In this document: piece by piece, positions 1 through 64,000 of the stretch
Layout: every line of letters begins with the position of its first letter
Numbering within the stretch: position 1 is the first letter of the stretch
NCBI RefSeq assembly: GCF_022808815.1
Contig: NZ_JAKZLC010000004.1
Span: 62,001-126,000 of the forward strand
DNA: 64,000 nt
From: Geothrix paludis
GTDB lineage: Bacteria; Acidobacteriota; Holophagae; Holophagales; Holophagaceae
Direction: 5' to 3'
Program-made: the position numbers and the translations under genes
The notes under the pieces: model-generated
What the model was told of the DNA's origin: nothing
Databases searched by the model: none
The model's input: the letters and a program-made list of their open reading frames with translations, nothing else

Positions 1-534
1 CAGCAGGCCCAGCACGTCATCTACCACGGCGGCGCCCACGATGATGCGGCCTTCCACCGAGTCTGCCGCGCCCTTCTCCCGCAGCACCTGGGCGGAGATG
101 CCGATGCTGGTGGCGCAGAGGCAGGCCCCGATGAACAAGTCCAGCACGAAGGGCGCGCCCTTGGGCAGCAGCAGCCAGGCCCCCGCCAGGCCCGCGGCCA
201 TGGGCGCGACCACGCCGATGGAGGCCACCCGCAGCGAGGCCGCGCCCACCTTCATCATCTGCGGCACGGTGGATTCCAGCCCCACGGCGAACATGAGCAC
301 CACCACGCCGAGGCCCCCCAGCAGCTCGGCGGCCGGGGAGGCCGCCACCTCCGGCACCAGGGGCCAGGCCCGGTGCAGGGCCGTGAGGGCCAGCCCCACG
401 GCCAGCTCGCCGGTGACCGCGGGCAGCTTCAGGCGCACGGCCAGCTCCCCACCCACCTTGGCGGAGAGCCACAGCAGCGCCAGCAGCATCAGGGTGCCGG
501 CGAGGGGGTCGTGAACCAGGAAGGCCAGGGTCAT
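1..534 (-). CDS. CPA2-type cation:proton antiporter, N-terminal part (cut by window edge)
   Basis: This is the first 178 residues of a multi-pass inner-membrane antiporter of the KefB/NapA (CPA2) type, which exchanges Na+ or K+ for protons. The frame is open from the ATG at 534 to the window edge, so the C-terminus is missing. Hydrophobic segments follow one another from residue 10, and the run LFIGACLCATSIGISAQVL followed by VEGRIIVGAAVVDDVLGLL is the typical mid-membrane signature of this family, with the paired acidic residues VVDD. It lies about 100 bases downstream of the nitrilase gene on the same strand. Substrate and any regulatory domain cannot be judged from this part. Confidence 0.85.
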   Translation of the reverse strand, partial: MTLAFLVHDPLAGTLMLLALLWLSAKVGGELAVRLKLPAVTGELAVGLALTALHRAWPLVPEVAASPAAELLGGLGVVVLMFAVGLESTVPQMMKVGAASLRVASIGVVAPMAAGLAGAWLLLPKGAPFVLDLFIGACLCATSIGISAQVLREKGAADSVEGRIIVGAAVVDDVLGLL

Positions 535-636
535 CCGGTACCTCGGGAAATGGTGTGACCCGAGGATACCTCACGGTTCATGGACATTCCCGCTCAGCCG
601 GAGCCACAACGGGCCTCCACCAGCGGATGGGCACCC

Positions 637-1602
637 TCAGCTCTCTGCCGTACCGGTTCCCTCGCCCTGCTTCAGCCAGGGCAGGTGGTGGACATGGATG
701 CGGCCCTCGAAGGTCACGTGAAGCCCGTCGCGCGCGGCGTCCTGGTGGTTCAGCACGGAGCCCCGCGCCCGGGTCTGGTCCAGCACGGCCAGGTCGATGT
801 CCCCCACCAGCACCATCTCGGAGTTCGGGGCGGCCTCGGTGGCGATGCCATCCATGGGGAAGTGGTAGTCGGAGGGCGTGTAGACGCCGCTCTGGGCGTA
901 CTGCGCCGTGAGATCCGTGATGAGGGGCAGGCTGCCCACCATGCCGGCAGTCACCACGTAGATCTGGTTCTCCACGGCCCGAGCCCGGGCGCAGGTGGTG
1001 ACGCGGCTGTAGCCCCGGCGGTCGTCCGTGAGGTAGGGCACCACCAGCAGCTGGACCTCCTGCTCCGCCTGGATCCGCGCCACCTCGGGAAACTGCACGT
1101 CGTAGCAGATGGACACGCCCATCCGGCCGAAGTCCGTGTCGATGATGTGGATCTCCTGGCCCGGCTCAAAGCGCCAGACGTTCCGCTCCGTGGGGGTGAG
1201 GTGAAGCTTGGGCTGGTGGACCGGCCCGTGGCCCGGCACGAAGATGGAGGCCACGTTCTGCAGCTTCCCGTCCACGAAGCGGGGATGGGTGCCCGCCACG
1301 ATGATGCGGTCGTACTTCCGCGAGAGGTGGAGGAACAGTCCCTCGTAGTCGACCGTGAACCGCTCCGCCAGCTCCCGCATGGCCTCCGGCGGCGGGAAGC
1401 CGGGCCGCAGACAGCTCAGCAGCTGGACCGCCAGCAGTTCGGGAAACACGATGACATCGGCGTCGTAGTCGTCGCCCACATCCACGTAGTTCTCCACCTG
1501 GGTGGCGAAGGCGGCAAAGTCGGCCACGGGGCGCAGGGCGTACTGGATGCCGCAGACCCGCACGGGACGGGACAGGAATGGGGTGGGAGCCTTGAATCGC
1601 AT
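637..1602 (-). CDS. Carbon-nitrogen hydrolase (nitrilase superfamily)
   Basis: A 321-residue soluble amidase or nitrilase-fold hydrolase. The catalytic triad is visible: Glu55 in VIVFPELL, Lys132 in HQPKLHLTPTE and the nucleophile Cys166 in GVSICYDVQFPE. Family members hydrolyse non-peptide C-N bonds of small amides; the substrate is unknown here. It starts 12 bases after the stop of the GNAT acetyltransferase gene, so the two are surely cotranscribed. In many bacteria these two domains are a single GNAT-nitrilase polypeptide, and here they are separate genes in the same order. Confidence 0.9.
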   Translation of the reverse strand: MRFKAPTPFLSRPVRVCGIQYALRPVADFAAFATQVENYVDVGDDYDADVIVFPELLAVQLLSCLRPGFPPPEAMRELAERFTVDYEGLFLHLSRKYDRIIVAGTHPRFVDGKLQNVASIFVPGHGPVHQPKLHLTPTERNVWRFEPGQEIHIIDTDFGRMGVSICYDVQFPEVARIQAEQEVQLLVVPYLTDDRRGYSRVTTCARARAVENQIYVVTAGMVGSLPLITDLTAQYAQSGVYTPSDYHFPMDGIATEAAPNSEMVLVGDIDLAVLDQTRARGSVLNHQDAARDGLHVTFEGRIHVHHLPWLKQGEGTGTAES

Positions 1603-1614
1603 GCCGTCGCCTCC

Positions 1615-2247
1615 TCAGAGTTCCATGACGATGAGAGCCGCGTGGCCCAGGGTCTCCGGGTCCGGAGCGTAGTCCCGGAGCACGCCGCGGACCTGGAACC
1701 CCACACGGAGCTGCTTGGACAGGGTGGAGTCGAAGATCCGGCCGGCCACCACGGCCTCCACGTAGGCCTCCGGGCTCATCTCGTGGGCCACGCGGTGGTA
1801 GCCGGGGATGCGGGCCCCGGCCACGAAGGCGCGGCAGCCCAGACGCCGGCCCAGCTCGATGCGGCCCTCGTAGAGAAGCCGCCCGATGCCCTGGTCCTGC
1901 CAGGCGGGATCCACGGCGATGTTCACGCCGTAGAGGGCGTCCCCCTCGGGATCATGGGTGGACAGGCTGCCCCGCCCTGTGATCAGGGACCAGGTGTGGG
2001 GGGCCAGCGCCGCCGCCAGGGGCACACGCTGGGCCGTGGAGGTCCCGACGAGGCGCTCGCCCGCTTCCACCACCATCTGGCCCTCGGGGAACCGCTCGAT
2101 GTGGCGCAGGAGATTCTCGGCGGACCACACGGCCTCGGGGCCATGGGGCGGCGGATAGACGCGGGCCATCAGGTCCCGGATCCCGGGCACGTCGTCCGGG
2201 CGCCGGAGGCGGCGCAGCACGGGGGTGGGTGGGCCGAGCTCGTCCAT
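1615..2247 (-). CDS. GNAT-family N-acetyltransferase
   Basis: A 210-residue acyl-CoA-dependent acetyltransferase. The acetyl-CoA pyrophosphate loop is seen as Q-D-Q-G-I-G-R-L-L near residue 125, after the beta strand ALYGVNIAVDPAW. The C-terminal part has the SPEAYVEAVVAGRIFD segment typical of the GNAT half of GNAT-nitrilase fusions. It is the first gene of a two-gene minus-strand unit with the nitrilase. The acceptor substrate is unknown. It is divergent from the glycosyltransferase gene, with 67 bases between the start codons for both promoters. Confidence 0.88.
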   Translation of the reverse strand: MDELGPPTPVLRRLRRPDDVPGIRDLMARVYPPPHGPEAVWSAENLLRHIERFPEGQMVVEAGERLVGTSTAQRVPLAAALAPHTWSLITGRGSLSTHDPEGDALYGVNIAVDPAWQDQGIGRLLYEGRIELGRRLGCRAFVAGARIPGYHRVAHEMSPEAYVEAVVAGRIFDSTLSKQLRVGFQVRGVLRDYAPDPETLGHAALIVMEL

Positions 2248-2314
2248 GACGCTCCCGGAGAGGCCCCCAGGTTAACCCACGCCGCCAGTCTGCCCGTTCG
2301 GGCTAGCCTGGGGC

Positions 2315-3442
2315 ATGCCTTGGATCGACCTCGCCGCATGGATCGCCGCCACCCTGCTCCTCGCGGGGCTGGCCCTCCTGCGCCGGCACTGGACCCGGCT
2401 GCCCGCCCTGGCCCCGGATCCCGCCCTGCCAGCGGACCCGCCCTCCGTGTGCCTCTGCATCCCCGTCCGGAACGAGGCCCTCGAGCTGCCCGCCGCCATC
2501 GACTCCTGGCTGGCCCAGGACTACCCGGCCCTGCGGATCGTCGTGGTGGATGACGGCTCCACGGACGGCAGCACGGAGATCCTCCGAAGCCGCGAAGCCG
2601 CCCGGCCGGACCGCCTGCGGGTGGTGCGCAACGACGACCTGCCCCCGGGATGGCTGGGGAAGAACCACGCCCTGGACCTGGCCGCCCGCCAGCCGGAGGC
2701 CCAGGCGGCCACCTGGCTGCTCTTCGCGGACGGCGATGTGCAGGCCTCGTCGGACCTCCTGCGACGGGCCGTGGCCTTCGCCTTGGCCCAGCCGACGGAC
2801 ATCCTGGCGTTGATCCCTGGCGTGGACGCCGTGGGACCTGCCGAGCGGGTGGTGCTGCCCCTGGCGGCCTCGGCCTTCCAGCTGCTGGTGCCCCCCCACC
2901 AGGTGCCGAACCCCCGCCACCCGGCCTTCTGCGGCGTGGGAGGCTTCACCCTGGTCCGGCGGGAGGCCTACGAGGCTGCCGGCGGCCACGCGGCAGCTCC
3001 CCTGGAGGCCATCGATGACATGATGCTGGCCCGGCGGATGAAACAGGCCGGCTTCGTGAACCGGGTGGCCCGGGGCGGCCCGGACCTGCACCTGCGGATG
3101 TACCACGGCCTGGGGGAATTGGTGCGGGCCATGCGGAAGAACGCTGCTGCCCTGCCCGCCTGGGGGCTCCTCCCCCTGCTCCTCCCGCCCGTGGCCCTGG
3201 TGATGCTCGCCCCCCTCTGGCTGCCCTTCGCGGGCCACCCGGGCTTGGCCCTGCTGCTCTGGCTGCTGGTGCCGGCCCTGGCGGGGGACGTCCAGCAGCG
3301 CATGACCGGCCGGCCCATGGACCTGCTCTGGGCCCTCTGGCCCCTGGACGCCCTGGTCTTCGCGGCCGGAACCGCCTGGGCCTTCGCGGACCGCCTCCGG
3401 GGGGTGAACCACTGGCGGGGCCGGGACGTCAAGCTGCGCTAG
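2315..3442 (+). CDS. Family 2 glycosyltransferase with C-terminal membrane segments
   Basis: A 375-residue GT2 enzyme. An N-terminal hydrophobic segment (about residues 4-22) precedes the GT-A domain. The nucleotide-sugar signature VVVDDGSTDGS lies near residue 75, the metal-binding ADGDV near 145 and the acceptor-side AIDDMMLARRM near 232. At least two hydrophobic helices close the protein (about residues 280-350). Overall architecture resembles membrane glycosyltransferases that modify lipids, such as carotenoid- or hopanoid-associated enzymes (CrtQ/HpnB). The lipid acceptor is an inference; no hopanoid genes lie nearby. RecA follows after 96 bases. Confidence 0.85.
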   Translation: MPWIDLAAWIAATLLLAGLALLRRHWTRLPALAPDPALPADPPSVCLCIPVRNEALELPAAIDSWLAQDYPALRIVVVDDGSTDGSTEILRSREAARPDRLRVVRNDDLPPGWLGKNHALDLAARQPEAQAATWLLFADGDVQASSDLLRRAVAFALAQPTDILALIPGVDAVGPAERVVLPLAASAFQLLVPPHQVPNPRHPAFCGVGGFTLVRREAYEAAGGHAAAPLEAIDDMMLARRMKQAGFVNRVARGGPDLHLRMYHGLGELVRAMRKNAAALPAWGLLPLLLPPVALVMLAPLWLPFAGHPGLALLLWLLVPALAGDVQQRMTGRPMDLLWALWPLDALVFAAGTAWAFADRLRGVNHWRGRDVKLR

Positions 3443-3538
3443 GCTGGTGGACCCGCCTCTCGCGGGTGGCTGAAAAGATTTTCTTGTTTTTTTCGCTTTT
3501 TGAATCCATCCTGGAAAGCACCCCTTCCGGAGGACCCC

Positions 3539-4600
3539 ATGGCCGCAGCCGAACAAGATGACCGCCTGAAAGCCCTGTCCCGCACCGTCGCCGACATCGA
3601 GCGGGCCTTCGGCAAGGGTTCCATCATGAAGCTGGGCGACCGCATGAGCCCCGCCGAGGGCCTCGAGGTCATCAGCACCGGCTCCATCGCCCTGGACAGT
3701 GCCCTGGGCGTAGGCGGCGTGCCCAAGGGCCGCATCGTGGAGGTCTACGGGCCGGAAGCCAGCGGCAAGACCACCCTGGCCCTCCATATGGTGGCCCAGG
3801 CCCAGAAGAAGGGCGGCCTGGCCGCCTACATCGATGCCGAGCACGCCCTGGACCCCGAATACGCCAAGAAGCTGGGCGTGGACGTGGACAACCTCTTCAT
3901 CAGCCAGCCGGACAGCGGCGAGCAGGCCCTGGAGATCTGCGACCAGCTCGTGCGCAGCGGCGCCCTGGACATCATCGTGGTGGACTCCGTGGCGGCCCTG
4001 GTGCCCAAGGCCGAGATCGACGGCGAGATGGGCGACAGCCACGTGGGCCTGCAGGCCCGTCTCATGAGCCAGGCCCTGCGCAAGATGACGGGCACCATCA
4101 GCAAGACCCACAGCTGCGTGGTCTTCATCAACCAGATCCGCATGAAGATCGGCGTGATGTTCGGCAACCCCGAGACCACCACTGGCGGCAACGCGCTGAA
4201 GTTCTACGCCTCCGTCCGCCTGGACGTCCGCAGCATCCAGAGCATCAAGGGCAACACCGGCGATCCCCTGGTGGCCGCCAAGGACGAGGACTCCTCCGTG
4301 GTGGGCAAGAAGACCAAGGTGAAGGTCGTGAAGAACAAGGTCGCCCCGCCCCTCAAGATCGCCACCTTCGACATCATGTACGGCGAGGGCATCAGCCGCA
4401 CCAGCGAACTGGTGGAGCTGGGCACCCAGCTGGAGATCATCCAGAAGAGCGGCTCCTGGTACAGCTACAAGGACAGCCGCCTGGGCCAGGGCGCCGAGAA
4501 CGTGAAGAAGCTCTTCACCGACAACCCCGAGCTGGCGGACGAGGTGGAGGGCCTCATCCGCGAGCGCCTGGGCATGAAGAGCACCGCCGTGGAAGTGTAA
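3539..4600 (+). CDS. recA: RecA recombinase
   Basis: A 353-residue RecA, the ATP-dependent strand-exchange protein of homologous recombination and coprotease of the SOS response. Walker [10 protein letters not shown] is at residues 71-79, and the conserved DNA-binding loop region [10 protein letters not shown]-like and [24 protein letters not shown] segments are intact. The start at 3539 has the Shine-Dalgarno AGGA seven bases upstream; a longer frame from 3500 adds 13 residues not found in the family. I see no clear SOS box in the short AT-rich leader. A strong terminator follows at 4640. Confidence 0.98.
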
Positions 4601-4639
4601 GCATCATCGACCTGCGCGCCCTTGGAAGGGGTCGGCAGA

Positions 4640-4673
4640 CGGCGGCGGTCCCCAAAGGCCGCCGCCGTTTTTG
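4640..4673 (+). terminator. Rho-independent terminator of recA
   Basis: A nine-base GC-only stem (4640-4648 with 4659-4667) is followed by a run of five T. It lies 40 bases past the recA stop. Confidence 0.9.
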
Positions 4674-4694
4674 ATTTGACCGAAGGCGAAAGAC

Positions 4695-4808
4695 GGGAAC
4701 GCGAAGGGCACGAAGGCGGCTCCATTGCTCCGGCACAGGACATCCGGGCCTACGGCCCCTGGTCCACTGATCGCGCCCGCAGGGCGTCTTGGCGCCCTTC
4801 GCGTTCCC
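4695..4808. repeat. Palindromic intergenic element with GGAACGCGAAGG arms
   Basis: Perfect 14-base inverted arms (4695-4708 and 4795-4808) enclose about 86 bases. Related elements with the same arm words occur at 37573-37672 and 50607-50691, always just after a gene end. No coding potential is seen. Confidence 0.7.
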
Positions 4809-4832
4809 AATCTTTCCGTTGGGCGGGTGAGG

Positions 4833-6113
4833 CTAGTCCTTGTCCTGCACGCCCAGGCCCGCGCCCCGGAGATGCTTCGGCAGGGGCGCCGCGCCCTGGG
4901 CGCTGAACGGTGCGCCTGCGGGGGCCGCGGCCTTAGGCGCGGAGGGCCGGGGCCCCGGCTGGGCACCCGGCTGCGCCCCGGGCTGGGCCTGGAGGGACTT
5001 CATCTGCTCCGCGGTGGCGAAGGGCTCCAGGCGGGCGATCTGCTCGGCGGTGGGGAAGCCTTCGTAGCGGACGCGCCGGGGCCCCCAGATGTCCACGGCG
5101 GTACCGCGGACCTCGTGCATGCGGGGCAGGGACTGGCGCCAGTAGATCCCCAGCGGCTCGCCGTCCGAACCGGCGAAGCCGATGAGATCGGCCTCGGGAA
5201 GCAGGGTCGGGGCCCCGTCAGTCCAGGTGGCCATGGTGAGGGGCTTGCCCTGGCCGGTCTTCAGCAGGAGGACCGGGGCCGGACGTCCCAGACTGGGATC
5301 CAGGTCCTTCTCCTGGTTCCGGAGGGCCTCCAGGAAGTCCATGTTCTTCAGCTCCCGCTGGGGGGCCGACATGGGATGGGGCTCCTGGAGCCGGGCGGTC
5401 ACCAGCTTGTCGCCGATGCGCTCCAGCACCGCGAGCTGGAGGACCGGGGCGCCGGCCTGGCTCGCGGCCTGGCCCTTCGCCTGGAGGGCCCGGCCCACTT
5501 CCTCCATGAGCTTGGGCAGCAGGATCTGGGGTGCCGCCAGCAGGGTGTCCGCCGTGGGGATGGCCAGGAAGGGATGCTGGTCCTTGAAGAGGCCGTGCCA
5601 GACCTCGGGGAGCAGCAGGCGGGCCGCGTCGGCCCCGTCGTGCCAGGGCGCCTGGTAGATGCCCGAGGGCAGCCGCACGAAGGCGCCCTCGCTGCGGTGG
5701 CGCAGGTGGTCCAGGGCCAGATCCAGCACGTCCTCGGCGGGCTGGTCCCAGATCCGGAGCCAGGCGGCGGGCATCACCACCTCAGCCACGCGGATCCGCG
5801 CCGTCAGACCGTCAATGAAGGCGTGGCTCCAGCGACCCTCGCGCTCGGCCCGCCAGGTGGGCACCAGCTCCGGCAGCAGGTGGTCCTGGGCGTCGATCCA
5901 GGGTTCCGGGAGGGGCAGGCCCAGCCGATGGGTCTCCGCCACCGCATCTGCCCATGCTTCACGCTCTTCCGCCCGGCGGTGGGCCTCGAAGGTCGGCACG
6001 AGCGCCTCCAGTCCCGGCAGGGACGCGGGCAGGCCCCGAGTCTCCAGCAGGGTGGCCAGCGACGGCAGGGGCGCCTCGTCGGCGCGGGAACGGAAGCGAT
6101 CGAAAAAGCCCAT
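4833..6113 (-). CDS. Conserved hypothetical protein with Pro/Ala-rich tail
   Basis: A 426-residue soluble protein without signal peptide or membrane segment. I do not recognise a family with certainty; the segment around GIYQAPWHDGADAARLLLPEVWHG recalls DUF1444 (YtpQ-like) proteins, but this is weak. The last 50 residues are low-complexity, with PGAQPGAQPGP and repeated Pro-Ala pairs, ending in QDKD. The start at 6113 (MGFFDRFRSR) is preferred over an upstream ATG at 6140 because it begins with the amphipathic start common in such proteins. It is divergent from moaA, with only 59 bases between the starts. Confidence 0.7.
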   Translation of the reverse strand: MGFFDRFRSRADEAPLPSLATLLETRGLPASLPGLEALVPTFEAHRRAEEREAWADAVAETHRLGLPLPEPWIDAQDHLLPELVPTWRAEREGRWSHAFIDGLTARIRVAEVVMPAAWLRIWDQPAEDVLDLALDHLRHRSEGAFVRLPSGIYQAPWHDGADAARLLLPEVWHGLFKDQHPFLAIPTADTLLAAPQILLPKLMEEVGRALQAKGQAASQAGAPVLQLAVLERIGDKLVTARLQEPHPMSAPQRELKNMDFLEALRNQEKDLDPSLGRPAPVLLLKTGQGKPLTMATWTDGAPTLLPEADLIGFAGSDGEPLGIYWRQSLPRMHEVRGTAVDIWGPRRVRYEGFPTAEQIARLEPFATAEQMKSLQAQPGAQPGAQPGPRPSAPKAAAPAGAPFSAQGAAPLPKHLRGAGLGVQDKD

Positions 6114-6172
6114 GTTCAGCGGTCCAATCAAACAGTCCATTCTGACGCATTAAATGAAATTATGCTTGGGGA

Positions 6173-7177
6173 ATGGAGCCTCGCGACACCCTGGGCCGCC
6201 CCCTCAAGGCGCTGCGCATCTCGGTCACCGACCGCTGCAACTTCCGGTGCACCTACTGCATGCCCAAGGATGTCTTCGGGCCGGACTACCCTTTCCTGGC
6301 CCGGGAGGCCCTGCTCAGCTTCGAGGAGATCACCCGGCTGGCGCGGGTCTTCATCGGCCTCGGCGTCACCAAGATCCGCCTCACGGGCGGCGAGCCCCTC
6401 ATGCGCCGGGAACTGCCGGTCCTGGTGCGCATGCTCTCGGCGCTGCCCGGCCTGGAGGATCTCGCCCTCACCACCAACGGCGTCCTCCTGCCCGACCTGG
6501 CTCGACCCCTGAAGGAAGCCGGCCTGAACCGGATCACCGTCAGCCTCGACACCCTGCGCCCCGACCGCTTCCGGGCCATCAGCGACACGGACCTGCCCCT
6601 GGACCGCGTGCTGGCGGGCGTGGCGGCCGCCCGGGCCGCTGGCTTCGGCCCCGTCAAGCTGAACTGCGTGCTCAAGCGCGGCCTGAACGACGACGAGATC
6701 CTCGACCTGGCCGCCTTCGCCCGAGAGGGCGGCCACACCCTGCGCTTCATCGAGTTCATGGACGTGGGCACCACCAACGGCTGGCGGATGGAGTCCGTGG
6801 TTCCCGCGGCCCAGGTGCACCAGATACTCAACGCCCGCTGGCCCCTGGAGGCCCTCGAGGCCGGCGAGGACGCCGTGGCGCGCGGCTGGCGCTACCGCGA
6901 CGGCAAAGGCGAGGTGGGCCTCATCGCCTCCGTCACGGCTCCCTTCTGCCGGGGCTGCGACCGGGCCCGCCTGTCCGCCGAGGGCAGCCTCTACACATGC
7001 CTCTTCGCGGGGCAGGGCCTGGACCTCAAGGGGCTGCTCCGCAGCGGCCACAGCGACGGGGACCTCGCGAGTCTCCTGGGTTTCCACTGGAAGCGGCGGG
7101 AGGATCGCTACTCCGAGCTCCGGCGCGGGGCCACACCCGGGCTGCCCAAGGTGGAGATGTCGCGCATTGGCGGCTAG
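6173..7177 (+). CDS. moaA: GTP 3',8-cyclase, molybdenum cofactor biosynthesis
   Basis: A 334-residue radical SAM enzyme that rearranges GTP to 3',8-cyclo-GTP, the first step of molybdopterin synthesis. The N-terminal radical SAM cluster is C22-x3-C26-x2-C29 (RCNFRCTYC). The substrate-side C-terminal cluster is seen as FCRGCDRARLS with a third Cys 13 residues later. The protein ends in Gly-Gly, as required for MoaA activity. The product is needed by the molybdoenzyme encoded at 40268 and complements moeA at 44581. It is 34 bases upstream of the isoaspartyl peptidase gene. Confidence 0.96.
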   Translation: MEPRDTLGRPLKALRISVTDRCNFRCTYCMPKDVFGPDYPFLAREALLSFEEITRLARVFIGLGVTKIRLTGGEPLMRRELPVLVRMLSALPGLEDLALTTNGVLLPDLARPLKEAGLNRITVSLDTLRPDRFRAISDTDLPLDRVLAGVAAARAAGFGPVKLNCVLKRGLNDDEILDLAAFAREGGHTLRFIEFMDVGTTNGWRMESVVPAAQVHQILNARWPLEALEAGEDAVARGWRYRDGKGEVGLIASVTAPFCRGCDRARLSAEGSLYTCLFAGQGLDLKGLLRSGHSDGDLASLLGFHWKRREDRYSELRRGATPGLPKVEMSRIGG

Positions 7178-7211
7178 GAAATCCTCCAGTCATCCGGGGT
7201 AGGATCTCCCC

Positions 7212-8237
7212 ATGACGCCCCGACACGCCCTCGTCACCCTGGCCCTGGCCACCTTCCTCGGCGCGGCCGCGCCTGCGCCTCCTCCTACGGCCGCCCCTCC
7301 CGCGGCGCCACCTGCCGCGGTGGTCCATGGCGGCGCCGGCAGCCCGCGCGCCCGCATGGACGGGACGGATCCGGCCGCGGCGAAGGCCCTGGCGGCCCTG
7401 AAGGCCGGCGGCAGCGCCCTGGAGGGGGCCCTGGCCGGCGTGGTGGTGCTGGAGGATGATCCCCGCTTCAACGCCGGCACCGGCGCCAACATCCGCCTCG
7501 ACGGGAAGACCATCCAGATGGATGCCGCGTGCATGGACGGCGCCACCGGTGGCTACGGCGCCGTGGCCGCCATCGAGCGCGTGAAGAACCCCGTGCTGGT
7601 GGCCCGCAAGGTCATGGACACGCCCCACATCCTCATCGTGGGCGAGGGCGCCACGCGCTTCGCCCGGGCCATGGGCTTCCCCGACTATGATCCCACCTGT
7701 GCCGAGAACAAGGCCCGCTTCCAGCGCGTGCAGGCCATCCTCAAGGGCTCGGACCCTCGCCAGCTCGAGGCTTGGAAGCTCTACGACTGGAAGAAGGCCT
7801 GGAACTTCCCCACACCCCTGAAGGAGGCCCTGGGCCCCTCCGACACCGTGGGCTGCGTCACCCGCGACGCCAAAGGGCAGTTCGCCGCCGCCATCAGCAC
7901 CGGCGGCACCACCATCACCTTCTACGGCCGCGTGGGCGACGTGCCCATGTTCGGCGCGGGCATCTACGCCGGCCCCAAGGGCGCTGTGGCCTGCACCGGC
8001 AACGGCGAGGACATCATCAAGCACCTGGTGGCCAAGACCACCTACGACCTGCTGGCCCAGGGTCTCCCCGCCCAGGAGGCCGTGGATCGCGCCCTCAAGG
8101 CCTTCCCGCGCACCATCGACCTCGGCATTGTGGCCGTCGGCCCCACCACCACCGGCGGCGGCTGCAACTACAGCGCCGAGAAGAAGGCCTTCGTCACCGA
8201 CTACCGGAACCAGATGGCGTGGAGCGTCGCGCAGTAG
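7212..8237 (+). CDS. Isoaspartyl peptidase / L-asparaginase (Ntn hydrolase), exported
   Basis: A 341-residue plant-type asparaginase precursor that hydrolyses L-asparagine or beta-aspartyl dipeptides after autocleavage. An N-terminal signal peptide (about residues 1-20) is followed by a Pro/Ala linker, then VVHGGAGSPR. The autocatalytic nucleophile is Thr212 in SDTVGCVTRD. The STGGTT motif and the glycine-rich GTGANIR segment are also present. A periplasmic or secreted role in amino acid scavenging is inferred from the signal peptide. It converges with aroG, with two bases between the stops. Confidence 0.93.
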   Translation: MTPRHALVTLALATFLGAAAPAPPPTAAPPAAPPAAVVHGGAGSPRARMDGTDPAAAKALAALKAGGSALEGALAGVVVLEDDPRFNAGTGANIRLDGKTIQMDAACMDGATGGYGAVAAIERVKNPVLVARKVMDTPHILIVGEGATRFARAMGFPDYDPTCAENKARFQRVQAILKGSDPRQLEAWKLYDWKKAWNFPTPLKEALGPSDTVGCVTRDAKGQFAAAISTGGTTITFYGRVGDVPMFGAGIYAGPKGAVACTGNGEDIIKHLVAKTTYDLLAQGLPAQEAVDRALKAFPRTIDLGIVAVGPTTTGGGCNYSAEKKAFVTDYRNQMAWSVAQ

Positions 8238-8239
8238 CC

Positions 8240-9580
8240 TCACGCTCTCCGCATCATCTGCGCGATGAGGAAGGCCATCTCCAGGCTCTGGCTGCGGTTG
8301 AGGCGGGGGTCGCAGCCGCTCTTGTAGGCGCGCTCCAGGTCGGCCTCGACGAGGCCCTCGACGCCGCCGGTGCACTCGGTGACGGGCTCGCCGGTCAGCT
8401 CGAAGTGGACGGCGCGGAGCCTCGAGCCGTGGGCGCGGTGGAGGTCGGCCACTTCACGCAGTTCCTGGAGGATGTCGCCGAAGTCCCTCGTCTTGAGCCC
8501 GCCCTTGGTCGTGCGCCCGTTGCCGTGCATGGGATCGCAGCTCCACAGCACGGGATGGCCCTCAGCCCGGGCGGCCTCGATAAGCGCGGGGAGGACGCGA
8601 CCCGCCTTCCCCGCCCCGAAGCGCGTGATGAGGGTGAGGCGGCCCGGCTGGCGCTGGGGATCCAGCTTGGACAGCACCTGTCGCAGCTGCTCCGACGTCA
8701 TGGAGGCGCCCACCTTCAGGCCGATGGGGTTGGCGAGACCGCGGATGTACTCCAGGTGGGCGCCGTCGAGCTGGCGGGTGCGCTCGCCGATCCAGAGGAA
8801 GTGCGCGCCCAGGTTGTAGTGGGCCCCCTTCTCGGGCACCCAGCGGGTGAGCGCCGTCTCGAAGGGCAGGTGCAGGGCCTCGTGGCTGGTGAACAGCTCA
8901 CCGGTGCGCAGGTGCTCGGGCAGGCCGCCCAGGCACTTCACGAAGTCGAGGGAGGCCCGCACCTGCTCCAGCGTCTCCAGGTAGTGGCCCGCGTCCTCGC
9001 GGCTCCAGGGCAGGTCCCAGTGCTCGGGGTTGTGCAGGTCCGCGAAGCCGCCGTCCACCAGGGCCCGCAGGTGGTTCAGGGTGGCGGCGGCGCGGTGGTA
9101 GGCCTCCAGCAGACGCCGGGGATCGGCTTCGCGCTGGGCCGGGTCGAGCCCGTTGATGAGGTCACCGCGGTAGACGGGCACCCGCTGGCCGTCCACCATC
9201 TCCGTGTCCCCGCTGCGAGGCTTGGCGTACTGGCCCGCGATGCGGCCCAGGTGGACCACACCCGTGCGGCCGCCGTGCGTGATGAGCACGGACATCTGGA
9301 GCAGCACGCGCAGCTTGTCCTGGATGAGACTTCCGCGGCAGTCCGCGAAGGCCTCGGCACAGTCGCCGCCCTGGAGGAGGAAGCGCCGGCCCGCGGCGGC
9401 CTCGGCGATGAGGCTCCGGAGGTGGTCCACCTCCTCGGCCACCACCAGGGGCGGCAGCTCCCGCAGTTCCACCAGGGCAGTCTCGACGGCGGCGGCATCG
9501 CGGTAGTGCGGCTGCTGGGCCGCGGGCAGGCCGCGCCAGGAATCGGGTGTCCAGTCCTTCGCCATCGTCGTCGCAGTCAT
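8240..9580 (-). CDS. aroG: Class II 3-deoxy-7-phosphoheptulonate synthase (DAHP synthase)
   Basis: A 446-residue plant-type DAHP synthase, condensing phosphoenolpyruvate and erythrose 4-phosphate in the first step of the shikimate pathway. Diagnostic segments include WTPDSWRGLPAAQQP at the N-terminus, FLLQGGDCAEAF, the metal and PEP site VRASLDFVKCLGG, and the C-terminal ECTGG-x-DL region followed by YKSGCDPRLN. Its start overlaps the end of pheA by four bases (ATGA), so it is translationally coupled to pheA. It is the second gene of an aromatic operon controlled by the phenylalanine attenuator at 10694-10812. Confidence 0.95.
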   Translation of the reverse strand: MTATTMAKDWTPDSWRGLPAAQQPHYRDAAAVETALVELRELPPLVVAEEVDHLRSLIAEAAAGRRFLLQGGDCAEAFADCRGSLIQDKLRVLLQMSVLITHGGRTGVVHLGRIAGQYAKPRSGDTEMVDGQRVPVYRGDLINGLDPAQREADPRRLLEAYHRAAATLNHLRALVDGGFADLHNPEHWDLPWSREDAGHYLETLEQVRASLDFVKCLGGLPEHLRTGELFTSHEALHLPFETALTRWVPEKGAHYNLGAHFLWIGERTRQLDGAHLEYIRGLANPIGLKVGASMTSEQLRQVLSKLDPQRQPGRLTLITRFGAGKAGRVLPALIEAARAEGHPVLWSCDPMHGNGRTTKGGLKTRDFGDILQELREVADLHRAHGSRLRAVHFELTGEPVTECTGGVEGLVEADLERAYKSGCDPRLNRSQSLEMAFLIAQMMRRA

Positions 9581-10674
9581 CGCACCACCTCCAGCGCCCG
9601 GGGGTAGCTGCCCAGAACCTTCAGCGAGACGCAGACACCCCGCAGCTCCTCCAGGGCCTCAGCCAGGGCCGGGTCTGCCGCGTGGCCCTCCACGTCGAGG
9701 AAGAAGACGTATTCCCAGAGCTTGCGCCGGGTGGGCCGGCTCTGGATGCGGCTGAGGTTCAGGCCCCGCCGGGCCAGGGGCTCCAGCAGGCGCAGCAGGG
9801 CGCCGGGGCCGTCCTGGGCCATGGCCAGCAGGGTGGTGCGGTCGCGGCCCGTGGGCTCGGCGGACTTGGGCCCCAGCACCAAGAAGCGCGTGGCATTGGC
9901 GGCCAAGTCCTGGATCTTCGTCTCGGCCACGCGGAGGCCGAAGAGGTCCGCGGCCAGCTCGGAGGCCACGGCGGCCCCCTCGGCGTCCTCCCGGGCCAGG
10001 CGGGCGGCCTCCGAGGTGGAGGGGGCCTCGATGCGGTCCGCTCCTGGAAGGTGGGCCTCCAGCCAGCGGCGGCACTGGCCCAGAGCCTGGGGATGGGAGT
10101 AGACCCGGCGCACGCCGCCCAGGTCGAGGCCGGGCCGCAGCAGCAGGGCCTGGTCCACGGGCAGGAGGATCTCCGCGCAGATGGCCAGGGAGCTGTCGAG
10201 GAAGGCATCGAGCGTGGAGTCCACCGAGCCCTCAGTGGCGTTCTCCACGGGCACCACGCCGTAGTCGGCGCGCTGGCGCTCCACGGCCTGGAAAACAGCC
10301 TGGATGGTGCCCTGGGGCAGGGCCTGGCCTGAGCCGCCGAACTGGTGCCGGGCCGCCAGGTGGGTGAAGGTGCCTTCGGGCCCCAGGAAGGCCACCCGCA
10401 GCGGCTTCTCCAGGCTCAGGCAGGCGCTCATGATCTCCTGGAAGACCGTGCGCACCGCCGGGGCCGGGAAGGGTCCGGCGCTGGCGGCCTCCAGGCGGGC
10501 GAGCACTTCCCGCTCCCGGGCCGGGGCGTGGAAGGGGGCCTCGGGCGCGGCGGCGGCCTTGAGGCGGCCCACCTCCGCGGCCAGGGCCGCCCGGCGGTTC
10601 AGCAGGGCCAGCACCTGATCGTCCACGGCGTCGATGGCCTGGCGGAGGCCGGGGAGGGACGGGATCTCGGTCAT
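9577..10674 (-). CDS. pheA: Bifunctional chorismate mutase / prephenate dehydratase (P-protein)
   Basis: A 365-residue P-protein making phenylpyruvate from chorismate. Residues 1-90 form the chorismate mutase helix bundle (LRQAIDAVDDQVLALLNRRAALAAEV). Residues about 93-275 form prephenate dehydratase, with FLGPEGTFTHLAA, the ENATEGSV motif and the catalytic-site ATRFLVLG. The last 80 residues are an ACT domain with QSRPTRRKLWEYVFF, the phenylalanine feedback site. It is preceded by a leader peptide rich in Phe codons and a terminator, so both feedback inhibition and attenuation are expected. DAHP synthase follows with a four-base overlap. Confidence 0.97.
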   Translation of the reverse strand: MTEIPSLPGLRQAIDAVDDQVLALLNRRAALAAEVGRLKAAAAPEAPFHAPAREREVLARLEAASAGPFPAPAVRTVFQEIMSACLSLEKPLRVAFLGPEGTFTHLAARHQFGGSGQALPQGTIQAVFQAVERQRADYGVVPVENATEGSVDSTLDAFLDSSLAICAEILLPVDQALLLRPGLDLGGVRRVYSHPQALGQCRRWLEAHLPGADRIEAPSTSEAARLAREDAEGAAVASELAADLFGLRVAETKIQDLAANATRFLVLGPKSAEPTGRDRTTLLAMAQDGPGALLRLLEPLARRGLNLSRIQSRPTRRKLWEYVFFLDVEGHAADPALAEALEELRGVCVSLKVLGSYPRALEVVR

Positions 10675-10693
10675 GGTGGACTCCTGGAATGCG

Positions 10694-10722
10694 AAAACCC
10701 CCGAGCCTTGCGGTCTCGGGGG
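10694..10722 (-). terminator. Attenuator terminator of the pheA-aroG operon
   Basis: On the minus strand, CCCCCGAG (10715-10722) pairs with CTCGGGGG (10698-10705) in an eight-base stem followed by four T. It lies between the leader peptide stop and the pheA start, so it would end transcription before pheA unless the antiterminator forms. Confidence 0.85.
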
Positions 10723-10779
10723 CGATGGTTCGAAGCGGTTCCGGTTCTAGACGCCGCCTACCCTCGCACCCGAGGTGCG
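10715..10779 (-). promoter_or_regulatory. Pause hairpin and alternative antiterminator of the phe leader
   Basis: Minus-strand CGCACCTCGGGTGCG (10779-10765) forms a perfect six-base-pair hairpin directly after the Phe codons. Its 3' part CTCGGGTGCG (10774-10765) can instead pair with CGCCCCCGAG (10724-10715), the 5' arm of the terminator, at nine of ten positions. The two pairings are mutually exclusive, as in classical amino-acid attenuators. A ribosome stalled on the Phe codons would block the first hairpin and favour antitermination. Confidence 0.75.
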
Positions 10780-10812
10780 AAAGCTAAAGAAGAAGGCGCG
10801 GGAGGCGGTCAT
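10747..10812 (-). CDS. pheL: Phenylalanine leader peptide
   Basis: A 21-residue open frame begins MTASRA, continues with FFFSF (codons TTC TTC TTT AGC TTT) and ends ARVGGV before a TAG. Four Phe in five residues within a tiny frame upstream of pheA is the signature of a translated attenuation leader. It is too short to be a product with a function of its own. A weak AAGGTG precedes the ATG. The stop codon lies about 25 bases before the terminator stem, as needed for ribosome-position sensing. Confidence 0.8.
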   Translation of the reverse strand: MTASRAFFFSFRTSGARVGGV

Positions 10813-10859
10813 CACGGTCTAGACACCTTGCCGGAAAAGACCTTGGCCTGCAAGGAGAT

Positions 10860-11306
10860 TCAGGCCCCGAGGCAGGCCACGACCTCCGCCAGGCAGGCCG
10901 CCCACACCTCATCGGGGGTCTCGTCCAGGAAGAACTCCACGGCATGGCCGGCGGGTCGGGCCTCGGGGTGCTGCGACCAGGCCTCGAAGAGGGCGTCCAG
11001 CGGGGCCGCGTCCAGGGCATTGCGGCGGAGCTTGTGGGATTTCCGCGTGCGGTCGGGATCGGGCCCGCGCAGGCAGACGCCCTCCCGGCGGGTGGCCACG
11101 AAGGTGAAGGCCTGCACCCACTTGCCGTCCATGAGCTGGTTGAAGTGGAAGAAGGCCCCGTGGTGGCTGCGGGAGTAGTCGAACACCCGGTGCTTCCCCC
11201 GCCACTTGGCCACCCAGAGAGTGAGGATGGCGGCCAGCCGGGCCCGCTCCGAGGCATGCTTCAGGCAGCTCTGGGCGTAGGGCAGGAATTCGTCGAGCAG
11301 GTCCAC
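10860..11306 (-). CDS. Hypothetical protein
   Basis: A 148-residue soluble protein, not recognised. The start is a GTG at 11306 with GGAGG a few bases upstream. It is rich in Trp, His and charged residues, with the segment KHRVFDYSRSHHGAFFHFNQLMDG in the middle, an Arg/Lys patch at RTRKSHKLRRN, and a C-terminal helix ending CLGA. No signal peptide or membrane segment is seen. It lies immediately upstream of the phe leader on the same strand, 47 bases away, so transcription from here could run into the attenuator. Confidence 0.6.
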   Translation of the reverse strand: MDLLDEFLPYAQSCLKHASERARLAAILTLWVAKWRGKHRVFDYSRSHHGAFFHFNQLMDGKWVQAFTFVATRREGVCLRGPDPDRTRKSHKLRRNALDAAPLDALFEAWSQHPEARPAGHAVEFFLDETPDEVWAACLAEVVACLGA

Positions 11307-11751
11307 AGGGAGGCCTCCGGGGCCTCCACCCTACCGCAGGCCCGGCCTCTCCCGGAGCGCCATTCCACGCGGCATGCCGCGGCTGCACGTCCCTCTTTGG
11401 ATCGGGGCTGGGCGACAGAATCGATTCAGAGTCTCGATCCCGTCGCATCACCACCACCGCCCCACAGCCGGGGCCAGGCGGAGATCCCGAAGGACGCCGC
11501 TGTTCCGCCACCTGGCGGTGTTCTCCCGAAGCCCTTCCGGATCCGCCAGTTGCTGACCCGAGGTCAGGGGCCACCGGGCGGCGGGGGCCGGATATTAACA
11601 ACCAGATAATCCATACAGAATGATTGATACTCTAGCTAAGTCCTTATGATTCCAGGCCCCTGTGGCATGAGTCACAAGTGGCCCCGATTAGGTTTTTAGA
11701 CACAGAAATCCCCGGGCGGTCATCGCATGCTGAACGGATCTGGAGGCTTCC
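11307..11751. other. Intergenic region upstream of the hemerythrin-Nfn gene
   Basis: About 445 bases without a convincing gene. The left two thirds are GC-rich and featureless. The right end (11590-11700) becomes AT-rich and holds the presumed promoter and a Crp-type half-perfect palindrome at 11662-11675. A 230-codon minus-strand frame here has no family features and is not called. Confidence 0.6.
11662..11675. promoter_or_regulatory. Crp-type operator, one mismatch (GTGG-N6-TCAC)
   Basis: GTGGCATGAGTCAC, flanked by T and A, matches the window-wide palindrome GTGA-N6-TCAC at seven of eight positions. It is followed by AAGTGG, as in the cytochrome promoters (AAGGGTGG). It lies 76 bases before the hemerythrin-Nfn start. 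Confidence 0.5.
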
Positions 11752-14529
11752 ATGTCCGACACGGCCCGCCCGCTCATCACCGCCGAGAACCTGCCCGCGC
11801 CGCACTGGCATGCCACCCACCAGGAAGCCCAGAAGCAGCTGACCGACATGGCCAAGGCCATCGGGGCCGGAGACTGGAAGCGCGTGGACCTCGGGGCCCG
11901 GTGGGTGTACGAGGAGCTCAAGCCCCACAACGAGGCCGAGGAGCGGGAGCTGCTGCCCCTGCTGGAGGAGCTCGGGGCCGAGGCCCTGGTGCAGCGCATC
12001 CAGGACGAGCACCGCCAGATGTGGGACCTGACCCTCCAGCTGCTCTCCGAGATCAACGAAGGCCAGGTCCGGGCGCCCCAGGCCCTCACGCTCCAGGGGC
12101 AGCGGCTCGTGGACCTGGTCCGCGACCACATCGAGATGGAAGAGCGGCTCATGCTGCCCCTCCTCAAGGGGAAGTCCATGTACTGGTCCGATGAGGAGAC
12201 CCAGGACGGCTACCTCATCCTCGAGAAGAAGCTCATCGCCCCCGAGACCTGGTCCTTCATCGTGCAGGCCCCCCAGGTGGCCCGTGGCCGCAAGCCCGGC
12301 CAGTTCTTCATGGTGGCCCCCTTCCCCGAGAGCGAGCGCATCCCCCTCACCCTGGCCGGCGGCGACGCGAAGAAGGGCTACATCCACTTCATCATGCAGG
12401 AGGTGGGCGCCACCACGAAGGCCATGGGCAGGCTCAGCGCCGGCGATCGCCTCTTCGCCGTGGCCGGCCCCATGGGCACGCCGACGGAGCTGGCGGAGGA
12501 GGGCACCATCGTGCTGATGGCGGGCGGCTACGGCTCCGCCGCCATCCTGCCCGCCGCCGAGGAGCTCCACGCCCAGGGCCGCCGGGTCATCACCATCCTG
12601 GGCGGCCGCAGCAAGGAGCGCGTGCTGCTGGCCGACGAGCTGGGCGCCGCCTCCGCCGAGCTCATCGTCACCACGGACGACGGCACTCTGGGCCGCCAGG
12701 GCCTGGTGACCGACGCCCTCAAGGACATCATCGCCCGGGAGAAGGTCGCCCAGGTGGTGGCCGTGGGGCCCCTGCCCATGATGCGGGCCGTCTCGGACCT
12801 GACCAAGCCTCACGGCATCTTCACGCTGGTGAGCCTCAACGCCCTCATGGTGGACGGCACGGGCATGTGCGGCGGCTGCCGCGTGAGCGTGGGCGGCCAG
12901 ACCAAGTTCGCCTGCTTCGACGGCCCCGACTTCGACGGCCACCAGGTGGACTTCAACATGCTCCGCATGCGCCAGGACTGGTACAAGGCGGAGGAGCACG
13001 ACGCCTGCGATCCCTCGGAGTGCAAGATCGGCCGCGTGGCCGCCACGGGCCCCGTGGACTACTCCAAGTACCTGAACGAGCCCGTGACCGAGCTGGACTG
13101 GCAGAACCTGGACCTGAACACCATCAAGCCCAGCCAGAAGATGAAGATCCCCCGCCAGGAGATGGCCTGCCAGCCGCCGGAGCTGCGCGTGTGCAACTTC
13201 GACGAGGTGAGCCTGGGCCTCTCGCCCGAGCAGGCCCGGCTCGAAGCCGCCCGCTGCATCCAGTGCAAGCACCCCGCCTGCATCGAGGGCTGCCCGGTCA
13301 ACATCAACATCCCCGCCTTCCTCATGGAGATCGTCCACGAGGATCCCCAGGGTGCCGCCCGCATCATCAAGGAGAGCTCCTCGCTGGGTTCCGTCTGCGG
13401 CCGCGTCTGCCCGCAGGAGAAGCAGTGCGAGATCAAGTGCGTGGTGGGCATCAAGGGCCTGCCCGTCTCCATCGGCCGCCTGGAGCGCTTCGCCAGCGAC
13501 TCCATGCTGGGCTCCGACGAGCTGCCCCCGGTGGAAGCCCCCACGGGCAAGAAGGTGGCCGTCATCGGCGCGGGCCCCGCGGGCCTCACGGTGGCCGGCG
13601 AGCTCATCAAGAAGGGCCACCAGGTCACGGTCTACGACGCCCTCCACAAGCCGGGCGGCGTGATGCTCTACGGCATCCCCGAGTTCCGCCTGCCCAACAA
13701 GATCGTGGACCAGGAAGTGGGGACCCTCCGCCGCCTGGGCGTGAAGTTCATCATGAACACCCTCGTGGGCCGCAGCATGACCCTCGATGACCTGCGCAAG
13801 GACCACGACGCCATCTTCATGGGCACCGGCGCCGGCCTGCCCAAGATGATGGGCATCCCGGGCGAGGAGTACAAGGGCGTCTACACCGCCAACGAGTTCC
13901 TCACCCGCATCAACCTCATGCGCGCGGACCTCTTCCCCGAGTACGGCACACCGGTGACCGTCGGCAAGAACGTCATCATCGTGGGCGCGGGCAACACGGC
14001 CATGGACGCCTCCCGCGCGGCCCGCCGCATGGGCGCCGAGAAGGTCACAGTGGTCTACCGCCGCACGGTGAAGGAATCCACCGCCCGCAAGGAGGAGCTG
14101 GAGCACGCGCAGGAGGAGGGCGTCGAATTCAAGTTCCTCACCACGCCCGTGCAGCTCCACGGCAACGACAAGGGCTGGATGACCCATGCCGAATGCGCGG
14201 TCATGGAGCTGGGCGAACCCGGTCCCGACGGCCGCCGCAGCCCCAAGATGACCGATGAGCGCATCATGATCCCCTGCGACACCCTGGTGGTCGCCCTGGG
14301 CTTCGATGTGAACCCCCTCATCGCCCAGACCGACAAGGGCCTCAAGACCCTCAAGGGTGGGGTTGTTGTCGTCGACAACGAAACCGGCGAGACCTCTCTC
14401 CCCGGGGTGTTCGCGGGCGGCGACGTCATCACCGGCGGCGCCACGGTCATCCTGGCCATGGGCCAGGGCCGGCGGGCCGCCGCCGCCATGCACCGCCGCC
14501 TCATGGGAGCGCCCCAGGCTGCGGTCTGA
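11752..14529 (+). CDS. Hemerythrin-NfnA-NfnB fusion: NADPH/ferredoxin oxidoreductase (SudAB/NfnAB type)
   Basis: A 925-residue three-part flavoprotein. Residues 1-145 are a hemerythrin-like four-helix domain with His18/20/23, His59-N-E-A-E63, His87 and His126-I-E-M-E130 as likely di-iron ligands. Residues about 150-420 are an NfnA/SudB-like FAD and NAD domain ending in a [2Fe-2S] motif (GMCGGCRVS, FACFDG). Residues about 440-925 are NfnB/GltD-like, with Cys-rich [4Fe-4S] motifs (CIQCKHPACIEGCP, VCGRVCPQEKQCEIKC), the FAD site VAVIGAGPAGL near 601 and the second nucleotide site VIIVGAGNTAMD near 741. NfnAB enzymes bifurcate electrons between NADH, NADPH and ferredoxin; SudAB enzymes reduce sulfur. 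The hemerythrin part suggests O2 or NO sensing or protection, which is inference. Pyruvate:ferredoxin oxidoreductase follows. Confidence 0.9.
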   Translation: MSDTARPLITAENLPAPHWHATHQEAQKQLTDMAKAIGAGDWKRVDLGARWVYEELKPHNEAEERELLPLLEELGAEALVQRIQDEHRQMWDLTLQLLSEINEGQVRAPQALTLQGQRLVDLVRDHIEMEERLMLPLLKGKSMYWSDEETQDGYLILEKKLIAPETWSFIVQAPQVARGRKPGQFFMVAPFPESERIPLTLAGGDAKKGYIHFIMQEVGATTKAMGRLSAGDRLFAVAGPMGTPTELAEEGTIVLMAGGYGSAAILPAAEELHAQGRRVITILGGRSKERVLLADELGAASAELIVTTDDGTLGRQGLVTDALKDIIAREKVAQVVAVGPLPMMRAVSDLTKPHGIFTLVSLNALMVDGTGMCGGCRVSVGGQTKFACFDGPDFDGHQVDFNMLRMRQDWYKAEEHDACDPSECKIGRVAATGPVDYSKYLNEPVTELDWQNLDLNTIKPSQKMKIPRQEMACQPPELRVCNFDEVSLGLSPEQARLEAARCIQCKHPACIEGCPVNINIPAFLMEIVHEDPQGAARIIKESSSLGSVCGRVCPQEKQCEIKCVVGIKGLPVSIGRLERFASDSMLGSDELPPVEAPTGKKVAVIGAGPAGLTVAGELIKKGHQVTVYDALHKPGGVMLYGIPEFRLPNKIVDQEVGTLRRLGVKFIMNTLVGRSMTLDDLRKDHDAIFMGTGAGLPKMMGIPGEEYKGVYTANEFLTRINLMRADLFPEYGTPVTVGKNVIIVGAGNTAMDASRAARRMGAEKVTVVYRRTVKESTARKEELEHAQEEGVEFKFLTTPVQLHGNDKGWMTHAECAVMELGEPGPDGRRSPKMTDERIMIPCDTLVVALGFDVNPLIAQTDKGLKTLKGGVVVVDNETGETSLPGVFAGGDVITGGATVILAMGQGRRAAAAMHRRLMGAPQAAV

Positions 14530-14542
14530 CCACCGGACCATC

Positions 14543-14577
14543 TTGTGATGAATATTGACCGATCCATCAGATATGAT
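14543..14577 (+). promoter_or_regulatory. Putative promoter region of nifJ
   Basis: A TATGAT -10-like hexamer (14572-14577) lies about 95 bases before the nifJ start. Upstream, TTGTGATGAATATTGAC (14543-14559) retains a GTGA half-site but a poor second half, so a weak Crp-type site is possible. No matching -35 at standard spacing is seen. Confidence 0.35.
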
Positions 14578-14671
14578 GGGCCTGCTTTGTTGCCTGTCCC
14601 GATTCTGGATTGCCTGTCCTGAAACCTATCCCCGGAAGCGCCCCGCGTACCACCCCGGAAGGAGCGAAACC

Positions 14672-17600
14672 ATGAGCCAGCGAGTCATGAAGACCCTGGA
14701 TGGGAACGAGGCCACCGCCTCGGTCGCCCATCGCCTCAGCGAAGTCATCGCCATCTATCCCATCACGCCCTCCTCGAACATGGGCGAGTGGGCGGACGAG
14801 TGGAGCTCCCAGGGGAAGACCAACGTCTGGAAGACCATCCCCTCGGTCATCGAGATGCAGTCCGAAGGCGGCGCCGCCGGCGCCGTCCACGGCGCCCTCC
14901 AGGCCGGCAGCCTCACGACGACCTTCACGGCGTCCCAGGGCCTGCTCCTGATGATCCCGAACATGTACAAGATCGCCGGCGAGCTGACGCCCTTCTGCAT
15001 GCACGTCACCGCCCGCACCCTGGCCGCCCACGCCCTCAGCATCTTCGGCGACCACTCGGACGTGATGGCCTGCCGCCAGACCGGCTTCGCCATGCTGAGC
15101 TCCGAGAGCGTCCAGCAGGCCCACGACTTCGCCGCCATCTGCCACGCCGCCACCCTGCGCAGCCGGGTGCCCATCCTCCACTTCTTCGATGGCTTCCGCA
15201 CCAGCCACGAGGTGGCCAAGATCGAGATCCTCAACGACGAGGACCTGCGCCACATGGTGCCCGACGAGCTGGTGGCCGACTTCCGCAAGATGGCCCTGAC
15301 GCCCGATCATCCGATGATCCGGGGCACCGCCCAGAACCCCGACACCTTCTTCCAGGCCCGCGAGGCCTGCACGCCCTACTACGCGGCCTTCCCGGCCATC
15401 GTGCAGCAGGAGATGGACCGCTTCGCCGCCCTCACCGGCCGCCAGTACCGCCTCTACGACTACTTCGGCCACCCCGAGGCCGAGCGCGTGATCGTGACCA
15501 TGGGCTCGAGCTGCGACGTCACCCACGAGTACGTCGAGTGGGCCATGAAGCAGGGCGAGAAGGTCGGCGTGCTGAAGGTCCGCCTCTTCAGGCCCTTCGC
15601 CATCTCCGAGTTCGTCCGTGCCCTGCCCGCCTCCGTGAAGAAGATCGCCGTCCTGGACCGCTGCAAGGAGCCCGGCGCCCCCGCCGATCCCCTGCACCTG
15701 GACGTGATCGCCGCCCTGCGCGAGGGCCGCGAGGAAGGCCACACCAAGCTCGATCCCATCGTCGTGGGCGGCCGCTACGGCCTGTCCTCCAAGGAATTCA
15801 CGCCGGCCATGGTCCAGGGCATCTACGAGAACCTGGCCAAGGACGCGCCGAAGAACCACTTCACCGTCGGCATCATGGACGACATCAGCCACAGCTCGCT
15901 GACCTACGACGCCAGCTTCGACGTGGAACCCGCCGACGTGACCCGCGCCCTGTTCTACGGCCTGGGCGCCGACGGCACGGTGGGTGCCAACAAGAACTCC
16001 ATCAAGATCATCGCCGAGGAGACCCCGAACTTCGGCCAGGGCTACTTCGTCTACGACTCCAAGAAGTCCGGCGCCATCACCATCAGCCACCTGCGCTTCG
16101 GGCCCCGTCCCATCAAGAGCGCCTACCTGGTGACCAAGGCCAACTTCATCGCCTGCCACCAGACGAGCTTCCTCGACAAGTACGAGATGCTCGAGACCGC
16201 CGTCCCCGGCGCCACCTTCCTGCTCAACACCCCGAACAACGCCGAGACGGTCTGGGACACCCTGCCCGTGGAAGTGCAGTCGGCCATCGTCGAGAAGAAC
16301 CTCAAGCTCTACGTGATCGACGCCTACGAAGTGGCCAAGAACACCGGCATGGGCGTGCGCATCAACACCATCATGCAGACCTGCTTCTTCGCCATCTCCG
16401 GCGTGCTACCCCGCGAGGAGGCCATCGAGCAGATCAAGAAGGCCATCAAGAAGACCTACGGCAAGAAGGGCGACGCCATCGTCCAGAAGAACTTCGTGGC
16501 CGTGGATGAGACCCTGGCCCACCTGCACCAGGTGACGGTGCCCGGCAAGGTGACCGCCACCCGCAAGCGGCCGCCCATGGTGGCCGACGAGGCCCCGGAC
16601 TTCGTCAAGCGCGTCACCGCCGTGATGATGGAGGGCAAGGGCGACCTGCTGCCCGTCAGCGCCTTCCCCGTGGACGGCACCTGGCCCGTGGGCACCACCA
16701 AGTGGGAGAAGCGCAACATCGCGCTGGAGATCCCCGAGTGGGACGCCTCCATCTGCATCCAGTGCAACAAGTGCGCGATGGCCTGCCCCCACGCCGCCAT
16801 CCGCGCCAAGGTCTACGATCCCTCCGAGCTGGACGGCGCGCCGGCCACCTTCAAGGCCGTCGACTACAAGGGCCCCGAGTACAAGGGCCAGAAGTACACC
16901 ATCCAGGTGGCCCCCGAAGACTGCACGGGCTGCACGCTCTGCGTGGAAGTCTGCCCCGCGAAGGACAAGAGCAACCCCAAGCACAAGGCCATCGACATGG
17001 TGCCCCAGGCCCCGCTCCGCGAGCCCGAGGCGGCGAACTTCCAGTTCTTCCTCGACCTGCCCGAGGCTGACCGCACCACGGTCAAGCTGGACGTGAAGGG
17101 CACCCAGTTCCTGGAGCCGCTCTTCGAGTTCAGCGGCGCCTGCTCCGGCTGCGGCGAGACGCCCTACATCAAGCTCCTCACCCAGCTCTTCGGCGACCGC
17201 ACCCTCATCGCCAACGCCACGGGCTGCTCCAGCATCTACGGCGGCAACCTGCCCACCACGCCCTACACCGTCAACAAGGACGGCCGCGGCCCCGCCTGGG
17301 CCAACAGCCTCTTCGAGGACAACGCGGAGTTCGGCCTGGGCCTGCGCCTCTCGGTGGACAAGCACCAGGAGTTCGCCCTGGAGCTGATGCACCGCCTGGC
17401 CGCGAAGCTCGGCGACGAGCTCATCACGGGCATCGCCACCGCCGACCAGACCACCGAAGCCGGCATCAAGGCCCAGCGCGAGCGGGTGGAAGCCCTCAAG
17501 CAGAAGCTGGCGGGCCTCAAGGAGCCCGAGGCCAAGATGCTCTACGACCTGGCCGACTACCTGGTCAACAAGAGCGTCTGGATCGTGGGCGGCGACGGCT

Positions 17601-18232
17601 GGGCCTACGACATCGGCTACGGCGGCCTCGACCACGTCCTCGCCTCCGGCCGCAACGTCAACGTCCTGGTGCTCGACACCGAGGTCTACTCCAACACCGG
17701 CGGACAGGCTTCCAAGTCCACGCCCATGGGCGCCGGCGCCAAGTTCGCCATGGCCGGCAAGGCCATGCCCAAGAAGGACCTGAGCATGATCGCCATGACC
17801 TACGGCGGCATCTACGTGGCCAAGGTGGCTTTCGGCTCCCGCGACATGCAGACCGTGAAGGCCTTCCAGGAAGCCGAGTCCTACAACGGACCCAGCCTCA
17901 TCCTCGCCTACAGCCACTGCATCGCCCACGGCTACGACCTGGCCCACGGCGCCGACCAGCAGAAGATGGCCGTGGATTCCGGCCACTGGCCGCTGTTCCG
18001 CTTCGACCCCCGCCGCATGGACAGGGGCGAGACTCCGCTCCAGATGGACTCGGGCGCGCCCAAGATCGAGCTCGGCCAGTACGTGCGCAACGAGACCCGC
18101 TACCGCATGATTGAGCAGCAGAACCCCGAACACTTCAAGAAGCTGCTCGCCCAGGCGCAACACGACACCACCAACCGCTTCTCGGTCTATGAACAGCTCG
18201 CGAAGCTCTCCATCAAGGGCAAGGAAAGCTGA
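14672..18232 (+). CDS. nifJ: Pyruvate:ferredoxin (flavodoxin) oxidoreductase, single-chain
   Basis: A 1186-residue homodimeric PFOR, oxidising pyruvate to acetyl-CoA and CO2 with reduction of ferredoxin. Length matches the family. The N-terminal domain begins [30 protein letters not shown]. Two [4Fe-4S] clusters are bound by [12 protein letters not shown] (about 695) and [12 protein letters not shown] (about 750). The TPP domain has [11 protein letters not shown] with a further cluster Cys pair and [12 protein letters not shown] followed by [10 protein letters not shown]. The start at 14672 is chosen because GGAAGGA precedes it and it matches family N-termini; a longer frame adds 39 unrelated residues. 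Flanked by the Nfn fusion and a dihydroorotate-dehydrogenase-like gene 11 bases downstream. Confidence 0.97.
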   Translation: [1186 protein letters not shown]

Positions 18233-18243
18233 AGGGGGAATCC

Positions 18244-19236
18244 ATGAACCTCTCCACCACCTACCTCGGCCTCAAGCTGGCCCATCCGTTGATGGCGGGC
18301 GCCTCGCCCATGGTCGACGACATGGGCATGGTCAAGCGCCTCGAAGATGCCGGTGCCTCCGCCATCGTGATGCACTCGCTCTTCGAGGAGCAGATCACCC
18401 GCGAGGAAGAGGGCACCATCATGGACATGCAGCTCAGCTCGCATTCCAGCGCTGAGGCCCTGTCCTACTTCCCGCAACCCGACGACTTCCGTCTGGGGCC
18501 CGAGAAGTACCTCGAGCAGATCCACCGCATCAAAGCGGCGGTCTCGGTCCCGGTCATCGCCTCCCTGAACGGCACCACCTCCGCGGGCTGGCTGCACTAC
18601 AGCAAGCTCATGGAACAGGCCGGCGCCGACGCCCTGGAGCTGAACGTCTACTACCTGGCCACGGATCCCAAGGAATCCGCCGCCGCGGTGGAAAAGCGCA
18701 CCCTCGACGTGATCCGGGTCGTGAAGTCCCAGGTGAAGATCCCCGTCGCCGTGAAGCTCTCGCCCTTCTTCTCCTCCCTGGCCCACTTCGCCGGCGAGCT
18801 GGAGGCCGCGGGCGCCGATGGACTGGTGCTCTTCAACCGCTTCTTCCAGCCCGACATCAATGTGGAGGAGCTGACCGCCGAGCCGAACCTCCAGCTGTCC
18901 AGCCCCGAGGAGCTGCTGCTGCGGCTTCGCTGGCTGGCCGTGCTGCGCAGCCATGTGAAGGGCAGCCTCGCGGTCACCGGCGGTGTCCACGATGGCATCG
19001 GCGCCCTCAAGGCCGTCATGGCCGGCGCGGATGCCGTGCAGATGGTGTCCGCCCTGCTCATCCACGGTCCCGAGCGGTTGGCCCAGTCCCGCGCCGCCCT
19101 GGACGAGTGGCTGGACGAACACGAATACGAGTCCCTGGCCCAGGCCCGGGGCAGCATGAGCCTCCAGAAGTGCCCCAGCACCCAGGCCTTTACCCGCGCG
19201 AACTACATGCGAATTCTCAATGGTTGGAAGGCCTAG
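18244..19236 (+). CDS. Dihydroorotate dehydrogenase-like protein
   Basis: A 330-residue FMN-type TIM barrel close to class 1 dihydroorotate dehydrogenases. It begins MNLSTTYLGLKLAHPLMAGASP, has the ELNVYY segment and the FMN phosphate motifs SLAVTGGVHDGIGALKAVMAGADAVQMVSALL. The usual active-site motif of true PyrD enzymes (N-x-S-x-P-N with catalytic Cys/Ser) is not evident. It starts 11 bases after nifJ, so it is cotranscribed and probably serves ferredoxin-linked metabolism rather than pyrimidine synthesis. Such genes often accompany nifJ in anaerobes. The substrate is unknown. Confidence 0.85.
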   Translation: MNLSTTYLGLKLAHPLMAGASPMVDDMGMVKRLEDAGASAIVMHSLFEEQITREEEGTIMDMQLSSHSSAEALSYFPQPDDFRLGPEKYLEQIHRIKAAVSVPVIASLNGTTSAGWLHYSKLMEQAGADALELNVYYLATDPKESAAAVEKRTLDVIRVVKSQVKIPVAVKLSPFFSSLAHFAGELEAAGADGLVLFNRFFQPDINVEELTAEPNLQLSSPEELLLRLRWLAVLRSHVKGSLAVTGGVHDGIGALKAVMAGADAVQMVSALLIHGPERLAQSRAALDEWLDEHEYESLAQARGSMSLQKCPSTQAFTRANYMRILNGWKA

Positions 19237-19253
19237 TGCCTTCTTTTGCCCAC

Positions 19254-19279
19254 AAGGCCCCCGGAGAACCGGGGGCCTT
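19254..19279 (+). terminator. Hairpin after the nifJ operon
   Basis: A perfect 11-base stem (19254-19264 with 19269-19279) with a four-base loop AGAA. There is no T run after it, so it may be a weak terminator or an mRNA-stabilising hairpin. Confidence 0.6.
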
Positions 19280-19286
19280 GGCCATT

Positions 19287-19300
19287 GTGAAAGAAATCAC
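19287..19300. promoter_or_regulatory. Perfect Crp-type operator
   Basis: GTGAAAGAAATCAC, with flanking T and A gives TGTGA-N6-TCACA, the full Crp-type consensus. It lies 76 bases upstream of the rrf2 gene starting at 19377. Confidence 0.65.
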
Positions 19301-19376
19301 ACTCTTTGGATGTGATTGACCTGAAGATCGTCTATCATTCTTGATCGAATCATCTTCCATTTCCGCGTAGGTGACC

Positions 19377-19922
19377 ATGCTTCCACTGTCCCAGTCCTCC
19401 GGTTACGCAGTCCTGGCCATGAGCTGCCTCGAGGATCCCGGTGGCAAGCCGACGCTGGTGGTGGACGTGGCGGCCCGCACGGGCTTCCCCCGGCCCTACC
19501 TCTCCAAGATGATCCACAAGCTCGCCAAGGTGGGCCTGGTGCTGGCCAAGCGCGGCAACAAGGGCGGCGTGGTGCTGGCCCTGCCCGCCAAGGAGATCAC
19601 CCTGGACCTCATCGCCGAGGCGGTGGATGGCTCCGAGTGGCGGAACCAGTGCCTGCTGGGCTTCAAGGAATGCAGCGACGAGCGGGCCTGCCCCGCCCAC
19701 ACCTTCTGGAAGTCCGAGCGCGACCACATCCATCGCTGCCTGAAGGACATCTCCCTGGAGGAGATCCGCGCCTTCGAGCAGCAGAGCCGCACCTGGCGCC
19801 TGGCGGATGCGCTCCCCGAGAAGAAGCTCAAGCCCAAGCCCAAGAAGGCCGCCAAGCCGGCCGGGGCGAAGGCGCCGGCCCGCAAGCCCGCGGCCGCGAG
19901 GGCCACCGCGAAGAAGGCCTGA
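19377..19922 (+). CDS. Rrf2-family iron-sulfur regulator with Lys/Ala/Pro-rich tail
   Basis: A 181-residue Rrf2-type repressor. The winged helix covers residues about 1-80 (LPLSQSSGYAVLAMSCL, then RPYLSKMIHKLAKVGLV and GNKGGVVLA). Three Cys in CLLGFKECSDERAC are placed like the cluster ligands of IscR and NsrR, so it probably senses iron-sulfur status, NO or redox. The last 35 residues are almost only Lys, Ala and Pro, a tail resembling histone H1 and absent from normal Rrf2 proteins. ATG at 19377 is preferred; GTG at 19371 is an alternative. It is convergent with a second rrf2 gene and follows a perfect Crp-type site. Confidence 0.9.
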   Translation: MLPLSQSSGYAVLAMSCLEDPGGKPTLVVDVAARTGFPRPYLSKMIHKLAKVGLVLAKRGNKGGVVLALPAKEITLDLIAEAVDGSEWRNQCLLGFKECSDERACPAHTFWKSERDHIHRCLKDISLEEIRAFEQQSRTWRLADALPEKKLKPKPKKAAKPAGAKAPARKPAAARATAKKA

Positions 19923-19952
19923 TCCCCCGCCCCGGACATCCGCTCCGGGTCT

Positions 19953-20447
19953 TCAGGCGTGAGCGTGATCCCGCTCCGCGTCGACCGTGGTCAGGAAGCC
20001 ATGGTCGGCGCGGAAGCGCTCCACGCCCGGATCCTGATGACGGGCCATGTCCGCCAGGGTGACCGAGCGCAGCCGAACCAGGATCTCCTGCAGGGTCTGC
20101 TTCCAGTAGTCGTGGAGCACGCAGGGCGTCTCCTCCGTGCACCCGGCCAGCCCCATCAGGCAGCGCTTGCGCCAAGCCACGCCGTCGATGGCCTCGGAGA
20201 GGTCCTCCAGCGTGATCTCAGCCGAGGGCTTGGCCAGAACGACGCCGCCGTGGTGGCCGCGGCGGGCGGTCACCAGACCCTTCTTGGCCAGCTTGTGGAC
20301 CAGCTTCGAGAGGTAGGATCTCGGGATGCCGGTGTAGTCCGCCACGGATTCCACCAGGACCGGCTGCCCACCGGGCTCCTGGAGGCATCGCATGGCGCGC
20401 AACGCGTAACCGGTGGTCTGTGACAAGGGGAGCACACGCACCTCCAT
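19953..20447 (-). CDS. Rrf2-family iron-sulfur regulator
   Basis: A 164-residue paralogue of the neighbouring Rrf2. The winged helix reads LPLSQTTGYALRAMRCLQEPGGQPVLVESVADYTG and RSYLSKLVHKLAKKGLV, and the cluster Cys are in CLMGLAGCTEETPC. It lacks the Lys/Ala tail and ends in an Asp/His-rich segment. Its promoter block (20460-20527) is repeated upstream of two decaheme cytochrome genes, where decayed copies of this gene's 5' end also remain. That links it historically to the cytochromes, and it may still regulate them. Redox, NO or iron-sulfur sensing is inferred. Confidence 0.9.
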   Translation of the reverse strand: MEVRVLPLSQTTGYALRAMRCLQEPGGQPVLVESVADYTGIPRSYLSKLVHKLAKKGLVTARRGHHGGVVLAKPSAEITLEDLSEAIDGVAWRKRCLMGLAGCTEETPCVLHDYWKQTLQEILVRLRSVTLADMARHQDPGVERFRADHGFLTTVDAERDHAHA

Positions 20448-20513
20448 GGAGAGGGTTGTCTTGAGGTCTCATCAATGAGGATCCGTCGGTAATCTAACGA
20501 GTCAACCACCCTT

Positions 20514-20527
20514 GTGATCTTCGTCAC
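20514..20527. promoter_or_regulatory. Perfect Crp-type operator with promoter block of rrf2
   Basis: GTGATCTTCGTCAC. Read on the minus strand it is followed after eight bases by TTGACT and by TTAGATT, a spacing and sequence repeated at 23490 and 26660. The block reaches to the rrf2 start at 20447. Confidence 0.65.
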
Positions 20528-20582
20528 CATCTGGATGGAGATTGTAAAAAAGAACAGACCCCTTCCGGCCCCTCTCGGAAGA

Positions 20583-20665
20583 ATTCGACCCGGATCCTGG
20601 GGGGATTCCGGGTCGAATGAGGTGGCGGAAGGGACGGGGAACCCCGCCCCTTCCGGGCTGTGGTG
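20583..20665 (-). terminator. Hairpins after the first decaheme gene
   Basis: Two GC-rich inverted repeats lie between the decaheme gene and the rrf2 promoter. One has arms ATTCGACCCGGA and TCCGGGTCGAAT (20583-20618) and the other is near 20637-20665. On the minus strand a T-rich run (about 20545-20552) lies further on. Together they probably end transcription of the cytochrome gene. Confidence 0.55.
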
Positions 20666-20670
20666 GCTGG

Positions 20671-23247
20671 CTAGTGCACCTTGGCGGGGTCGTAGGTGGC
20701 CCCGGCGCCATGGCAGATGGCGCAGGATTCGCCGGCGACATTGAGGGCGCTGCGGAGCACTCTGACCTGCCCGCCCTGCTGGTTCATGTGGGCCTTGGCG
20801 ATGGCGCTGTCATGGCAGCTGACGCAGGCGGCCGTGAAGGGCGTGGTGACCACGTCATTCGCGTTGATGGTCGCCAGCGCGGCCTTGGCGTCCGCGGGGG
20901 TCCGGTTGGTGGTGTTGAGGAACACGCCGTTGTCCGCTTCCTGGCGGGAGGCCAGGGCGTTGGCGGGCACGCTGCTGTAGCCGGTGGGCGTATGGCAGCT
21001 CTTGCAGTCGTTCAGGATGCCCGGGAAGCCGATGTTCGCCCCGTCGATGAGGTTGATGGCGGACGGCGTCCGATCGCGGGCGATCTTGATGGAGTCGTTG
21101 CGATCCTTCCCGGCATGCAGGCCGTGGATCATGTCCTTGAAGTTGTTGGTGACCTGCGGGAGCGCCAGGGCGGCGTTCGGCAGGGTCTTGTCGAACTGCC
21201 AGGCGGTGAGGATGGCCTGGTCGGCGGCCGTGAAGGCATAAGCCTGGATGGCGGTGTCCGAGATGCCGCGGCCGCTGGTGGTCAGGCCGGGAACGTGGCA
21301 CTGGACGCAGACCTGGACTTCGTAGACGCGGTTGCCGCCGTGGCCTTCGAACCACTCGTGGCACTTGCCGCACTTGGCGGAATCGATGACGGTGCGGCGG
21401 GCGGTGTCGCCGTTCACGGTCTTGATGACCGAGATGGCGTGGCGGGCGACGTTACCCGTGGAGATGATCTGGGTGAAGTAGCCCTGCAGGGACACGGACC
21501 GCATCTTCGCCCCGGCGGGGAAGGTCTTCGTGCCCACCAGGTTCGCGGTGTAGTAGCCGCTGGCGTCGGGGCCGGAGAGGGTCCCGCGGGTGGCGGCGTA
21601 GTTGGGATCCAGCAGGTTGGCGATGGAGACGCTGATGGGCTGGAAGTTGGAGGAGCCGCTGCCGATGTTGTTGTAGTCGGCGGGGGTGTTCACGCCATCC
21701 TGGGGCTGGGCGTAGGCGAGCAGGAAGCTCGGCGAACCCGTGAAACCGTCCAGAGGATCGGCCATGCCGGCGACGGGGGCCTTGAAGGCCGCGTCAGCGC
21801 CGTCCACCTTGACCTTGAAGACCACGGTCGCGGTCGTGTCGGTGGCCGAGGCGGACTTGATCTCGTAGGTGACGTTCTTGAGGCCGGCGGGGATCGTCGG
21901 GTTGTTGGGCGTCACGTTGTTGGCCAGGTGGTAGGTCGTGATGGCCGCGGAGTCATGGCAGATGGTGCAGGCCTTGTCGTCCGTCTGGGGGACGTTGCTG
22001 CCCGGCATGTGGTTGGCGCCGGTGGCGAAGTCCACGGCGTCGTGGCAGGATCCGCAGGCGAGGCGGGAGGGCTTGGTGTTCCAGTTGGTCGACTGCGGGA
22101 CATTCGAGTGGCACTTCAGGCACATCTTCTGCCCGCCATCGAGGATGGAGTAGCCGATGTTGTTGTAGAGCACGTTCGCGTAGTTGTAGCCGGTCTTGGT
22201 CAGCTCCTTGCCCATGTGGATCTGGTGCACCATCGTGGGGAAGTCGCCAGCGGCGGCGCCGTTGACCTTGTAGGTGCTGCCGGAGTACCCGGTGGCCGTG
22301 GTGGTGGCTTCGGCGCGGCCGAACTTGCGCTGGTCCGTGTGGCAGACCACGCAGTAGCGGGCTTCCACGCGGCCGCCGCCATGGAAGGCCAGCTTGTCGT
22401 GGCATTCGTTGCAGCGGTTGATGGAGACGACGTCGCGGATGTCCGTGCCGGCCGCCACAGCGGCGCCGGTGGAGGGCACGAAGTCATAGATCACGTTGAT
22501 GGGGTTCTCCAAGGCGACGCCCGGGGTGAGCGTCACGCCGTCGGCCGTGTTGCTGCCGGTGCCGCGAGCGTTGCCGGAGAACTGCAGGGCGATGCGATGG
22601 ACGAGGGTGGGCGCGTAGGTCACGTCGCCGAGGTCGGCCTTGAGGCTGGGAGCCGTGTAGGTCGCCGCGTCCAGGGCCGCCTGGACCTTGGTGATGTCGC
22701 GGTAGAACGTGTACTTGTAGGTGCCGTCGCCGTTGTCCACCAGGGTGCCGGTGTTGTCGGTGGAAGGCCGCGTGGGAGCGGCGGCGGCGGTCGTGGTCGG
22801 GGTGGTGGTCACGATGTAGCTGACCCATTTGCTGGGGGCCTTGGTGGTGGCATCTTCGGGCACCAGCTTCGCGATGGCGAAGGCCAGGTTGGGATAGCTG
22901 GCCGCCACGGCGGTGGAGCTCTTCGAGGTGGCGGCGCCGAGGCCCACGATGGGCGTGCCGGCGGCGTCCGTGAGCTTGAAGCTCACCACCGGGGCGGCGC
23001 CCATGGTGACCCCGGTGATCTGGCCCACCGGCTTGAGGGCGGCCCACTGATCAGGGGACAGCTTGGCGATGTCGACAAGCGGAACGGCATTGGTGCCGTT
23101 GGTTCCGTTCGTGCCGTTGGTGCCGTTCGTGCCGTTGAGGCCGTTCGCGCCGGCGGGACCGGTCTTGCCGTCGCAGGCGATGAGCGTCAGAAGCGCCGCG
23201 GCCGTCACGAGGGCTCCGCAGAGCTGTTTCAGAGGTCTCTGGTGCAT
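20671..23247 (-). CDS. OmcA/MtrC-type decaheme c-type cytochrome, lipoprotein
   Basis: An 858-residue surface-type cytochrome. A signal peptide ends in the lipobox LIAC, followed by a collagen-like run of Gly-x-Asn/Thr triplets (about residues 28-55). Ten CxxCH heme motifs follow: CNECH, CVVCH, CLKCH, CGSCH, CTICH, then CGKCH, CVQCH, CKSCH, CVSCH, CAICH, in two groups of five separated by a beta-rich domain, as in OmcA/MtrC. The predicted role is passing electrons from the cell envelope to Fe(III), Mn(IV) or shuttles outside. It stands alone, with its own promoter block at 23440-23503. Two paralogues lie downstream in the window. Confidence 0.95.
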   Translation of the reverse strand: MHQRPLKQLCGALVTAAALLTLIACDGKTGPAGANGLNGTNGTNGTNGTNGTNAVPLVDIAKLSPDQWAALKPVGQITGVTMGAAPVVSFKLTDAAGTPIVGLGAATSKSSTAVAASYPNLAFAIAKLVPEDATTKAPSKWVSYIVTTTPTTTAAAAPTRPSTDNTGTLVDNGDGTYKYTFYRDITKVQAALDAATYTAPSLKADLGDVTYAPTLVHRIALQFSGNARGTGSNTADGVTLTPGVALENPINVIYDFVPSTGAAVAAGTDIRDVVSINRCNECHDKLAFHGGGRVEARYCVVCHTDQRKFGRAEATTTATGYSGSTYKVNGAAAGDFPTMVHQIHMGKELTKTGYNYANVLYNNIGYSILDGGQKMCLKCHSNVPQSTNWNTKPSRLACGSCHDAVDFATGANHMPGSNVPQTDDKACTICHDSAAITTYHLANNVTPNNPTIPAGLKNVTYEIKSASATDTTATVVFKVKVDGADAAFKAPVAGMADPLDGFTGSPSFLLAYAQPQDGVNTPADYNNIGSGSSNFQPISVSIANLLDPNYAATRGTLSGPDASGYYTANLVGTKTFPAGAKMRSVSLQGYFTQIISTGNVARHAISVIKTVNGDTARRTVIDSAKCGKCHEWFEGHGGNRVYEVQVCVQCHVPGLTTSGRGISDTAIQAYAFTAADQAILTAWQFDKTLPNAALALPQVTNNFKDMIHGLHAGKDRNDSIKIARDRTPSAINLIDGANIGFPGILNDCKSCHTPTGYSSVPANALASRQEADNGVFLNTTNRTPADAKAALATINANDVVTTPFTAACVSCHDSAIAKAHMNQQGGQVRVLRSALNVAGESCAICHGAGATYDPAKVH

Positions 23248-23299
23248 GCTTCATGCTCCTTTCAGGGAGTCGAGCTGCGTTGTGGGTAGGGGGTTGGAA

Positions 23300-23420
23300 A
23301 GGGATTCCGTCGTATCAACGCAGTCGTCGCCTTCTGCGAGCACGAACACTGGAGAACGCCTCCCGGGAAGGGCGTGCCCCGCACGGGCGTTGGCCTGTGA
23401 CACGGACACCACACACCTCC
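23300..23420 (-). pseudogene. Decayed 5' end of an rrf2 gene upstream of the decaheme gene
   Basis: The stretch after the promoter block aligns with the start of the intact rrf2 at 20447: GGAGGTGTGTG, then a frame reading VSVSQANARAGHAL against LPLSQTTGYAL, then PVFVLAEGDD against PVLVESVADY. It is not translatable as an Rrf2 domain. Boundaries are approximate. It is best read as the remnant of a duplicated rrf2-cytochrome unit. Confidence 0.5.
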
Positions 23421-23489
23421 CGGTAGGAATGTTCCGTCAGGGATTCGTCAATGATGATCTAACGGTAATTTAATGAGTCAACCACCCTT

Positions 23490-23503
23490 GTGACTCGAGT
23501 CAC
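23490..23503. promoter_or_regulatory. Perfect Crp-type operator before the first decaheme gene
   Basis: GTGACTCGAGTCAC is a perfect 14-base palindrome. On the minus strand AAGGGTGG, TTGACT and TAAATT follow. The remaining intergenic sequence (23248-23739) holds this promoter block, the rrf2 remnant and the terminator of the next cytochrome gene. Confidence 0.65.
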
Positions 23504-23655
23504 CGCCTGATTCCTGTTTGGAAAATCAATTGGGATGCTGCTGAATCCTAGATCTCTTCCTATGTAGCAATAAGATGCATAGAGGACCTCCGTGGCGGCA
23601 GATTTTCCAACCTTCCGCTGAGACTCAAGCGCGCACTTTTCCAGGGGGCCATCCG

Positions 23656-23693
23656 AAAACCGGGACCCGGAGCCTGAAGGCGCCGGGTCCCGG
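23656..23693 (-). terminator. Rho-independent terminator of the second decaheme gene
   Basis: A ten-base stem of CGGGACCCGG with CCGGGTCCCG is followed on the minus strand by TTTT. The core GACCCGGAGC-TG-AAGGCG-CCGGGTCC is nearly the same as in the terminator at 27254. Confidence 0.85.
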
Positions 23694-23739
23694 GAGGGGG
23701 TGAAATGGCGGACCAGGACCGAGGCCCTGGTCCCTCACG

Positions 23740-26442
23740 TCACTTGAACGTCATGTGGACAGCCTTGATGTCGGCCGTGCGGCCGGCGCCGTGACAGACC
23801 ATGCACTGCTCGACCTTGAGAAGCGCCGTGGCGCGGGGTTCATAGAAGGCCCCGCCGTTGCCCTGGAAGTGGGCGATCTCCGCCGCGGAGTCGTGGCAGT
23901 TGGAGCAGGCGGCGGTGATCGGCGAGCTCACCAGGGTGGTCGGCGCCGCGTCGGCATACGGCGTGGCGCTGCCGGTGGCGAAGTTGGTCGCGAAGCCCGC
24001 GCCATAGGCGGCGCCGGCCGTCACGAACGGCGAGTAGTAGGTGCCCGGAAGGACATCCGTGCCATCGCCCTTCACGACGTTGATCGTCGCGGGCATGGTG
24101 CCGGTGGCGACGGTCGTCCACAGCAGGTTGGGCAGAGCCGCCTGGCTGGCGCTGTTCCTGAAGTCGTAGGAGCCGGGCACGTGGCAGGCCTCGCAGTTGT
24201 TCAGGATGGCCGGGTAGGTGACTTCCCAGTAGTAGTCGCCCGCGGAGACTTCCCACGAGTACTTGTTGGCCCGCTTGTCGGCGGCGTGGATGGCATGGAC
24301 GGCGTCCTTGATGTTCACGCCCCAGCCGGCGTTCACGCGGTTCACGTTGTGGCAGAAGGTGCAGGTCGGCGCGTCGTTGCGCTGGCCCGCGTGGTACACC
24401 TTCTCGGTGAAGATGCCCAGCGTGGCGTGGCAGTCGTTGCACTTCTGGTTGCTGACGATGGCGCGGCGGGCCGCGTTTCCGCTCACCTGCTTGATGACGT
24501 TGGGCGCCGGGACGCTCACGCCGCCCTGGCCGGTCCCCAGGACCTGGACCCACTTGCTGGTGGTCGTGTTGAAGGTCACCTGCAGGGGCGTGTAGGCGTA
24601 GCCCGCCACGTCGGTCTGGGTCAGGGGCTGGGTGGAGCTCAGGCCGTAGGTGTAGCCGATGCCGCCCGTGAGGTTGGTGGCCGTGGCGGGGATGGCCACG
24701 CCCGTCATGGTCAGGGTGTAGTAGCCATCGGTGTCAGGTCCGGCGAGGGTCCCGGCCTGGGTGGCCGAGAGGGTGTTCCCGTACTGGTCCTGGCCGTCCC
24801 CGCGCCAGAGGTTCTTGACGTAGGTGCTGACCGTGGCGTTCCAGTCGGCCGGAGTCGCGATGCCGTCCTGGGGCACGGAGAAGGCCAGGTAGACGCTCGG
24901 CCCGCCCGCGTAGTTGTCCCAGAATTCAGGGGTGGTGGCCCGGTCCACGAAGGTCTTGAAGTCCTTCCGGAGGCCGTCCTCCAGGAACCGGAAGACGAAG
25001 ACCGGCTGCCGGCTGGCATTCAGGCTGACGGACTTGAAATCCCAGGTCACGAGGTGGGCGCCGTTGGGCAGGATGCCCGTGTAGCCGGCCACGTAGGACG
25101 CGTTGGTGTTGTTGTTGCCGCCGGAGACCAGCCAGCCGTTGCTGGCATTGGGCGCCACCACCGGCGTGTGGATCACCTGCATCTGGGACGCGCCGTGGCA
25201 GCTGGTGCAGTCCTTGTCGCTGATCTGGGCACCGCCCGCGTGATTGGCGCCGCTGCTCCAGATGATGGAATCATGGCACCCGCCGCAGGCGAGGCGACTG
25301 GGCACGGCCCTCCAGTTGTCGCCCTGGGGGGCGGTGGCGGACTGAGTGTGGCACTTCGTGCAGTTCCGCAGGTCCTGCGGGTAGGTGACTTCGTTGTAGG
25401 GCAGGAACTGGTTGTAGCCCTGGTAGTAGAGGAGCTCACCCGTGTGGATGTGGTGGACCATGTTAGGGAAGTTGGCAAGGGCCATGCCCTGCAGCTTCTG
25501 GGTGCTGCCATAGACGCCGTTGGCTTGCAGGACGTTGCCGGAGGACGGCAGAGAGTCGCCGCTGGCGTACTTCAGCTGATCCGTGTGGCAGACCACGCAC
25601 AGGTGGGTGTCGTTGATGGCCGGGAAGAAGTCAGCGTGCATGGACAGCTTGGTGTGGCAGGTGTTGCAGGAGGCGGTGTCCACGATCACCCGCTCCGTAT
25701 CGGTGGCCGCGACCGGCTTCCCGGTGGAGGGGATGAAGTCGTAGTAGAGGTTCGCCGAGGCGAGCACCTGGGTGGTGGTGCCGGGCTGGTTCCCGCCCAC
25801 GGCCACCATCATCCGGTGGGTCAGGGTCGGATCGTAGGTCAGGTCGTCGAGATCGGACTTGAGGTGGCTGGCGTCATAGGCGGCCCCGTCCACGTAGCCC
25901 TTGGCCTTGGTGAGGTCCAGGGCGAACGTGTAGGTGTAGGTACCGTCCAGGTTGTCCTTCAGGGTCCCGTTGTTCTCAGGCTCGGTGAAACCGGGCACGG
26001 CCGCCTGGCCCGCGGCCGGAGTGGTCACTACGTTGTAGCAGACCCAGCGGCTGGGGCTGCCGTTGGTCCCCGGCACCAGCTTGGAGATCGCGAATGCGAA
26101 GTTGGTGTAGTTCCCGTTCGCCGCCTTGGCGGCGAGGCCGCTCACCGGTGTGCCCACGCCGTCGGTGAGGGTGAAGTTCACCACGGGCGCGCCGCCCATG
26201 GTGACGCTGTTGACCGTGCCCTTGAGGGTCAGCTGGGCCCACTGGTCGCTGGTGAGCTGGGCGGCGTTCACGGTGACGACGGCGTTGGTGCCGTTGGTAC
26301 CATTGATGCCGTTGGTGCCATTGGTGCCGTTGGCTCCGTTGGCTCCGGCCGAACCGGTCTTGCCGTCACAGGCGATCAGCGCCAGGAGCAGGGTGGTGGC
26401 CGCGATGGCGCCACAGAGGTGTTTCAAGGGCCGGTGCTGCAT
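23740..26442 (-). CDS. OmcA/MtrC-type decaheme c-type cytochrome, lipoprotein
   Basis: A 900-residue paralogue. The lipobox LIAC is followed by Gly-Ala-Asn and Gly-Thr-Asn triplets, one interrupted by Gly-Ile-Asn. Ten CxxCH motifs are present: CNTCH, CVVCH, CTKCH, CGGCH, CTSCH, CNDCH, CTFCH, CEACH, CSNCH, CMVCH. The second half (CNDCHA, CTFCHNVNRVN, CEACHVPGSYDF, TALLKVEQCMVCHGAGRTADIKAVHM) is nearly identical in wording to the decaheme gene at 27341, so these two are the closest pair. Predicted outer-surface electron transfer protein, transcribed alone from the block at 26600-26673. Confidence 0.95.
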   Translation of the reverse strand: MQHRPLKHLCGAIAATTLLLALIACDGKTGSAGANGANGTNGTNGINGTNGTNAVVTVNAAQLTSDQWAQLTLKGTVNSVTMGGAPVVNFTLTDGVGTPVSGLAAKAANGNYTNFAFAISKLVPGTNGSPSRWVCYNVVTTPAAGQAAVPGFTEPENNGTLKDNLDGTYTYTFALDLTKAKGYVDGAAYDASHLKSDLDDLTYDPTLTHRMMVAVGGNQPGTTTQVLASANLYYDFIPSTGKPVAATDTERVIVDTASCNTCHTKLSMHADFFPAINDTHLCVVCHTDQLKYASGDSLPSSGNVLQANGVYGSTQKLQGMALANFPNMVHHIHTGELLYYQGYNQFLPYNEVTYPQDLRNCTKCHTQSATAPQGDNWRAVPSRLACGGCHDSIIWSSGANHAGGAQISDKDCTSCHGASQMQVIHTPVVAPNASNGWLVSGGNNNTNASYVAGYTGILPNGAHLVTWDFKSVSLNASRQPVFVFRFLEDGLRKDFKTFVDRATTPEFWDNYAGGPSVYLAFSVPQDGIATPADWNATVSTYVKNLWRGDGQDQYGNTLSATQAGTLAGPDTDGYYTLTMTGVAIPATATNLTGGIGYTYGLSSTQPLTQTDVAGYAYTPLQVTFNTTTSKWVQVLGTGQGGVSVPAPNVIKQVSGNAARRAIVSNQKCNDCHATLGIFTEKVYHAGQRNDAPTCTFCHNVNRVNAGWGVNIKDAVHAIHAADKRANKYSWEVSAGDYYWEVTYPAILNNCEACHVPGSYDFRNSASQAALPNLLWTTVATGTMPATINVVKGDGTDVLPGTYYSPFVTAGAAYGAGFATNFATGSATPYADAAPTTLVSSPITAACSNCHDSAAEIAHFQGNGGAFYEPRATALLKVEQCMVCHGAGRTADIKAVHMTFK

Positions 26443-26497
26443 GGTTCATCCTCCTTGAGGGAATCGGATGCGTGGATGGGCGGGGTGCCGGGAGGGC

Positions 26498-26591
26498 TCA
26501 GCCAGGCGTGCGCTGACCGCCATCCTCCGGGTGGGGGAGGGTGGCGGTCAGGGCATGGCCGGTGGTCTGTGGCATGGGAGCACACACCTCC
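26498..26591 (-). pseudogene. Remnant of an rrf2 gene upstream of the second decaheme gene
   Basis: A 25-codon frame from ATG 26575 to TGA 26498 begins MPQTTGHALTATLPHPEDGGQ. It aligns without gaps to LSQTTGYALRAMRCLQEPGGQ of the intact Rrf2 at 20447, with about half the residues identical. The DNA before it (GGAGGTGTGTGCTCCC) also matches, apart from a two-base loss that shifts the original start. It truncates after about 25 residues, so it is a relic or at most a short leader peptide. Confidence 0.65.
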
Positions 26592-26659
26592 TGAGCAGCA
26601 ACTCCATCAGGATTTCATCAATGACGATCCTCCGGTAATTTATGGCGTCAACCAACCTT

Positions 26660-26673
26660 GTGACATCTGTCAC
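26660..26673. promoter_or_regulatory. Perfect Crp-type operator before the second decaheme gene
   Basis: GTGACATCTGTCAC, with flanks TGTGA-N6-TCACA. On the minus strand it is followed by AAGGTTGG, TTGACG and TAAATT, as in the two sister blocks. Confidence 0.65.
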
Positions 26674-26714
26674 ACGACCCGTGACAATGAGCCGGCCCGG
26701 AAAGTCCCTGCATG

Positions 26715-26744
26715 AAAAAGCCCCCGGGTCGCTCCCGGGGGCTT
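26715..26744 (-). terminator. Rho-independent terminator of the HhH gene
   Basis: AAGCCCCCGGG pairs with TCCCGGGGGCTT around a short loop, with a T5 run on the minus strand just past the stem. It lies 20 bases after the HhH gene stop. Confidence 0.88.
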
Positions 26745-26765
26745 GGTTAGCGGCGGTGCCTGGAT

Positions 26766-27170
26766 CTAGCGGATCTGGGGTTTCGCCCCGGGCTGCCGGG
26801 CCACGATGCGCTTCCGGAGGGTCTGGAAGAGGTCGTTCGGCAGGATGTTCTTCGTCACCAGGAAGGCCTTGGAGAGGTAGGGACGGCCCGCGATGATCTT
26901 GTCAGCATAGGCATCCGTGATGCCCGGAAGGGTCTTCAGCTGGTCCTTGGTGGCGCTGTTGATGTCGATGGCCTTCGCATCCGCTTCGGCCTTGGCCTTG
27001 ACCCGCGCCTTGACCTTGGCCGCATTGGCTTTGGTCTTGGCTTCCGTGGCGCCCTTGGCGCTCTTGGATGCGGCCTTTCGCGGCGGCTCGGTCTCCTGGG
27101 CCCGCAGGGAGGTGGCGGGAGCCAGCAGGGCCAGGGCGACCAGGGCCATCTTCAGGAGGGGAGTCTTCAT
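26766..27170 (-). CDS. Exported ComEA-like helix-hairpin-helix protein
   Basis: A 134-residue protein with a cleavable signal peptide (residues 1-24, ending LRAQ), a Lys/Ala-rich helical stretch (about 30-65, repeated K-A-K units) and a helix-hairpin-helix domain. The domain reads IDINSATKDQLKTLPGITDAYADKII and a second motif at YLSKAFLVTKNILP. Such domains bind DNA without sequence preference, as in the competence protein ComEA. A periplasmic DNA-binding or uptake role is inferred; no other competence gene is nearby. It sits between two cytochrome genes but has its own terminator, so a link to electron transfer is not shown. Confidence 0.8.
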   Translation of the reverse strand: MKTPLLKMALVALALLAPATSLRAQETEPPRKAASKSAKGATEAKTKANAAKVKARVKAKAEADAKAIDINSATKDQLKTLPGITDAYADKIIAGRPYLSKAFLVTKNILPNDLFQTLRKRIVARQPGAKPQIR

Positions 27171-27253
27171 GGGAACCTCATGGACCGGGGCCGGGATCCG
27201 GCCTGCGCGGCAGTATAGTCCATCGGCCGGAACGGCCGGATCGTTCAGAACGA

Positions 27254-27283
27254 AGGACCCGGAGCTGGAAGGCGTCCGGGTCC
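27254..27283 (-). terminator. Terminator of the porin-cytochrome operon
   Basis: AGGACCCGGA pairs with TCCGGGTCCT. The stem and loop share their core with the terminator at 23656, which supports duplication of the gene with its terminator. The T tract is short and interrupted. Confidence 0.7.
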
Positions 27284-27340
27284 TCGTTCTTCACAGGTGC
27301 TGGTCGCCAGGGCGCGAAACCGCGCCCTGGCGGGGAGACA

Positions 27341-30007
27341 TTACTTGAAGTTCATGTGGACGGCCTTGATGTCAGCCGTGCGGCCGGAACCATGGCAGAC
27401 CATGCACTGCTCGACCTTGAGGAGCGCGGTGGCGCGAGCCTCGTAGAACGCACCGCCGTTGCCCTTGAAGTGGGCGATGGCAGCCGGGGTGTCGTGGCAG
27501 TTGGAGCAGGCGGAGGTGATCGGGCTGTTCACCAGGGTGGTGGGCGCCGCGTTGGTGATCACCTGGGTGCTGGCGGCGTAGGAGAAGCCGCTGCCGAAGG
27601 CATAGGCGGAACCGTAGGCGGCCGCGAAGGGCGACCAGTAGACGCCGGGAACGGTCTCGTTGCCCGTCACGATGGCGTTGACGGGGGTCGGGGTCGTACC
27701 GGTGGCGACGGTGGTCCACAGCAGGTTGGGAATGGCGGCCGCGTTGGTGCTGTTGCTGAAGTCGTACGAGCCGGGAACGTGGCAGGCTTCGCAGTTATTC
27801 AGGATGGCCGGGTAGGTGACGTTCCAGTAGGTGTCGCCAGCGGAGACTTCCCACGAGAACTTGTTCACGCGCTTGTCGGCGGCGTGGATGGAGTGGATCG
27901 CATCCTTGATGTTCACGCCCCAGCCGCTGTTCACGCGGTTGACGTTGTGGCAGAAGGTGCAGGTGGGGGCGTCGTTGCGCTCACCGGCGTGGTAGGTCTT
28001 ATCGGTGAAGACGCCCAGGACGGCGTGGCAGTCATTGCACTTCTGGTTGCTGACGATGGAGCGGCGGGCCGTCTGGGCGGTGAAGCCGCTGGGCAGGGTG
28101 CCGCTGACGAGCTTGGCCACGTTGGGCGCGGGCACGCTCAGACCGCCGGTGCCGGTGGTGCCTCCGGAGTACGGGAAGGCGGGCAGGTCGATCTGGGTGA
28201 GCGGCGGGTTGCCGTAGCTGTAGTTGTAGCCGATGCCAGCCGTGATCTGGGTGGCGGTCGCGGGGACCGACGCCGCGAAGGTCAGGGCGTAGTAGCCGTT
28301 CGCGTCGGGACCGACCATGGTCGCGGCCGTGGTGGTCTTGTTCCAGACGTTCCGGATGGTGGCGCTGAGCGTCGCGTTCCAGTCGGCCGGAGTGGTGATG
28401 CCATCCTGGGCCACGCCGAAGGCCACGTAGGCGTTCGGGCTGCCGATGTAACCGGTCATCAGCTCGGCGGTGGCGTCGGCCGCGGCAGGAGCCGCGTTGA
28501 AGGCGACCGCGGTGCCGTCCATCATGAAGCGGAAGGTGAGGACCGGCTGGCCGGTGGCGGTCAGGGTGACGCTCTTCAGGTCGTAGGTGATCTGGTGGGC
28601 GCCGGCCGGCAGGATGCTCTTGTAGTCGGCGATGTAGGAGCCGTTGGTGTGGCTGCCGGCGACATAGCCGGGGTTGGGCACGACCATCGGGGTGTGGATG
28701 ACCTGCATCTGCGAGGCGCCGTGGCAGCTGCTGCAGTTCAGGTCGCTGGTCTGGGGACCACCGGCGTGGTTGGTGCCGGCCACCCAGTCGATGCCGTCGT
28801 GGCAGGCGCCACAGGCCATGCGGCTGGGGTTGGTCTTCCACGCATCACCCTGGGGGGTGGCGGCGATGGAAGCGGTGTGGCACTTGCTGCAGTTGCGCAG
28901 GTCCTGCGGGTAGGTGGTCTCGTTGAAGGGGATCCCGGCGTAGAGGTAGCCGGTCTTCTGCAGGAACTCACCCGCGTGGAGGCGGTGGATGAAGGCCGGG
29001 AAGTCGGCGACGCCCAGGCCGTTGATCTTATAGGTGTTGCCGGTGTAGCCCGTGGCCGTCGTGGTGGCTTCGGGGTTGCCGTACTTGCGCTGGTCGGTGT
29101 GGCAGACCACGCAGTAGCGGGGATCGACACGGTTGCCGCCGTGGACTTCGAGGCGGGTGTGGCAGGTGTTGCAGGAGGACATGTCCACAATGTTGCGCTG
29201 CACGTCCGTGGCCGCGGGGACGGCGCCGGTGGCGGGCACGAAATCGTAGGTGATGTTCGCCGGATTCAGGATGGGCACGCCGGTGATGCCGGTGTTGGAG
29301 CCATCGGGGGTGTTGGTGCTGGTGCCGCGGGCGTTGCCGCCGATCTGGATGCTGACGCGGTGGACCAGGCTGGGCTGGTAGCTCACGTCGCCGAGGTCGG
29401 CGCGGATCTGATTCTTGGTGGCATCGTAGGTGTAGCCGTCCAGGAAGGCCTGGGCCGCGGTGATGTCACGGTAGAAGGTGTACTTGTAGGAACCGTCGCC
29501 GTTGTCGACCAGGGTGCCGGTGTTATCGGTGCTGGGCTTGGAGGGAGCCGCGGCGGTGGTGGTGGTGGGCATCGTGGTGACGATGTAGTTCACCCACTTG
29601 CTGGGGCTGCCGTTGGTGCCGGGCACCAGCTTCGCGATGCTGAAGGCGAAGTTGGCGTAGCTGGGAGCCAGGGCGGTGGAGGTCTTGGTGGTGAAGCCGA
29701 GACCGCTGACAGGGGTGCCCTTGCTGTCGGTGACCGTGAAGTTGACGACGGGCTTGGTGCCCATGGTCACGCTGGTGACGGTGCCGTTGAGGCTCATCTG
29801 GCCCCACTGGTCGGGGGTGAGCTGGGCGGCGTTCACGGTGATGACGGCGTTGGTGCCATTGGTGCCGTTGGTACCGTTGGTGCCATTGGTGCCGTTGGTG
29901 CCGTTCGCACCGGCGGGGCCTGTCTTGCCGTTACAGCCGATCAGCACCAGGGCGACGGCTGCGGTGGCGATCAGGCCGCAGAGCTGTTTCAAAGGTCGGT
30001 GTTGCAT
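27341..30007 (-). CDS. OmcA/MtrC-type decaheme c-type cytochrome, lipoprotein
   Basis: An 888-residue paralogue and the last gene of the porin-cytochrome operon. Signal peptide with lipobox LIGC, then an uninterrupted Gly-Thr-Asn triplet run. Ten CxxCH motifs: CNTCH, CVVCH, CSKCH, CGACH, CSSCH, CNDCH, CTFCH, CEACH, CSNCH, CMVCH. It follows the hexaheme gene by 85 bases and shares its strand with the porin gene, so it is the likely surface-exposed end of a trans-outer-membrane conduit. The second half is almost the same as in the 23740 paralogue, while the first half is closer to the 20671 paralogue. Confidence 0.95.
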   Translation of the reverse strand: MQHRPLKQLCGLIATAAVALVLIGCNGKTGPAGANGTNGTNGTNGTNGTNGTNAVITVNAAQLTPDQWGQMSLNGTVTSVTMGTKPVVNFTVTDSKGTPVSGLGFTTKTSTALAPSYANFAFSIAKLVPGTNGSPSKWVNYIVTTMPTTTTAAAPSKPSTDNTGTLVDNGDGSYKYTFYRDITAAQAFLDGYTYDATKNQIRADLGDVSYQPSLVHRVSIQIGGNARGTSTNTPDGSNTGITGVPILNPANITYDFVPATGAVPAATDVQRNIVDMSSCNTCHTRLEVHGGNRVDPRYCVVCHTDQRKYGNPEATTTATGYTGNTYKINGLGVADFPAFIHRLHAGEFLQKTGYLYAGIPFNETTYPQDLRNCSKCHTASIAATPQGDAWKTNPSRMACGACHDGIDWVAGTNHAGGPQTSDLNCSSCHGASQMQVIHTPMVVPNPGYVAGSHTNGSYIADYKSILPAGAHQITYDLKSVTLTATGQPVLTFRFMMDGTAVAFNAAPAAADATAELMTGYIGSPNAYVAFGVAQDGITTPADWNATLSATIRNVWNKTTTAATMVGPDANGYYALTFAASVPATATQITAGIGYNYSYGNPPLTQIDLPAFPYSGGTTGTGGLSVPAPNVAKLVSGTLPSGFTAQTARRSIVSNQKCNDCHAVLGVFTDKTYHAGERNDAPTCTFCHNVNRVNSGWGVNIKDAIHSIHAADKRVNKFSWEVSAGDTYWNVTYPAILNNCEACHVPGSYDFSNSTNAAAIPNLLWTTVATGTTPTPVNAIVTGNETVPGVYWSPFAAAYGSAYAFGSGFSYAASTQVITNAAPTTLVNSPITSACSNCHDTPAAIAHFKGNGGAFYEARATALLKVEQCMVCHGSGRTADIKAVHMNFK

Positions 30008-30092
30008 GCTGCATTCTCCTTAGGGGAGTCAAACTGCGGTTGGGTGGGCGGTGGATGAAGGTGTCTGTCGGCTTGGCTGGATAGGCACCTCC

Positions 30093-30746
30093 TTACTGGA
30101 AGCTCGTGCCGTGGCACAGGGTGTTGTTGAAGCAGCCGGGCGCGGTGCCGGCAGGCGCCGGGGTCACGGGCTTGAGCGAGGAGTTGGCGCCGTTGGCGTG
30201 GCACTGGGCGCACGCGGGGGCGTTCCCGCCGTTCGTGTTGACGTGGCTGGGCGAGGTGAACGTGGCGCCGCGCCAGGGGGCGTCGGGGTGCGGTGCCTTG
30301 GTGTGGCAGGACTTGCAGGACACGGCCAAGCCGTCGGTGTAGTTGGGGCCGTGGCACTTGGTGCAGTAGGCGAAACCGGAACCACCAACCACGGTTCCGC
30401 CGATCACCTGGGTCACGGCCGGAACGCCCTGGGCCCCGAGACGGCCGTGCTGGCTGGGGTCCGCCCAGCCGGCGTAGTGGTTCACGCCGCTGGTGTGGCA
30501 GCTGAAGCAGCTCACCTTGGAGATGCCGCCAGCCTGGGCCGGGTCCGAGGTCGACCCGTGGCAGCTCCGGCACTGGTCGGGCGCCTTGACGTACTCGGAC
30601 CAGTGGATCTGCAGCCAGTTGGCGGGGTGCTGCCCCGTGGTGGCGTTGAACGGAGCGGCCTTCCCGGCGGTCCCGGCGCATCCCCAGGCGAGGATCGCGA
30701 GGGCCATCGCGAAGCAGCTTCCGACCATCAGTTTCATTCGGCTCAT
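30093..30746 (-). CDS. Small multiheme c-type cytochrome (five CxxCH and one CX5CH)
   Basis: A 217-residue exported cytochrome. The signal segment MSRMKLMVGSCFAMALAILAWGC may end in a lipobox-like Cys, but Trp at -2 makes this uncertain. Heme motifs are CRSCH, CFSCH, CTKCH, CKSCH and CAQCH, plus a C-terminal CFNNTLCHG with five residues between the Cys, resembling the expanded motifs seen in Geobacter CxxxxCH proteins. It is rich in His, giving distal ligands. It lies between the pentaheme and decaheme genes and could be the periplasmic link or a porin plug. A longer upstream frame overlaps the pentaheme gene and is rejected. Confidence 0.88.
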   Translation of the reverse strand: MSRMKLMVGSCFAMALAILAWGCAGTAGKAAPFNATTGQHPANWLQIHWSEYVKAPDQCRSCHGSTSDPAQAGGISKVSCFSCHTSGVNHYAGWADPSQHGRLGAQGVPAVTQVIGGTVVGGSGFAYCTKCHGPNYTDGLAVSCKSCHTKAPHPDAPWRGATFTSPSHVNTNGGNAPACAQCHANGANSSLKPVTPAPAGTAPGCFNNTLCHGTSFQ

Positions 30747-30775
30747 GGTGTTCCCCTTGGACGCGATGCGGATCT

Positions 30776-31249
30776 CTACCGGTGGCAGGCTGCGCACTTG
30801 TCGTTGTTGGCTCGGCCGTGGCAGGCGTAGCAGCTGGACGGATCCATCTTTCCTTCGATGCGGTGCTGGGTCATGAAGTCGCCCCGGTGCGGCGATTCCC
30901 GGTCGGGCCGGTCGCTGAAGCGGGTGGCGGGCTTCATGGGGACCTTGCCGCCGTGGCAGTCCGCGCAGAAGGACTGGGCATGGCAGGCGGCGCAGGTGTT
31001 GGAGTCCTGGTTCGCCTGGAAGCGGTGGTCCTTCACGAAGGTGGGCGTGTGGTCGAAGGCGGCGAAGGGCTTCTGAGCGCCCTTGGCCACGTCGTTGCTG
31101 TGGCACTCGGAGCAGATGGGACGGCCCGCGCCCAGTTCCTGGGGGTGGGTCGCCGCGAAGCTCGCCTCAGGCGAGATGAGGCTGCACGCCATCAGGACGC
31201 CGAGCCCCAGGAAGATGGCGGCGATCTGGAAAAGAGTCTTCCGGGCCAT
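30776..31249 (-). CDS. Pentaheme c-type cytochrome
   Basis: A 157-residue exported cytochrome with motifs CSECH, CAACH, CADCH, CYACH and CAACH. The signal region ends either in the lipobox-like LMAC or at AFA after a hydrophobic helix. Spaced His residues (DHTPTF, DHRFQ, SPHRGDF, QHRIEG) can serve as distal heme ligands, as in the cytochrome c3/c7 group. Its ATG overlaps the stop of the porin gene by one base (TAATG), so the two are translationally coupled. The expected role is a periplasmic electron carrier delivering to the porin complex. Confidence 0.9.
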   Translation of the reverse strand: MARKTLFQIAAIFLGLGVLMACSLISPEASFAATHPQELGAGRPICSECHSNDVAKGAQKPFAAFDHTPTFVKDHRFQANQDSNTCAACHAQSFCADCHGGKVPMKPATRFSDRPDRESPHRGDFMTQHRIEGKMDPSSCYACHGRANNDKCAACHR

Positions 31250-32631
31250 TAGCGGCCTCCCTTCTTGGCAAAGCCGAAGCGGTACTCGGCCCGCAGCAGA
31301 CCGCGGGTCTCGTGCTTGGCGACGGCGGTGCTGCCGTAGCTGACGTCGCCGGACACCTTCACGTTCGAGGTGGCCTGGTACCCGAGCGAGCCCACCACTT
31401 CATACAGGTTCCGGATTCCGACGAGGTAGGGGTTGTCGGTCTCGTAGCGCTGGAGGATGCCGTCCAGGCTGGCGGAGAGCTTGCCCCGGTTGACCATGCC
31501 CCAGATGCGGGCCTCCTTGTGGCTCAGGCTCCGGTAGGGGGTGGCGGGATCCACGAACTTGGTGTTGGCGGCGTTCACCCAGTGGGCGCCGATGCCGCCG
31601 AGGAAGGTCCGCTCGCTGGTGGACCAGCGGAACTCGCCGCCGGCGCGGTTCACGTCGCCGAAGGTCTCGCGGTGCATATGGCGGTAGTCGGCCACCAGCT
31701 GGACGCCCGTGGGAGCGTTCCAGGTGAGGCTGCCCCCGAAGCCGCGGAACATGTCGTTGTCGTCCTGGCGGAAGAGGGAGGGGAGGTTGGTCCCGGCGAA
31801 GTAGGCGTAGAAGTTCCGTTCCGCGTAGTTCCCGGTCATGGTGACCTGCTCGCCGAGCTTCACGGTGGCGGTGTAGTCATGCTCGGCGATGCGGGACCGC
31901 TCGCGGGTGCCCGGAAGCTGGTCCGGATGGCTGGCCACGTCGAAGATGGTCCGGCCGCGGAGGTCGAAGACGGTGGCGGGGGTGATCCGGATGTCCACGC
32001 CCAGCTGCTTCCGCGTGTAGTCGATGGGCGACGGGATGTCGAGGTCCTTGGCCGCCTTCGTCCCATCCTGCAGGTAGGACACGCCGATCTCGCCGACCTT
32101 AGGCATGCGCCAGGCGAACCGGGTCCCGAAGATGAAGTCGCCCTGGAACTCGTAGTCCGACTGGTTCCGGGGATCCACCGTCTTGTAGTAGACGGGCTTG
32201 CCGCCGAAGGCCGACACGGAGAAGCCGCCCCGCAGGTCGGTCCGGACGCTGACGCCGTCCACCTGCTCGAAGCCCGTGGCCTGGTTGGCGGTGAAGCGGC
32301 CGGCCTTGACCTCGGCATTGGCCTGGTCGAAGCGGTACTGGAGGTAGCCGTAGTTCAGGTAGCCGCCGGACTTCGAGCCATCGAAGTTGCTGGCGTCGCT
32401 GAGATCCGTCCGGCCCCAGCCGAAGAGATGGAGGGAGAGGTTGTCGGTGCCCAGCTTGGTGGCATCGATGCCCAGGTACTGGGTGGCCGGGGTGAAGGTG
32501 GCCTTGTCAAAGCCCGGCGTCTCCTGCTTCCACATCTGGGCCATGGTGGTGCCGTAGAGGCTCACCTCCTGGCCCCAGGCCGTGGCAGACATCAGTGTGG
32601 CAAGCAGGACCACTTGGGTTCGTGGCTTCAT
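31249..32631 (-). CDS. Outer-membrane beta-barrel protein, putative conduit porin
   Basis: A 460-residue barrel with signal peptide MKPRTQVVLLATLMSATAWGQ. The mature part has alternating short amphipathic strands rich in Tyr, Gly and Arg (for example YLQYRFDQANAEVKAGRF, MTGNYAERNFYAYF, LLRAEYRFGFAKKGG) typical of porins. It is shorter than MtrB (about 700 residues) and I do not see the MtrB N-terminal CxxC. Position at the head of an operon with penta-, hexa- and decaheme cytochromes argues that it is the porin of an electron conduit. The upstream frame extends to 32862, but only the start at 32631 gives a signal peptide. Confidence 0.8.
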   Translation of the reverse strand: MKPRTQVVLLATLMSATAWGQEVSLYGTTMAQMWKQETPGFDKATFTPATQYLGIDATKLGTDNLSLHLFGWGRTDLSDASNFDGSKSGGYLNYGYLQYRFDQANAEVKAGRFTANQATGFEQVDGVSVRTDLRGGFSVSAFGGKPVYYKTVDPRNQSDYEFQGDFIFGTRFAWRMPKVGEIGVSYLQDGTKAAKDLDIPSPIDYTRKQLGVDIRITPATVFDLRGRTIFDVASHPDQLPGTRERSRIAEHDYTATVKLGEQVTMTGNYAERNFYAYFAGTNLPSLFRQDDNDMFRGFGGSLTWNAPTGVQLVADYRHMHRETFGDVNRAGGEFRWSTSERTFLGGIGAHWVNAANTKFVDPATPYRSLSHKEARIWGMVNRGKLSASLDGILQRYETDNPYLVGIRNLYEVVGSLGYQATSNVKVSGDVSYGSTAVAKHETRGLLRAEYRFGFAKKGGR

Positions 32632-32761
32632 GATTCGCCTCATGCGGTGGCGTGAATGGACCGGGGTGGAATGGCAGAAGAAACAGGAGCGGAATCTTGG
32701 GAAAAGCCTGCCGGTGCGAGCCGGGACGCAGGTGAAAGCTGATCCTGGCGTCAGAAACAAA

Positions 32762-32789
32762 ACTATAGTCCCCACTCTGGCTACCTCAA
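32762..32789 (-). promoter_or_regulatory. Sigma-70-like promoter of the porin-cytochrome operon
   Basis: On the minus strand TTGAGG, a 16-base spacer and TATAGT. Transcription would begin about 120 bases before the porin start. Confidence 0.5.
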
Positions 32790-33163
32790 GGGTGAAAATG
32801 CTCGATTCATTTATGAATGTATGGTTAATTATGACATTTGTTGGCAATTTTTGATTCAACATAAAACATCTAAAATTAATTATTTATGAGACAAACAACC
32901 TCCAGAATGGAAACTTTGGAAGGATTTCAGTTTCAACAGATTTACCCTCAGCAGACAAAGTTGTGACCTTTGCCACTGGAGAAAGGTTCCCGCTTTCGAG
33001 GCTGATTTCTGGCACGGGAACACCTCGGCGCCCCGGAAACGGGGGCCACGTGTCCGCTCCCGGAAACCCGGTCTGCTTTCCCTGGTCGGACCACGCTCCC
33101 TGTGACCCCGGGCACTGGCGCGACTCTGCATACTTCCGGCTTGGAAAAGGTTGGAGGTTTTCA
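32790..33163. other. AT-rich divergent intergenic region, porin / iorA
   Basis: The intergenic interval holds a strongly AT-rich core (about 32800-32960) that contrasts with the GC-rich surroundings, then a GC-rich leader to iorA. No gene is seen. Besides the minus-strand promoter it carries a one-mismatch Crp-type site at 32963-32976. Confidence 0.6.
32963..32976. promoter_or_regulatory. Crp-type operator, one mismatch (GTGA-N6-CCAC)
   Basis: GTGACCTTTGCCAC matches GTGA-N6-TCAC at seven of eight positions. It lies between the divergent porin-cytochrome and ior-acd operons, about 190 bases before iorA. Confidence 0.45.
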
Positions 33164-34825
33164 ATGACACAGAGCACCCTCGCGCTGGGGGTGGAGGCGG
33201 TGGGATGCGCCGCCTTCGATGCCGGCATCAAGGGCGCGTTCGGTTACCCGGGCACGCCATCCACAGAGGGGTTCGAGGCCGTCGAGCTGCTCATCCATGG
33301 CGCCCGGGACGGCCGGGTGGCCCAGTGGGCGGCCAATGAGAAGGTGGCCTACGACCTGGCCCTGGGCCTGAGCTACACCGGGCACCGCGCCCTGGTGACC
33401 ATGAAGCACGTGGGCCTGAACGTGGCCATGGACGCCTTCGCCAACTCGGCCCTCACGGGCGTCCGGGGCGGCCTGGTCCTCCTGGTGGCGGACGACCCGG
33501 GCATGCACAGCAGCCAGAACGAGCAGGACAGCCGCCGCCTGGCCGAATTCGCCTGGCTGCCCTGCCTCGAACCTTCCACCGTCCAGGAATGTTACGACTT
33601 CACGTTCCGGGCCTTCGAGCTGTCCGAGGCCCTCCAGGTGCCCGTGATGCTCCGCATCGTCACGCGCCTGGCCCACTGCCGCGCCGCCCTGGCCCGCCGG
33701 GCCACCCAGGCTCCCACCAGCCTCGGCTTGGCTCCCGAGTCCACCATCCAGGACTGGGTGCTCATCCCCTCCAACGCCCGCCGCCGCTATGTGGACCTGC
33801 TGGACAAGCAGCCCCGCCTCATGGCCGAGACCACCCCCCTCAACCGCCTGGTCCCCGGCACCGTCCGCCGCGGCGTGGCCCTGGCCGGCATGGGCCGGGC
33901 CTACTTCGGCCAGCTGCTGCACGAGAACCCCGGGCTCGCCGCCCTGCCCCGCCTGGAGATCGCCGCCTATCCCGTGGATCCCGCCCTGGAGCAGGCCTTC
34001 CTGGGCCAAGTGGACGAGGTGCTGGTCTTCGAGGAGGACTACCCGGTGCTGGAAGAGCGCCTCGGCCTCCGCGGCACGGCCGCCGTCCGGGGCCGCCTGG
34101 ACGGCGCCCTGCCCCGGACCGGGGAGCTGTCCCCCCGCCTCTTGAAGAAGGCCCTGGACCTGGAGCCTCCCACGGGGAAGGCGGCCATCAGCCTGGAACT
34201 GCCCGTGCGCGCCCCACGCTTCTGCGACGGCTGCGGCCACGTGGACGCCTACGGGGCCGTGCAGCAGGCCCTGGCCAACGTGGGCGCCCCGGATGCCCGC
34301 GTCTTCGGGGACATCGGCTGCTACACCCTGGCCGCCCAGGAGCCCATGGCCGCCATCCACGCGGTGGTGGAGATGGGCGCCAGCATCAGCATGGCCGTGG
34401 GCGCCGCCCTGGCGGGCCAGACCCCCGCGGTGGCGGTCATCGGCGATTCCACCTTCGGCCACAGCGGCCTTCCGGCCCTGCTCACGGCGGCGGACGCCGG
34501 CGTGAACGTCACCGTCGTCATCCTCGACAACCGCGTGGTGGGCATGACGGGCCAGCAGCCCAGCCAGGCCCTCGACCAGGTGGAGCGCATGGTGCGCGGC
34601 ATGGGCATCGCGGAGGACCAGCTCCAGGTGCTGCTGCCCGTGCCCAAGCAGCACGAGACCAACGTGGCCGCCATGGAGGCGGCCCTGCGGCACCCCGGTC
34701 CTTCCGTGGTGGTGTTCCGTCGCGAGTGCATCCAGTCCATCCGCCGGGGCGTGCTGAAGGAGCACGACCGGGAGGAGAAGGCCCGGCAGGAAACCGCCTG
34801 CTGCGGCGCGGAGGTCCGTCCATGA
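33164..34825 (+). CDS. iorA: Indolepyruvate:ferredoxin oxidoreductase, alpha subunit, without ferredoxin domain
   Basis: A 553-residue TPP-dependent subunit oxidising aryl 2-oxoacids to aryl-CoA with reduction of ferredoxin. The N-terminal pyrimidine-binding domain has FGYPGTPSTEGFEAVE, and the C-terminal TPP domain has RFCDGCGHVDAYGAV, VFGDIGCYTL and VIGDSTFGHSG. The family normally ends in a two-cluster ferredoxin domain of about 60 residues with eight Cys; here the protein stops after KARQETACCGAEVRP with only two Cys. The start at 33164 has GGAGGT upstream. It overlaps iorB by four bases and acd follows. Confidence 0.92.
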   Translation: MTQSTLALGVEAVGCAAFDAGIKGAFGYPGTPSTEGFEAVELLIHGARDGRVAQWAANEKVAYDLALGLSYTGHRALVTMKHVGLNVAMDAFANSALTGVRGGLVLLVADDPGMHSSQNEQDSRRLAEFAWLPCLEPSTVQECYDFTFRAFELSEALQVPVMLRIVTRLAHCRAALARRATQAPTSLGLAPESTIQDWVLIPSNARRRYVDLLDKQPRLMAETTPLNRLVPGTVRRGVALAGMGRAYFGQLLHENPGLAALPRLEIAAYPVDPALEQAFLGQVDEVLVFEEDYPVLEERLGLRGTAAVRGRLDGALPRTGELSPRLLKKALDLEPPTGKAAISLELPVRAPRFCDGCGHVDAYGAVQQALANVGAPDARVFGDIGCYTLAAQEPMAAIHAVVEMGASISMAVGAALAGQTPAVAVIGDSTFGHSGLPALLTAADAGVNVTVVILDNRVVGMTGQQPSQALDQVERMVRGMGIAEDQLQVLLPVPKQHETNVAAMEAALRHPGPSVVVFRRECIQSIRRGVLKEHDREEKARQETACCGAEVRP

Positions 34826-35421
34826 GCGAGTCCCGCATCCACGGCATCGTCCTGTCCGGCGTCGGCGGCCAGGGGGTGCTCTCCCTCGCGCAGATCCTGC
34901 TGGAGGCCCTGCGCCGCAGCGACCTCCATGCGCTGCAATCCGAGATCCACGGCATGAGCCAGCGGGGCGGCAGCGTCCACGCCCAGGTCTGCTACTCGAA
35001 GGTGCCCCTCACCTCGCCCATCCTCGACGAGGGCGGCGCGGACCTGCTCATCGCCCTGGAACCCCTGGAGGCCCTGCGCTACGTATCCATGCTCCGCATG
35101 GACGGGCACCTGGTCGTCTCGGAGGAGCCCCAGATGGACATGGCTGGCTACCCGCCCCTGGACGACGTCTACGCCGCCCTCAAGGCGGTACGGGGCGCCC
35201 ACCTCCTCGACACCGAGGACCTGGCGCGGCGCCTCAACCACCGCCAGGCCGGCGGCATGGCCCTGCTGGGCATGGCCTCCCGGTTCCTGCCCATCGACGA
35301 CGACGTCTGGCGCGAGGTCATCGCCCAGCGCTTCGAAGCCAAGGGTGCCCGCGTCACCGAGAAGAACCTCGAGGCCTTCGAGGCCGGCCGCGGCCTGATC
35401 CACGACCCCGTAGGAGCCTGA
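34822..35421 (+). CDS. iorB: Indolepyruvate:ferredoxin oxidoreductase, beta (gamma-domain) subunit
   Basis: A 199-residue subunit carrying the CoA/gamma-type domain of 2-oxoacid oxidoreductases. It opens with GIVLSGVGGQGVLSLAQIL and has EIHGMSQRGGSVHAQVCYS, both hallmarks of the family. Start codon overlaps the iorA stop (ATGA), and the stop is one base before the acd start, so the three genes form one tight operon. Together they should convert phenylpyruvate, indolepyruvate or similar to the CoA thioester plus CO2 and reduced ferredoxin. Confidence 0.94.
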   Translation: MSESRIHGIVLSGVGGQGVLSLAQILLEALRRSDLHALQSEIHGMSQRGGSVHAQVCYSKVPLTSPILDEGGADLLIALEPLEALRYVSMLRMDGHLVVSEEPQMDMAGYPPLDDVYAALKAVRGAHLLDTEDLARRLNHRQAGGMALLGMASRFLPIDDDVWREVIAQRFEAKGARVTEKNLEAFEAGRGLIHDPVGA

Positions 35422-35422
35422 C

Positions 35423-37561
35423 ATGCACACGACCACGGGATTCCTCCACGAGGGGCGGGCCTACGGCCTGCTCGCCGCCGCGGGCCTGCGGGTGCCCCGC
35501 CACGGTTTCCTGGAGGCCGGGCCCCTGCCCTTCGCCCCCGGCGAGCCCATCGTGCTCAAGGGCATCGCCGACCAGCTCTGGCACAAGTCGGACCAGGGCG
35601 CCGTCCACTTCGGGACCTTCGAGCCGGAGGCCCTGAAGGCCGAAGCGGCCGCCATGAAGCAGCGCGTCTCTGGCCATCCCTGGATCGGCGGGCTGGTGTG
35701 CGAGAAGGTGGCCTTCAAGCGCCTGGCCGGCCTGCCCACGGAGGCTCTGGTCTCCTTGAAGCGCGATCCGGAGGCCGGCTGGCTCGTGGTCTGCGGCATC
35801 GGCGGCCTCCAGGCGGACGCCTGGGCCGCCCTGGCCCCGCCCATGATCTGGCCCCTGGCCCTCTGCACGCCGGAGCAGGCGCTGGCGGACCTGCGCGAGC
35901 ACTGGCTGGGCCGCACCTGGCTGGGCCGCCAGCGGGGCGCCGAGGCGCTCACGGATGAACCGAAGCTGCTGGCCTTCCTCCAGGGCCTGTGGAAGGCGGC
36001 CGAGGGCCTGGCCCGCGAAGGCGTCACCCTCCTGGAGCTCAATCCCGTGGTGCTGGACAGCGAGGGCCTTCCCACGGCCCTGGACGGCGTGGGCACCTTC
36101 GAGGCGGCCGCGGCCGAACCGCCCGCCACGCCCAACCCTGCCTGGTACCGGGCCCTGGTGGCGCCCCGCGACCTGGTGATCGCCGGCGTCTCCAGCCGCG
36201 AAGGCACCGTGGGCCGGATCATCCTGGAGAACGTCCAGCGCTCTGTCCTCCCCACCGGGGCCATTCGCCTCATCAAGCCCGGGGCCACGGAGTTCCTGGG
36301 CCTGCCCTGCCTCGGCTCGGTCGCCGACCTGGCCGCGGCCCCCACGGACCAGCTCATCCTCTCCCTGCCCGCGCCCCTGACCCTGGAGGTGGTGGAGCAG
36401 CTCTGCCGCCAGGGGGGCGGCGCCACGGTCGTCTACGTGGTGGCCGGCGGCCTGGGGGACGGCGCCGACTGCGAGGGCCTCGGGAAGCGGCTGGTGGCCT
36501 GTCTCGATGAGCACCGCCGCGCCGGGAAGTGGACGCCGGCCCTGGTGGGACCCAACGGCCTGGGGCTCTACAGCCCGGACCTGGACCTGAACACCCTCTT
36601 CATCCCCGACGAGAAGCTGCCCCTGCGGCCCCGGCCCGGCCACGCGGCCCTGGTGAGCCAGAGCGGCGCCTTTCTCATCACCCGCCTGAGCCGCCGCCCC
36701 GAGTTGGGCCTCCGCGCCGCGGTGGCCATCGGCAACCAGATGGACCTGCGCTGCTCGGACTTCCTGGCGGGCTTCGGCGCAGATCCGGCGGTGAAGGTGG
36801 TGGGCGCCTACCTGGAGGGCTTCGCCCCCGGCGACCTCCAGGCCACGGCGGAAGCCGCCAAGAAGCTCCGCGCTGCGGGTCGCCGCGTGCTGCTCTACAA
36901 GGGCGGGCGCAGCCAGGAGGGCATGGCCGCCGCCAGCAGCCACACCGGCGCCCTGGCGGGCGACCACGCCCTGCAGGCCAGCCTGCTGCGCCGGGCGGGG
37001 GCCATGCTGGCCGAACGCATCGAGGCCTTCGATGCCGCCCTCTCCTGGCTGGCCGCCTACGCCGAGGGGACGCCCCGCCGCGTGGCCATCGTGACCAACG
37101 CGGGCTTCGAGTCCGTGGCCTCCGCCGACCTGCTGACAGGCCCTTTCCGGGGCGCGAAGCTCACGGAGGCCGAGACGGCGACCCTCACGGCCACCATCGA
37201 GGCCCACGGCCTCACGGGTCTCGTGAGCGCCCGTCTGCCCCTGGACCTCACGCCCATGGCCGACGAGGCCGCCTACCTGGCCGGCACCAGGCTGCTGCTC
37301 CAGTCGGAGGCCGATGCCGTGGTGGTGGGCCTGGTGCCCCTCACCCGCCGCCTGGGCACGGCCGACCCGGCGGCCTTCGGCCCCTTCGCGAAGGCCCTGG
37401 CCGACCTGGCCCGGGAAAGCGGCAAGTGGGTGGGCGTGGCCGTGGAGGGCGGCGCCATCTACGACGCCTACCGCCAGGGCCTCCGCGAAGCCGGCCTGCC
37501 GGTCTTCCTCACCATGGAGGAGGCCCTGGAGGGCCTGCGGCTCATCGCGTCGGAACAATAA
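35423..37561 (+). CDS. ADP-forming acetate/acyl-CoA ligase, fused with ATP-grasp domain first
   Basis: A 712-residue nucleoside-diphosphate-forming acyl-CoA synthetase that makes ATP from acyl-CoA, ADP and phosphate. Domain order is ATP-grasp (beta, residues about 1-225: PIVLKGIADQLWHKSDQGAV, LLELNPVV), CoA-binding (about 245-370: DLVIAGVSSREGTVGRIIL), then the ligase domains with the phosphohistidine His507 in ASSHTGALAGDHAL. Many bacterial fusions have the alpha part first; here beta precedes alpha. Located one base after iorB, it would gain ATP from the aryl- or acyl-CoA made by IorAB, the scheme known from peptide-fermenting archaea. Confidence 0.92.
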   Translation: MHTTTGFLHEGRAYGLLAAAGLRVPRHGFLEAGPLPFAPGEPIVLKGIADQLWHKSDQGAVHFGTFEPEALKAEAAAMKQRVSGHPWIGGLVCEKVAFKRLAGLPTEALVSLKRDPEAGWLVVCGIGGLQADAWAALAPPMIWPLALCTPEQALADLREHWLGRTWLGRQRGAEALTDEPKLLAFLQGLWKAAEGLAREGVTLLELNPVVLDSEGLPTALDGVGTFEAAAAEPPATPNPAWYRALVAPRDLVIAGVSSREGTVGRIILENVQRSVLPTGAIRLIKPGATEFLGLPCLGSVADLAAAPTDQLILSLPAPLTLEVVEQLCRQGGGATVVYVVAGGLGDGADCEGLGKRLVACLDEHRRAGKWTPALVGPNGLGLYSPDLDLNTLFIPDEKLPLRPRPGHAALVSQSGAFLITRLSRRPELGLRAAVAIGNQMDLRCSDFLAGFGADPAVKVVGAYLEGFAPGDLQATAEAAKKLRAAGRRVLLYKGGRSQEGMAAASSHTGALAGDHALQASLLRRAGAMLAERIEAFDAALSWLAAYAEGTPRRVAIVTNAGFESVASADLLTGPFRGAKLTEAETATLTATIEAHGLTGLVSARLPLDLTPMADEAAYLAGTRLLLQSEADAVVVGLVPLTRRLGTADPAAFGPFAKALADLARESGKWVGVAVEGGAIYDAYRQGLREAGLPVFLTMEEALEGLRLIASEQ

Positions 37562-37572
37562 CGACAAGGACT

Positions 37573-37672
37573 GGAACGCGAAGGTATTCCGGCTTGTGGT
37601 GAACACCTCCTCGCAGAGTCCGAGATCCCTATTTCGCGCTATTCGCGCTTTTCCTCGCGCCCTTCGCGTTCC
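37573..37672. repeat. Palindromic intergenic element with GGAACGCGAAGG arms
   Basis: Perfect 12-base inverted arms (37573-37584 and 37661-37672) right after the acd stop. The loop contains further TTCGCGC units. Same family as 4695-4808 and 50607-50691. Confidence 0.7.
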
Positions 37673-37740
37673 GACTCCTTTCTTTCCCGCCCCTCTGTGA
37701 TCTCCGGCATGGCCAGGAGGCGGATCTGGGGTCAGACTCT

Positions 37741-37765
37741 ATTTCGGACCTGAAAGGACCGAAAT
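37741..37765. promoter_or_regulatory. Inverted repeat over the start of the YwiC-like gene
   Basis: ATTTCGG and CCGAAAT are separated by 11 bases, and the right arm reaches the ATG at 37764. It could be an operator or a translation-blocking hairpin, but no regulator is identified. Confidence 0.4.
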
Positions 37766-38531
37766 GTCCCGAATCCTGCCCCCCATGCGCACCCTCCTGC
37801 CCGCCGAGCACGGGAGCTGGTTCATGCTCGGATTCCCACTGGTGCTGGGGCTTCTGGTCCGACCGAGCCTGGCCGGGCTGAGCCTGGGCCTGGCCGCCCT
37901 GGCTTTCTTCCTGGCCCGGCCGCCCCTCCGGCGGGTACTCACGGGGCAGCGGGATCCCCTCCAGGTCCGCGCCCTTCTGATGTTTGGATGCCTCGCAGGG
38001 GCCTTCGGGGGGCTCGCTCTCTGGCTTTCGGGCCCGCGATTCCTGTTTCCCCTCGCCTTTGCGGCCCCCCTGGTCTTCCTCGCCCTCCGGGCCGACCTCC
38101 AGCGGGCCGTGCGTTCCCTGGCCGTGGAGCTGGCCGCCCAGGGCGCCTTCGCGGGCCTGGCCGCCGCCATCCTCGCGGCCGGCGGGAGTTCCTTTCCCGA
38201 AGCCGGCCGGGCCTGGCTGCTGACGGCCCTGGTGGGCGGCGCCAACCTCGCCCATGTCCGACGGCTCCTGGGCCATGCCCACCACCTCGCCCCAGAGGAA
38301 CTGAACCGCCGGCGAATCCCCGTACATGTCCTGCATCTGCTGCTGATCGGTGCCTCGGCCATCCTGCTCGCGCCCCGGGGGACGAGCGGCCTCCTGTGGA
38401 CCGCCTGGACCGGCCTGCTCTACCTCCGGGCCCTGGCCCCCTACCGGCCCCTCCCGGCCCGAACCCTGGGCTGGCGGGAGGGCGGCCTGAGCGTGCTGGG
38501 CCTGCTGCTCCTCTGGCGGGCCCTGCTCTGA
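37764..38531 (+). CDS. YwiC-like integral membrane protein
   Basis: A 255-residue multi-pass membrane protein with about eight hydrophobic segments. The N-terminal LLPAEHGSWFMLGFPLVLGLL is the diagnostic motif of the YwiC-like family, whose function is unknown; in Bacillus ywiC lies beside the nitrate respiration genes (narK-fnr). Here too it lies just upstream of an Rrf2 gene and a nitrate-reductase-like cluster. AAAGGA precedes the start at 37764; ATG 37785 is an alternative start. Confidence 0.85.
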   Translation: MSRILPPMRTLLPAEHGSWFMLGFPLVLGLLVRPSLAGLSLGLAALAFFLARPPLRRVLTGQRDPLQVRALLMFGCLAGAFGGLALWLSGPRFLFPLAFAAPLVFLALRADLQRAVRSLAVELAAQGAFAGLAAAILAAGGSSFPEAGRAWLLTALVGGANLAHVRRLLGHAHHLAPEELNRRRIPVHVLHLLLIGASAILLAPRGTSGLLWTAWTGLLYLRALAPYRPLPARTLGWREGGLSVLGLLLLWRALL

Positions 38532-38541
38532 TCTCGATCAC
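38528..38541. promoter_or_regulatory. Crp-type operator, one mismatch (CTGA-N6-TCAC)
   Basis: CTGATCTCGATCAC, flanked on the right by A, lies 61 bases before the rrf2 start at 38603 and overlaps the stop codon of the YwiC-like gene. Confidence 0.4.
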
Positions 38542-38584
38542 AACTGGGGATGGACTCCCGAATCCCCCTGCACGACCCCAAAAT

Positions 38585-38600
38585 CGGAAGTAATATTCCG
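38585..38600. promoter_or_regulatory. Palindrome and -10 box abutting the rrf2 start
   Basis: CGGAAGTAATATTCCG has perfect five-base outer arms. It contains TAATAT (38591-38596), a good -10 hexamer only six bases before the ATG. This suggests a leaderless transcript whose promoter is covered by the Rrf2 protein itself. Confidence 0.45.
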
Positions 38601-38602
38601 GA

Positions 38603-39049
38603 ATGATCTTCTCGACCGCCACCGGCTACGCCCTCCGTGCCCTCGCCGCCCTTCCCGAGGATGGAAGCTTCTGCCTGGCCAAGGACCTGTCGTCCCGTCT
38701 GGAGATCCCCGGCCCCTACCTGGCGAAGATCCTCCAGGGCTTGGTGCAGGCGGAGATCCTCGAATCCGTGCGGGGCCCCAAGGGCGGCTTCCGCCTGCTG
38801 CGTCCCTCCCACCGCATCACCGTGGGCGAGGTGGTCGTGGCCCTGGAAGGTCCGAACTCCATGGACGGCTGCATCATGGGCTTCCCCACCTGCGGCGGCG
38901 ACCACCCCTGCCCCCTGCACGAGGCCTGGGGCGCCGTGAAAGCCCAGGTCGCCACGTCCATGACCGAGGCCACCATCCGGGACCTCCAGCTCATGGACCT
39001 GCGGCACCAGAAGGATGGCAAGGGCCGGCCGCCCTGCGAGAAGCCCTGA
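38603..39049 (+). CDS. Rrf2-family iron-sulfur regulator (possibly NsrR-like)
   Basis: A 148-residue winged-helix regulator: MIFSTATGYALRALAAL, LSSRLEIPGPYLAKILQGLVQAEILESVRGPKGGFRL. Three cluster-type Cys lie in CIMGFPTCGGDHPC. There is no good ribosome site before the ATG, and the -10 box lies directly upstream, pointing to leaderless translation. Its position between the YwiC-like gene and the nitrate-reductase-like cluster suggests control of that cluster, perhaps in response to NO as for NsrR, which is inference. Confidence 0.88.
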   Translation: MIFSTATGYALRALAALPEDGSFCLAKDLSSRLEIPGPYLAKILQGLVQAEILESVRGPKGGFRLLRPSHRITVGEVVVALEGPNSMDGCIMGFPTCGGDHPCPLHEAWGAVKAQVATSMTEATIRDLQLMDLRHQKDGKGRPPCEKP

Positions 39050-39152
39050 GCTCAGGCCTGGATCTGGATCCTGCGCCTTGAATCGCCCCGGTTTTGCCCT
39101 AAATTAGGACTTATCGGTCCGTTTCCACCCCGCATGCCCCTGGAGCCCAGCC

Positions 39153-40265
39153 ATGAGCCTCCTCGCCGAACTCGACCTCGAAGCCCGGCCCCTGCTGGGA
39201 GCCGCCCTCGCCACCCTGGCCCTTGGCGTGGCCGTGGCCCTGGGCAGCCGGGGCGGGCGCTGGCTGGATCCGGCCCTCCTGGGCTACCTGCTGGCCACCC
39301 TCTTCGCCTGCTTCGGCGTGGCCTACCGCTACGTCTCCTGGATCGAGCGGCCCGCCACGCGGATGTACTTCCGCCACACCCTGCGCACCCTGCTCTCGCC
39401 CCGGGTCTTCAGGGCCCTGCCGAAGATGGCCTTGCTGGCCCTGGACCAGATCCTCCTCCAGCGGTTCATCGAGAAGCGTTCCATCAAGCGCTGGGGAGCC
39501 CACGCCCTCCTGGCCTGGGGCTGCCTCCTGGGCTTCGCGGTGACCATCCCGCTGGTCTTCGGCTGGGTCCGGTTCACCAGCGAGGGCCTGGACGCCACCC
39601 GCTACCAGGCCTGGGTGCTGGGCTTCCCCGCGGGCTCCTTCCCCCTCGACAGCTTCATCGCCTTCTGCAGCTTCCACATCCTCGACCTGGCTGCCGCCAT
39701 GGTCATCGCCGGCTGCGTGTTGAGCCTCATCCGCCGCAAGCAGGACGAAGGAGACACCGCCACCCAGCGCTTCGACCTGGACCTGCTGCCCCTGGTGCTC
39801 CTCATCGCCGTGAGCATGACGGGCCTGATGCTCACCGCATCAGAAAAGTGGCTCCAGGGCCGCAACTTCGCCACCCTGGCCTTCCTCCACGAGCTGACGG
39901 TCATTCTCCTCCTGCTGGGCCTGCCCTTCGGCAAGCTCTTCCACGTGGTGCAGCGGCCTGCCCAGCTGGGCGTGACGATCTACAAGGCCGAAGGCGAGGC
40001 CGAGGGCCGCCTGGCCTGCAAGGGCTGCGGCGCGCCCTTCATCCGGGCCAACCAGCGCCGCGACCTCGGCGAGCTATGGAAGGTGCTGGAGCTGGATGGC
40101 GCCCGGCACAGTGCATCCGTCCACCACCTGGACCTGTGCCCCAGGTGCAAGCGGCGCCTGGTGGCCAAGGCCCAGGGCGACCGGCTCCACGGGGCCTTCG
40201 ATCCCTTCGCCACCATCCCGGTGCATGCCGAGCCCATCCCCGATCCCACCTCGCTGAAGGCCTGA
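39153..40265 (+). CDS. NarI/DsrM-like membrane cytochrome b subunit with C-terminal zinc ribbon
   Basis: A 370-residue membrane protein with about six helices. His residues in helices ([39 protein letters not shown]) are placed as heme b ligands like those of NarI and DsrM. After the last helix, about 90 cytoplasmic residues contain two CxxC knuckles (LACKGCG and LCPRCKRR), a rubredoxin- or zinc-ribbon-like domain. It is the first gene of the molybdoenzyme operon and would connect the quinone pool with the soluble subunits. The catalytic subunit gene starts two bases after its stop. Confidence 0.82.
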
Positions 40266-40267
40266 CC

Positions 40268-42528
<2,261 letters not shown>

Positions 42529-42529
<1 letters not shown>

Positions 42530-43110
42530 TGGTGCCCCAGGACTACGGCTTCTTTATTGATCCGCAGCGCTGCATCGGCTGCCGCTCCTGCGTGGGCGCC
42601 TGCGCCGAGTGCGGCACCCACCGCGGCCGCTCCATGATCCACCTGGACGAGATGGACCGCTTCGACAGCCCACAGACGGTGCCCACGGTCTGCATGCACT
42701 GCGAGGATCCCATCTGCGCCCAGGTGTGTCCCTCGGACGCCATCAAGCGCAGCGAGGACGGCGTGGTGCACGCGGCGCAGAAGCCCCGCTGCATCGGCTG
42801 CCAGAACTGCGAGCTGAGCTGCCCCTTCGGCGTGCCCATCGTGTTCTCGGGCCTGGAGCAGATGCTCAAGTGCGACCTCTGCTACGACCGCACCTCCGTG
42901 GGCCACAAGCCCATGTGCGCCACGGTCTGCCCCAGCCAGGCCCTGCTCTTCGTCCGCAAGGACGAGGTGGCCAACATGCGCCACAACAAGCCCCTGCGCG
43001 ACTTCCTCATCGGCAGTGTGCGGGTGAAGACCAAGAACGCCATCATGGTGCCCGATCCGGACACGCCCCTGCACCTGGATGCGGCTTTGCTTATAGATGG
43101 AGGCCTCTGA
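42529..43110 (+). CDS. Four-cluster ferredoxin-type electron transfer subunit
   Basis: A 193-residue NarH/DmsB/NrfC-like iron-sulfur subunit. Four [4Fe-4S] sets are visible: CIGCRSCVGAC, CMHCEDPICAQVCP, CIGCQNCELSCP and CDLC with CATVCP. No Tat signal is present, so it stays with the cytoplasmic catalytic subunit. Stop and start codons overlap by one base (TGATG) at both ends, showing tight coupling with the catalytic and Rieske genes. It should pass electrons between the membrane cytochrome b and the molybdoenzyme. Confidence 0.93.
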
Positions 43111-43673
43111 TGACCTGGTGGCGCCGCGCCTTCCCCCTGGAGCTCGCCGAGGAGGGCCACTTCTCCCGCCGCGAGTTCGCCCGCTTCCTGGCCGTGGTGA
43201 GCGCCGGGTTCACCGCCGGCATCGGCTACCTGTGGCTTCGGAAGAAGCCCCTGGAAGGGGGCTCGGATCCGGAACCCGGCCACCACGAGACGCCCGTGGC
43301 CCTGGGCCTGGCCTCGGACCTCCAGCCCGGCCAGAGCCGCCTCTTCAAGTTCCGCGATGAGCACGATGCCTGCATCCTGATCCGCACCCCCAAGGGCGAG
43401 CTGCGGGCCTACCGGCAGACCTGCACCCACCTGGGCTGCGCCGTGCGTTTCCGGGGCGAGCGCCTGGAGTGCCCCTGCCACGAGGGATTCTTCGAGGTGG
43501 ATCGAGGCTTCCCCGTCCAGGGCCCGCCCAGCCGCCCCCTGGGCGGCATCACCCTGGAAACCCGTCCCGACGGCACCCTCTGGGCGGTGGGCGAGCTGCC
43601 CAAGCCCACGGACCTCCCGGAACGCGTCGCCACCGCCTGCCCCCGCGAGGCCCGCACGGAGGTGACCTCATGA
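43110..43673 (+). CDS. Tat-type Rieske [2Fe-2S] protein
   Basis: A 187-residue Rieske protein. A twin-arginine motif S19-R-R-E-F is followed by a hydrophobic anchor (about residues 24-43), so the cluster domain probably faces the periplasm. Cluster ligands are C105-T-H107 and C121-P-C-H124, with C110 and C123 as the disulfide pair. Family members work in quinol oxidation with cytochrome b. Its pairing with a cytoplasmic nitrate-reductase-like enzyme is unusual. It overlaps both neighbours by one and four bases. Confidence 0.92.
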   Translation: MTWWRRAFPLELAEEGHFSRREFARFLAVVSAGFTAGIGYLWLRKKPLEGGSDPEPGHHETPVALGLASDLQPGQSRLFKFRDEHDACILIRTPKGELRAYRQTCTHLGCAVRFRGERLECPCHEGFFEVDRGFPVQGPPSRPLGGITLETRPDGTLWAVGELPKPTDLPERVATACPREARTEVTS

Positions 43674-43900
43674 GCCTCCCCTCCCGCCCCAGGCAGGGCC
43701 ATTTCACGGAGGCCGCCCTCGGCATCACGCTGCTGGTCCTCGTCATCCAGCTCTACCTGTTCGAGACCGTGCTCCAGTCCGTGCTGGACGGCCACCGGAC
43801 TCTGCTCGCCGGGGCCTTCATCGCCTCGCTCGCCCTCACCGTCGTGGCCCTGGTCTTGGCTTTCAAGGCCCCCTGCCTGGACGACGACCCGGGCGCCTGA
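43670..43900 (+). CDS. Small two-helix membrane protein
   Basis: A 76-residue protein with two hydrophobic helices (about residues 14-36 and 44-66), starting MSLPSRPRQGHFTEAALG and ending in the acidic DDDPGA. Its ATG overlaps the Rieske stop (ATGA), so it belongs to the same transcript and is probably a structural subunit of the membrane complex. No family is recognised with certainty. The longer frame upstream overlaps the Rieske gene and is rejected. Confidence 0.75.
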   Translation: MSLPSRPRQGHFTEAALGITLLVLVIQLYLFETVLQSVLDGHRTLLAGAFIASLALTVVALVLAFKAPCLDDDPGA

Positions 43901-43931
43901 CCCCCTAGGAATCCCCCCGTATGGAGCCTTC

Positions 43932-44546
43932 ATGACCGCCCCCCGCCCCTCGCTGGAGCTGCTGGAACCCGATGTCGCCCGGGGGCTCGTGGCCCGGTTC
44001 CGCCTCACGGCCCTCCTGGGCCGGTTCCCGGAACGTCAGATCTGGTCGGCCTTCATGTTCATCAACGGGCTCGTCACCATCGGCCTGCTGGCGGGCCTGG
44101 CCATGCTCACCCGCACGCCCTTCGTGTTCCCGTCCCTGGGTCCCACGGCATTCCTGTTCTTCTTCACGCCCACCCTGCCCACGGCCAGCCCGCGCCACAC
44201 CATCTACGGCCACATCATCGGCATCGCCTGCGGCTACGGCGCGCTGTGGCTCATGGGCCTCCACCACGCGCCGCCGGCCATGGTGATGGGGGTGACGCCC
44301 GCGCGCATCGGCGCCGCGGCCCTGTCCCTGGCCGCCACGGGCGCGCTGATGATCCTCTTCAAGGCCGCCCACCCGCCGGCCGGCGCGACAACGCTCATCA
44401 TCTCGCTGGGCATCATCACCAAGCCCCAGCACCTGGCCATCATGCTGCTGGCCGTGGCCCTGCTCACCGTCCAGGCCATCGTCATCAACCGCCTCGCGGG
44501 GATCGACTACCCCCTCTGGGCCAAGCGGACCCCACCGGCAGGCTGA
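43932..44546 (+). CDS. HPP-family integral membrane protein, putative nitrite transporter
   Basis: A 204-residue protein with four to five hydrophobic helices. The HPP motif is seen in FKAAHPPAGATTLIISLG, and PSLGPTAFLFFFTPTLPTASPR is also typical. HPP proteins of cyanobacteria and plants transport nitrite. Located 31 bases after the small membrane protein gene, it supports the view that the operon handles nitrate and nitrite. Direction of transport is unknown. Confidence 0.85.
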   Translation: MTAPRPSLELLEPDVARGLVARFRLTALLGRFPERQIWSAFMFINGLVTIGLLAGLAMLTRTPFVFPSLGPTAFLFFFTPTLPTASPRHTIYGHIIGIACGYGALWLMGLHHAPPAMVMGVTPARIGAAALSLAATGALMILFKAAHPPAGATTLIISLGIITKPQHLAIMLLAVALLTVQAIVINRLAGIDYPLWAKRTPPAG

Positions 44547-44580
44547 CCAGGACTGAGAAGTCACGGAGTAGGATCAGAGG

Positions 44581-45720
44581 ATGGCCATGAGCTGCGACCA
44601 TCCCGACCTGCTGCCCCTGGACGAGGCCCTGGCCCGGCTCTGGGCGGCCCTCCCCGCACCCGCCTTCCCCGAAGTGCGGGCTGACCGGGATGATCCCGCC
44701 GCGGACCTGGCGGCCATGGACGGCGTGGCGCTCCGCTCCGAGGACGGCCGGGCCCCGCGCCGGCTGCTGGGCACTCTCTACGCCGGGGATGACCCGACGG
44801 CCTTCACGATCACCCCCGGCACCGCGGTGCGCATCATGACCGGCGCGGCCCTGCCCGCGGGCGCGGACGCCATCCTGCCCGTGGAGCAGCTGCGCGAGGA
44901 GGCCGGCCTCATCCATCCCCAGGCCGGCGTCGAAGCCGGCGACCATGTGCGGCGCCGGGGCGGCCAGGCGCGGGCCGGGGACCTCCTGCTGCCCGCGGGG
45001 ACCCCGCAGAATGTGGCCCGCGCGGCCCTGCGGGCCTGGGTGGGCCAGCCCATCCCGCTCCCGGCGCGGATCCGCGTGGCCGTGGCGTCCACTGGCGACG
45101 AGCTGGTGGACGATCCCCGGCCGCATCAGATCCGGGATTCCAACGGTCCCATGCTGGCGGCCCTGACCCATGCCCTGGGGGCGGACGTCGAGCGGCGCCC
45201 CGCCCTGCCCGACGATCCCGAGGCCCTGGCCGCGGCCCTCCGAAGCCCGGGCGGCGCCCGCATCCTCCTGACCTCCGGCGGCGTGAGCATGGGCGAGCAC
45301 GATCACCTGCCCGCGGTGCTGAAGGATCTCGGCGCGACCATCCTCTTCCACAAGATCCGCCTGAAGCCGGGCAAGCCCATGCTGGCGGCCCAGCTCGGGG
45401 ACCTGCTGGTGCTGGGCCTGCCGGGCAATCCCGTGTCGGCCTACCTCAACGCCCTGCTCTTCCTCCCCGTGGCGCTGGCGAGGCTGGAGGGCCGCGCCCT
45501 GCCGGATCCCTGGCGCCACGGCCGCCTGGCCGGCGCGGTGCGCCACAAGGGCGATCGCCCCCTGCTGCATCCCTGCTGCCTCGCGGAGGGTCAGCTCCAC
45601 CCCCTGCCCGGCAAGGGTTCCGCCGACCTCGTCACCCTCGCCCGGGCCGATGCCTTCGCGTGGATCGAGGCCCCCGGCGAAGAGGCGGGGACCAAGGTGC
45701 GCTACCTCACGGTGGTGTAG
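44581..45720 (+). CDS. moeA: Molybdopterin molybdotransferase
   Basis: A 379-residue MoeA, inserting molybdate into adenylylated molybdopterin. Seen are AAMDGVALRSEDG, GTAVRIMTGAALPAGADAILPVEQ, the molybdopterin-binding RDSNGPMLAAL, LTSGGVSMGEHD and LKPGKPMLAAQLG with GLPGNPVSAYL. It lies 34 bases after the HPP gene, supplying the cofactor for the enzyme encoded upstream. The remaining Moa genes except moaA (6173) are not in the window. It converges with the Crp-type gene and ends at a double terminator. Confidence 0.95.
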   Translation: MAMSCDHPDLLPLDEALARLWAALPAPAFPEVRADRDDPAADLAAMDGVALRSEDGRAPRRLLGTLYAGDDPTAFTITPGTAVRIMTGAALPAGADAILPVEQLREEAGLIHPQAGVEAGDHVRRRGGQARAGDLLLPAGTPQNVARAALRAWVGQPIPLPARIRVAVASTGDELVDDPRPHQIRDSNGPMLAALTHALGADVERRPALPDDPEALAAALRSPGGARILLTSGGVSMGEHDHLPAVLKDLGATILFHKIRLKPGKPMLAAQLGDLLVLGLPGNPVSAYLNALLFLPVALARLEGRALPDPWRHGRLAGAVRHKGDRPLLHPCCLAEGQLHPLPGKGSADLVTLARADAFAWIEAPGEEAGTKVRYLTVV

Positions 45721-45725
45721 CCCCG

Positions 45726-45799
45726 CTCCAAATCGCCTGCGGCGATTTGGAGATAGAAAAAGATCTTTCCCCATCTCCAAAACGCGAAGCGTTTTGGAG
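45726..45799. terminator. Double hairpin between moeA and the Crp gene
   Basis: Two perfect hairpins, CTCCAAATCGCC with GGCGATTTGGAG (45726-45752) and CTCCAAAACGC with GCGTTTTGGAG (45775-45799), serve the convergent genes. Both share the CTCCAAA and TTTGGAG arm ends, so the outer arms can also pair with each other. Confidence 0.8.
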
Positions 45800-45805
45800 C
45801 GCGGC

Positions 45806-46480
45806 TCAGCCCTTGGCGTACCGCTGCAGCTTCCCCAGGTCCAGGATGCGCACCACCGGGAAGGTGCTCTGGATGAGGCCGAGGTCGGTCAGCAGACGCA
45901 GGGCTCGGCTGAAGGCCTCGCGGCTGGCGCCGATGCACTGGGCCAGGTCCTCCTGGGTCTCCTGGAACTCCACCAGGGACCGCATGGGATGGGACTCGTG
46001 GGCCTCCAGCAGGAGCTGGGCCACACGCTCGGGCACGCTGTGCAGGCTGAGGGTCTCCACCAGGGTCACCAAGTGGCGCACCTTGGCGGCGAAGTGGTGG
46101 ATGAGCATCTCGGCCACTTCGGGGTGGCGGTGGACGATCTGACGCAGGGGCGCGGAGGGGATGAGCCAGCACTCCGTCTCCCCGTGGGACTCGGCGCTGG
46201 AGGCGATGGACGCGCCGTCGAACACGGCCACCTCGCCCACGCAGTCCCCGACCTTGAGGAACTGGAGCACCTGGACCCGGCCGCGGCCGTCCGTGCGGAA
46301 GACCTTGAGGCCACCCTTCACCACCACGTAGACGCCCGGCACCTGGTCGCCCTGGGTGTAGACCCGGGCGCCGTCAGGGAACCGCCGCATCTCCGCGATG
46401 CTGGCCAGTTCCTCGGCAGCGTTCATCGGCAGCCCAGCCAGGAACTCGATCCTTCTCAGGTTGAGGACTGCTTGAGGCAT
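45806..46480 (-). CDS. Crp/Fnr-family transcription regulator
   Basis: A 224-residue regulator. A cyclic-nucleotide-type beta roll occupies residues about 10-115, the dimer helix about 120-150, and a winged helix the rest with ETQEDLAQCIGASREAFSRALRLL. The recognition helix S-R-E-x-x-x-R is that of E. coli CRP, which reads GTGA. There are no N-terminal cluster Cys as in FNR; the effector (cAMP, heme, NO or other) is unknown. A start at 46480 is chosen because an upstream ATG at 46543 lies inside the operator GTGATCCTGGTCAC. Autoregulation is likely. Confidence 0.9.
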   Translation of the reverse strand: MPQAVLNLRRIEFLAGLPMNAAEELASIAEMRRFPDGARVYTQGDQVPGVYVVVKGGLKVFRTDGRGRVQVLQFLKVGDCVGEVAVFDGASIASSAESHGETECWLIPSAPLRQIVHRHPEVAEMLIHHFAAKVRHLVTLVETLSLHSVPERVAQLLLEAHESHPMRSLVEFQETQEDLAQCIGASREAFSRALRLLTDLGLIQSTFPVVRILDLGKLQRYAKG

Positions 46481-46529
46481 GGGGCTCCACCAAGGCGCTA
46501 AGTCAGTTATCGCACATTTCCATCGGATT

Positions 46530-46543
46530 GTGATCCTGGTCAC
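46530..46543. promoter_or_regulatory. Perfect Crp-type operator before the Crp gene
   Basis: GTGATCCTGGTCAC. On the minus strand a GATAACT -10-like sequence follows about 20 bases later, giving nearly class II geometry. It lies 50 bases before the start codon. Confidence 0.7.
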
Positions 46544-46615
46544 GTAGACGGGAACGGAACGACCAGTACTTTACCGCGTGGTTGGAATTTAGTCTGGCGA
46601 AAATCACATAGAACA

Positions 46616-46646
46616 AGGCCCCGGCGGCATCTGCCTACCGGGGCCT
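46616..46646 (-). terminator. Terminator of efp
   Basis: AGGCCCCGG (46646-46638 on the minus strand) pairs with CCGGGGCCT (46624-46616) around a 13-base loop. It lies 19 bases after the efp stop; the T tract is poor. Confidence 0.65.
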
Positions 46647-46664
46647 CTCTTGATGCGAATGTGT

Positions 46665-47231
46665 CTACTTCACGCGCTCCATGAAGGTGCGGTCCACCGT
46701 GTTCACGCGGATCTTTTGGCCCGCCTCCATGTAGGGCGGCACGCCCACGGTGATGCCGTTGTTCAGCTTGGCGGGCTTGTAGGAGCCGGTGGCGTTGGCG
46801 TTCTTCATGACGGGATCGGTCTCGAGGATCTCCAGCACCACGCTGGCGGGCAGGGTGGCGCCCATGGGCTGGCCCTCGTAGAACTCGATCTCCACCTGCA
46901 TGTTGGGCTCGAGGAAGACCAGGTCGTCGCCCAGGAGCTCCTTGCTCACTTCCATCTGCTCGTAGGTCTCGTTGTTCATGAAGACCAGGTGGTCGCCGTC
47001 CTCGTAGAGGTACTCGAGCATGTGCTGCTCGAGGCTGGCCTTGTCCACCTTGTCGGCGCTGCCGAAGCGGTTCTCGCGGTTGATGCCGTCCTTCAGGCGC
47101 TTCATCTTCACCACCACGCGGGCCGGCAGGTTGCCGGGCGTCTGGTGCTCGACGCTGATGACGCGGCAGAGCTCGTTCTCGAAGTTGACGATCATCCCGG
47201 CGCGGACCTGGGTGGCGTTGATGAAGGGCAT
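46665..47231 (-). CDS. efp: Elongation factor P with Asn at the modified tip position
   Basis: A 188-residue EF-P that rescues ribosomes stalled at polyproline. All three domains are present, ending YMEAGQKIRVNTVDRTFMERV. The loop that carries the modified residue reads T31-P-G-N34-L-P-A-R38. In E. coli the equivalent residue is Lys34 in KPGKG, and in the rhamnosylated group it is Arg32. Asn here means the known lysylation or rhamnosylation cannot occur at this position. No epmA, epmB or earP gene is nearby. Confidence 0.93.
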   Translation of the reverse strand: MPFINATQVRAGMIVNFENELCRVISVEHQTPGNLPARVVVKMKRLKDGINRENRFGSADKVDKASLEQHMLEYLYEDGDHLVFMNNETYEQMEVSKELLGDDLVFLEPNMQVEIEFYEGQPMGATLPASVVLEILETDPVMKNANATGSYKPAKLNNGITVGVPPYMEAGQKIRVNTVDRTFMERVK

Positions 47232-47261
47232 GGGGGACTCCCGGAGGGATGGGATGGCGGG

Positions 47262-47297
47262 GAAGAAGAAAAGGCCCCGATCGCGATCAGGGCCTTT
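47262..47297 (-). terminator. Terminator of the tRNA-Val gene
   Basis: AAAGGCCC and GGGCCTTT flank an inner GATCGCGATC palindrome, with a T/C-rich tail on the minus strand. It lies four bases after the CCA end of the tRNA and before the efp gene. Confidence 0.75.
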
Positions 47298-47300
47298 GGG

Positions 47301-47375
47301 TGGTGGGCGTACCAGGATTCGAACCTGGGACTTCTACCGTGTGAAGGTAGCACTCTACCGCTGAGTTATACGCCC
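47301..47375 (-). tRNA. tRNA-Val (anticodon CAC)
   Basis: A complete cloverleaf on the minus strand: acceptor GGGCGTA with TACGCCC, T arm CCAGG-TTCGAAT-CCTGG, and anticodon stem CTACC/GGTAG with loop TTCACAC, giving anticodon CAC (reads GTG). The CCA end is encoded, with discriminator A. Confidence 0.95.
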
Positions 47376-47421
47376 GCGGTCGACCAGAATAACCCAGGAT
47401 CCGTCCGTTTCCAAGCCCAGA

Positions 47422-48636
47422 TCAGCGGGCGGCCACCTTCCGCAGCGCGTGGGCGAGCCGGGGGGCCTCGTCTCTTCGCATGGAGCACAGGCCCACGCGC
47501 AGCCCCTCCGGCAGCGGCACCGTGAACACGCCCTCGGCCTTCAGGCCCTCGCAGGCCGCGTCCGGATCCGCCGCGGGGGCCGTGACGAAGAACCCTCCGG
47601 TCCAGCGGAAGGGCGCCATGCCTTCGGCCTGCAGGGCCGCATCCAGGGCCTGGGCGCGGGCGGCCATCACCTCGGACCAGTGGCGGTGCTCCGCCGCCAG
47701 CCGCGCCTGGGCCTTGCCGTCCCGCGCCAAGCGCAGGAGCAGGGACTGGGGGGCCCGGGGACAGTTGGACCAGGTGCCCCGGCTGGACTGGGTCAGCGCG
47801 GCCTGCAGGACCGGATCCTCGCACCAGGGGAAGGCCAGCGCGCCACCGCGGCCCCCGTAGAGGGTCATGGCCTTGGAGAGGGACATGGCGGCCCCCACCA
47901 GCACCCGGCCCTCGGAGCCCAGGGCCGCGTAGTCCTTCAGGGCCGCCGCCACGGCCTCGGGCTCGCAGGTGTAGTCCAGGTAGGCCAGATCCAGGATCAG
48001 GGTGACGGGGCCCAGGGCCGACACGTCGCGGAGGAGCCCCGCCAGCGCCGCGCGGCCCGGGGCGGACAGGCTGCGCCCCGAGGGGTTGTGGCAGGGATCG
48101 TTGAGCCAGACCACGACCCGGCCCTGGGCCTTCATCTGGGCCCGCAGGGCCTGATCCCAGGCCGCCGCGTCGAGCGGCTGTCCCACCGCCGGCCAGGGGG
48201 CCGTCTCCACCCGCATGCCGTTCTCGCCCGCCATGGTCGCGTAGGGCCCCCAGTAGGGCGCCGTGGTGAGGAGCGCCTGGCCCGGCTCCAGGAAGTTCCG
48301 GAGGGAGAGGGAGAGGGCCCCGCTGCCGCCGGGCGTGGCGCAGGCTGCGCCCGCGCCGTCGAGGGTGGGCCAGTACCGCTGGACCAGGGCCTTCAGGAAG
48401 GCGGGATCGCCGGCGATGGGCGCGTAGGGGGCCACGTCCATGGCGCCCAGGCCCCGCCACAGGTCCATCACCGTCTCATGCACCACCAGCTGCCCGGCCT
48501 CGTCCAGCAGGACGCCCACGGTGGCGTTGAGGATGGACTCGCCCGCCGCCTTCCGGGTCTGGGCCTCGGTGTTCAAGGCGAAGATGGGATCGTCCGCGGG
48601 AAAGTCGCGCCGGGTGGGGATGAGCTGCTCAGTCAT
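47422..48636 (-). CDS. Class I/II pyridoxal-phosphate aminotransferase
   Basis: A 404-residue fold-type I aminotransferase. The PLP Lys is Lys255 in AAMSLSKAMTLYGGRGG, with upstream NDPCHNPSGRSL and the cofactor-contacting ILDLAYLDY. The N-terminal part matches aspartate- and aromatic-type transaminases. The amino donor and acceptor are not evident. It ends 47 bases from the tRNA and lies eight bases after the LysR gene stop, so it may be cotranscribed with that regulator. Confidence 0.9.
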   Translation of the reverse strand: MTEQLIPTRRDFPADDPIFALNTEAQTRKAAGESILNATVGVLLDEAGQLVVHETVMDLWRGLGAMDVAPYAPIAGDPAFLKALVQRYWPTLDGAGAACATPGGSGALSLSLRNFLEPGQALLTTAPYWGPYATMAGENGMRVETAPWPAVGQPLDAAAWDQALRAQMKAQGRVVVWLNDPCHNPSGRSLSAPGRAALAGLLRDVSALGPVTLILDLAYLDYTCEPEAVAAALKDYAALGSEGRVLVGAAMSLSKAMTLYGGRGGALAFPWCEDPVLQAALTQSSRGTWSNCPRAPQSLLLRLARDGKAQARLAAEHRHWSEVMAARAQALDAALQAEGMAPFRWTGGFFVTAPAADPDAACEGLKAEGVFTVPLPEGLRVGLCSMRRDEAPRLAHALRKVAAR

Positions 48637-48644
48637 GCTCTAGC

Positions 48645-49568
48645 CTACCGTCCCGGCCCCCCGGACGGCGCGGGAGGATGCGCCAGGGCATGGCGCAGGA
48701 AGGCCGCGGCTTGGCCCGCGAGCCCCCCGCCTACCTGGGCCCATGAAAAAGTCCGGGGGATGCTCAGGTCCGGGAGGGGAATCAGCTCGAGGGTCCCCCG
48801 CTGCAGCTCCCGCTGGATGCTCCAGCGGGAAAGGAAGCCGATGCCAAGCCCCAGCAGGACGCAGGATTTGATGGCCTCGGTATCTCCCACCACCAGGTCC
48901 GTGGCCCGGGGGCCCTGGATCCGCCGTGTCCTCCGCAGGATGCGTTCCACCACCACCCGCGTGCCCGAACCCGGCTCGCGCCAGATGAGCGGGATCCCGG
49001 CCAAGTCAGCCGCCGTGCGCACGGCCTTCAGCGGATCCGGCGCCCGGGCCGCCCGGACGGCCACCAGCTCGTCCTTCAGGTAGGGCTGCAGGGACAGCCC
49101 GGGGGCCCGCGTGAGCCCCTCCACCAAGGCCAGGGGGACGCGCCCCTCCCGCACCCAGGCGAGCACTTCGTCCGTGTTGCCGACCTCCAGGACCAGCGGA
49201 GCGGGCCGATGGCTGGCGGCGAAGGCCTGGAGCAGCGGGGGCAGGATGTAGGCGGCGGCGGTGGTGCTCGCGCCCAGGCGCAATTCCCCGGCGGGCTGCT
49301 CTTCGGCCTGAAGCCGCTCCACCGCCTCTTCCAGCAGGCGGTGGACCCGACGGGCATAGTTCGCCAGGAGGCGGCCCGTCTCGGTGAGCTGAACCCCGGA
49401 GGCGTGGCGGGTGAAGAGGGAGCGGCCCAGATCCGCCTCCAGCTGCCGGATCTGGGCCGTCACGGCCGGCTGCGACAGGTTCAGGAGGCTGGCGGCCGCG
49501 GAGATCCGGCCCGCCTGGGCTACCACCCGGAACGTCTCCAGGCGGCGGGGGTCGAGGTCATCACGCAT
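48645..49568 (-). CDS. LysR-family regulator (YeiE/CysL-like)
   Basis: A 307-residue LysR regulator with an N-terminal helix-turn-helix (RRLETFRVVAQAGRISAAASLLNLSQPAVTAQIRQLEADLG) and a substrate-binding effector domain. The start at 49568 (MRDDLDPRRLE) is preferred; the longer frame adds ten residues. It is divergent from a YeiH-family gene with about 80 AT-rich bases between, the standard arrangement of LysR with its target. Relatives YeiE and CysL govern sulfite or sulfur responses, so sulfite stress is a plausible signal. Confidence 0.9.
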   Translation of the reverse strand: MRDDLDPRRLETFRVVAQAGRISAAASLLNLSQPAVTAQIRQLEADLGRSLFTRHASGVQLTETGRLLANYARRVHRLLEEAVERLQAEEQPAGELRLGASTTAAAYILPPLLQAFAASHRPAPLVLEVGNTDEVLAWVREGRVPLALVEGLTRAPGLSLQPYLKDELVAVRAARAPDPLKAVRTAADLAGIPLIWREPGSGTRVVVERILRRTRRIQGPRATDLVVGDTEAIKSCVLLGLGIGFLSRWSIQRELQRGTLELIPLPDLSIPRTFSWAQVGGGLAGQAAAFLRHALAHPPAPSGGPGR

Positions 49569-49648
49569 CGGAGTCCATCCATTTTTCTGATGAGTCATTC
49601 ATTATTACTATTATTTTTTTGGATCGAATGGGCCTACCTTCAATCCCC

Positions 49649-50602
49649 ATGAAGCACCTCGCCTCCCTCCTCCTTCCCCTCGGCGCCCTCCTGGCCCTGG
49701 CCCCCTTCACCCCTGCCGCGGCGGCCCTGGTGGGGGGCGCCGCGCTAGCCCTCACCCTGGGCAATCCCGCGGCCAGCCTCACCCGCCGGTGGACCCACCG
49801 CCTGCTGCCCCTGGCGGTCATCGGCCTGGGCGCGGACATGAACCTGCGGGCCGTGGCCAAGGCGGGCCTGCACGGCCTCGGCTACACGGCCCTGAGCCTG
49901 GCCCTGGTGCTGGCCCTGGGCCTCTGGCTGGCGCGGACGCTGAAGGTGGACAGCGAGACCGGCCTGCTGATCTCCGTGGGCACCGCCATCTGCGGCGGCA
50001 GCGCCATCGCGGCGGTGGCCCCGGTGATCCGCGCCAAGGACCACGGCATCTCCGTGGCCCTGGCCACGGTCTTCCTGCTCAACGCCGCGGCCCTCGTGAT
50101 CTTCCCGCCCCTGGGCCACGCGGCCGGACTGGGGCAGGACGCCTTTGGCCTCTGGTCGGCCCTGGCCATCCACGACACCAGCTCCGTGGTGGGCGCCGGG
50201 CTGGCCTACGGCCCCCGGGCCCTGGAGGTGGCCACCACCGTGAAGCTGGCCCGGGCCCTGTGGATCGTGCCGCTCACCTTCGGCATCGGCTGGGTCATGG
50301 CCCGCCGCGAGCCCGCCTCCGCCGACGCCCCGCCGGTGAAGAAGCCCTGGTTCATCGCCGGCTTCCTGGCCATGGCGGCTCTCGTCACCTTCGTGCCCGC
50401 CCTCCAGGTGCCGGGCCACCTGGTGGCCGCGGCCGCCCGGCGCGTCCTCGTGCTCACCCTCTTCCTCATCGGCGCGGGACTCAGCCGCGAAGCCCTGCGC
50501 AGCGTGGGCCTGCGCCCCTTCCTGCAGGGCCTGCTGCTGTGGCTGATCGTGGGTTCGCTGGGGCTTGGCGCCGTGAAGCTGGGGCTGCTCACGGTCAACT
50601 GA
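49649..50602 (+). CDS. YeiH/PSE-family putative sulfate or sulfite exporter
   Basis: A 317-residue membrane protein with about ten helices. Family motifs are LGADMNL, SVGTAICGGSAIAAVAPVIRAK and WSALAIHDTSSVVGAG. These proteins are predicted anion exporters and are often next to a LysR gene, as here. The start at 49649 follows a weak ribosome site; an ATG at 49619 lies in the AT-rich divergent promoter. Its substrate is unproven. Confidence 0.9.
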   Translation: MKHLASLLLPLGALLALAPFTPAAAALVGGAALALTLGNPAASLTRRWTHRLLPLAVIGLGADMNLRAVAKAGLHGLGYTALSLALVLALGLWLARTLKVDSETGLLISVGTAICGGSAIAAVAPVIRAKDHGISVALATVFLLNAAALVIFPPLGHAAGLGQDAFGLWSALAIHDTSSVVGAGLAYGPRALEVATTVKLARALWIVPLTFGIGWVMARREPASADAPPVKKPWFIAGFLAMAALVTFVPALQVPGHLVAAAARRVLVLTLFLIGAGLSREALRSVGLRPFLQGLLLWLIVGSLGLGAVKLGLLTVN

Positions 50603-50606
50603 AGGC

Positions 50607-50691
50607 AACCGCGAAACACGTGAAATGACACGAAAACAAAGCGTGAAAGGCTGCTCTTGCCCTTTCGCGTTCATTCGCGCCTTTCGCGGTT
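50607..50691. repeat. Palindromic intergenic element with AACCGCGAAA arms
   Basis: Perfect ten-base arms (50607-50616 and 50682-50691) just after the YeiH gene. Inner units GCGTGAAAGG and CCCTTTCGCG also pair partly. Same family as the elements at 4695 and 37573. Confidence 0.65.
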
Positions 50692-50750
50692 CCAGCCTTT
50701 CATCCATTCATGTGAGCCCGATAATGCAGGTCTGGCTATTCGAGGTGTCC

Positions 50751-51332
50751 ATGATCCGCCCCTTCCAAGGCATGGTTCCCAAGCTCGGCTCGCGGGTGTT
50801 CCTGGCGGAGAGCGCGCTGGTGCTGGGTGATGTGGCCATCGGCGACGACGCCAGCATCTGGTTCAACTGCGTCCTCCGCGGCGACGTGAACTGGATCCGC
50901 ATCGGCGCCCGCACCAACATCCAGGACGCCTGCTGCCTGCATGTCACCAATGGGAAGTGGCCCCTGCTCATCGAGGAGGAGGTGAGCATCGCCCACCACG
51001 TGATGCTGCACGGCTGCACCATCCGGAAGGGCGCCCTCATCGGCATGAGCACGACGATCATGGACGGCGCCGAGATCGGGGAGGGCTGCCTCGTGGCCGC
51101 GGGCAGCCTGGTGCGCGAGGGCCTCCAGGCGCCTCCCCACAGCCTGGTGGCGGGCTGGCCCGCCCGGGTGAAGGGCCCCCTCAGCGAAACGCAGCGGGAG
51201 CTCGTGGCCAGCGTCTGGACCCGCTACGTGCGCTACAAGGAGGCCTACTTCGCCGACGGTTGGCCCGTGGCGGAGGCGCCGTCGATCCCCGACCCCCGGC
51301 CTGGATTCGCCGAGGGCCACCCCTTTCCCTGA
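50751..51332 (+). CDS. Gamma-carbonic anhydrase-like protein
   Basis: A 193-residue left-handed beta-helix protein with hexapeptide repeats (VLGDVAIGDDASIWFNCVLRGDVNWIRIGARTNIQD). The zinc ligands His are in CCLHVT, IAHHVMLHG. Relatives (CcmM/YrdA group) hydrate CO2 or bind zinc without proven activity. The start at 50751 (MIRPFQGMVPKLG) matches family N-termini; the longer frame runs through the repeat upstream. It converges with the DUF4190 gene, with three bases between the stops. Confidence 0.92.
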   Translation: MIRPFQGMVPKLGSRVFLAESALVLGDVAIGDDASIWFNCVLRGDVNWIRIGARTNIQDACCLHVTNGKWPLLIEEEVSIAHHVMLHGCTIRKGALIGMSTTIMDGAEIGEGCLVAAGSLVREGLQAPPHSLVAGWPARVKGPLSETQRELVASVWTRYVRYKEAYFADGWPVAEAPSIPDPRPGFAEGHPFP

Positions 51333-51335
51333 CCC

Positions 51336-52061
51336 TCAGTTCTGGGCCGCCGGCGGGTTCACCACCTCCCAGCCGTCCTCGGTGCGGCCCTGCACCTGCT
51401 CCTGGGTGTGGGTGACGACCTCGGCCGTCAGCACGCGCTGCTCGTTCCGCCGCGGAATCTCGGCCCGGAACTTCACGGACCAGGTGGTGACGCCCCCTTC
51501 CTCGCTGCGGTCCGGGTGGATCATCACCGCCCCGCCGGGGCCGGTCTCGCCGCCCAGGAAGGCCGGGCTCTGGGGATCGAAGGGGTTCTTCAGGACCGCC
51601 AGCTCCGGGTCCCGGAGGAGGTCCCGGATGAGGGTGTCCTGGAGCACGGGCTGGCTCGGATTCCGGGCCTGCCAGGCCAGGACGGCGGCGTCGGCCTTGG
51701 CCCTCGCCCGGTCGAGGTTGTGCTGAACGGCCGCCTCCCGGGCCAGCTCCCGCTGGAGCATCACGGTGGGGATGGCGAAGGCGCTCACGATGCCCATGAC
51801 GGGCAGCATCAGCGCAGCCAGCACGAGGCCGATGATGCCCGTGACCAGGCCCGTGGAGGGGACGGGCGCGTAGCTCTGGGGGTCCGCCTTGGCCAGGCGC
51901 TTCGCCTTGGCCTGCTGCACCAGGGCCACGATGCCCAGGATGAGCGCCACGGGAAGGCCCACGCAGGTGAGCGCGAAGATGATGGAGAGGATGCCGCAGA
52001 CCTTGGCAGCCTGGGCGCCGGGGGCAGGAACGAGCGCGGACGTCGGGAAGGCGTCGGACAT
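51336..52061 (-). CDS. DUF4190-type membrane protein
   Basis: A 241-residue protein with two hydrophobic helices at residues about 18-40 and 65-95, in the pattern ILSIIFALTCVGLPVALILGIVAL and GLVTGIIGLVLAALMLPVMGIVSAFAIPT. After the second helix, a soluble domain of about 130 residues follows, with GNPFDPQSPAF-like and GVTTWSVKFRAEIPRR segments. The second helix with IPTVMLQRE resembles pilin-type sequences, but no prepilin site is seen. Function is unknown. The start at 52061 is preferred over 52151. Confidence 0.75.
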   Translation of the reverse strand: MSDAFPTSALVPAPGAQAAKVCGILSIIFALTCVGLPVALILGIVALVQQAKAKRLAKADPQSYAPVPSTGLVTGIIGLVLAALMLPVMGIVSAFAIPTVMLQRELAREAAVQHNLDRARAKADAAVLAWQARNPSQPVLQDTLIRDLLRDPELAVLKNPFDPQSPAFLGGETGPGGAVMIHPDRSEEGGVTTWSVKFRAEIPRRNEQRVLTAEVVTHTQEQVQGRTEDGWEVVNPPAAQN

Positions 52062-52179
52062 GGGCATCTCCAATGGGGATGCATCCAGCTTCCCAGAAGA
52101 CGGGGCTTCCCAGAAGGCGGAGCGATCCGGAAGATCGTCCCTCCCGCCCATTGACAGGCTGGGCTAGACTCTCGGGATC

Positions 52180-53259
52180 ATGTCCCCCCTGCTGATCCTC
52201 CGCGTCCACGCCGATCTGCGCCTCGGGCTGGGGCACGTGGCCCGCGCCCTGGCCCTGCAGGAGGCCTGGCGCGCCCTCGGCGGCACGGCCTGCATCGCCG
52301 CCTCGGGGGATGAACGCGCCCGCCGGGTGGGCGGCGGCCGGCACCCCTTCCTGGACCAGGCCCTGCCCTGCGAGGCGATCTACCTGGGCGAGGCGATCCA
52401 CGCGCCCCTGCCGGCGGAGCTGAAGGCCCGCGCCGCCGTGGCGCTCGTGGACCAGTGGGACACCAGCACCGAGTTCCTCCAGGCCCTGCGCCCCCTGAGG
52501 GTGGCCGTCATGGAGGACGACACGGATGCCCATGAGGTGGCGGACCTGCTCTTCCAGCCCTTCCTGGAGGGTGTCCACTGGGCGGACCACCCCGTGAAGG
52601 TGGTGGATGGGCGCAAGGTCCGGCCCTACGAGACCACCTCCGGCGCCTGCCGCGTGGTGCGCGGCGCCAACTTCATCGTGGTGGACAAGGCCGCGCTGGA
52701 GCTGCGTCCCAAGCGGATGCCCCTCCAGCCCCTGGCCGTCCACAAGCTGCTGGTCACCTTCGGCGGCAGCGACGGCCCCAACCTGGCGCAGAAGGCCTTC
52801 GACACCCTGGCCAGGCTGGCCTCCGAGGACCGCTGGCACGGCGCCTGCACGCTCCTGGCCCCCAACGGCATCCAGGGCGACCCCTTCCCGGGCTGCACCG
52901 TGGCCCGGAGCCTGCCGGCCCTCACCCGGCGCATCCAGGACCACGACGCCATCTGGTGCTCGGCCGGCGTGACCCTGGCCGAGGCCCTCTGCATGGGCGT
53001 CCCCGCCACGGTCTGGGGACAGAACGACCGGCAGCACGGCATCCTGGCGGACCTGGCCATGGCGAACGGCTGCTTCGACCTGGGCATGGGCCCCGAGGCC
53101 GACCTCGGCATCGTGCAGGAGGCGCTGACGCAATGGCTGGGTCCCGAGGGCCAGGACAACCGCCAGGAGCAGGTGCGCGACGGCATGGCCCTGGTGGACG
53201 GACTGGGCGCCTCGCGCATCGCGCAGGAGCTGTGGCGGTTGGCCGCGCCCCAGGGCTGA
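52180..53259 (+). CDS. PseG-like nucleotide-sugar hydrolase / glycosyltransferase-fold protein
   Basis: A 359-residue GT-B fold protein like PseG, which removes UDP in pseudaminic acid synthesis. Seen are RLGLGHVARALALQEAW, ALVDQWDTS, the VTFGGSDGPNL motif and CSAGVTLAEALCMGVPATVWGQNDRQ. Other pseudaminic acid genes are not adjacent; the DegT aminotransferase at 59810 is 6.5 kb away. So the exact sugar substrate is open. It is 30 bases from a possible promoter shared with the DUF4190 gene upstream. Confidence 0.8.
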   Translation: MSPLLILRVHADLRLGLGHVARALALQEAWRALGGTACIAASGDERARRVGGGRHPFLDQALPCEAIYLGEAIHAPLPAELKARAAVALVDQWDTSTEFLQALRPLRVAVMEDDTDAHEVADLLFQPFLEGVHWADHPVKVVDGRKVRPYETTSGACRVVRGANFIVVDKAALELRPKRMPLQPLAVHKLLVTFGGSDGPNLAQKAFDTLARLASEDRWHGACTLLAPNGIQGDPFPGCTVARSLPALTRRIQDHDAIWCSAGVTLAEALCMGVPATVWGQNDRQHGILADLAMANGCFDLGMGPEADLGIVQEALTQWLGPEGQDNRQEQVRDGMALVDGLGASRIAQELWRLAAPQG

Positions 53260-53268
53260 AATCCCGGC

Positions 53269-53297
53269 TTGACCCCACCGGCCTCCAACGATAAGCT
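53269..53297 (+). promoter_or_regulatory. Sigma-70 promoter of rplM-rpsI
   Basis: TTGACC and TAAGCT separated by 17 bases. The start of transcription would be about 60 bases before rplM. Confidence 0.7.
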
Positions 53298-53365
53298 TTC
53301 CCTTCTGTGGACTCGTCGCCCGTAGGGTGGTGTCTTCGCAGCCTGATGTGATCCCGGAGCAGGCC

Positions 53366-53800
53366 ATGAGCACGTACTTCCCGAAAGCCGACGATCTGAA
53401 GCGCCAGTGGTTCCTGGTGGATGCCACCGGCATTCCCGTGGGCCGCCTGAGCACCGCCGTGGCGGATGTCCTCTCCGGCAAGAACAAGCCGACCTGGACC
53501 CCCTTCCTCGACACCGGCGACCATGTCGTCGTCATCAACGCCGAGAAGGCCGTCCTGACCGGCAAGAAGGGCGTGCAGAAGTTCTACCGCCGCACCACCA
53601 CCCAGCCTGGCTCCATGAAGGAGGTCAAGGCCGAGGTGATGAAGGCCACCTACCCCGAGCGCATCATCGAGAGCGCGGTCAAGGGCATGCTGCCCAAGGG
53701 CCCCCTCGGCCGGGCGATGTACCGCAAGCTGAAGGTCTATGCCGGCCCCGAGCACGAGCAGGCCGCCCAGCAGCCCCAGATCCTGACCATCCAGAAGTAG
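53366..53800 (+). CDS. rplM: Ribosomal protein L13
   Basis: A 144-residue L13 of the large subunit. Conserved segments are [47 protein letters not shown] and [19 protein letters not shown]. The start at 53366 has CGGAG upstream; the longer frame from 53327 lies in the leader. It is followed 13 bases later by rpsI, the universal pair. No clear L13-binding leader structure was identified. Confidence 0.97.
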
Positions 53801-53813
53801 AGGCGAGGACCCC

Positions 53814-54206
53814 ATGGCCATTTCCCAGAACTACGGAACCGGTCGCCGCAAGAGCGCGGCCGCCCGCGCCTTCCTCCGCCCCGGCACCGGCAAGATCACC
53901 GTCAACGGCCGCAGCCTCGAGAGCTACTTCCCGAACGCCGTGCTCCGCATGATGGTCCACCAGCCCCTGGTGCTGGCCGACCTCGACGGCAAGTTCGACA
54001 TGGTCATCAGCGTCGTCGGCGGCGGCCCCGCCGGCCAGGCCTCGGCCATCCGCATGGGCATCTCCCGCGCCCTGCTTGGCTACAACGAGCAGCTGAAGTC
54101 CCTCCTGCGCGGCGCCGGTCTCCTGACCCGCGACCCCCGCATGAAGGAGCGCAAGAAGCCCGGTCGCAAGGCCGCCCGTCGCCGCTTCCAGTTCAGCAAG
54201 CGCTAG
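53814..54206 (+). CDS. rpsI: Ribosomal protein S9
   Basis: A 130-residue S9 of the small subunit. It has [32 protein letters not shown] and the typical Arg/Lys-rich C-terminal tail ending RRRFQFSKR, which reaches the P-site tRNA. It is transcribed with rplM and followed by a strong terminator. Confidence 0.97.
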
Positions 54207-54216
54207 TCGTTTCTCT

Positions 54217-54250
54217 GGAAGGGGGATCTTCGGGTCCCCCTTCCGTTTTT
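54217..54250 (+). terminator. Rho-independent terminator of rplM-rpsI
   Basis: GGAAGGGGGA pairs with TCCCCCTTCC around an eight-base loop and is followed by a T5 run. Confidence 0.92.
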
Positions 54251-54359
54251 CCGGTCCACGGGATGCCGTGGGCGATTCGGGCGAAGGGATCCAACCCCGA
54301 GCCTTTCATCCCACCCGCGGCGCCTTCACCCCTACCGCCGCTTGACCAGGGAGGCCAGC

Positions 54360-55112
54360 ATGGCTGCCATCCAGATGAAGGAACTCCTCGAGGCCGGTGC
54401 CCACTTCGGGCACCAGACCAAGCGCTGGAACCCCAAGATGAAGAAGTACATCTTCGGGGCGCGCAACAGCATCTACATCATCGACCTCCAGAAGACCCTG
54501 CGCCTCTGGAACTCCGCCGCGAACTTCCTGACCAAGGCCGCCAGCGAGGGGAAGAACTTCCTCTTCGTGGCCACCAAGCCCCAGGCCCAGGAGCTCATCG
54601 CCGAGCAGGCCGCCCGCTGCGGCGCCTTCTACGTCAACAACCGCTGGCTGGGCGGCATGCTGACCAACTTCGCCACCATCAAGAAGAGCCTCGAGAAGTT
54701 CCGCGAGATCGAAGCCACCCTGGCGGACCCCGCCCGCACGGCCATGCTCTCCAAGAAGGAGCTGCTGAACCTCGACCGCCAGCGCCTCAAGCTGGAGGCA
54801 TCCTTCCACGGCATCCGCGACATGCGCTCGCTGCCCGAGGTCATCTTCGTCATCGATCCCCATCGCGAGGACATCGCCGTCACCGAGGCCAAGAAGCTGG
54901 GCATCAAGGTGGTGGGCATCGTGGACACCAACTGCGACCCCGACATGGTCGACTACGTGATCCCCGCCAATGACGACGCCATCCGCTCCATCCTGCTCTT
55001 CTCCGAGCGCGTGGCCGATTCCATCCTCGAGGGCCGCCAGTCCTTCCGCGACAAGGGCGACAGCGACGAGATGAAGAAGATGATGGCCGAAAAGATGGAA
55101 GTCGAGGGCTAG
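54360..55112 (+). CDS. rpsB: Ribosomal protein S2
   Basis: A 250-residue S2. It shows [56 protein letters not shown] and [32 protein letters not shown]. The start at 54360 follows AGGGAGG; an ATG six codons upstream is less likely. It is the first gene of the rpsB-tsf pair, with pyrH beyond, an arrangement seen across bacteria. Confidence 0.97.
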
Positions 55113-55131
55113 TCCCTCCCCGCCCCATTCG

Positions 55132-55165
55132 TCAGCCATCAGAGGGCCCGCCCGCTGATGGCTGA
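55132..55165 (+). terminator. Hairpin between rpsB and tsf
   Basis: TCAGCCATCAG (55132-55142) pairs perfectly with CTGATGGCTGA (55155-55165) around a 12-base loop. There is no T run, so it may act as partial attenuator or processing site that sets the S2 to EF-Ts ratio. Confidence 0.55.
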
Positions 55166-55200
55166 TGGTCTGAAGACCCCACCCGATTTCAGGAGATCCC

Positions 55201-55851
55201 ATGGCATTCACCGCCAATGACGTGAAGACGCTGCGCGAGAAGACCGGCCTCGGCATGATGGACTGCAAGAAGGCCCTGGAAGAGAACAACGGCGACATGG
55301 AGCAGGCCATCGAGTGGCTGCGCAAGAAGGGCATGGCCGCCTCCGCCAAGAAGGCCGACCGCATCGCCGCCGAAGGCATCGTTGAGGCCTACATCCACCC
55401 CGGCGGCCGCGTGGGCGTGCTGGTCGAGGTCAACGCCGAGACCGACTTCGTGGCCCGCAACGAGGCCTTCCAGCGCCTGGTGAAGGAGATCGCGATGCAC
55501 ATCGCGGCCGCCGACCCCGCGCCCCGCTTCGTCACCAAGGACGAGGTCACCCAGGACTTCCTCGACACCGAGAAGCGCATCGCCACCGAGCAGGCCCTGG
55601 CCACCGGCAAGCCCCAGAACATCGTCGAGAAGATCGTCGAGGGCAAGATGAACAGCATCTTCAAGGAGGTCTGCCTCCTGGAGCAGCCCTTCATCATGAA
55701 CCCCGACCTCACGGTGCAGCAGTACCTGTCCCAGAAGACCGCCGAGATCGGCGAGAAGCTCAGCGTCCGCCGCTTCACGAAGTACATCATGGGCGAGGGC
55801 CTCGAGAAGCGCAGCGAGAACTTCGCCGCGGAAGTTGCTGCCGCCAAGTAG
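55201..55851 (+). CDS. tsf: Elongation factor Ts
   Basis: A 216-residue EF-Ts, the nucleotide exchange factor of EF-Tu. The N-terminal UBA-like domain reads [37 protein letters not shown], and the core has [16 protein letters not shown]. It is shorter than E. coli EF-Ts (283 residues), with a single reduced dimerisation region, closer to the Thermus type. AGGAG precedes the start. A terminator follows. Confidence 0.97.
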
Positions 55852-55864
55852 CTTTTCATCTGCT

Positions 55865-55900
55865 ACAAAAAGGGCGGCCGTTCCGGCCGCCCTTTTTGTA
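55865..55900. terminator. Bidirectional terminator between tsf and pyrH
   Basis: A nearly complete palindrome, ACAAAAAGGGCGGCCG and its complement around TTC, gives a GC stem flanked by A5 and T5. Transcription of pyrH must therefore restart or read through. Confidence 0.92.
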
Positions 55901-55931
55901 GCCAGGACCACACCTCTGGATCGGAACCTCC

Positions 55932-56636
55932 ATGAAATTCAAGCGCATCCTCCTCAAACTCTCCGGCGAAGCCCTCATGGGCGATCAGAAGTACGGCATC
56001 GATCCCGCGGTGGTCAACATGATCGCCGATCAGGTCAAGGCCATCCGGGAGCTGGGCGTGGAGGTGGGCCTCGTCATCGGGGGCGGCAACATCTTCCGCG
56101 GCGTGGCGGGCGCCACCAAGGGCATGGACCGCACCACCGCCGACCACATGGGCATGCTGGCCACCATGATCAACGCCCTGGCCCTCCAGGACGCCCTGGA
56201 GCACAAGGGCGTCCACACCCGCACCCTGTCGGGCCTGGAGATGCCCAAGGTGGCTGAGAGCTACATCCGCCGCCGGGCCACCCGCCACCTGGAGAAGGGC
56301 CGCGTGGTGATCTTCGGCGCGGGCACCGGCAACCCCTACTTCAGCACCGACACCGCCGCCGCCCTGCGTGGCAACGAGATCGCCGCCGAGGTGGTGATGA
56401 AGGCCACCAACGTGGACGGCATCTACACCGCCGACCCCAAGCAGGATCCCACCGCCACCCGCTTCGACCGCATCTGCTTCCAGGACGTGCTGGAGAAGGG
56501 CCTGCGGGTCATGGACGCCTCCGCCATCGCCCTGTGCATGGAAAACAAGCTGCCCATCCTCGTCTTCGACATGAACAAGCCCGGCAACCTCGTGGCCGCC
56601 GTGCAGGGCGAGGCCGTGGGCACGCTGGTCTCCTGA
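55932..56636 (+). CDS. pyrH: UMP kinase
   Basis: A 234-residue hexameric bacterial UMP kinase phosphorylating UMP to UDP. It has [40 protein letters not shown] and [22 protein letters not shown]. It lies just past the tsf terminator and 12 bases before a GlcD-like gene. Only 31 bases separate terminator and start codon, so a promoter must overlap the terminator or come from readthrough. Confidence 0.96.
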
Positions 56637-56648
56637 CCGCCCGAAGAC

Positions 56649-57989
56649 ATGGCCCGGTTCCCGAACCTCCCCGATGCCACGGTCCTCACGGACCCGGAGG
56701 CCCTGGAACCCTACCGCGGCGATGAATCCCACGTGCAGGGGAGCCCGCCTCTGGCCGTGGTGCTGCCCAGGGGCCCCGCGGCCCTGAAGGAGCTGGTGCG
56801 TCTGGCCAAGGCCGAGGGCTTCGGCCTGGTGCCCCGGGGCGCGGGCACGGGCAAGGCGGGCGGCTGCGTGCCCGCGGGCGAACGGGCCGTGGTCGTGGAT
56901 TTCTCCGCCTGGCGCGGTGAGCTGCGGCTATCGCCCCAGGACCTCTGCCTCAGCGCCCCCGTCAGCGCCCCCCTGCGGGAGGTGAAGGCCACGGCCGCCG
57001 CCGGGGGCCTCTTCTACCCGCCGGATCCCAACTCCTGGGAGAGCTGTGCCCTGGGCGGCACGCTGGCCACCAACGCCGGCGGCCCCAACGCCTGCAAGTA
57101 CGGCATGACCCGCCACTGGGTGCTGTCCGTGGACGCGCTGCTGGAGGACGGCGAGGTGCACACCTTCGGCATCCACAGCGTGAAGGCCAACGCGGGCCCG
57201 GCCCTGGGCCAGCTCCTCATCGGCAGCGAGGGCATCTTCGGGTTCATCCTGGGCGCCACCCTGCGCCTCACCCCCCTGCCCCGGGAGCACGCCACCCTGC
57301 TGCTGCCCGTGAAACGCTGGGAGGACCTGCTGGACCTGCCGGGCCGCCTTGTGGGCGCGGGCTACCTGCCCAGCGCCTTTGAGTTCTTCGACCCGGCCGT
57401 GTTGGCGGAGCTGCGGGCCCACGGGCCCGAGGAAGCCCGCCGCCTGCCCGGCGAGGCCCTGGCCATCCTGGAGTTCGACGACCGCGGCTGCACCTCAGAC
57501 GCCTTCCTCGAAGGTCTCATGGACCTGCTGGGCCCGGTGGCGGAGAACCTGGAGATCGCCTCGGACGCGCGCCAGCGCGCGGGCATCTGGGCCGTGCGCC
57601 GCATGACCAGCGCCTTCCTCAAGGAGCGCCACCCGAGGAAGGTGAGCGAGGACATCGTCGTGCCCCGCAGTCGCCTGCGCGAGTTCTTCGCGGGGCTGGA
57701 GCGCTTGGCCATCCCCAGCGTCACCTACGGCCACCTGGGCGACGGCAACCTGCACGTGAACCTGCTGGGCGCCGGCGACGCCGATCCGGCCCAGCTAGAG
57801 GGCCAGCTCCTGGACCTCTTCCGCCTCGCCCTCAGCCTGGGCGGCACCCTCAGCGGCGAGCACGGCATCGGCCTCGCCAAGCGGGAGGCTTTCCTGGCCC
57901 TGTCCGATCCCGGCCAGATCCGGGCCCTCCGCGCCCTCAAGCAGGCCCTGGATCCCAGCGGCCTCTTCAATCCGGGCAAGGTCATCTGA
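56649..57989 (+). CDS. FAD-linked oxidase, GlcD / D-lactate dehydrogenase type
   Basis: A 446-residue flavoprotein of the FAD-binding 4 group oxidising a 2-hydroxy acid. The FAD site reads LVPRGAGTGKAGGCVP and PDPNSWESCALGGTLATNAGGPNACKYG. The C-terminal FAD-oxidase domain has SVTYGHLGDGNLHVNLL and GGTLSGEHGIGLAKREAF. GlcD-type enzymes usually need an iron-sulfur partner (GlcF), which is not adjacent. Substrate candidates are D-lactate or glycolate. It is cotranscribed with pyrH. Confidence 0.9.
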   Translation: MARFPNLPDATVLTDPEALEPYRGDESHVQGSPPLAVVLPRGPAALKELVRLAKAEGFGLVPRGAGTGKAGGCVPAGERAVVVDFSAWRGELRLSPQDLCLSAPVSAPLREVKATAAAGGLFYPPDPNSWESCALGGTLATNAGGPNACKYGMTRHWVLSVDALLEDGEVHTFGIHSVKANAGPALGQLLIGSEGIFGFILGATLRLTPLPREHATLLLPVKRWEDLLDLPGRLVGAGYLPSAFEFFDPAVLAELRAHGPEEARRLPGEALAILEFDDRGCTSDAFLEGLMDLLGPVAENLEIASDARQRAGIWAVRRMTSAFLKERHPRKVSEDIVVPRSRLREFFAGLERLAIPSVTYGHLGDGNLHVNLLGAGDADPAQLEGQLLDLFRLALSLGGTLSGEHGIGLAKREAFLALSDPGQIRALRALKQALDPSGLFNPGKVI

Positions 57990-58018
57990 TCAAGAGGCCC
58001 CGGGAGTAGACTCGCTCC

Positions 58019-59488
58019 ATGACCGCCTGGGACCCCGACCTGCTGGCCGCGCCGCCCCTGCTGGACGGAGAGGACCGGCTGCCGCCGGAGCATAAGCTCT
58101 TCGCCCTGCGCACCCTGCCTCTGGGCGAGATCAGGGCCATCGGCTTCGACATGGACCACACCCTGGCGCGCTACCGGGCGCCGGAGATCGACGAGCTGGC
58201 CTTTAAGAAGGCGGTCCGCCTGCTGGTGCGGGACCGCGGCTACTCGCCGTGGCTCCTGGAGATCGGCTACGATCCGGCCTTCGCCGTGCGCGGCCTGCTG
58301 CTGGACGGGCTGCGCGGCAACGTGCTCAAGCTCAACCGCGAGCGCCAGGTGGTCCGCGCCTGCCACGGCACCCGGATCCTGCCCCGGCCAGAGCTGGACG
58401 CCGTCTACGGCCGGCGCCGGCTATCCATCTCCGCCAAGGGCTTCCGCAACCTCGACACGCTGTTCGAGATCCCCGAGGGCTACCTCTACGCGCGGATGGT
58501 GGATGGCTTCGACCAGGGCATCCTTCAGGCCGGGAACTACCTCCAGATCTTCCATGACGTGCGCTGGGCCATCGACACCGCCCACCGGAACGGGGAGATG
58601 AAAGGGGAGATCCTCGAACACCGCGACTTCTTCATCCCGAGGGATCCCCAGCTCGCCCTGGCCCTGGACCGGCTCAAGCGCGAGGGGAAGAAGCTCTTCC
58701 TCCTGACCAACAGCGAGTGGAGCTTCACCGCGGGCGTCCTGGGCCACCTGCTGGACGGCCAGGACGAAGCCCGGCCCCGCTGGACCGACTACTTCGACCT
58801 GATCGTGGTGAGCAGCCGGAAGCCGGATTTCTTCCTCGGCACGCCACCACCCGCGGCCATCGAAGGCCAGCCCCGCTGCTTCACCGGTGGCCATGCCGCC
58901 TGGCTGGAGGCCCAGCTGGGGGCCGAGGGCGAGCAGATCCTCTACGTGGGCGACCACATCTACGGCGATGTGCTCCGGTCCAAGAAGAACGCCTCCTGGC
59001 GGACCCTGCTGCTGGTGCCGGAGCTGGAGCACGAGATCAAGCTGCTGGAGGCGAAGAACCATGACATGCGGGACATGCTCCGCCTGGAGACCATCCGCCG
59101 CCGCACGCTCCGCCGGGCCTCCGTGCTCATGGACCAGTGGAAGCGCAACCGGGTGCGGCGGCACGTGCTGGGCCCCCGCCTCAGCGCCGAGGCCACCGTC
59201 GCCCTGGACCATGAGGCCGCCCACCTGGCCAGCAGCGCAGAGGCGCTCCAGCGGCGGGCCGAGATCCACAGCCTCGAGCTGGACACCCTCACGAAGTCCG
59301 TGGAGGCCGCCTTCAATCCCACCTGGGGGCCCATGTTCCGGGACCGGGACGAGCCGACCCGCTTCGCGGACCAGCTCCAGCAGTTCGCCTGCGCCTACAC
59401 CGGCCGCGTGGCCAACCTCTACATGTACGACCCGCACATGACGGTCTACGCCCCGGTGCCCACCCTGCCCCACGAACGGGTGGGGTGA
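58019..59488 (+). CDS. HAD-family 5'-nucleotidase (cN-II-like)
   Basis: A 489-residue HAD-IG-type nucleotidase dephosphorylating nucleoside monophosphates. The catalytic motif is D44-M-D46-H-T in IGFDMDHTLARYR, motif II lies in LFLLTNSEWSF, and motif III/IV in YVGDHIYGDVLRSKK. Such proteins are mainly eukaryotic cN-II relatives but also occur in some bacteria. The C-terminal third is helical, possibly coiled-coil. It stands 29 bases after the GlcD-like gene and may share its transcript. Confidence 0.88.
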   Translation: MTAWDPDLLAAPPLLDGEDRLPPEHKLFALRTLPLGEIRAIGFDMDHTLARYRAPEIDELAFKKAVRLLVRDRGYSPWLLEIGYDPAFAVRGLLLDGLRGNVLKLNRERQVVRACHGTRILPRPELDAVYGRRRLSISAKGFRNLDTLFEIPEGYLYARMVDGFDQGILQAGNYLQIFHDVRWAIDTAHRNGEMKGEILEHRDFFIPRDPQLALALDRLKREGKKLFLLTNSEWSFTAGVLGHLLDGQDEARPRWTDYFDLIVVSSRKPDFFLGTPPPAAIEGQPRCFTGGHAAWLEAQLGAEGEQILYVGDHIYGDVLRSKKNASWRTLLLVPELEHEIKLLEAKNHDMRDMLRLETIRRRTLRRASVLMDQWKRNRVRRHVLGPRLSAEATVALDHEAAHLASSAEALQRRAEIHSLELDTLTKSVEAAFNPTWGPMFRDRDEPTRFADQLQQFACAYTGRVANLYMYDPHMTVYAPVPTLPHERVG

Positions 59489-59527
59489 GACGGGTTTGGG
59501 CCGGAAGCTCGGAGAAAAGATTTTCTT

Positions 59528-59759
<232 letters not shown>

Positions 59760-59809
59760 GAAAAGGGCCCTTTTTCTTTCCCCCTCCGCGAGTTCGCGGT
59801 TGGCCGAGG

Positions 59810-61024
59810 TCAGCGGGTGACGCGGCTCCGGGCCTTGGCCTGGGCGATCACGTGCTTGATGGCGCCCACGGTCTGGTCCTGGTCGGCTTCGCTGAGGCCG
59901 GGCCAGAGGGGCAGGCTCATGAGGCGCTCACCGCTCCACTCGGTGTGGGGCAGGCCGTCCTGGGGCAGGTGCTGCGGGTGCGCGGCGTAGAAGTCCCGGT
60001 ACCAGGGGTGGATGTGGGCCGGGCGGTAGTGGATGCCCGTGCCGATGTTCTCCTCCTTGAGGGCCGCCACGAAGGCATCCCGGTCCAGGCCGATCTTCTC
60101 GGGGTGGATGCGCAGCACGAAGAGGTGGAAGCAGTGGCCGTGGTCCGCGTCGCCGGGCCAGGGCAGCATCACTTCGTCCATGTCCTTCATCAGCTCCAGG
60201 TAGCGGTGGAACAGCACGCCGCGCCGCTCGTTGAAGCCGTCCAGCTTGTCGATCTGGTGCAGGCCCATGGCGGCCTGGAGGTCCATGAAGTTGGCCTTGC
60301 GGGCGGGCTCGTACACCTCCGTGTGGGGGCTGCCCTCCTTGGCGAAGCGCTTCCAGGCGTCCCGGTCGATGCCGTGGAAGCGCAGACGCTTGATGCGGCT
60401 TTCGTACTCGTCGTTGAAGAAGGCGATGGCGCCGCCCTCGCCCGTGGTCATGTTCTTGTTCGGGTGGAAGCTGTAGACGCTCATGATCGAGCGCGGGTTC
60501 CCGCCGATCTTGGTGCCCTTGTAGTGCGCGCCCATGGCCTGGGCCGCGTCCTCGATGACCCACAGGCCGTGCTTCTCCGCGATGCGCCAGATCTCGCCCA
60601 TGGGGCAGGGCAGGCCCGTGAGGTGCACGGGGATGATGCCCTTGGTGCGGGGCGTGATGGCGGCTTCGAGCTTCACGGGATCGAGGTTCAGGGTCACCGG
60701 GTCGATGTCCACCAGCACCGGCACACCGCCCTGCAGCACCACCGTGCTCAGCGTGCTCACCCAGGTGAGGGAGGTCGTGATGACCTCGTCGCCCGGCTGC
60801 AGGTTCAGCACCTGCATGGTGATCTCCTGGGCCGTGGTGGCGCTGTTCATCGTCAGGCAGTGGGGCACACCGTTGTAGGCCTTCAGCTTCTCCTCAAAGG
60901 CCGCCGATTTCGGCCCCGTGGTGATCCACCCGCTGTGGATCGTGTCGATCATCTCCGCGATCTCCTCCTCGCCGACCATGGGGCGGGTGAAGGGGAGGAA
61001 GTGCAGGCGGCGAACGTAGGACAT
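59810..61024 (-). CDS. DegT/DnrJ/EryC1/StrS-family sugar aminotransferase
   Basis: A 404-residue PLP enzyme transferring an amino group to a keto sugar nucleotide. The PLP Lys is Lys190 in YSFHPNKNMTTGEGGA, and WVIEDAAQAMGAHY precedes it. Length and motifs match ArnB/PseC/WecE-type enzymes in cell-surface sugar synthesis. The start at 61024 (MSYVRRLHF) is used; five residues more are possible. It follows the histidine kinase gene on the same strand by 84 bases. Confidence 0.93.
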   Translation of the reverse strand: MSYVRRLHFLPFTRPMVGEEEIAEMIDTIHSGWITTGPKSAAFEEKLKAYNGVPHCLTMNSATTAQEITMQVLNLQPGDEVITTSLTWVSTLSTVVLQGGVPVLVDIDPVTLNLDPVKLEAAITPRTKGIIPVHLTGLPCPMGEIWRIAEKHGLWVIEDAAQAMGAHYKGTKIGGNPRSIMSVYSFHPNKNMTTGEGGAIAFFNDEYESRIKRLRFHGIDRDAWKRFAKEGSPHTEVYEPARKANFMDLQAAMGLHQIDKLDGFNERRGVLFHRYLELMKDMDEVMLPWPGDADHGHCFHLFVLRIHPEKIGLDRDAFVAALKEENIGTGIHYRPAHIHPWYRDFYAAHPQHLPQDGLPHTEWSGERLMSLPLWPGLSEADQDQTVGAIKHVIAQAKARSRVTR

Positions 61025-61108
61025 GGAAGCTCCGTACACGAGCGATCATTTTCACACATCGCGGAGGGAAGCTCCGCGATCGACCACAGACCGCCAGCTC
61101 GCCAGGTC

Positions 61109-62590
61109 CTAGGCGATCGGCATCGTGATCGTCAGGGTGCTGCCCTTGCCGAGGCCCTCGCTTTGGAGGTGGATGGTGCCGCCCATCATGCCCATGAGGT
61201 GCTTGCAGATGACGAGGCCGAGCCCGGTGCCACCGTATTCGCGGGCGTGGCCACCTTCGGCCTGGGCGAACTTCTGGAAGAGGCGTGCCTGGCCTTCGGG
61301 GCTCACGCCGATGCCCGTGTCCACCACCATGAGGGCGATGACGCCGGGGCGCCGCTCCACCTGGACGGCGACGCTGCCATCCTTGGTGAACTTCAGGGCG
61401 TTCGACAGCAGGTTGAGGAGCACCTGCTTCAGGCGGCTCGGATCCACCATCACCTCGGGCAGGCTGGTGGCGTCGGGCCAGACCAGCTCCACCCCGGGCC
61501 TGCGGGGGTAGGCCTCCGCGATGGGCTTCACCTCGTCCAGCAGCCGGTCGAGGCCGAAGGGTTCGGGATGGACCTCCAGGCGTCCCGATTCGATCTTGGC
61601 GAGGTCGAGAATGTCGTTCAGCAGAGCCAGGAGGTGCTGGCCGGAGCTGTAGCTGTCCTGGAGCATGGACCGCATCTCCTCGGCGTCGTCGTAGAGGCCG
61701 TCCATGACCAGGCGCGTGAAGCCCAGGATGCCCGTGAGCGGCGTACGCAGCTCGTGGCTGGTGAGGGCCAGGAACTCGCTCTTGAGCTGGTCCGCCTCGC
61801 GCAGGGCGTCATTGACGCGCTCCAGCTCCAGGGTCTGGCTCTGCAGCGCATCCCGCTGCTCAGAGAGGTCCCGGAACAACCAGGCGTTGTAGAGGGAGAT
61901 GGCCGTCTGCCGCTGGAGGATGGAGATGGAATCCAGTTCCTCCTCCTCCACGCGCCGGTCCGCCGGCACCGCCAGGATCACGAAGCCCATGAGGAGGAGC
62001 TGGTGCTCGAAGGGGACGAAGTAGAGGAGGGCGCCATCGGGCCCCCGGAGCGGCGCCAGGGTGGCCCCGCCGCAGGGCTTGTCCAACCACTGGCTCTGGA
62101 ACAGCACCAGGGGCATCTCCGGGAAGGGGTTCGGGGCGGGGAGCCGCATCTCCGACCATTCGACGCGGGTGAGCCCGGCCGCCTCCTTGGGCAGGTAGCT
62201 GGAGCCCCCGTCCTCCAGCGTCCACACCACGGCGCGAGGGCAACGGAATTCCTGCACCAGCACATCGAGGACCACGCTGACCACCTGGCCCCCCTTGGAG
62301 GTGGCGGCCAGGATCTCGGACACGTGCTGGAGGACCTGCATCTGATGCGACCGGCGGTTCAGCTTGGCGCGCAGCTCCCGCACCTCGTGCATGGCGACGG
62401 TGAACTGCCGCTGGGCCTGCATCAGCTCCGCCAGCAGCTCCGCGCCCTGGGGCCGCGGGGCCTGGCTCGCGGGGGCATGCTTGGGCCCGGAACCCGTGGC
62501 CGAGCCGAGGGGCGCGGACTTGCCCCCGGAGTCCGTCCTTGTGGCGGGCGGGGTCGGCTTGGGGCCGGAAGGCGGGGATGAGGAGGGCAT
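61109..62590 (-). CDS. Soluble sensor histidine kinase with GAF-like domain
   Basis: A 493-residue kinase without membrane segments. After a Pro/Ser-rich N-terminus (about 1-45), a coiled coil (about 45-85) leads to a GAF-like domain (about 85-235), a second coiled coil, and the kinase core. The phosphoacceptor His is in LTSHELRTPLTGI, the N box in NLLSNALKFTKDG and G boxes in DTGIGVSPEG and GGTGLGLVICKHL. No response regulator is adjacent on this strand. Start at 62590 is chosen over far upstream frames; it is divergent from a second kinase, 46 bases apart. Confidence 0.88.
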   Translation of the reverse strand: MPSSSPPSGPKPTPPATRTDSGGKSAPLGSATGSGPKHAPASQAPRPQGAELLAELMQAQRQFTVAMHEVRELRAKLNRRSHQMQVLQHVSEILAATSKGGQVVSVVLDVLVQEFRCPRAVVWTLEDGGSSYLPKEAAGLTRVEWSEMRLPAPNPFPEMPLVLFQSQWLDKPCGGATLAPLRGPDGALLYFVPFEHQLLLMGFVILAVPADRRVEEEELDSISILQRQTAISLYNAWLFRDLSEQRDALQSQTLELERVNDALREADQLKSEFLALTSHELRTPLTGILGFTRLVMDGLYDDAEEMRSMLQDSYSSGQHLLALLNDILDLAKIESGRLEVHPEPFGLDRLLDEVKPIAEAYPRRPGVELVWPDATSLPEVMVDPSRLKQVLLNLLSNALKFTKDGSVAVQVERRPGVIALMVVDTGIGVSPEGQARLFQKFAQAEGGHAREYGGTGLGLVICKHLMGMMGGTIHLQSEGLGKGSTLTITMPIA

Positions 62591-62636
62591 CGGACTCCAG
62601 GATGGCCTCATGGGGCGACACTGCCAAGATGGAGGC

Positions 62637-63860
62637 ATGGCCCCTCGCGCCCAGACCTTCCCCCTGCAACGGATCATCTTCCTGTCCGTGTCCGTGGTCC
62701 TGTGCCTGCAGGTGGGCTGGTGGATCCGCCTGCAGATCCGGGATTCGGGCCGGCTGCTGGAGGTGCGCACCCAGGGCCTGCTGGCGGCCCGGGCCCAGGC
62801 CTGGCAGATGGACACCCAGAGGATGCTCGACGTGCTCCACGCCCAGCGCGATCCCGCCTCCCCGGGCGGCGCGGTGGTGGGGCAGCTCCCGGTCATGCCC
62901 AGCCTGGCCGAGCGCCGGCAGGCCATCCAGGAGGCCTACCCCCAGGTGGAGCTGGTCCCGCGCCCCATGGCCCCGGACGACCCCCTCCTGCTGGACGGGA
63001 CCGCCTACCTCACGGTGCGCCCGGGCCCTTTCCGGGAGCTGAAGGACCAGCGCTGGCACGCCGTCTTCCGGGCGAGCACCGAGGGCGCATTCATGGTGTT
63101 CGCGGTGCTGTTCGGCTTCGTCCTCCTCTACCGGAAACTCGCGGAAGAACTGGATCTCAAGCTGCGCCAGCGGAACTTCACCTCGGCCGTGACCCACGAG
63201 CTGAAGACGCCCATCGCCTCCCTTCGGGTGTGGACCGAGACCCTCTTCACCCGCGAGCTGGGCCCGGACCAGCGCCAGCGGATCCGCGGTCTCATGGAGA
63301 AGGACCTCGAGCGGCTGAACGAGCTGGTGGGCAACCTGCTGGATGTGGCGCGGGCCGAATCCGGAAGCCTGGTCCTCCACATGGGCCCCCTGGAGCTGGG
63401 GCCCTGGCTCCGGACGGTCTGCGAGGGGATGGACCATCGCCTGGGCCCCGGCGCCCTCGGCCTGACGCTGGAATGCACCCCCGAGGCCCTGTGGGTGGAG
63501 GCGGACCCCAAGGCCCTGGGCACCGTGGTGGAAAACCTGCTGTCCAACGCCTACAAGTACTCGGCCGAGCCCCGGAAGACCACCGTCACCCTCGACGGCG
63601 ACGGCGAGGACGCCCTCATCGTGGTGAGCGATCAGGGCCACGGCATCGCCGCCAAGGACCTGCCCCGGGTCTTCCACCGGTTCTTCCGGGTGGGCGACGA
63701 GATGACCCGGCAGGTGGCGGGCACGGGCCTGGGCCTCTTCCTGGTGAAGGAGATCGTGACCCGCCACGGGGGGGACGTGCGCGTCGCCAGCCGCGGGTCC
63801 GGCTTCGGCTCCGCCTTCACCATCCGCCTGCCCCGGCGGACCGCTCCGGAGGCCGCATGA
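62637..63860 (+). CDS. Membrane-bound sensor histidine kinase
   Basis: A 407-residue kinase with two membrane helices (about residues 12-30 and 148-166) and a periplasmic sensor region between them of about 115 residues, not recognised. The core has FTSAVTHELKTPIASLRVW, NLLSNAYKYSAEP, VSDQGHGI and GTGLGLFLVKEIV. GGAGG precedes the start at 62637. Its stop overlaps the start of an ECF sigma gene by four bases, an uncommon kinase-sigma coupling. Confidence 0.9.
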   Translation: MAPRAQTFPLQRIIFLSVSVVLCLQVGWWIRLQIRDSGRLLEVRTQGLLAARAQAWQMDTQRMLDVLHAQRDPASPGGAVVGQLPVMPSLAERRQAIQEAYPQVELVPRPMAPDDPLLLDGTAYLTVRPGPFRELKDQRWHAVFRASTEGAFMVFAVLFGFVLLYRKLAEELDLKLRQRNFTSAVTHELKTPIASLRVWTETLFTRELGPDQRQRIRGLMEKDLERLNELVGNLLDVARAESGSLVLHMGPLELGPWLRTVCEGMDHRLGPGALGLTLECTPEALWVEADPKALGTVVENLLSNAYKYSAEPRKTTVTLDGDGEDALIVVSDQGHGIAAKDLPRVFHRFFRVGDEMTRQVAGTGLGLFLVKEIVTRHGGDVRVASRGSGFGSAFTIRLPRRTAPEAA

Positions 63861-64000
63861 GCCAGATCCCCGCCCCCCCCGAGGCGGCCCTGGTCCTGGC
63901 CGCGGCCGGAGGCGATCCCGAGGCCTTCGAGACCCTCGTGCGCCCGCACCTGGGCATGCTTTTCCGGGTCATCGACCGCATCCTGGGCAACGAGGCCGAG
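63857..64000 (+). CDS. ECF RNA polymerase sigma factor, N-terminal part (cut by window edge)
   Basis: The first 48 residues of an ECF-type sigma factor. The run ALVLAAAGGDPEAFETLVRPHLGMLFRVIDRILGNEAE is the start of sigma region 2, where D-x-x-A-F-x-x-L-V and the following helix bind core polymerase. The ATG overlaps the kinase stop (ATGA), so production is coupled. A helix-turn-helix region 4 would lie beyond the window. Confidence 0.8.
   Translation, partial: MSQIPAPPEAALVLAAAGGDPEAFETLVRPHLGMLFRVIDRILGNEAE

Follow-up and report, generated by a model that had tools for sequence, protein, structure and literature searches.

A phenylalanine-rich leader before pheA-aroG in Geothrix as a very probable transcription attenuator, and leaders of similar build in Holophagaceae

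Results

Layout of the pheA-aroG locus

The window, i.e. the whole analysed stretch of 64,000 nucleotides of Geothrix paludis DNA, carries pheA and aroG on its minus strand, to which all window coordinates given here refer. The product of pheA (9577..10674) is a bifunctional chorismate mutase/prephenate dehydratase with an ACT domain (TIGR01807, PF00800, PF01842), and that of aroG (8240..9580) is a class II DAHP synthase (PF01474, E 4.6e-176; TIGR01358, 574.5 bits, under the curated cutoff of 614.7). The start of aroG overlaps the stop of pheA by 4 nt (ATGA), and pheA is preceded by the Shine-Dalgarno sequence AGGAG (10681..10685). Farther upstream, a co-directional ORF of 148 codons ends at 10860.

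Between this ORF and pheA lies a short reading frame of 21 codons, MTASRAFFFSFRTSGARVGGV (10747..10812), running from ATG at 10812 to TAG at 10747. Its peptide contains four Phe residues, so that a short ORF rich in codons for the product stands directly before pheA. A first-pass annotation of this DNA had placed a complete phenylalanine attenuator at 10694-10812, and all of its parts were indeed found there, on the minus strand. The FFFSF motif lies at 10794-10780 and is encoded by TTC TTC TTT AGC TTT (10780..10794), the last Phe codon being kept in 29/29 aligned relatives. The perfect hairpin reported right behind these codons has the core CGCACC-TCG-GGTGCG (10779-10765) and, with a flanking U-A pair, measures 17 nt; this hairpin 1:2, UCGCACC-UCG-GGUGCGA (10764..10780), follows the last Phe codon directly. 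An intrinsic terminator with a U-tract precedes pheA, the first structural gene, and the T4 ascribed to it is likewise in place: GCCCCCGAG-ACCGCAAGG-CUCGGGGG plus UUUU (10694..10723), with a stem of 8 bp + 2 bp, reads GCCCCCGAG...CTCGGGGGTTTT in the DNA (10723-10694).

Sequence comparison further delimits an antiterminator. Its strand 2, GGGUGCGAGGG (10761..10771), pairs with strand 3, CCAUCGCCCCC (10718..10728), which overlaps the 5' arm of the terminator. Pairing at nine of ten positions, as counted in the first pass, holds for CTCGGGTGCG against CGCCCCCGAG, but the helix is longer than was then supposed, covering 9 to 11 positions and enclosing a nested stem. The latter, predicted at 58-62/79-83, joins GGCGG (10754..10758) to CCGCU (10734..10738) and is compatible with the antiterminator. 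Antiterminator and terminator are, by sequence and folding, mutually exclusive through their common strand, and hairpin 1:2 competes at the Phe codons.

An alignment block upstream of the leader suggests a promoter consisting of a -35-like element, TTGCAG (10848..10853), whose TTG is kept in all 29 aligned relatives, and a -10-like element, CAAGGT (10825..10830), 17 nt 3' of it. A generic promoter scan of the window did not flag it because it departs from the E. coli consensus. The -10-like box stands 12 nt from the leader ATG in the window (about 10-13 nt in relatives) and no Shine-Dalgarno sequence precedes this ATG; the leader ORF is therefore probably translated from an RNA with only 5-8 nt of 5' end. 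Such a start, with transcription predicted to begin 5-8 nt before the ATG, is called near-leaderless here. As to codon choice, TTT accounts for 66 of the 118 leader Phe codons (56%) versus 1 of 134 (<1%) in seven window genes. Rarity of the codon is not the sole explanation, since the third T of the last codon is also needed in the hairpin as part of a U-A pair.

Conservation among Geothrix and other Holophagaceae

In 37 congeneric genomes searched for pheA, the gene proved full in 29 and fragmented in 1 more. Besides the window's own, the full genes are 84-97% identical to the window pheA, and all 29 upstream regions hold an ORF of 21-22 codons ending in FRTxGAxxxGx-stop or close to it. Leaders of these relatives contain 3-5 Phe codons, with a few changes of Phe to Tyr; a single Phe codon abuts the hairpin in every species and the distance from the last Phe codon to the stop is identical in all 29. 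Every relative with the element has an open, Phe-rich frame, and indels are only of 3 nt. Over the 129 columns of the upstream alignment, mean identity amounts to 84%. Absence of the leader frame or stems in relatives had been named beforehand as the outcome that would speak against attenuation, and both are conserved in every relative with pheA. Preservation of the frame, the Phe codons and all helices thus supports the first-pass reading of ribosome-mediated phenylalanine attenuation.

A covariance model built on the 29 relatives (R1) matches at E<1e-29 in 38 of 47 Geothrix genomes. The window element itself combines a match to the model with a Phe-rich ORF and a cognate gene downstream. Among congeneric genomes the element is found in 30/30 with pheA vs 1/7 without a pheA match (Fisher p = 3e-6). 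Evidently, it tracks pheA rather than the upstream gene. The hairpin core also occurs in named records of Geothrix fermentans, oryzisoli, terrae, campi and fuzhouensis and in Holophagaceae MAGs. Within the phylum sample, strong R1 matches are confined to the family Holophagaceae, where diverged copies in other genera keep the same plan before pheA or aroG. Judged by its conservation the element stands above chance; the case is a comparative one, the single-sequence fold of the region being unremarkable (z -1.19).

Several candidates were rejected. Five records from outside Holophagaceae with the bare 21-nt hairpin pattern (L040, L045, L056, L058, L059) have no leader. A weak R1 match at window positions 26713-26852 (minus strand) is an ordinary gene-end terminator, that in G024:C73 a tRNA-like region and a repeat, and those in G087, G088, G080:C31, G121 and G344 were attributed to chance or ordinary terminators.

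Pairing and covariation of the alternative helices

On 28 distinct sequences, hairpin 1:2 pairs in 99.6% of cells and the terminator in 99.3%, while the antiterminator pairs in 96% vs 42-60% for slid controls. In this set hairpin 1:2 shows one two-sided change and several one-sided changes that keep pairing. Compensatory changes recorded for it overall comprise U-A to C-G and A-U, and A-U to G-C. Antiterminator pairing survives one-sided changes at three positions.

The strict set of 29 sequences holds no two-sided changes in the antiterminator, and one genome, G067, has two of them, A-U to G-C and G-C to A-U, with both strands anchored without gaps. Compensatory changes in both alternative stems, which the first-pass annotation had put forward as something to look for, are therefore present in both helices, a few in number. 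Outside the terminator stem, CC-n-UCG is near-invariant and comprises exactly the bases pairing with strand 2, whereas the mismatched n varies. With 43 sequences including other genera, two-sided changes in the R1 structure affect five pairs and 0/500 shuffles reach the observed covariation, figures which lean towards R1 because the alignment had itself been fitted to R1.

As to the U-tract, 20/29 relatives have UUUU and 9/29 an interrupted form (UUUC, CUUU, CUUC). The tract is only U4, and in these nine termination may be inefficient or need help. A generic terminator scan of the window missed the terminator, since its criterion is 5 T in 8 and only 4 U are present.

Folding energetics

Calculated folding energies are -9.9 kcal/mol for hairpin 1:2, -21.8 for the terminator and -29.4 for the antiterminator with its nested stem. 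The two states are therefore near balance, at -29.4 kcal/mol for the antiterminator vs about -31.7 for hairpin plus terminator. A single-sequence minimum free energy pairing of the leader start GACCGCCUCCC with GAGGGUAGGCGGC was set aside, as most relatives do not keep it.

Ribosome states were modelled in each relative by removing or masking the covered part, at an assumed footprint of 9-14 nt, in RNA cut before the 3' arm of the terminator. With the A site on the earlier Phe codons, the mean P(2:3) was about 0.8-0.9; on the last Phe codon it varied over 0.4-0.9 with the footprint assumed. A ribosome at the stop codon covers strand 2, and P(2:3) is 0. At equilibrium the terminator is preferred in full-length RNA whatever the ribosome state (mean P about 0.8-1.0), and the decision must therefore be kinetic, as in known attenuators. 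Truncated window RNA free of ribosomes favours 2:3 over 1:2 (0.94 vs 0.05), which makes co-transcriptional folding decisive for basal control.

Similar leaders for other amino acids

Weak R1 matches in the same genomes revealed attenuator-like leaders that share this build but serve other amino acids. The asnB gene (asparagine synthase B, PRK09431) is preceded by an Asn-rich leader such as MTFPSLRTNRNFNNPLPRANRAWAGEGLT or MTLSPLRPNRNTNRLPRANRAWAGKGLS, after which come the hairpin CGCGCG-rAT-CGCGCG and then a terminator with the pattern CCCCGATTCGC..GCGGATCGGGG and a U-tract. It was present in 30/30 upstream regions read, including that of the window's genome (G000:C1:523839-523969, L080; relatives L100-L129), and looks, from its sequence, like an asparagine attenuator. 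G076, without an asnB match, has an Asn-rich leader before an asparagine synthetase A-like gene scoring below the curated cut-off.

Pro leaders precede proC (HPRPSTxxAGG or close to it in 18/29 regions) and proB (NPRPSxPxxG or similar in 23/27), in both cases with a hairpin and a terminator. The window's genome carries both, the proB leader on G000:C1 upstream of 1206923 (L189) and the proC leader on G000:C7 upstream of 55678 (L137). Only 7 nt separate a TATA-like box from the start of the proC leader, which is therefore probably leaderless. A His leader, CHHARHHVAH, stands before hisG in genus g21 (G086:C360:30308-30432, L094); only this genus has one directly upstream of hisG, Geothrix having none there, and a weak R1 match also occurs before hisG in G083 (G083:C50:23070-23187). 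An Ile leader with three Ile, MYCCPVFISMISIPHGG, and a terminator precede ilvA in one genome only (G004:C3:9301-9413, L081).

Taken as one build, these elements would consist of a near-leaderless leader ORF, a hairpin after the regulatory codons and a C-rich terminator. It seems rather likely to us that Holophagaceae use leader-peptide attenuation of this build as a general means of sensing amino acids (Phe, Asn, Pro, His and Ile). The targets would be pheA and aroG, asnB (or, in a genome lacking it, the asparagine synthetase A-like gene), proB and proC, hisG, and ilvA, and Asn and Pro would extend the classical attenuation of biosynthetic genes by two new specificities.

Discussion

A probable switch at the Phe codons

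We consider it highly probable that the element is a ribosome-mediated leader-peptide transcription attenuator responding to charged tRNA-Phe, with pheA and, in the window, also the overlapping aroG under its control. Transcription would start just 5' of the leader ATG. When phenylalanine is scarce, the ribosome would stall at the Phe codons beside hairpin 1:2 and cover its 5' arm; strand 2, thus left free, would pair with strand 3 to give the antiterminator with its nested stem, and RNA polymerase would read through into pheA-aroG. With plentiful phenylalanine the ribosome would proceed to the stop codon, 10 codons beyond the last Phe codon, hairpin 1:2 would re-form behind it and strand 3 would be left for the terminator, ending transcription 20 nt before pheA. 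The switch thus very probably shuts off transcription under ample phenylalanine.

Might the terminated leader RNA or its peptide also act in trans, besides its role in cis, like rnTrpL/peTrpL of Sinorhizobium meliloti? That precedent (PMC7298713), together with the small predicted near-leaderless mRNA of about 115-125 nt and the conserved peptide C-terminus FRTxGARxxGV, lends the idea some appeal. We regard it as unlikely, the conserved C-terminus being explicable by the RNA strands that it encodes.

A leader ORF could instead control translation of pheA, by translational attenuation or coupling, and the weak U-tract, interrupted in nine relatives, would fit such a role. Yet the AGGAG of pheA is outside all three helices, the distance of about 70 nt from leader stop to pheA start is too long for coupling, and the U-tract is of proper form in most relatives, as it is in the sister leaders for Asn and Pro. 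Control of translation in place of transcription is accordingly quite improbable.

Still less credit is due to sensing by anything but the ribosome, whether through tRNA in the manner of a T-box or through a metabolite or protein. Letters of the hairpin are conserved beyond coding need, TTTAGCTTTCGCACC being near-invariant in most species, as such a sensor might demand. However, no T-box, riboswitch or other Rfam family was matched at its curated cut-off, nor any plausible one up to E 10, indels in the leader are of 3 nt only and so preserve the frame, and in several independent leaders the enriched amino acid matches the downstream gene.

That hairpin and U-tract, the usual mark of a gene end, merely terminate the 148-codon ORF ending at 10860, with the Phe-rich ORF as a chance frame, is hardly conceivable, since upstream sequence varies across relatives (L002, L003, L013, L019), with unrelated DNA 5' of the promoter block in several species, and yet the element remains with pheA, a promoter-like block separates it from the upstream gene, and a plain terminator would need neither conserved Phe codons and frame nor hairpin 1:2.

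Comparison with known systems

Ribosome-mediated transcription attenuation is itself a textbook mechanism. In E. coli and other gammaproteobacteria, the pheL-pheA and pheM-pheST attenuators (Rfam Phe_leader) possess a Phe-rich leader peptide and three alternative helices, and in pheL-pheA, whose terminator lies just before pheA, logic and target enzyme are the same as in the Geothrix element. Unlike the gammaproteobacterial Phe_leader, the Geothrix leader has a near-leaderless ORF without a Shine-Dalgarno sequence and its regulatory codons come before hairpin 1:2; its operon, unlike pheL-pheA, includes a class II DAHP synthase. The window gave no match to the Rfam Phe_leader model at its gathering score, and eight leader loci gave none up to E 10. 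The T-box covariance model likewise matched neither the window nor, up to E 10, these eight loci, and no other Rfam family or riboswitch reached its curated cut-off or looked plausible within that E limit. The bacterial attenuation survey of Lopatovskaya et al. (2010) may contain related predictions.

Outside the gammaproteobacteria, a likeness in leader start is offered by the trpL-trpE(G) attenuator of Sinorhizobium meliloti, where rnTrpL begins with the ATG of trpL (PMC7298713). Its leader ORF too is at or near the RNA 5' end, whereas its codons are Trp codons, its genes are others and its phylum is unrelated. In Actinobacteria, trp, trpS, leuS, ilvB and cys leader-peptide attenuators are described in the part of the source considered here (PMC1262725); they share the leader ORF with regulatory codons and include classical cases with antiterminator and terminator outside proteobacteria, but belong to another phylum, and that part reports no Phe, Asn or Pro attenuators. 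Leader peptides of hisS/hisZ in Firmicutes, found by scanning for premature terminators, are, like the Geothrix element, a leader peptide system outside Proteobacteria and Actinobacteria (PMC2965389). The paper on these Firmicutes leaders, a survey of 2010, lists almost no Acidobacteriota attenuators with an associated function (PMC2965389).

We found no report of attenuation in Geothrix or Acidobacteriota in the open-access literature. As far as seen, lineage, gene set and near-leaderless start are new, and the element places a textbook leader-peptide switch in Acidobacteriota with strong comparative support. Several carriers are named Geothrix isolates, so the prediction is open to direct testing. 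The Asn and Pro leaders are a more surprising lead than the Phe element. The generally known attenuation repertoire comprises trp, phe, his, leu, ilv and thr; should the sister leaders be borne out, asparagine and proline would join the amino acids sensed in this way and the repertoire would be wider. A search of the open-access literature turned up no attenuator of a biosynthetic gene that responds to Asn or Pro, and within that scope both specificities look new.

Genes under the probable switch and related observations

The claim that type II DAHP synthase is under the phenylalanine switch needs some narrowing. In Geothrix aroG follows pheA in 23/28 informative relatives and is not adjacent in five that keep the leader; the switch therefore belongs to pheA first. 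Genus g20 has a similarly built Phe leader (MTPPCTFFYYFGFRTPVRVGGVLR, MNILRTSFYYFGFRTSARVGGGLN) immediately upstream of a class II DAHP synthase gene. Comparison thus supports control of DAHP synthase by linkage in Geothrix and directly in g20. Geothrix also encodes a second class II DAHP synthase at another locus, 66% identical to that of the window; in the window's genome (G000:C3:40734-42050) this gene has no leader ORF of the Phe kind.

Four congeneric genomes, G009, G019 (99% complete), G017 and G065, are without the Phe leader, and the first three of these, G009, G019 and G017, have no full pheA match either. All four are possibly phenylalanine auxotrophs or have replaced the enzyme. Conversely, G021 carries a Phe leader (G021:C61:8427-8544, L086) in a genome without a pheA match; soon after the stop codon its sequence breaks off into an apparent insertion-sequence end, where the contig ends. 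In the window's genome, a further chorismate-mutase-like domain is encoded in a 357-codon frame at G000:C3:176367.
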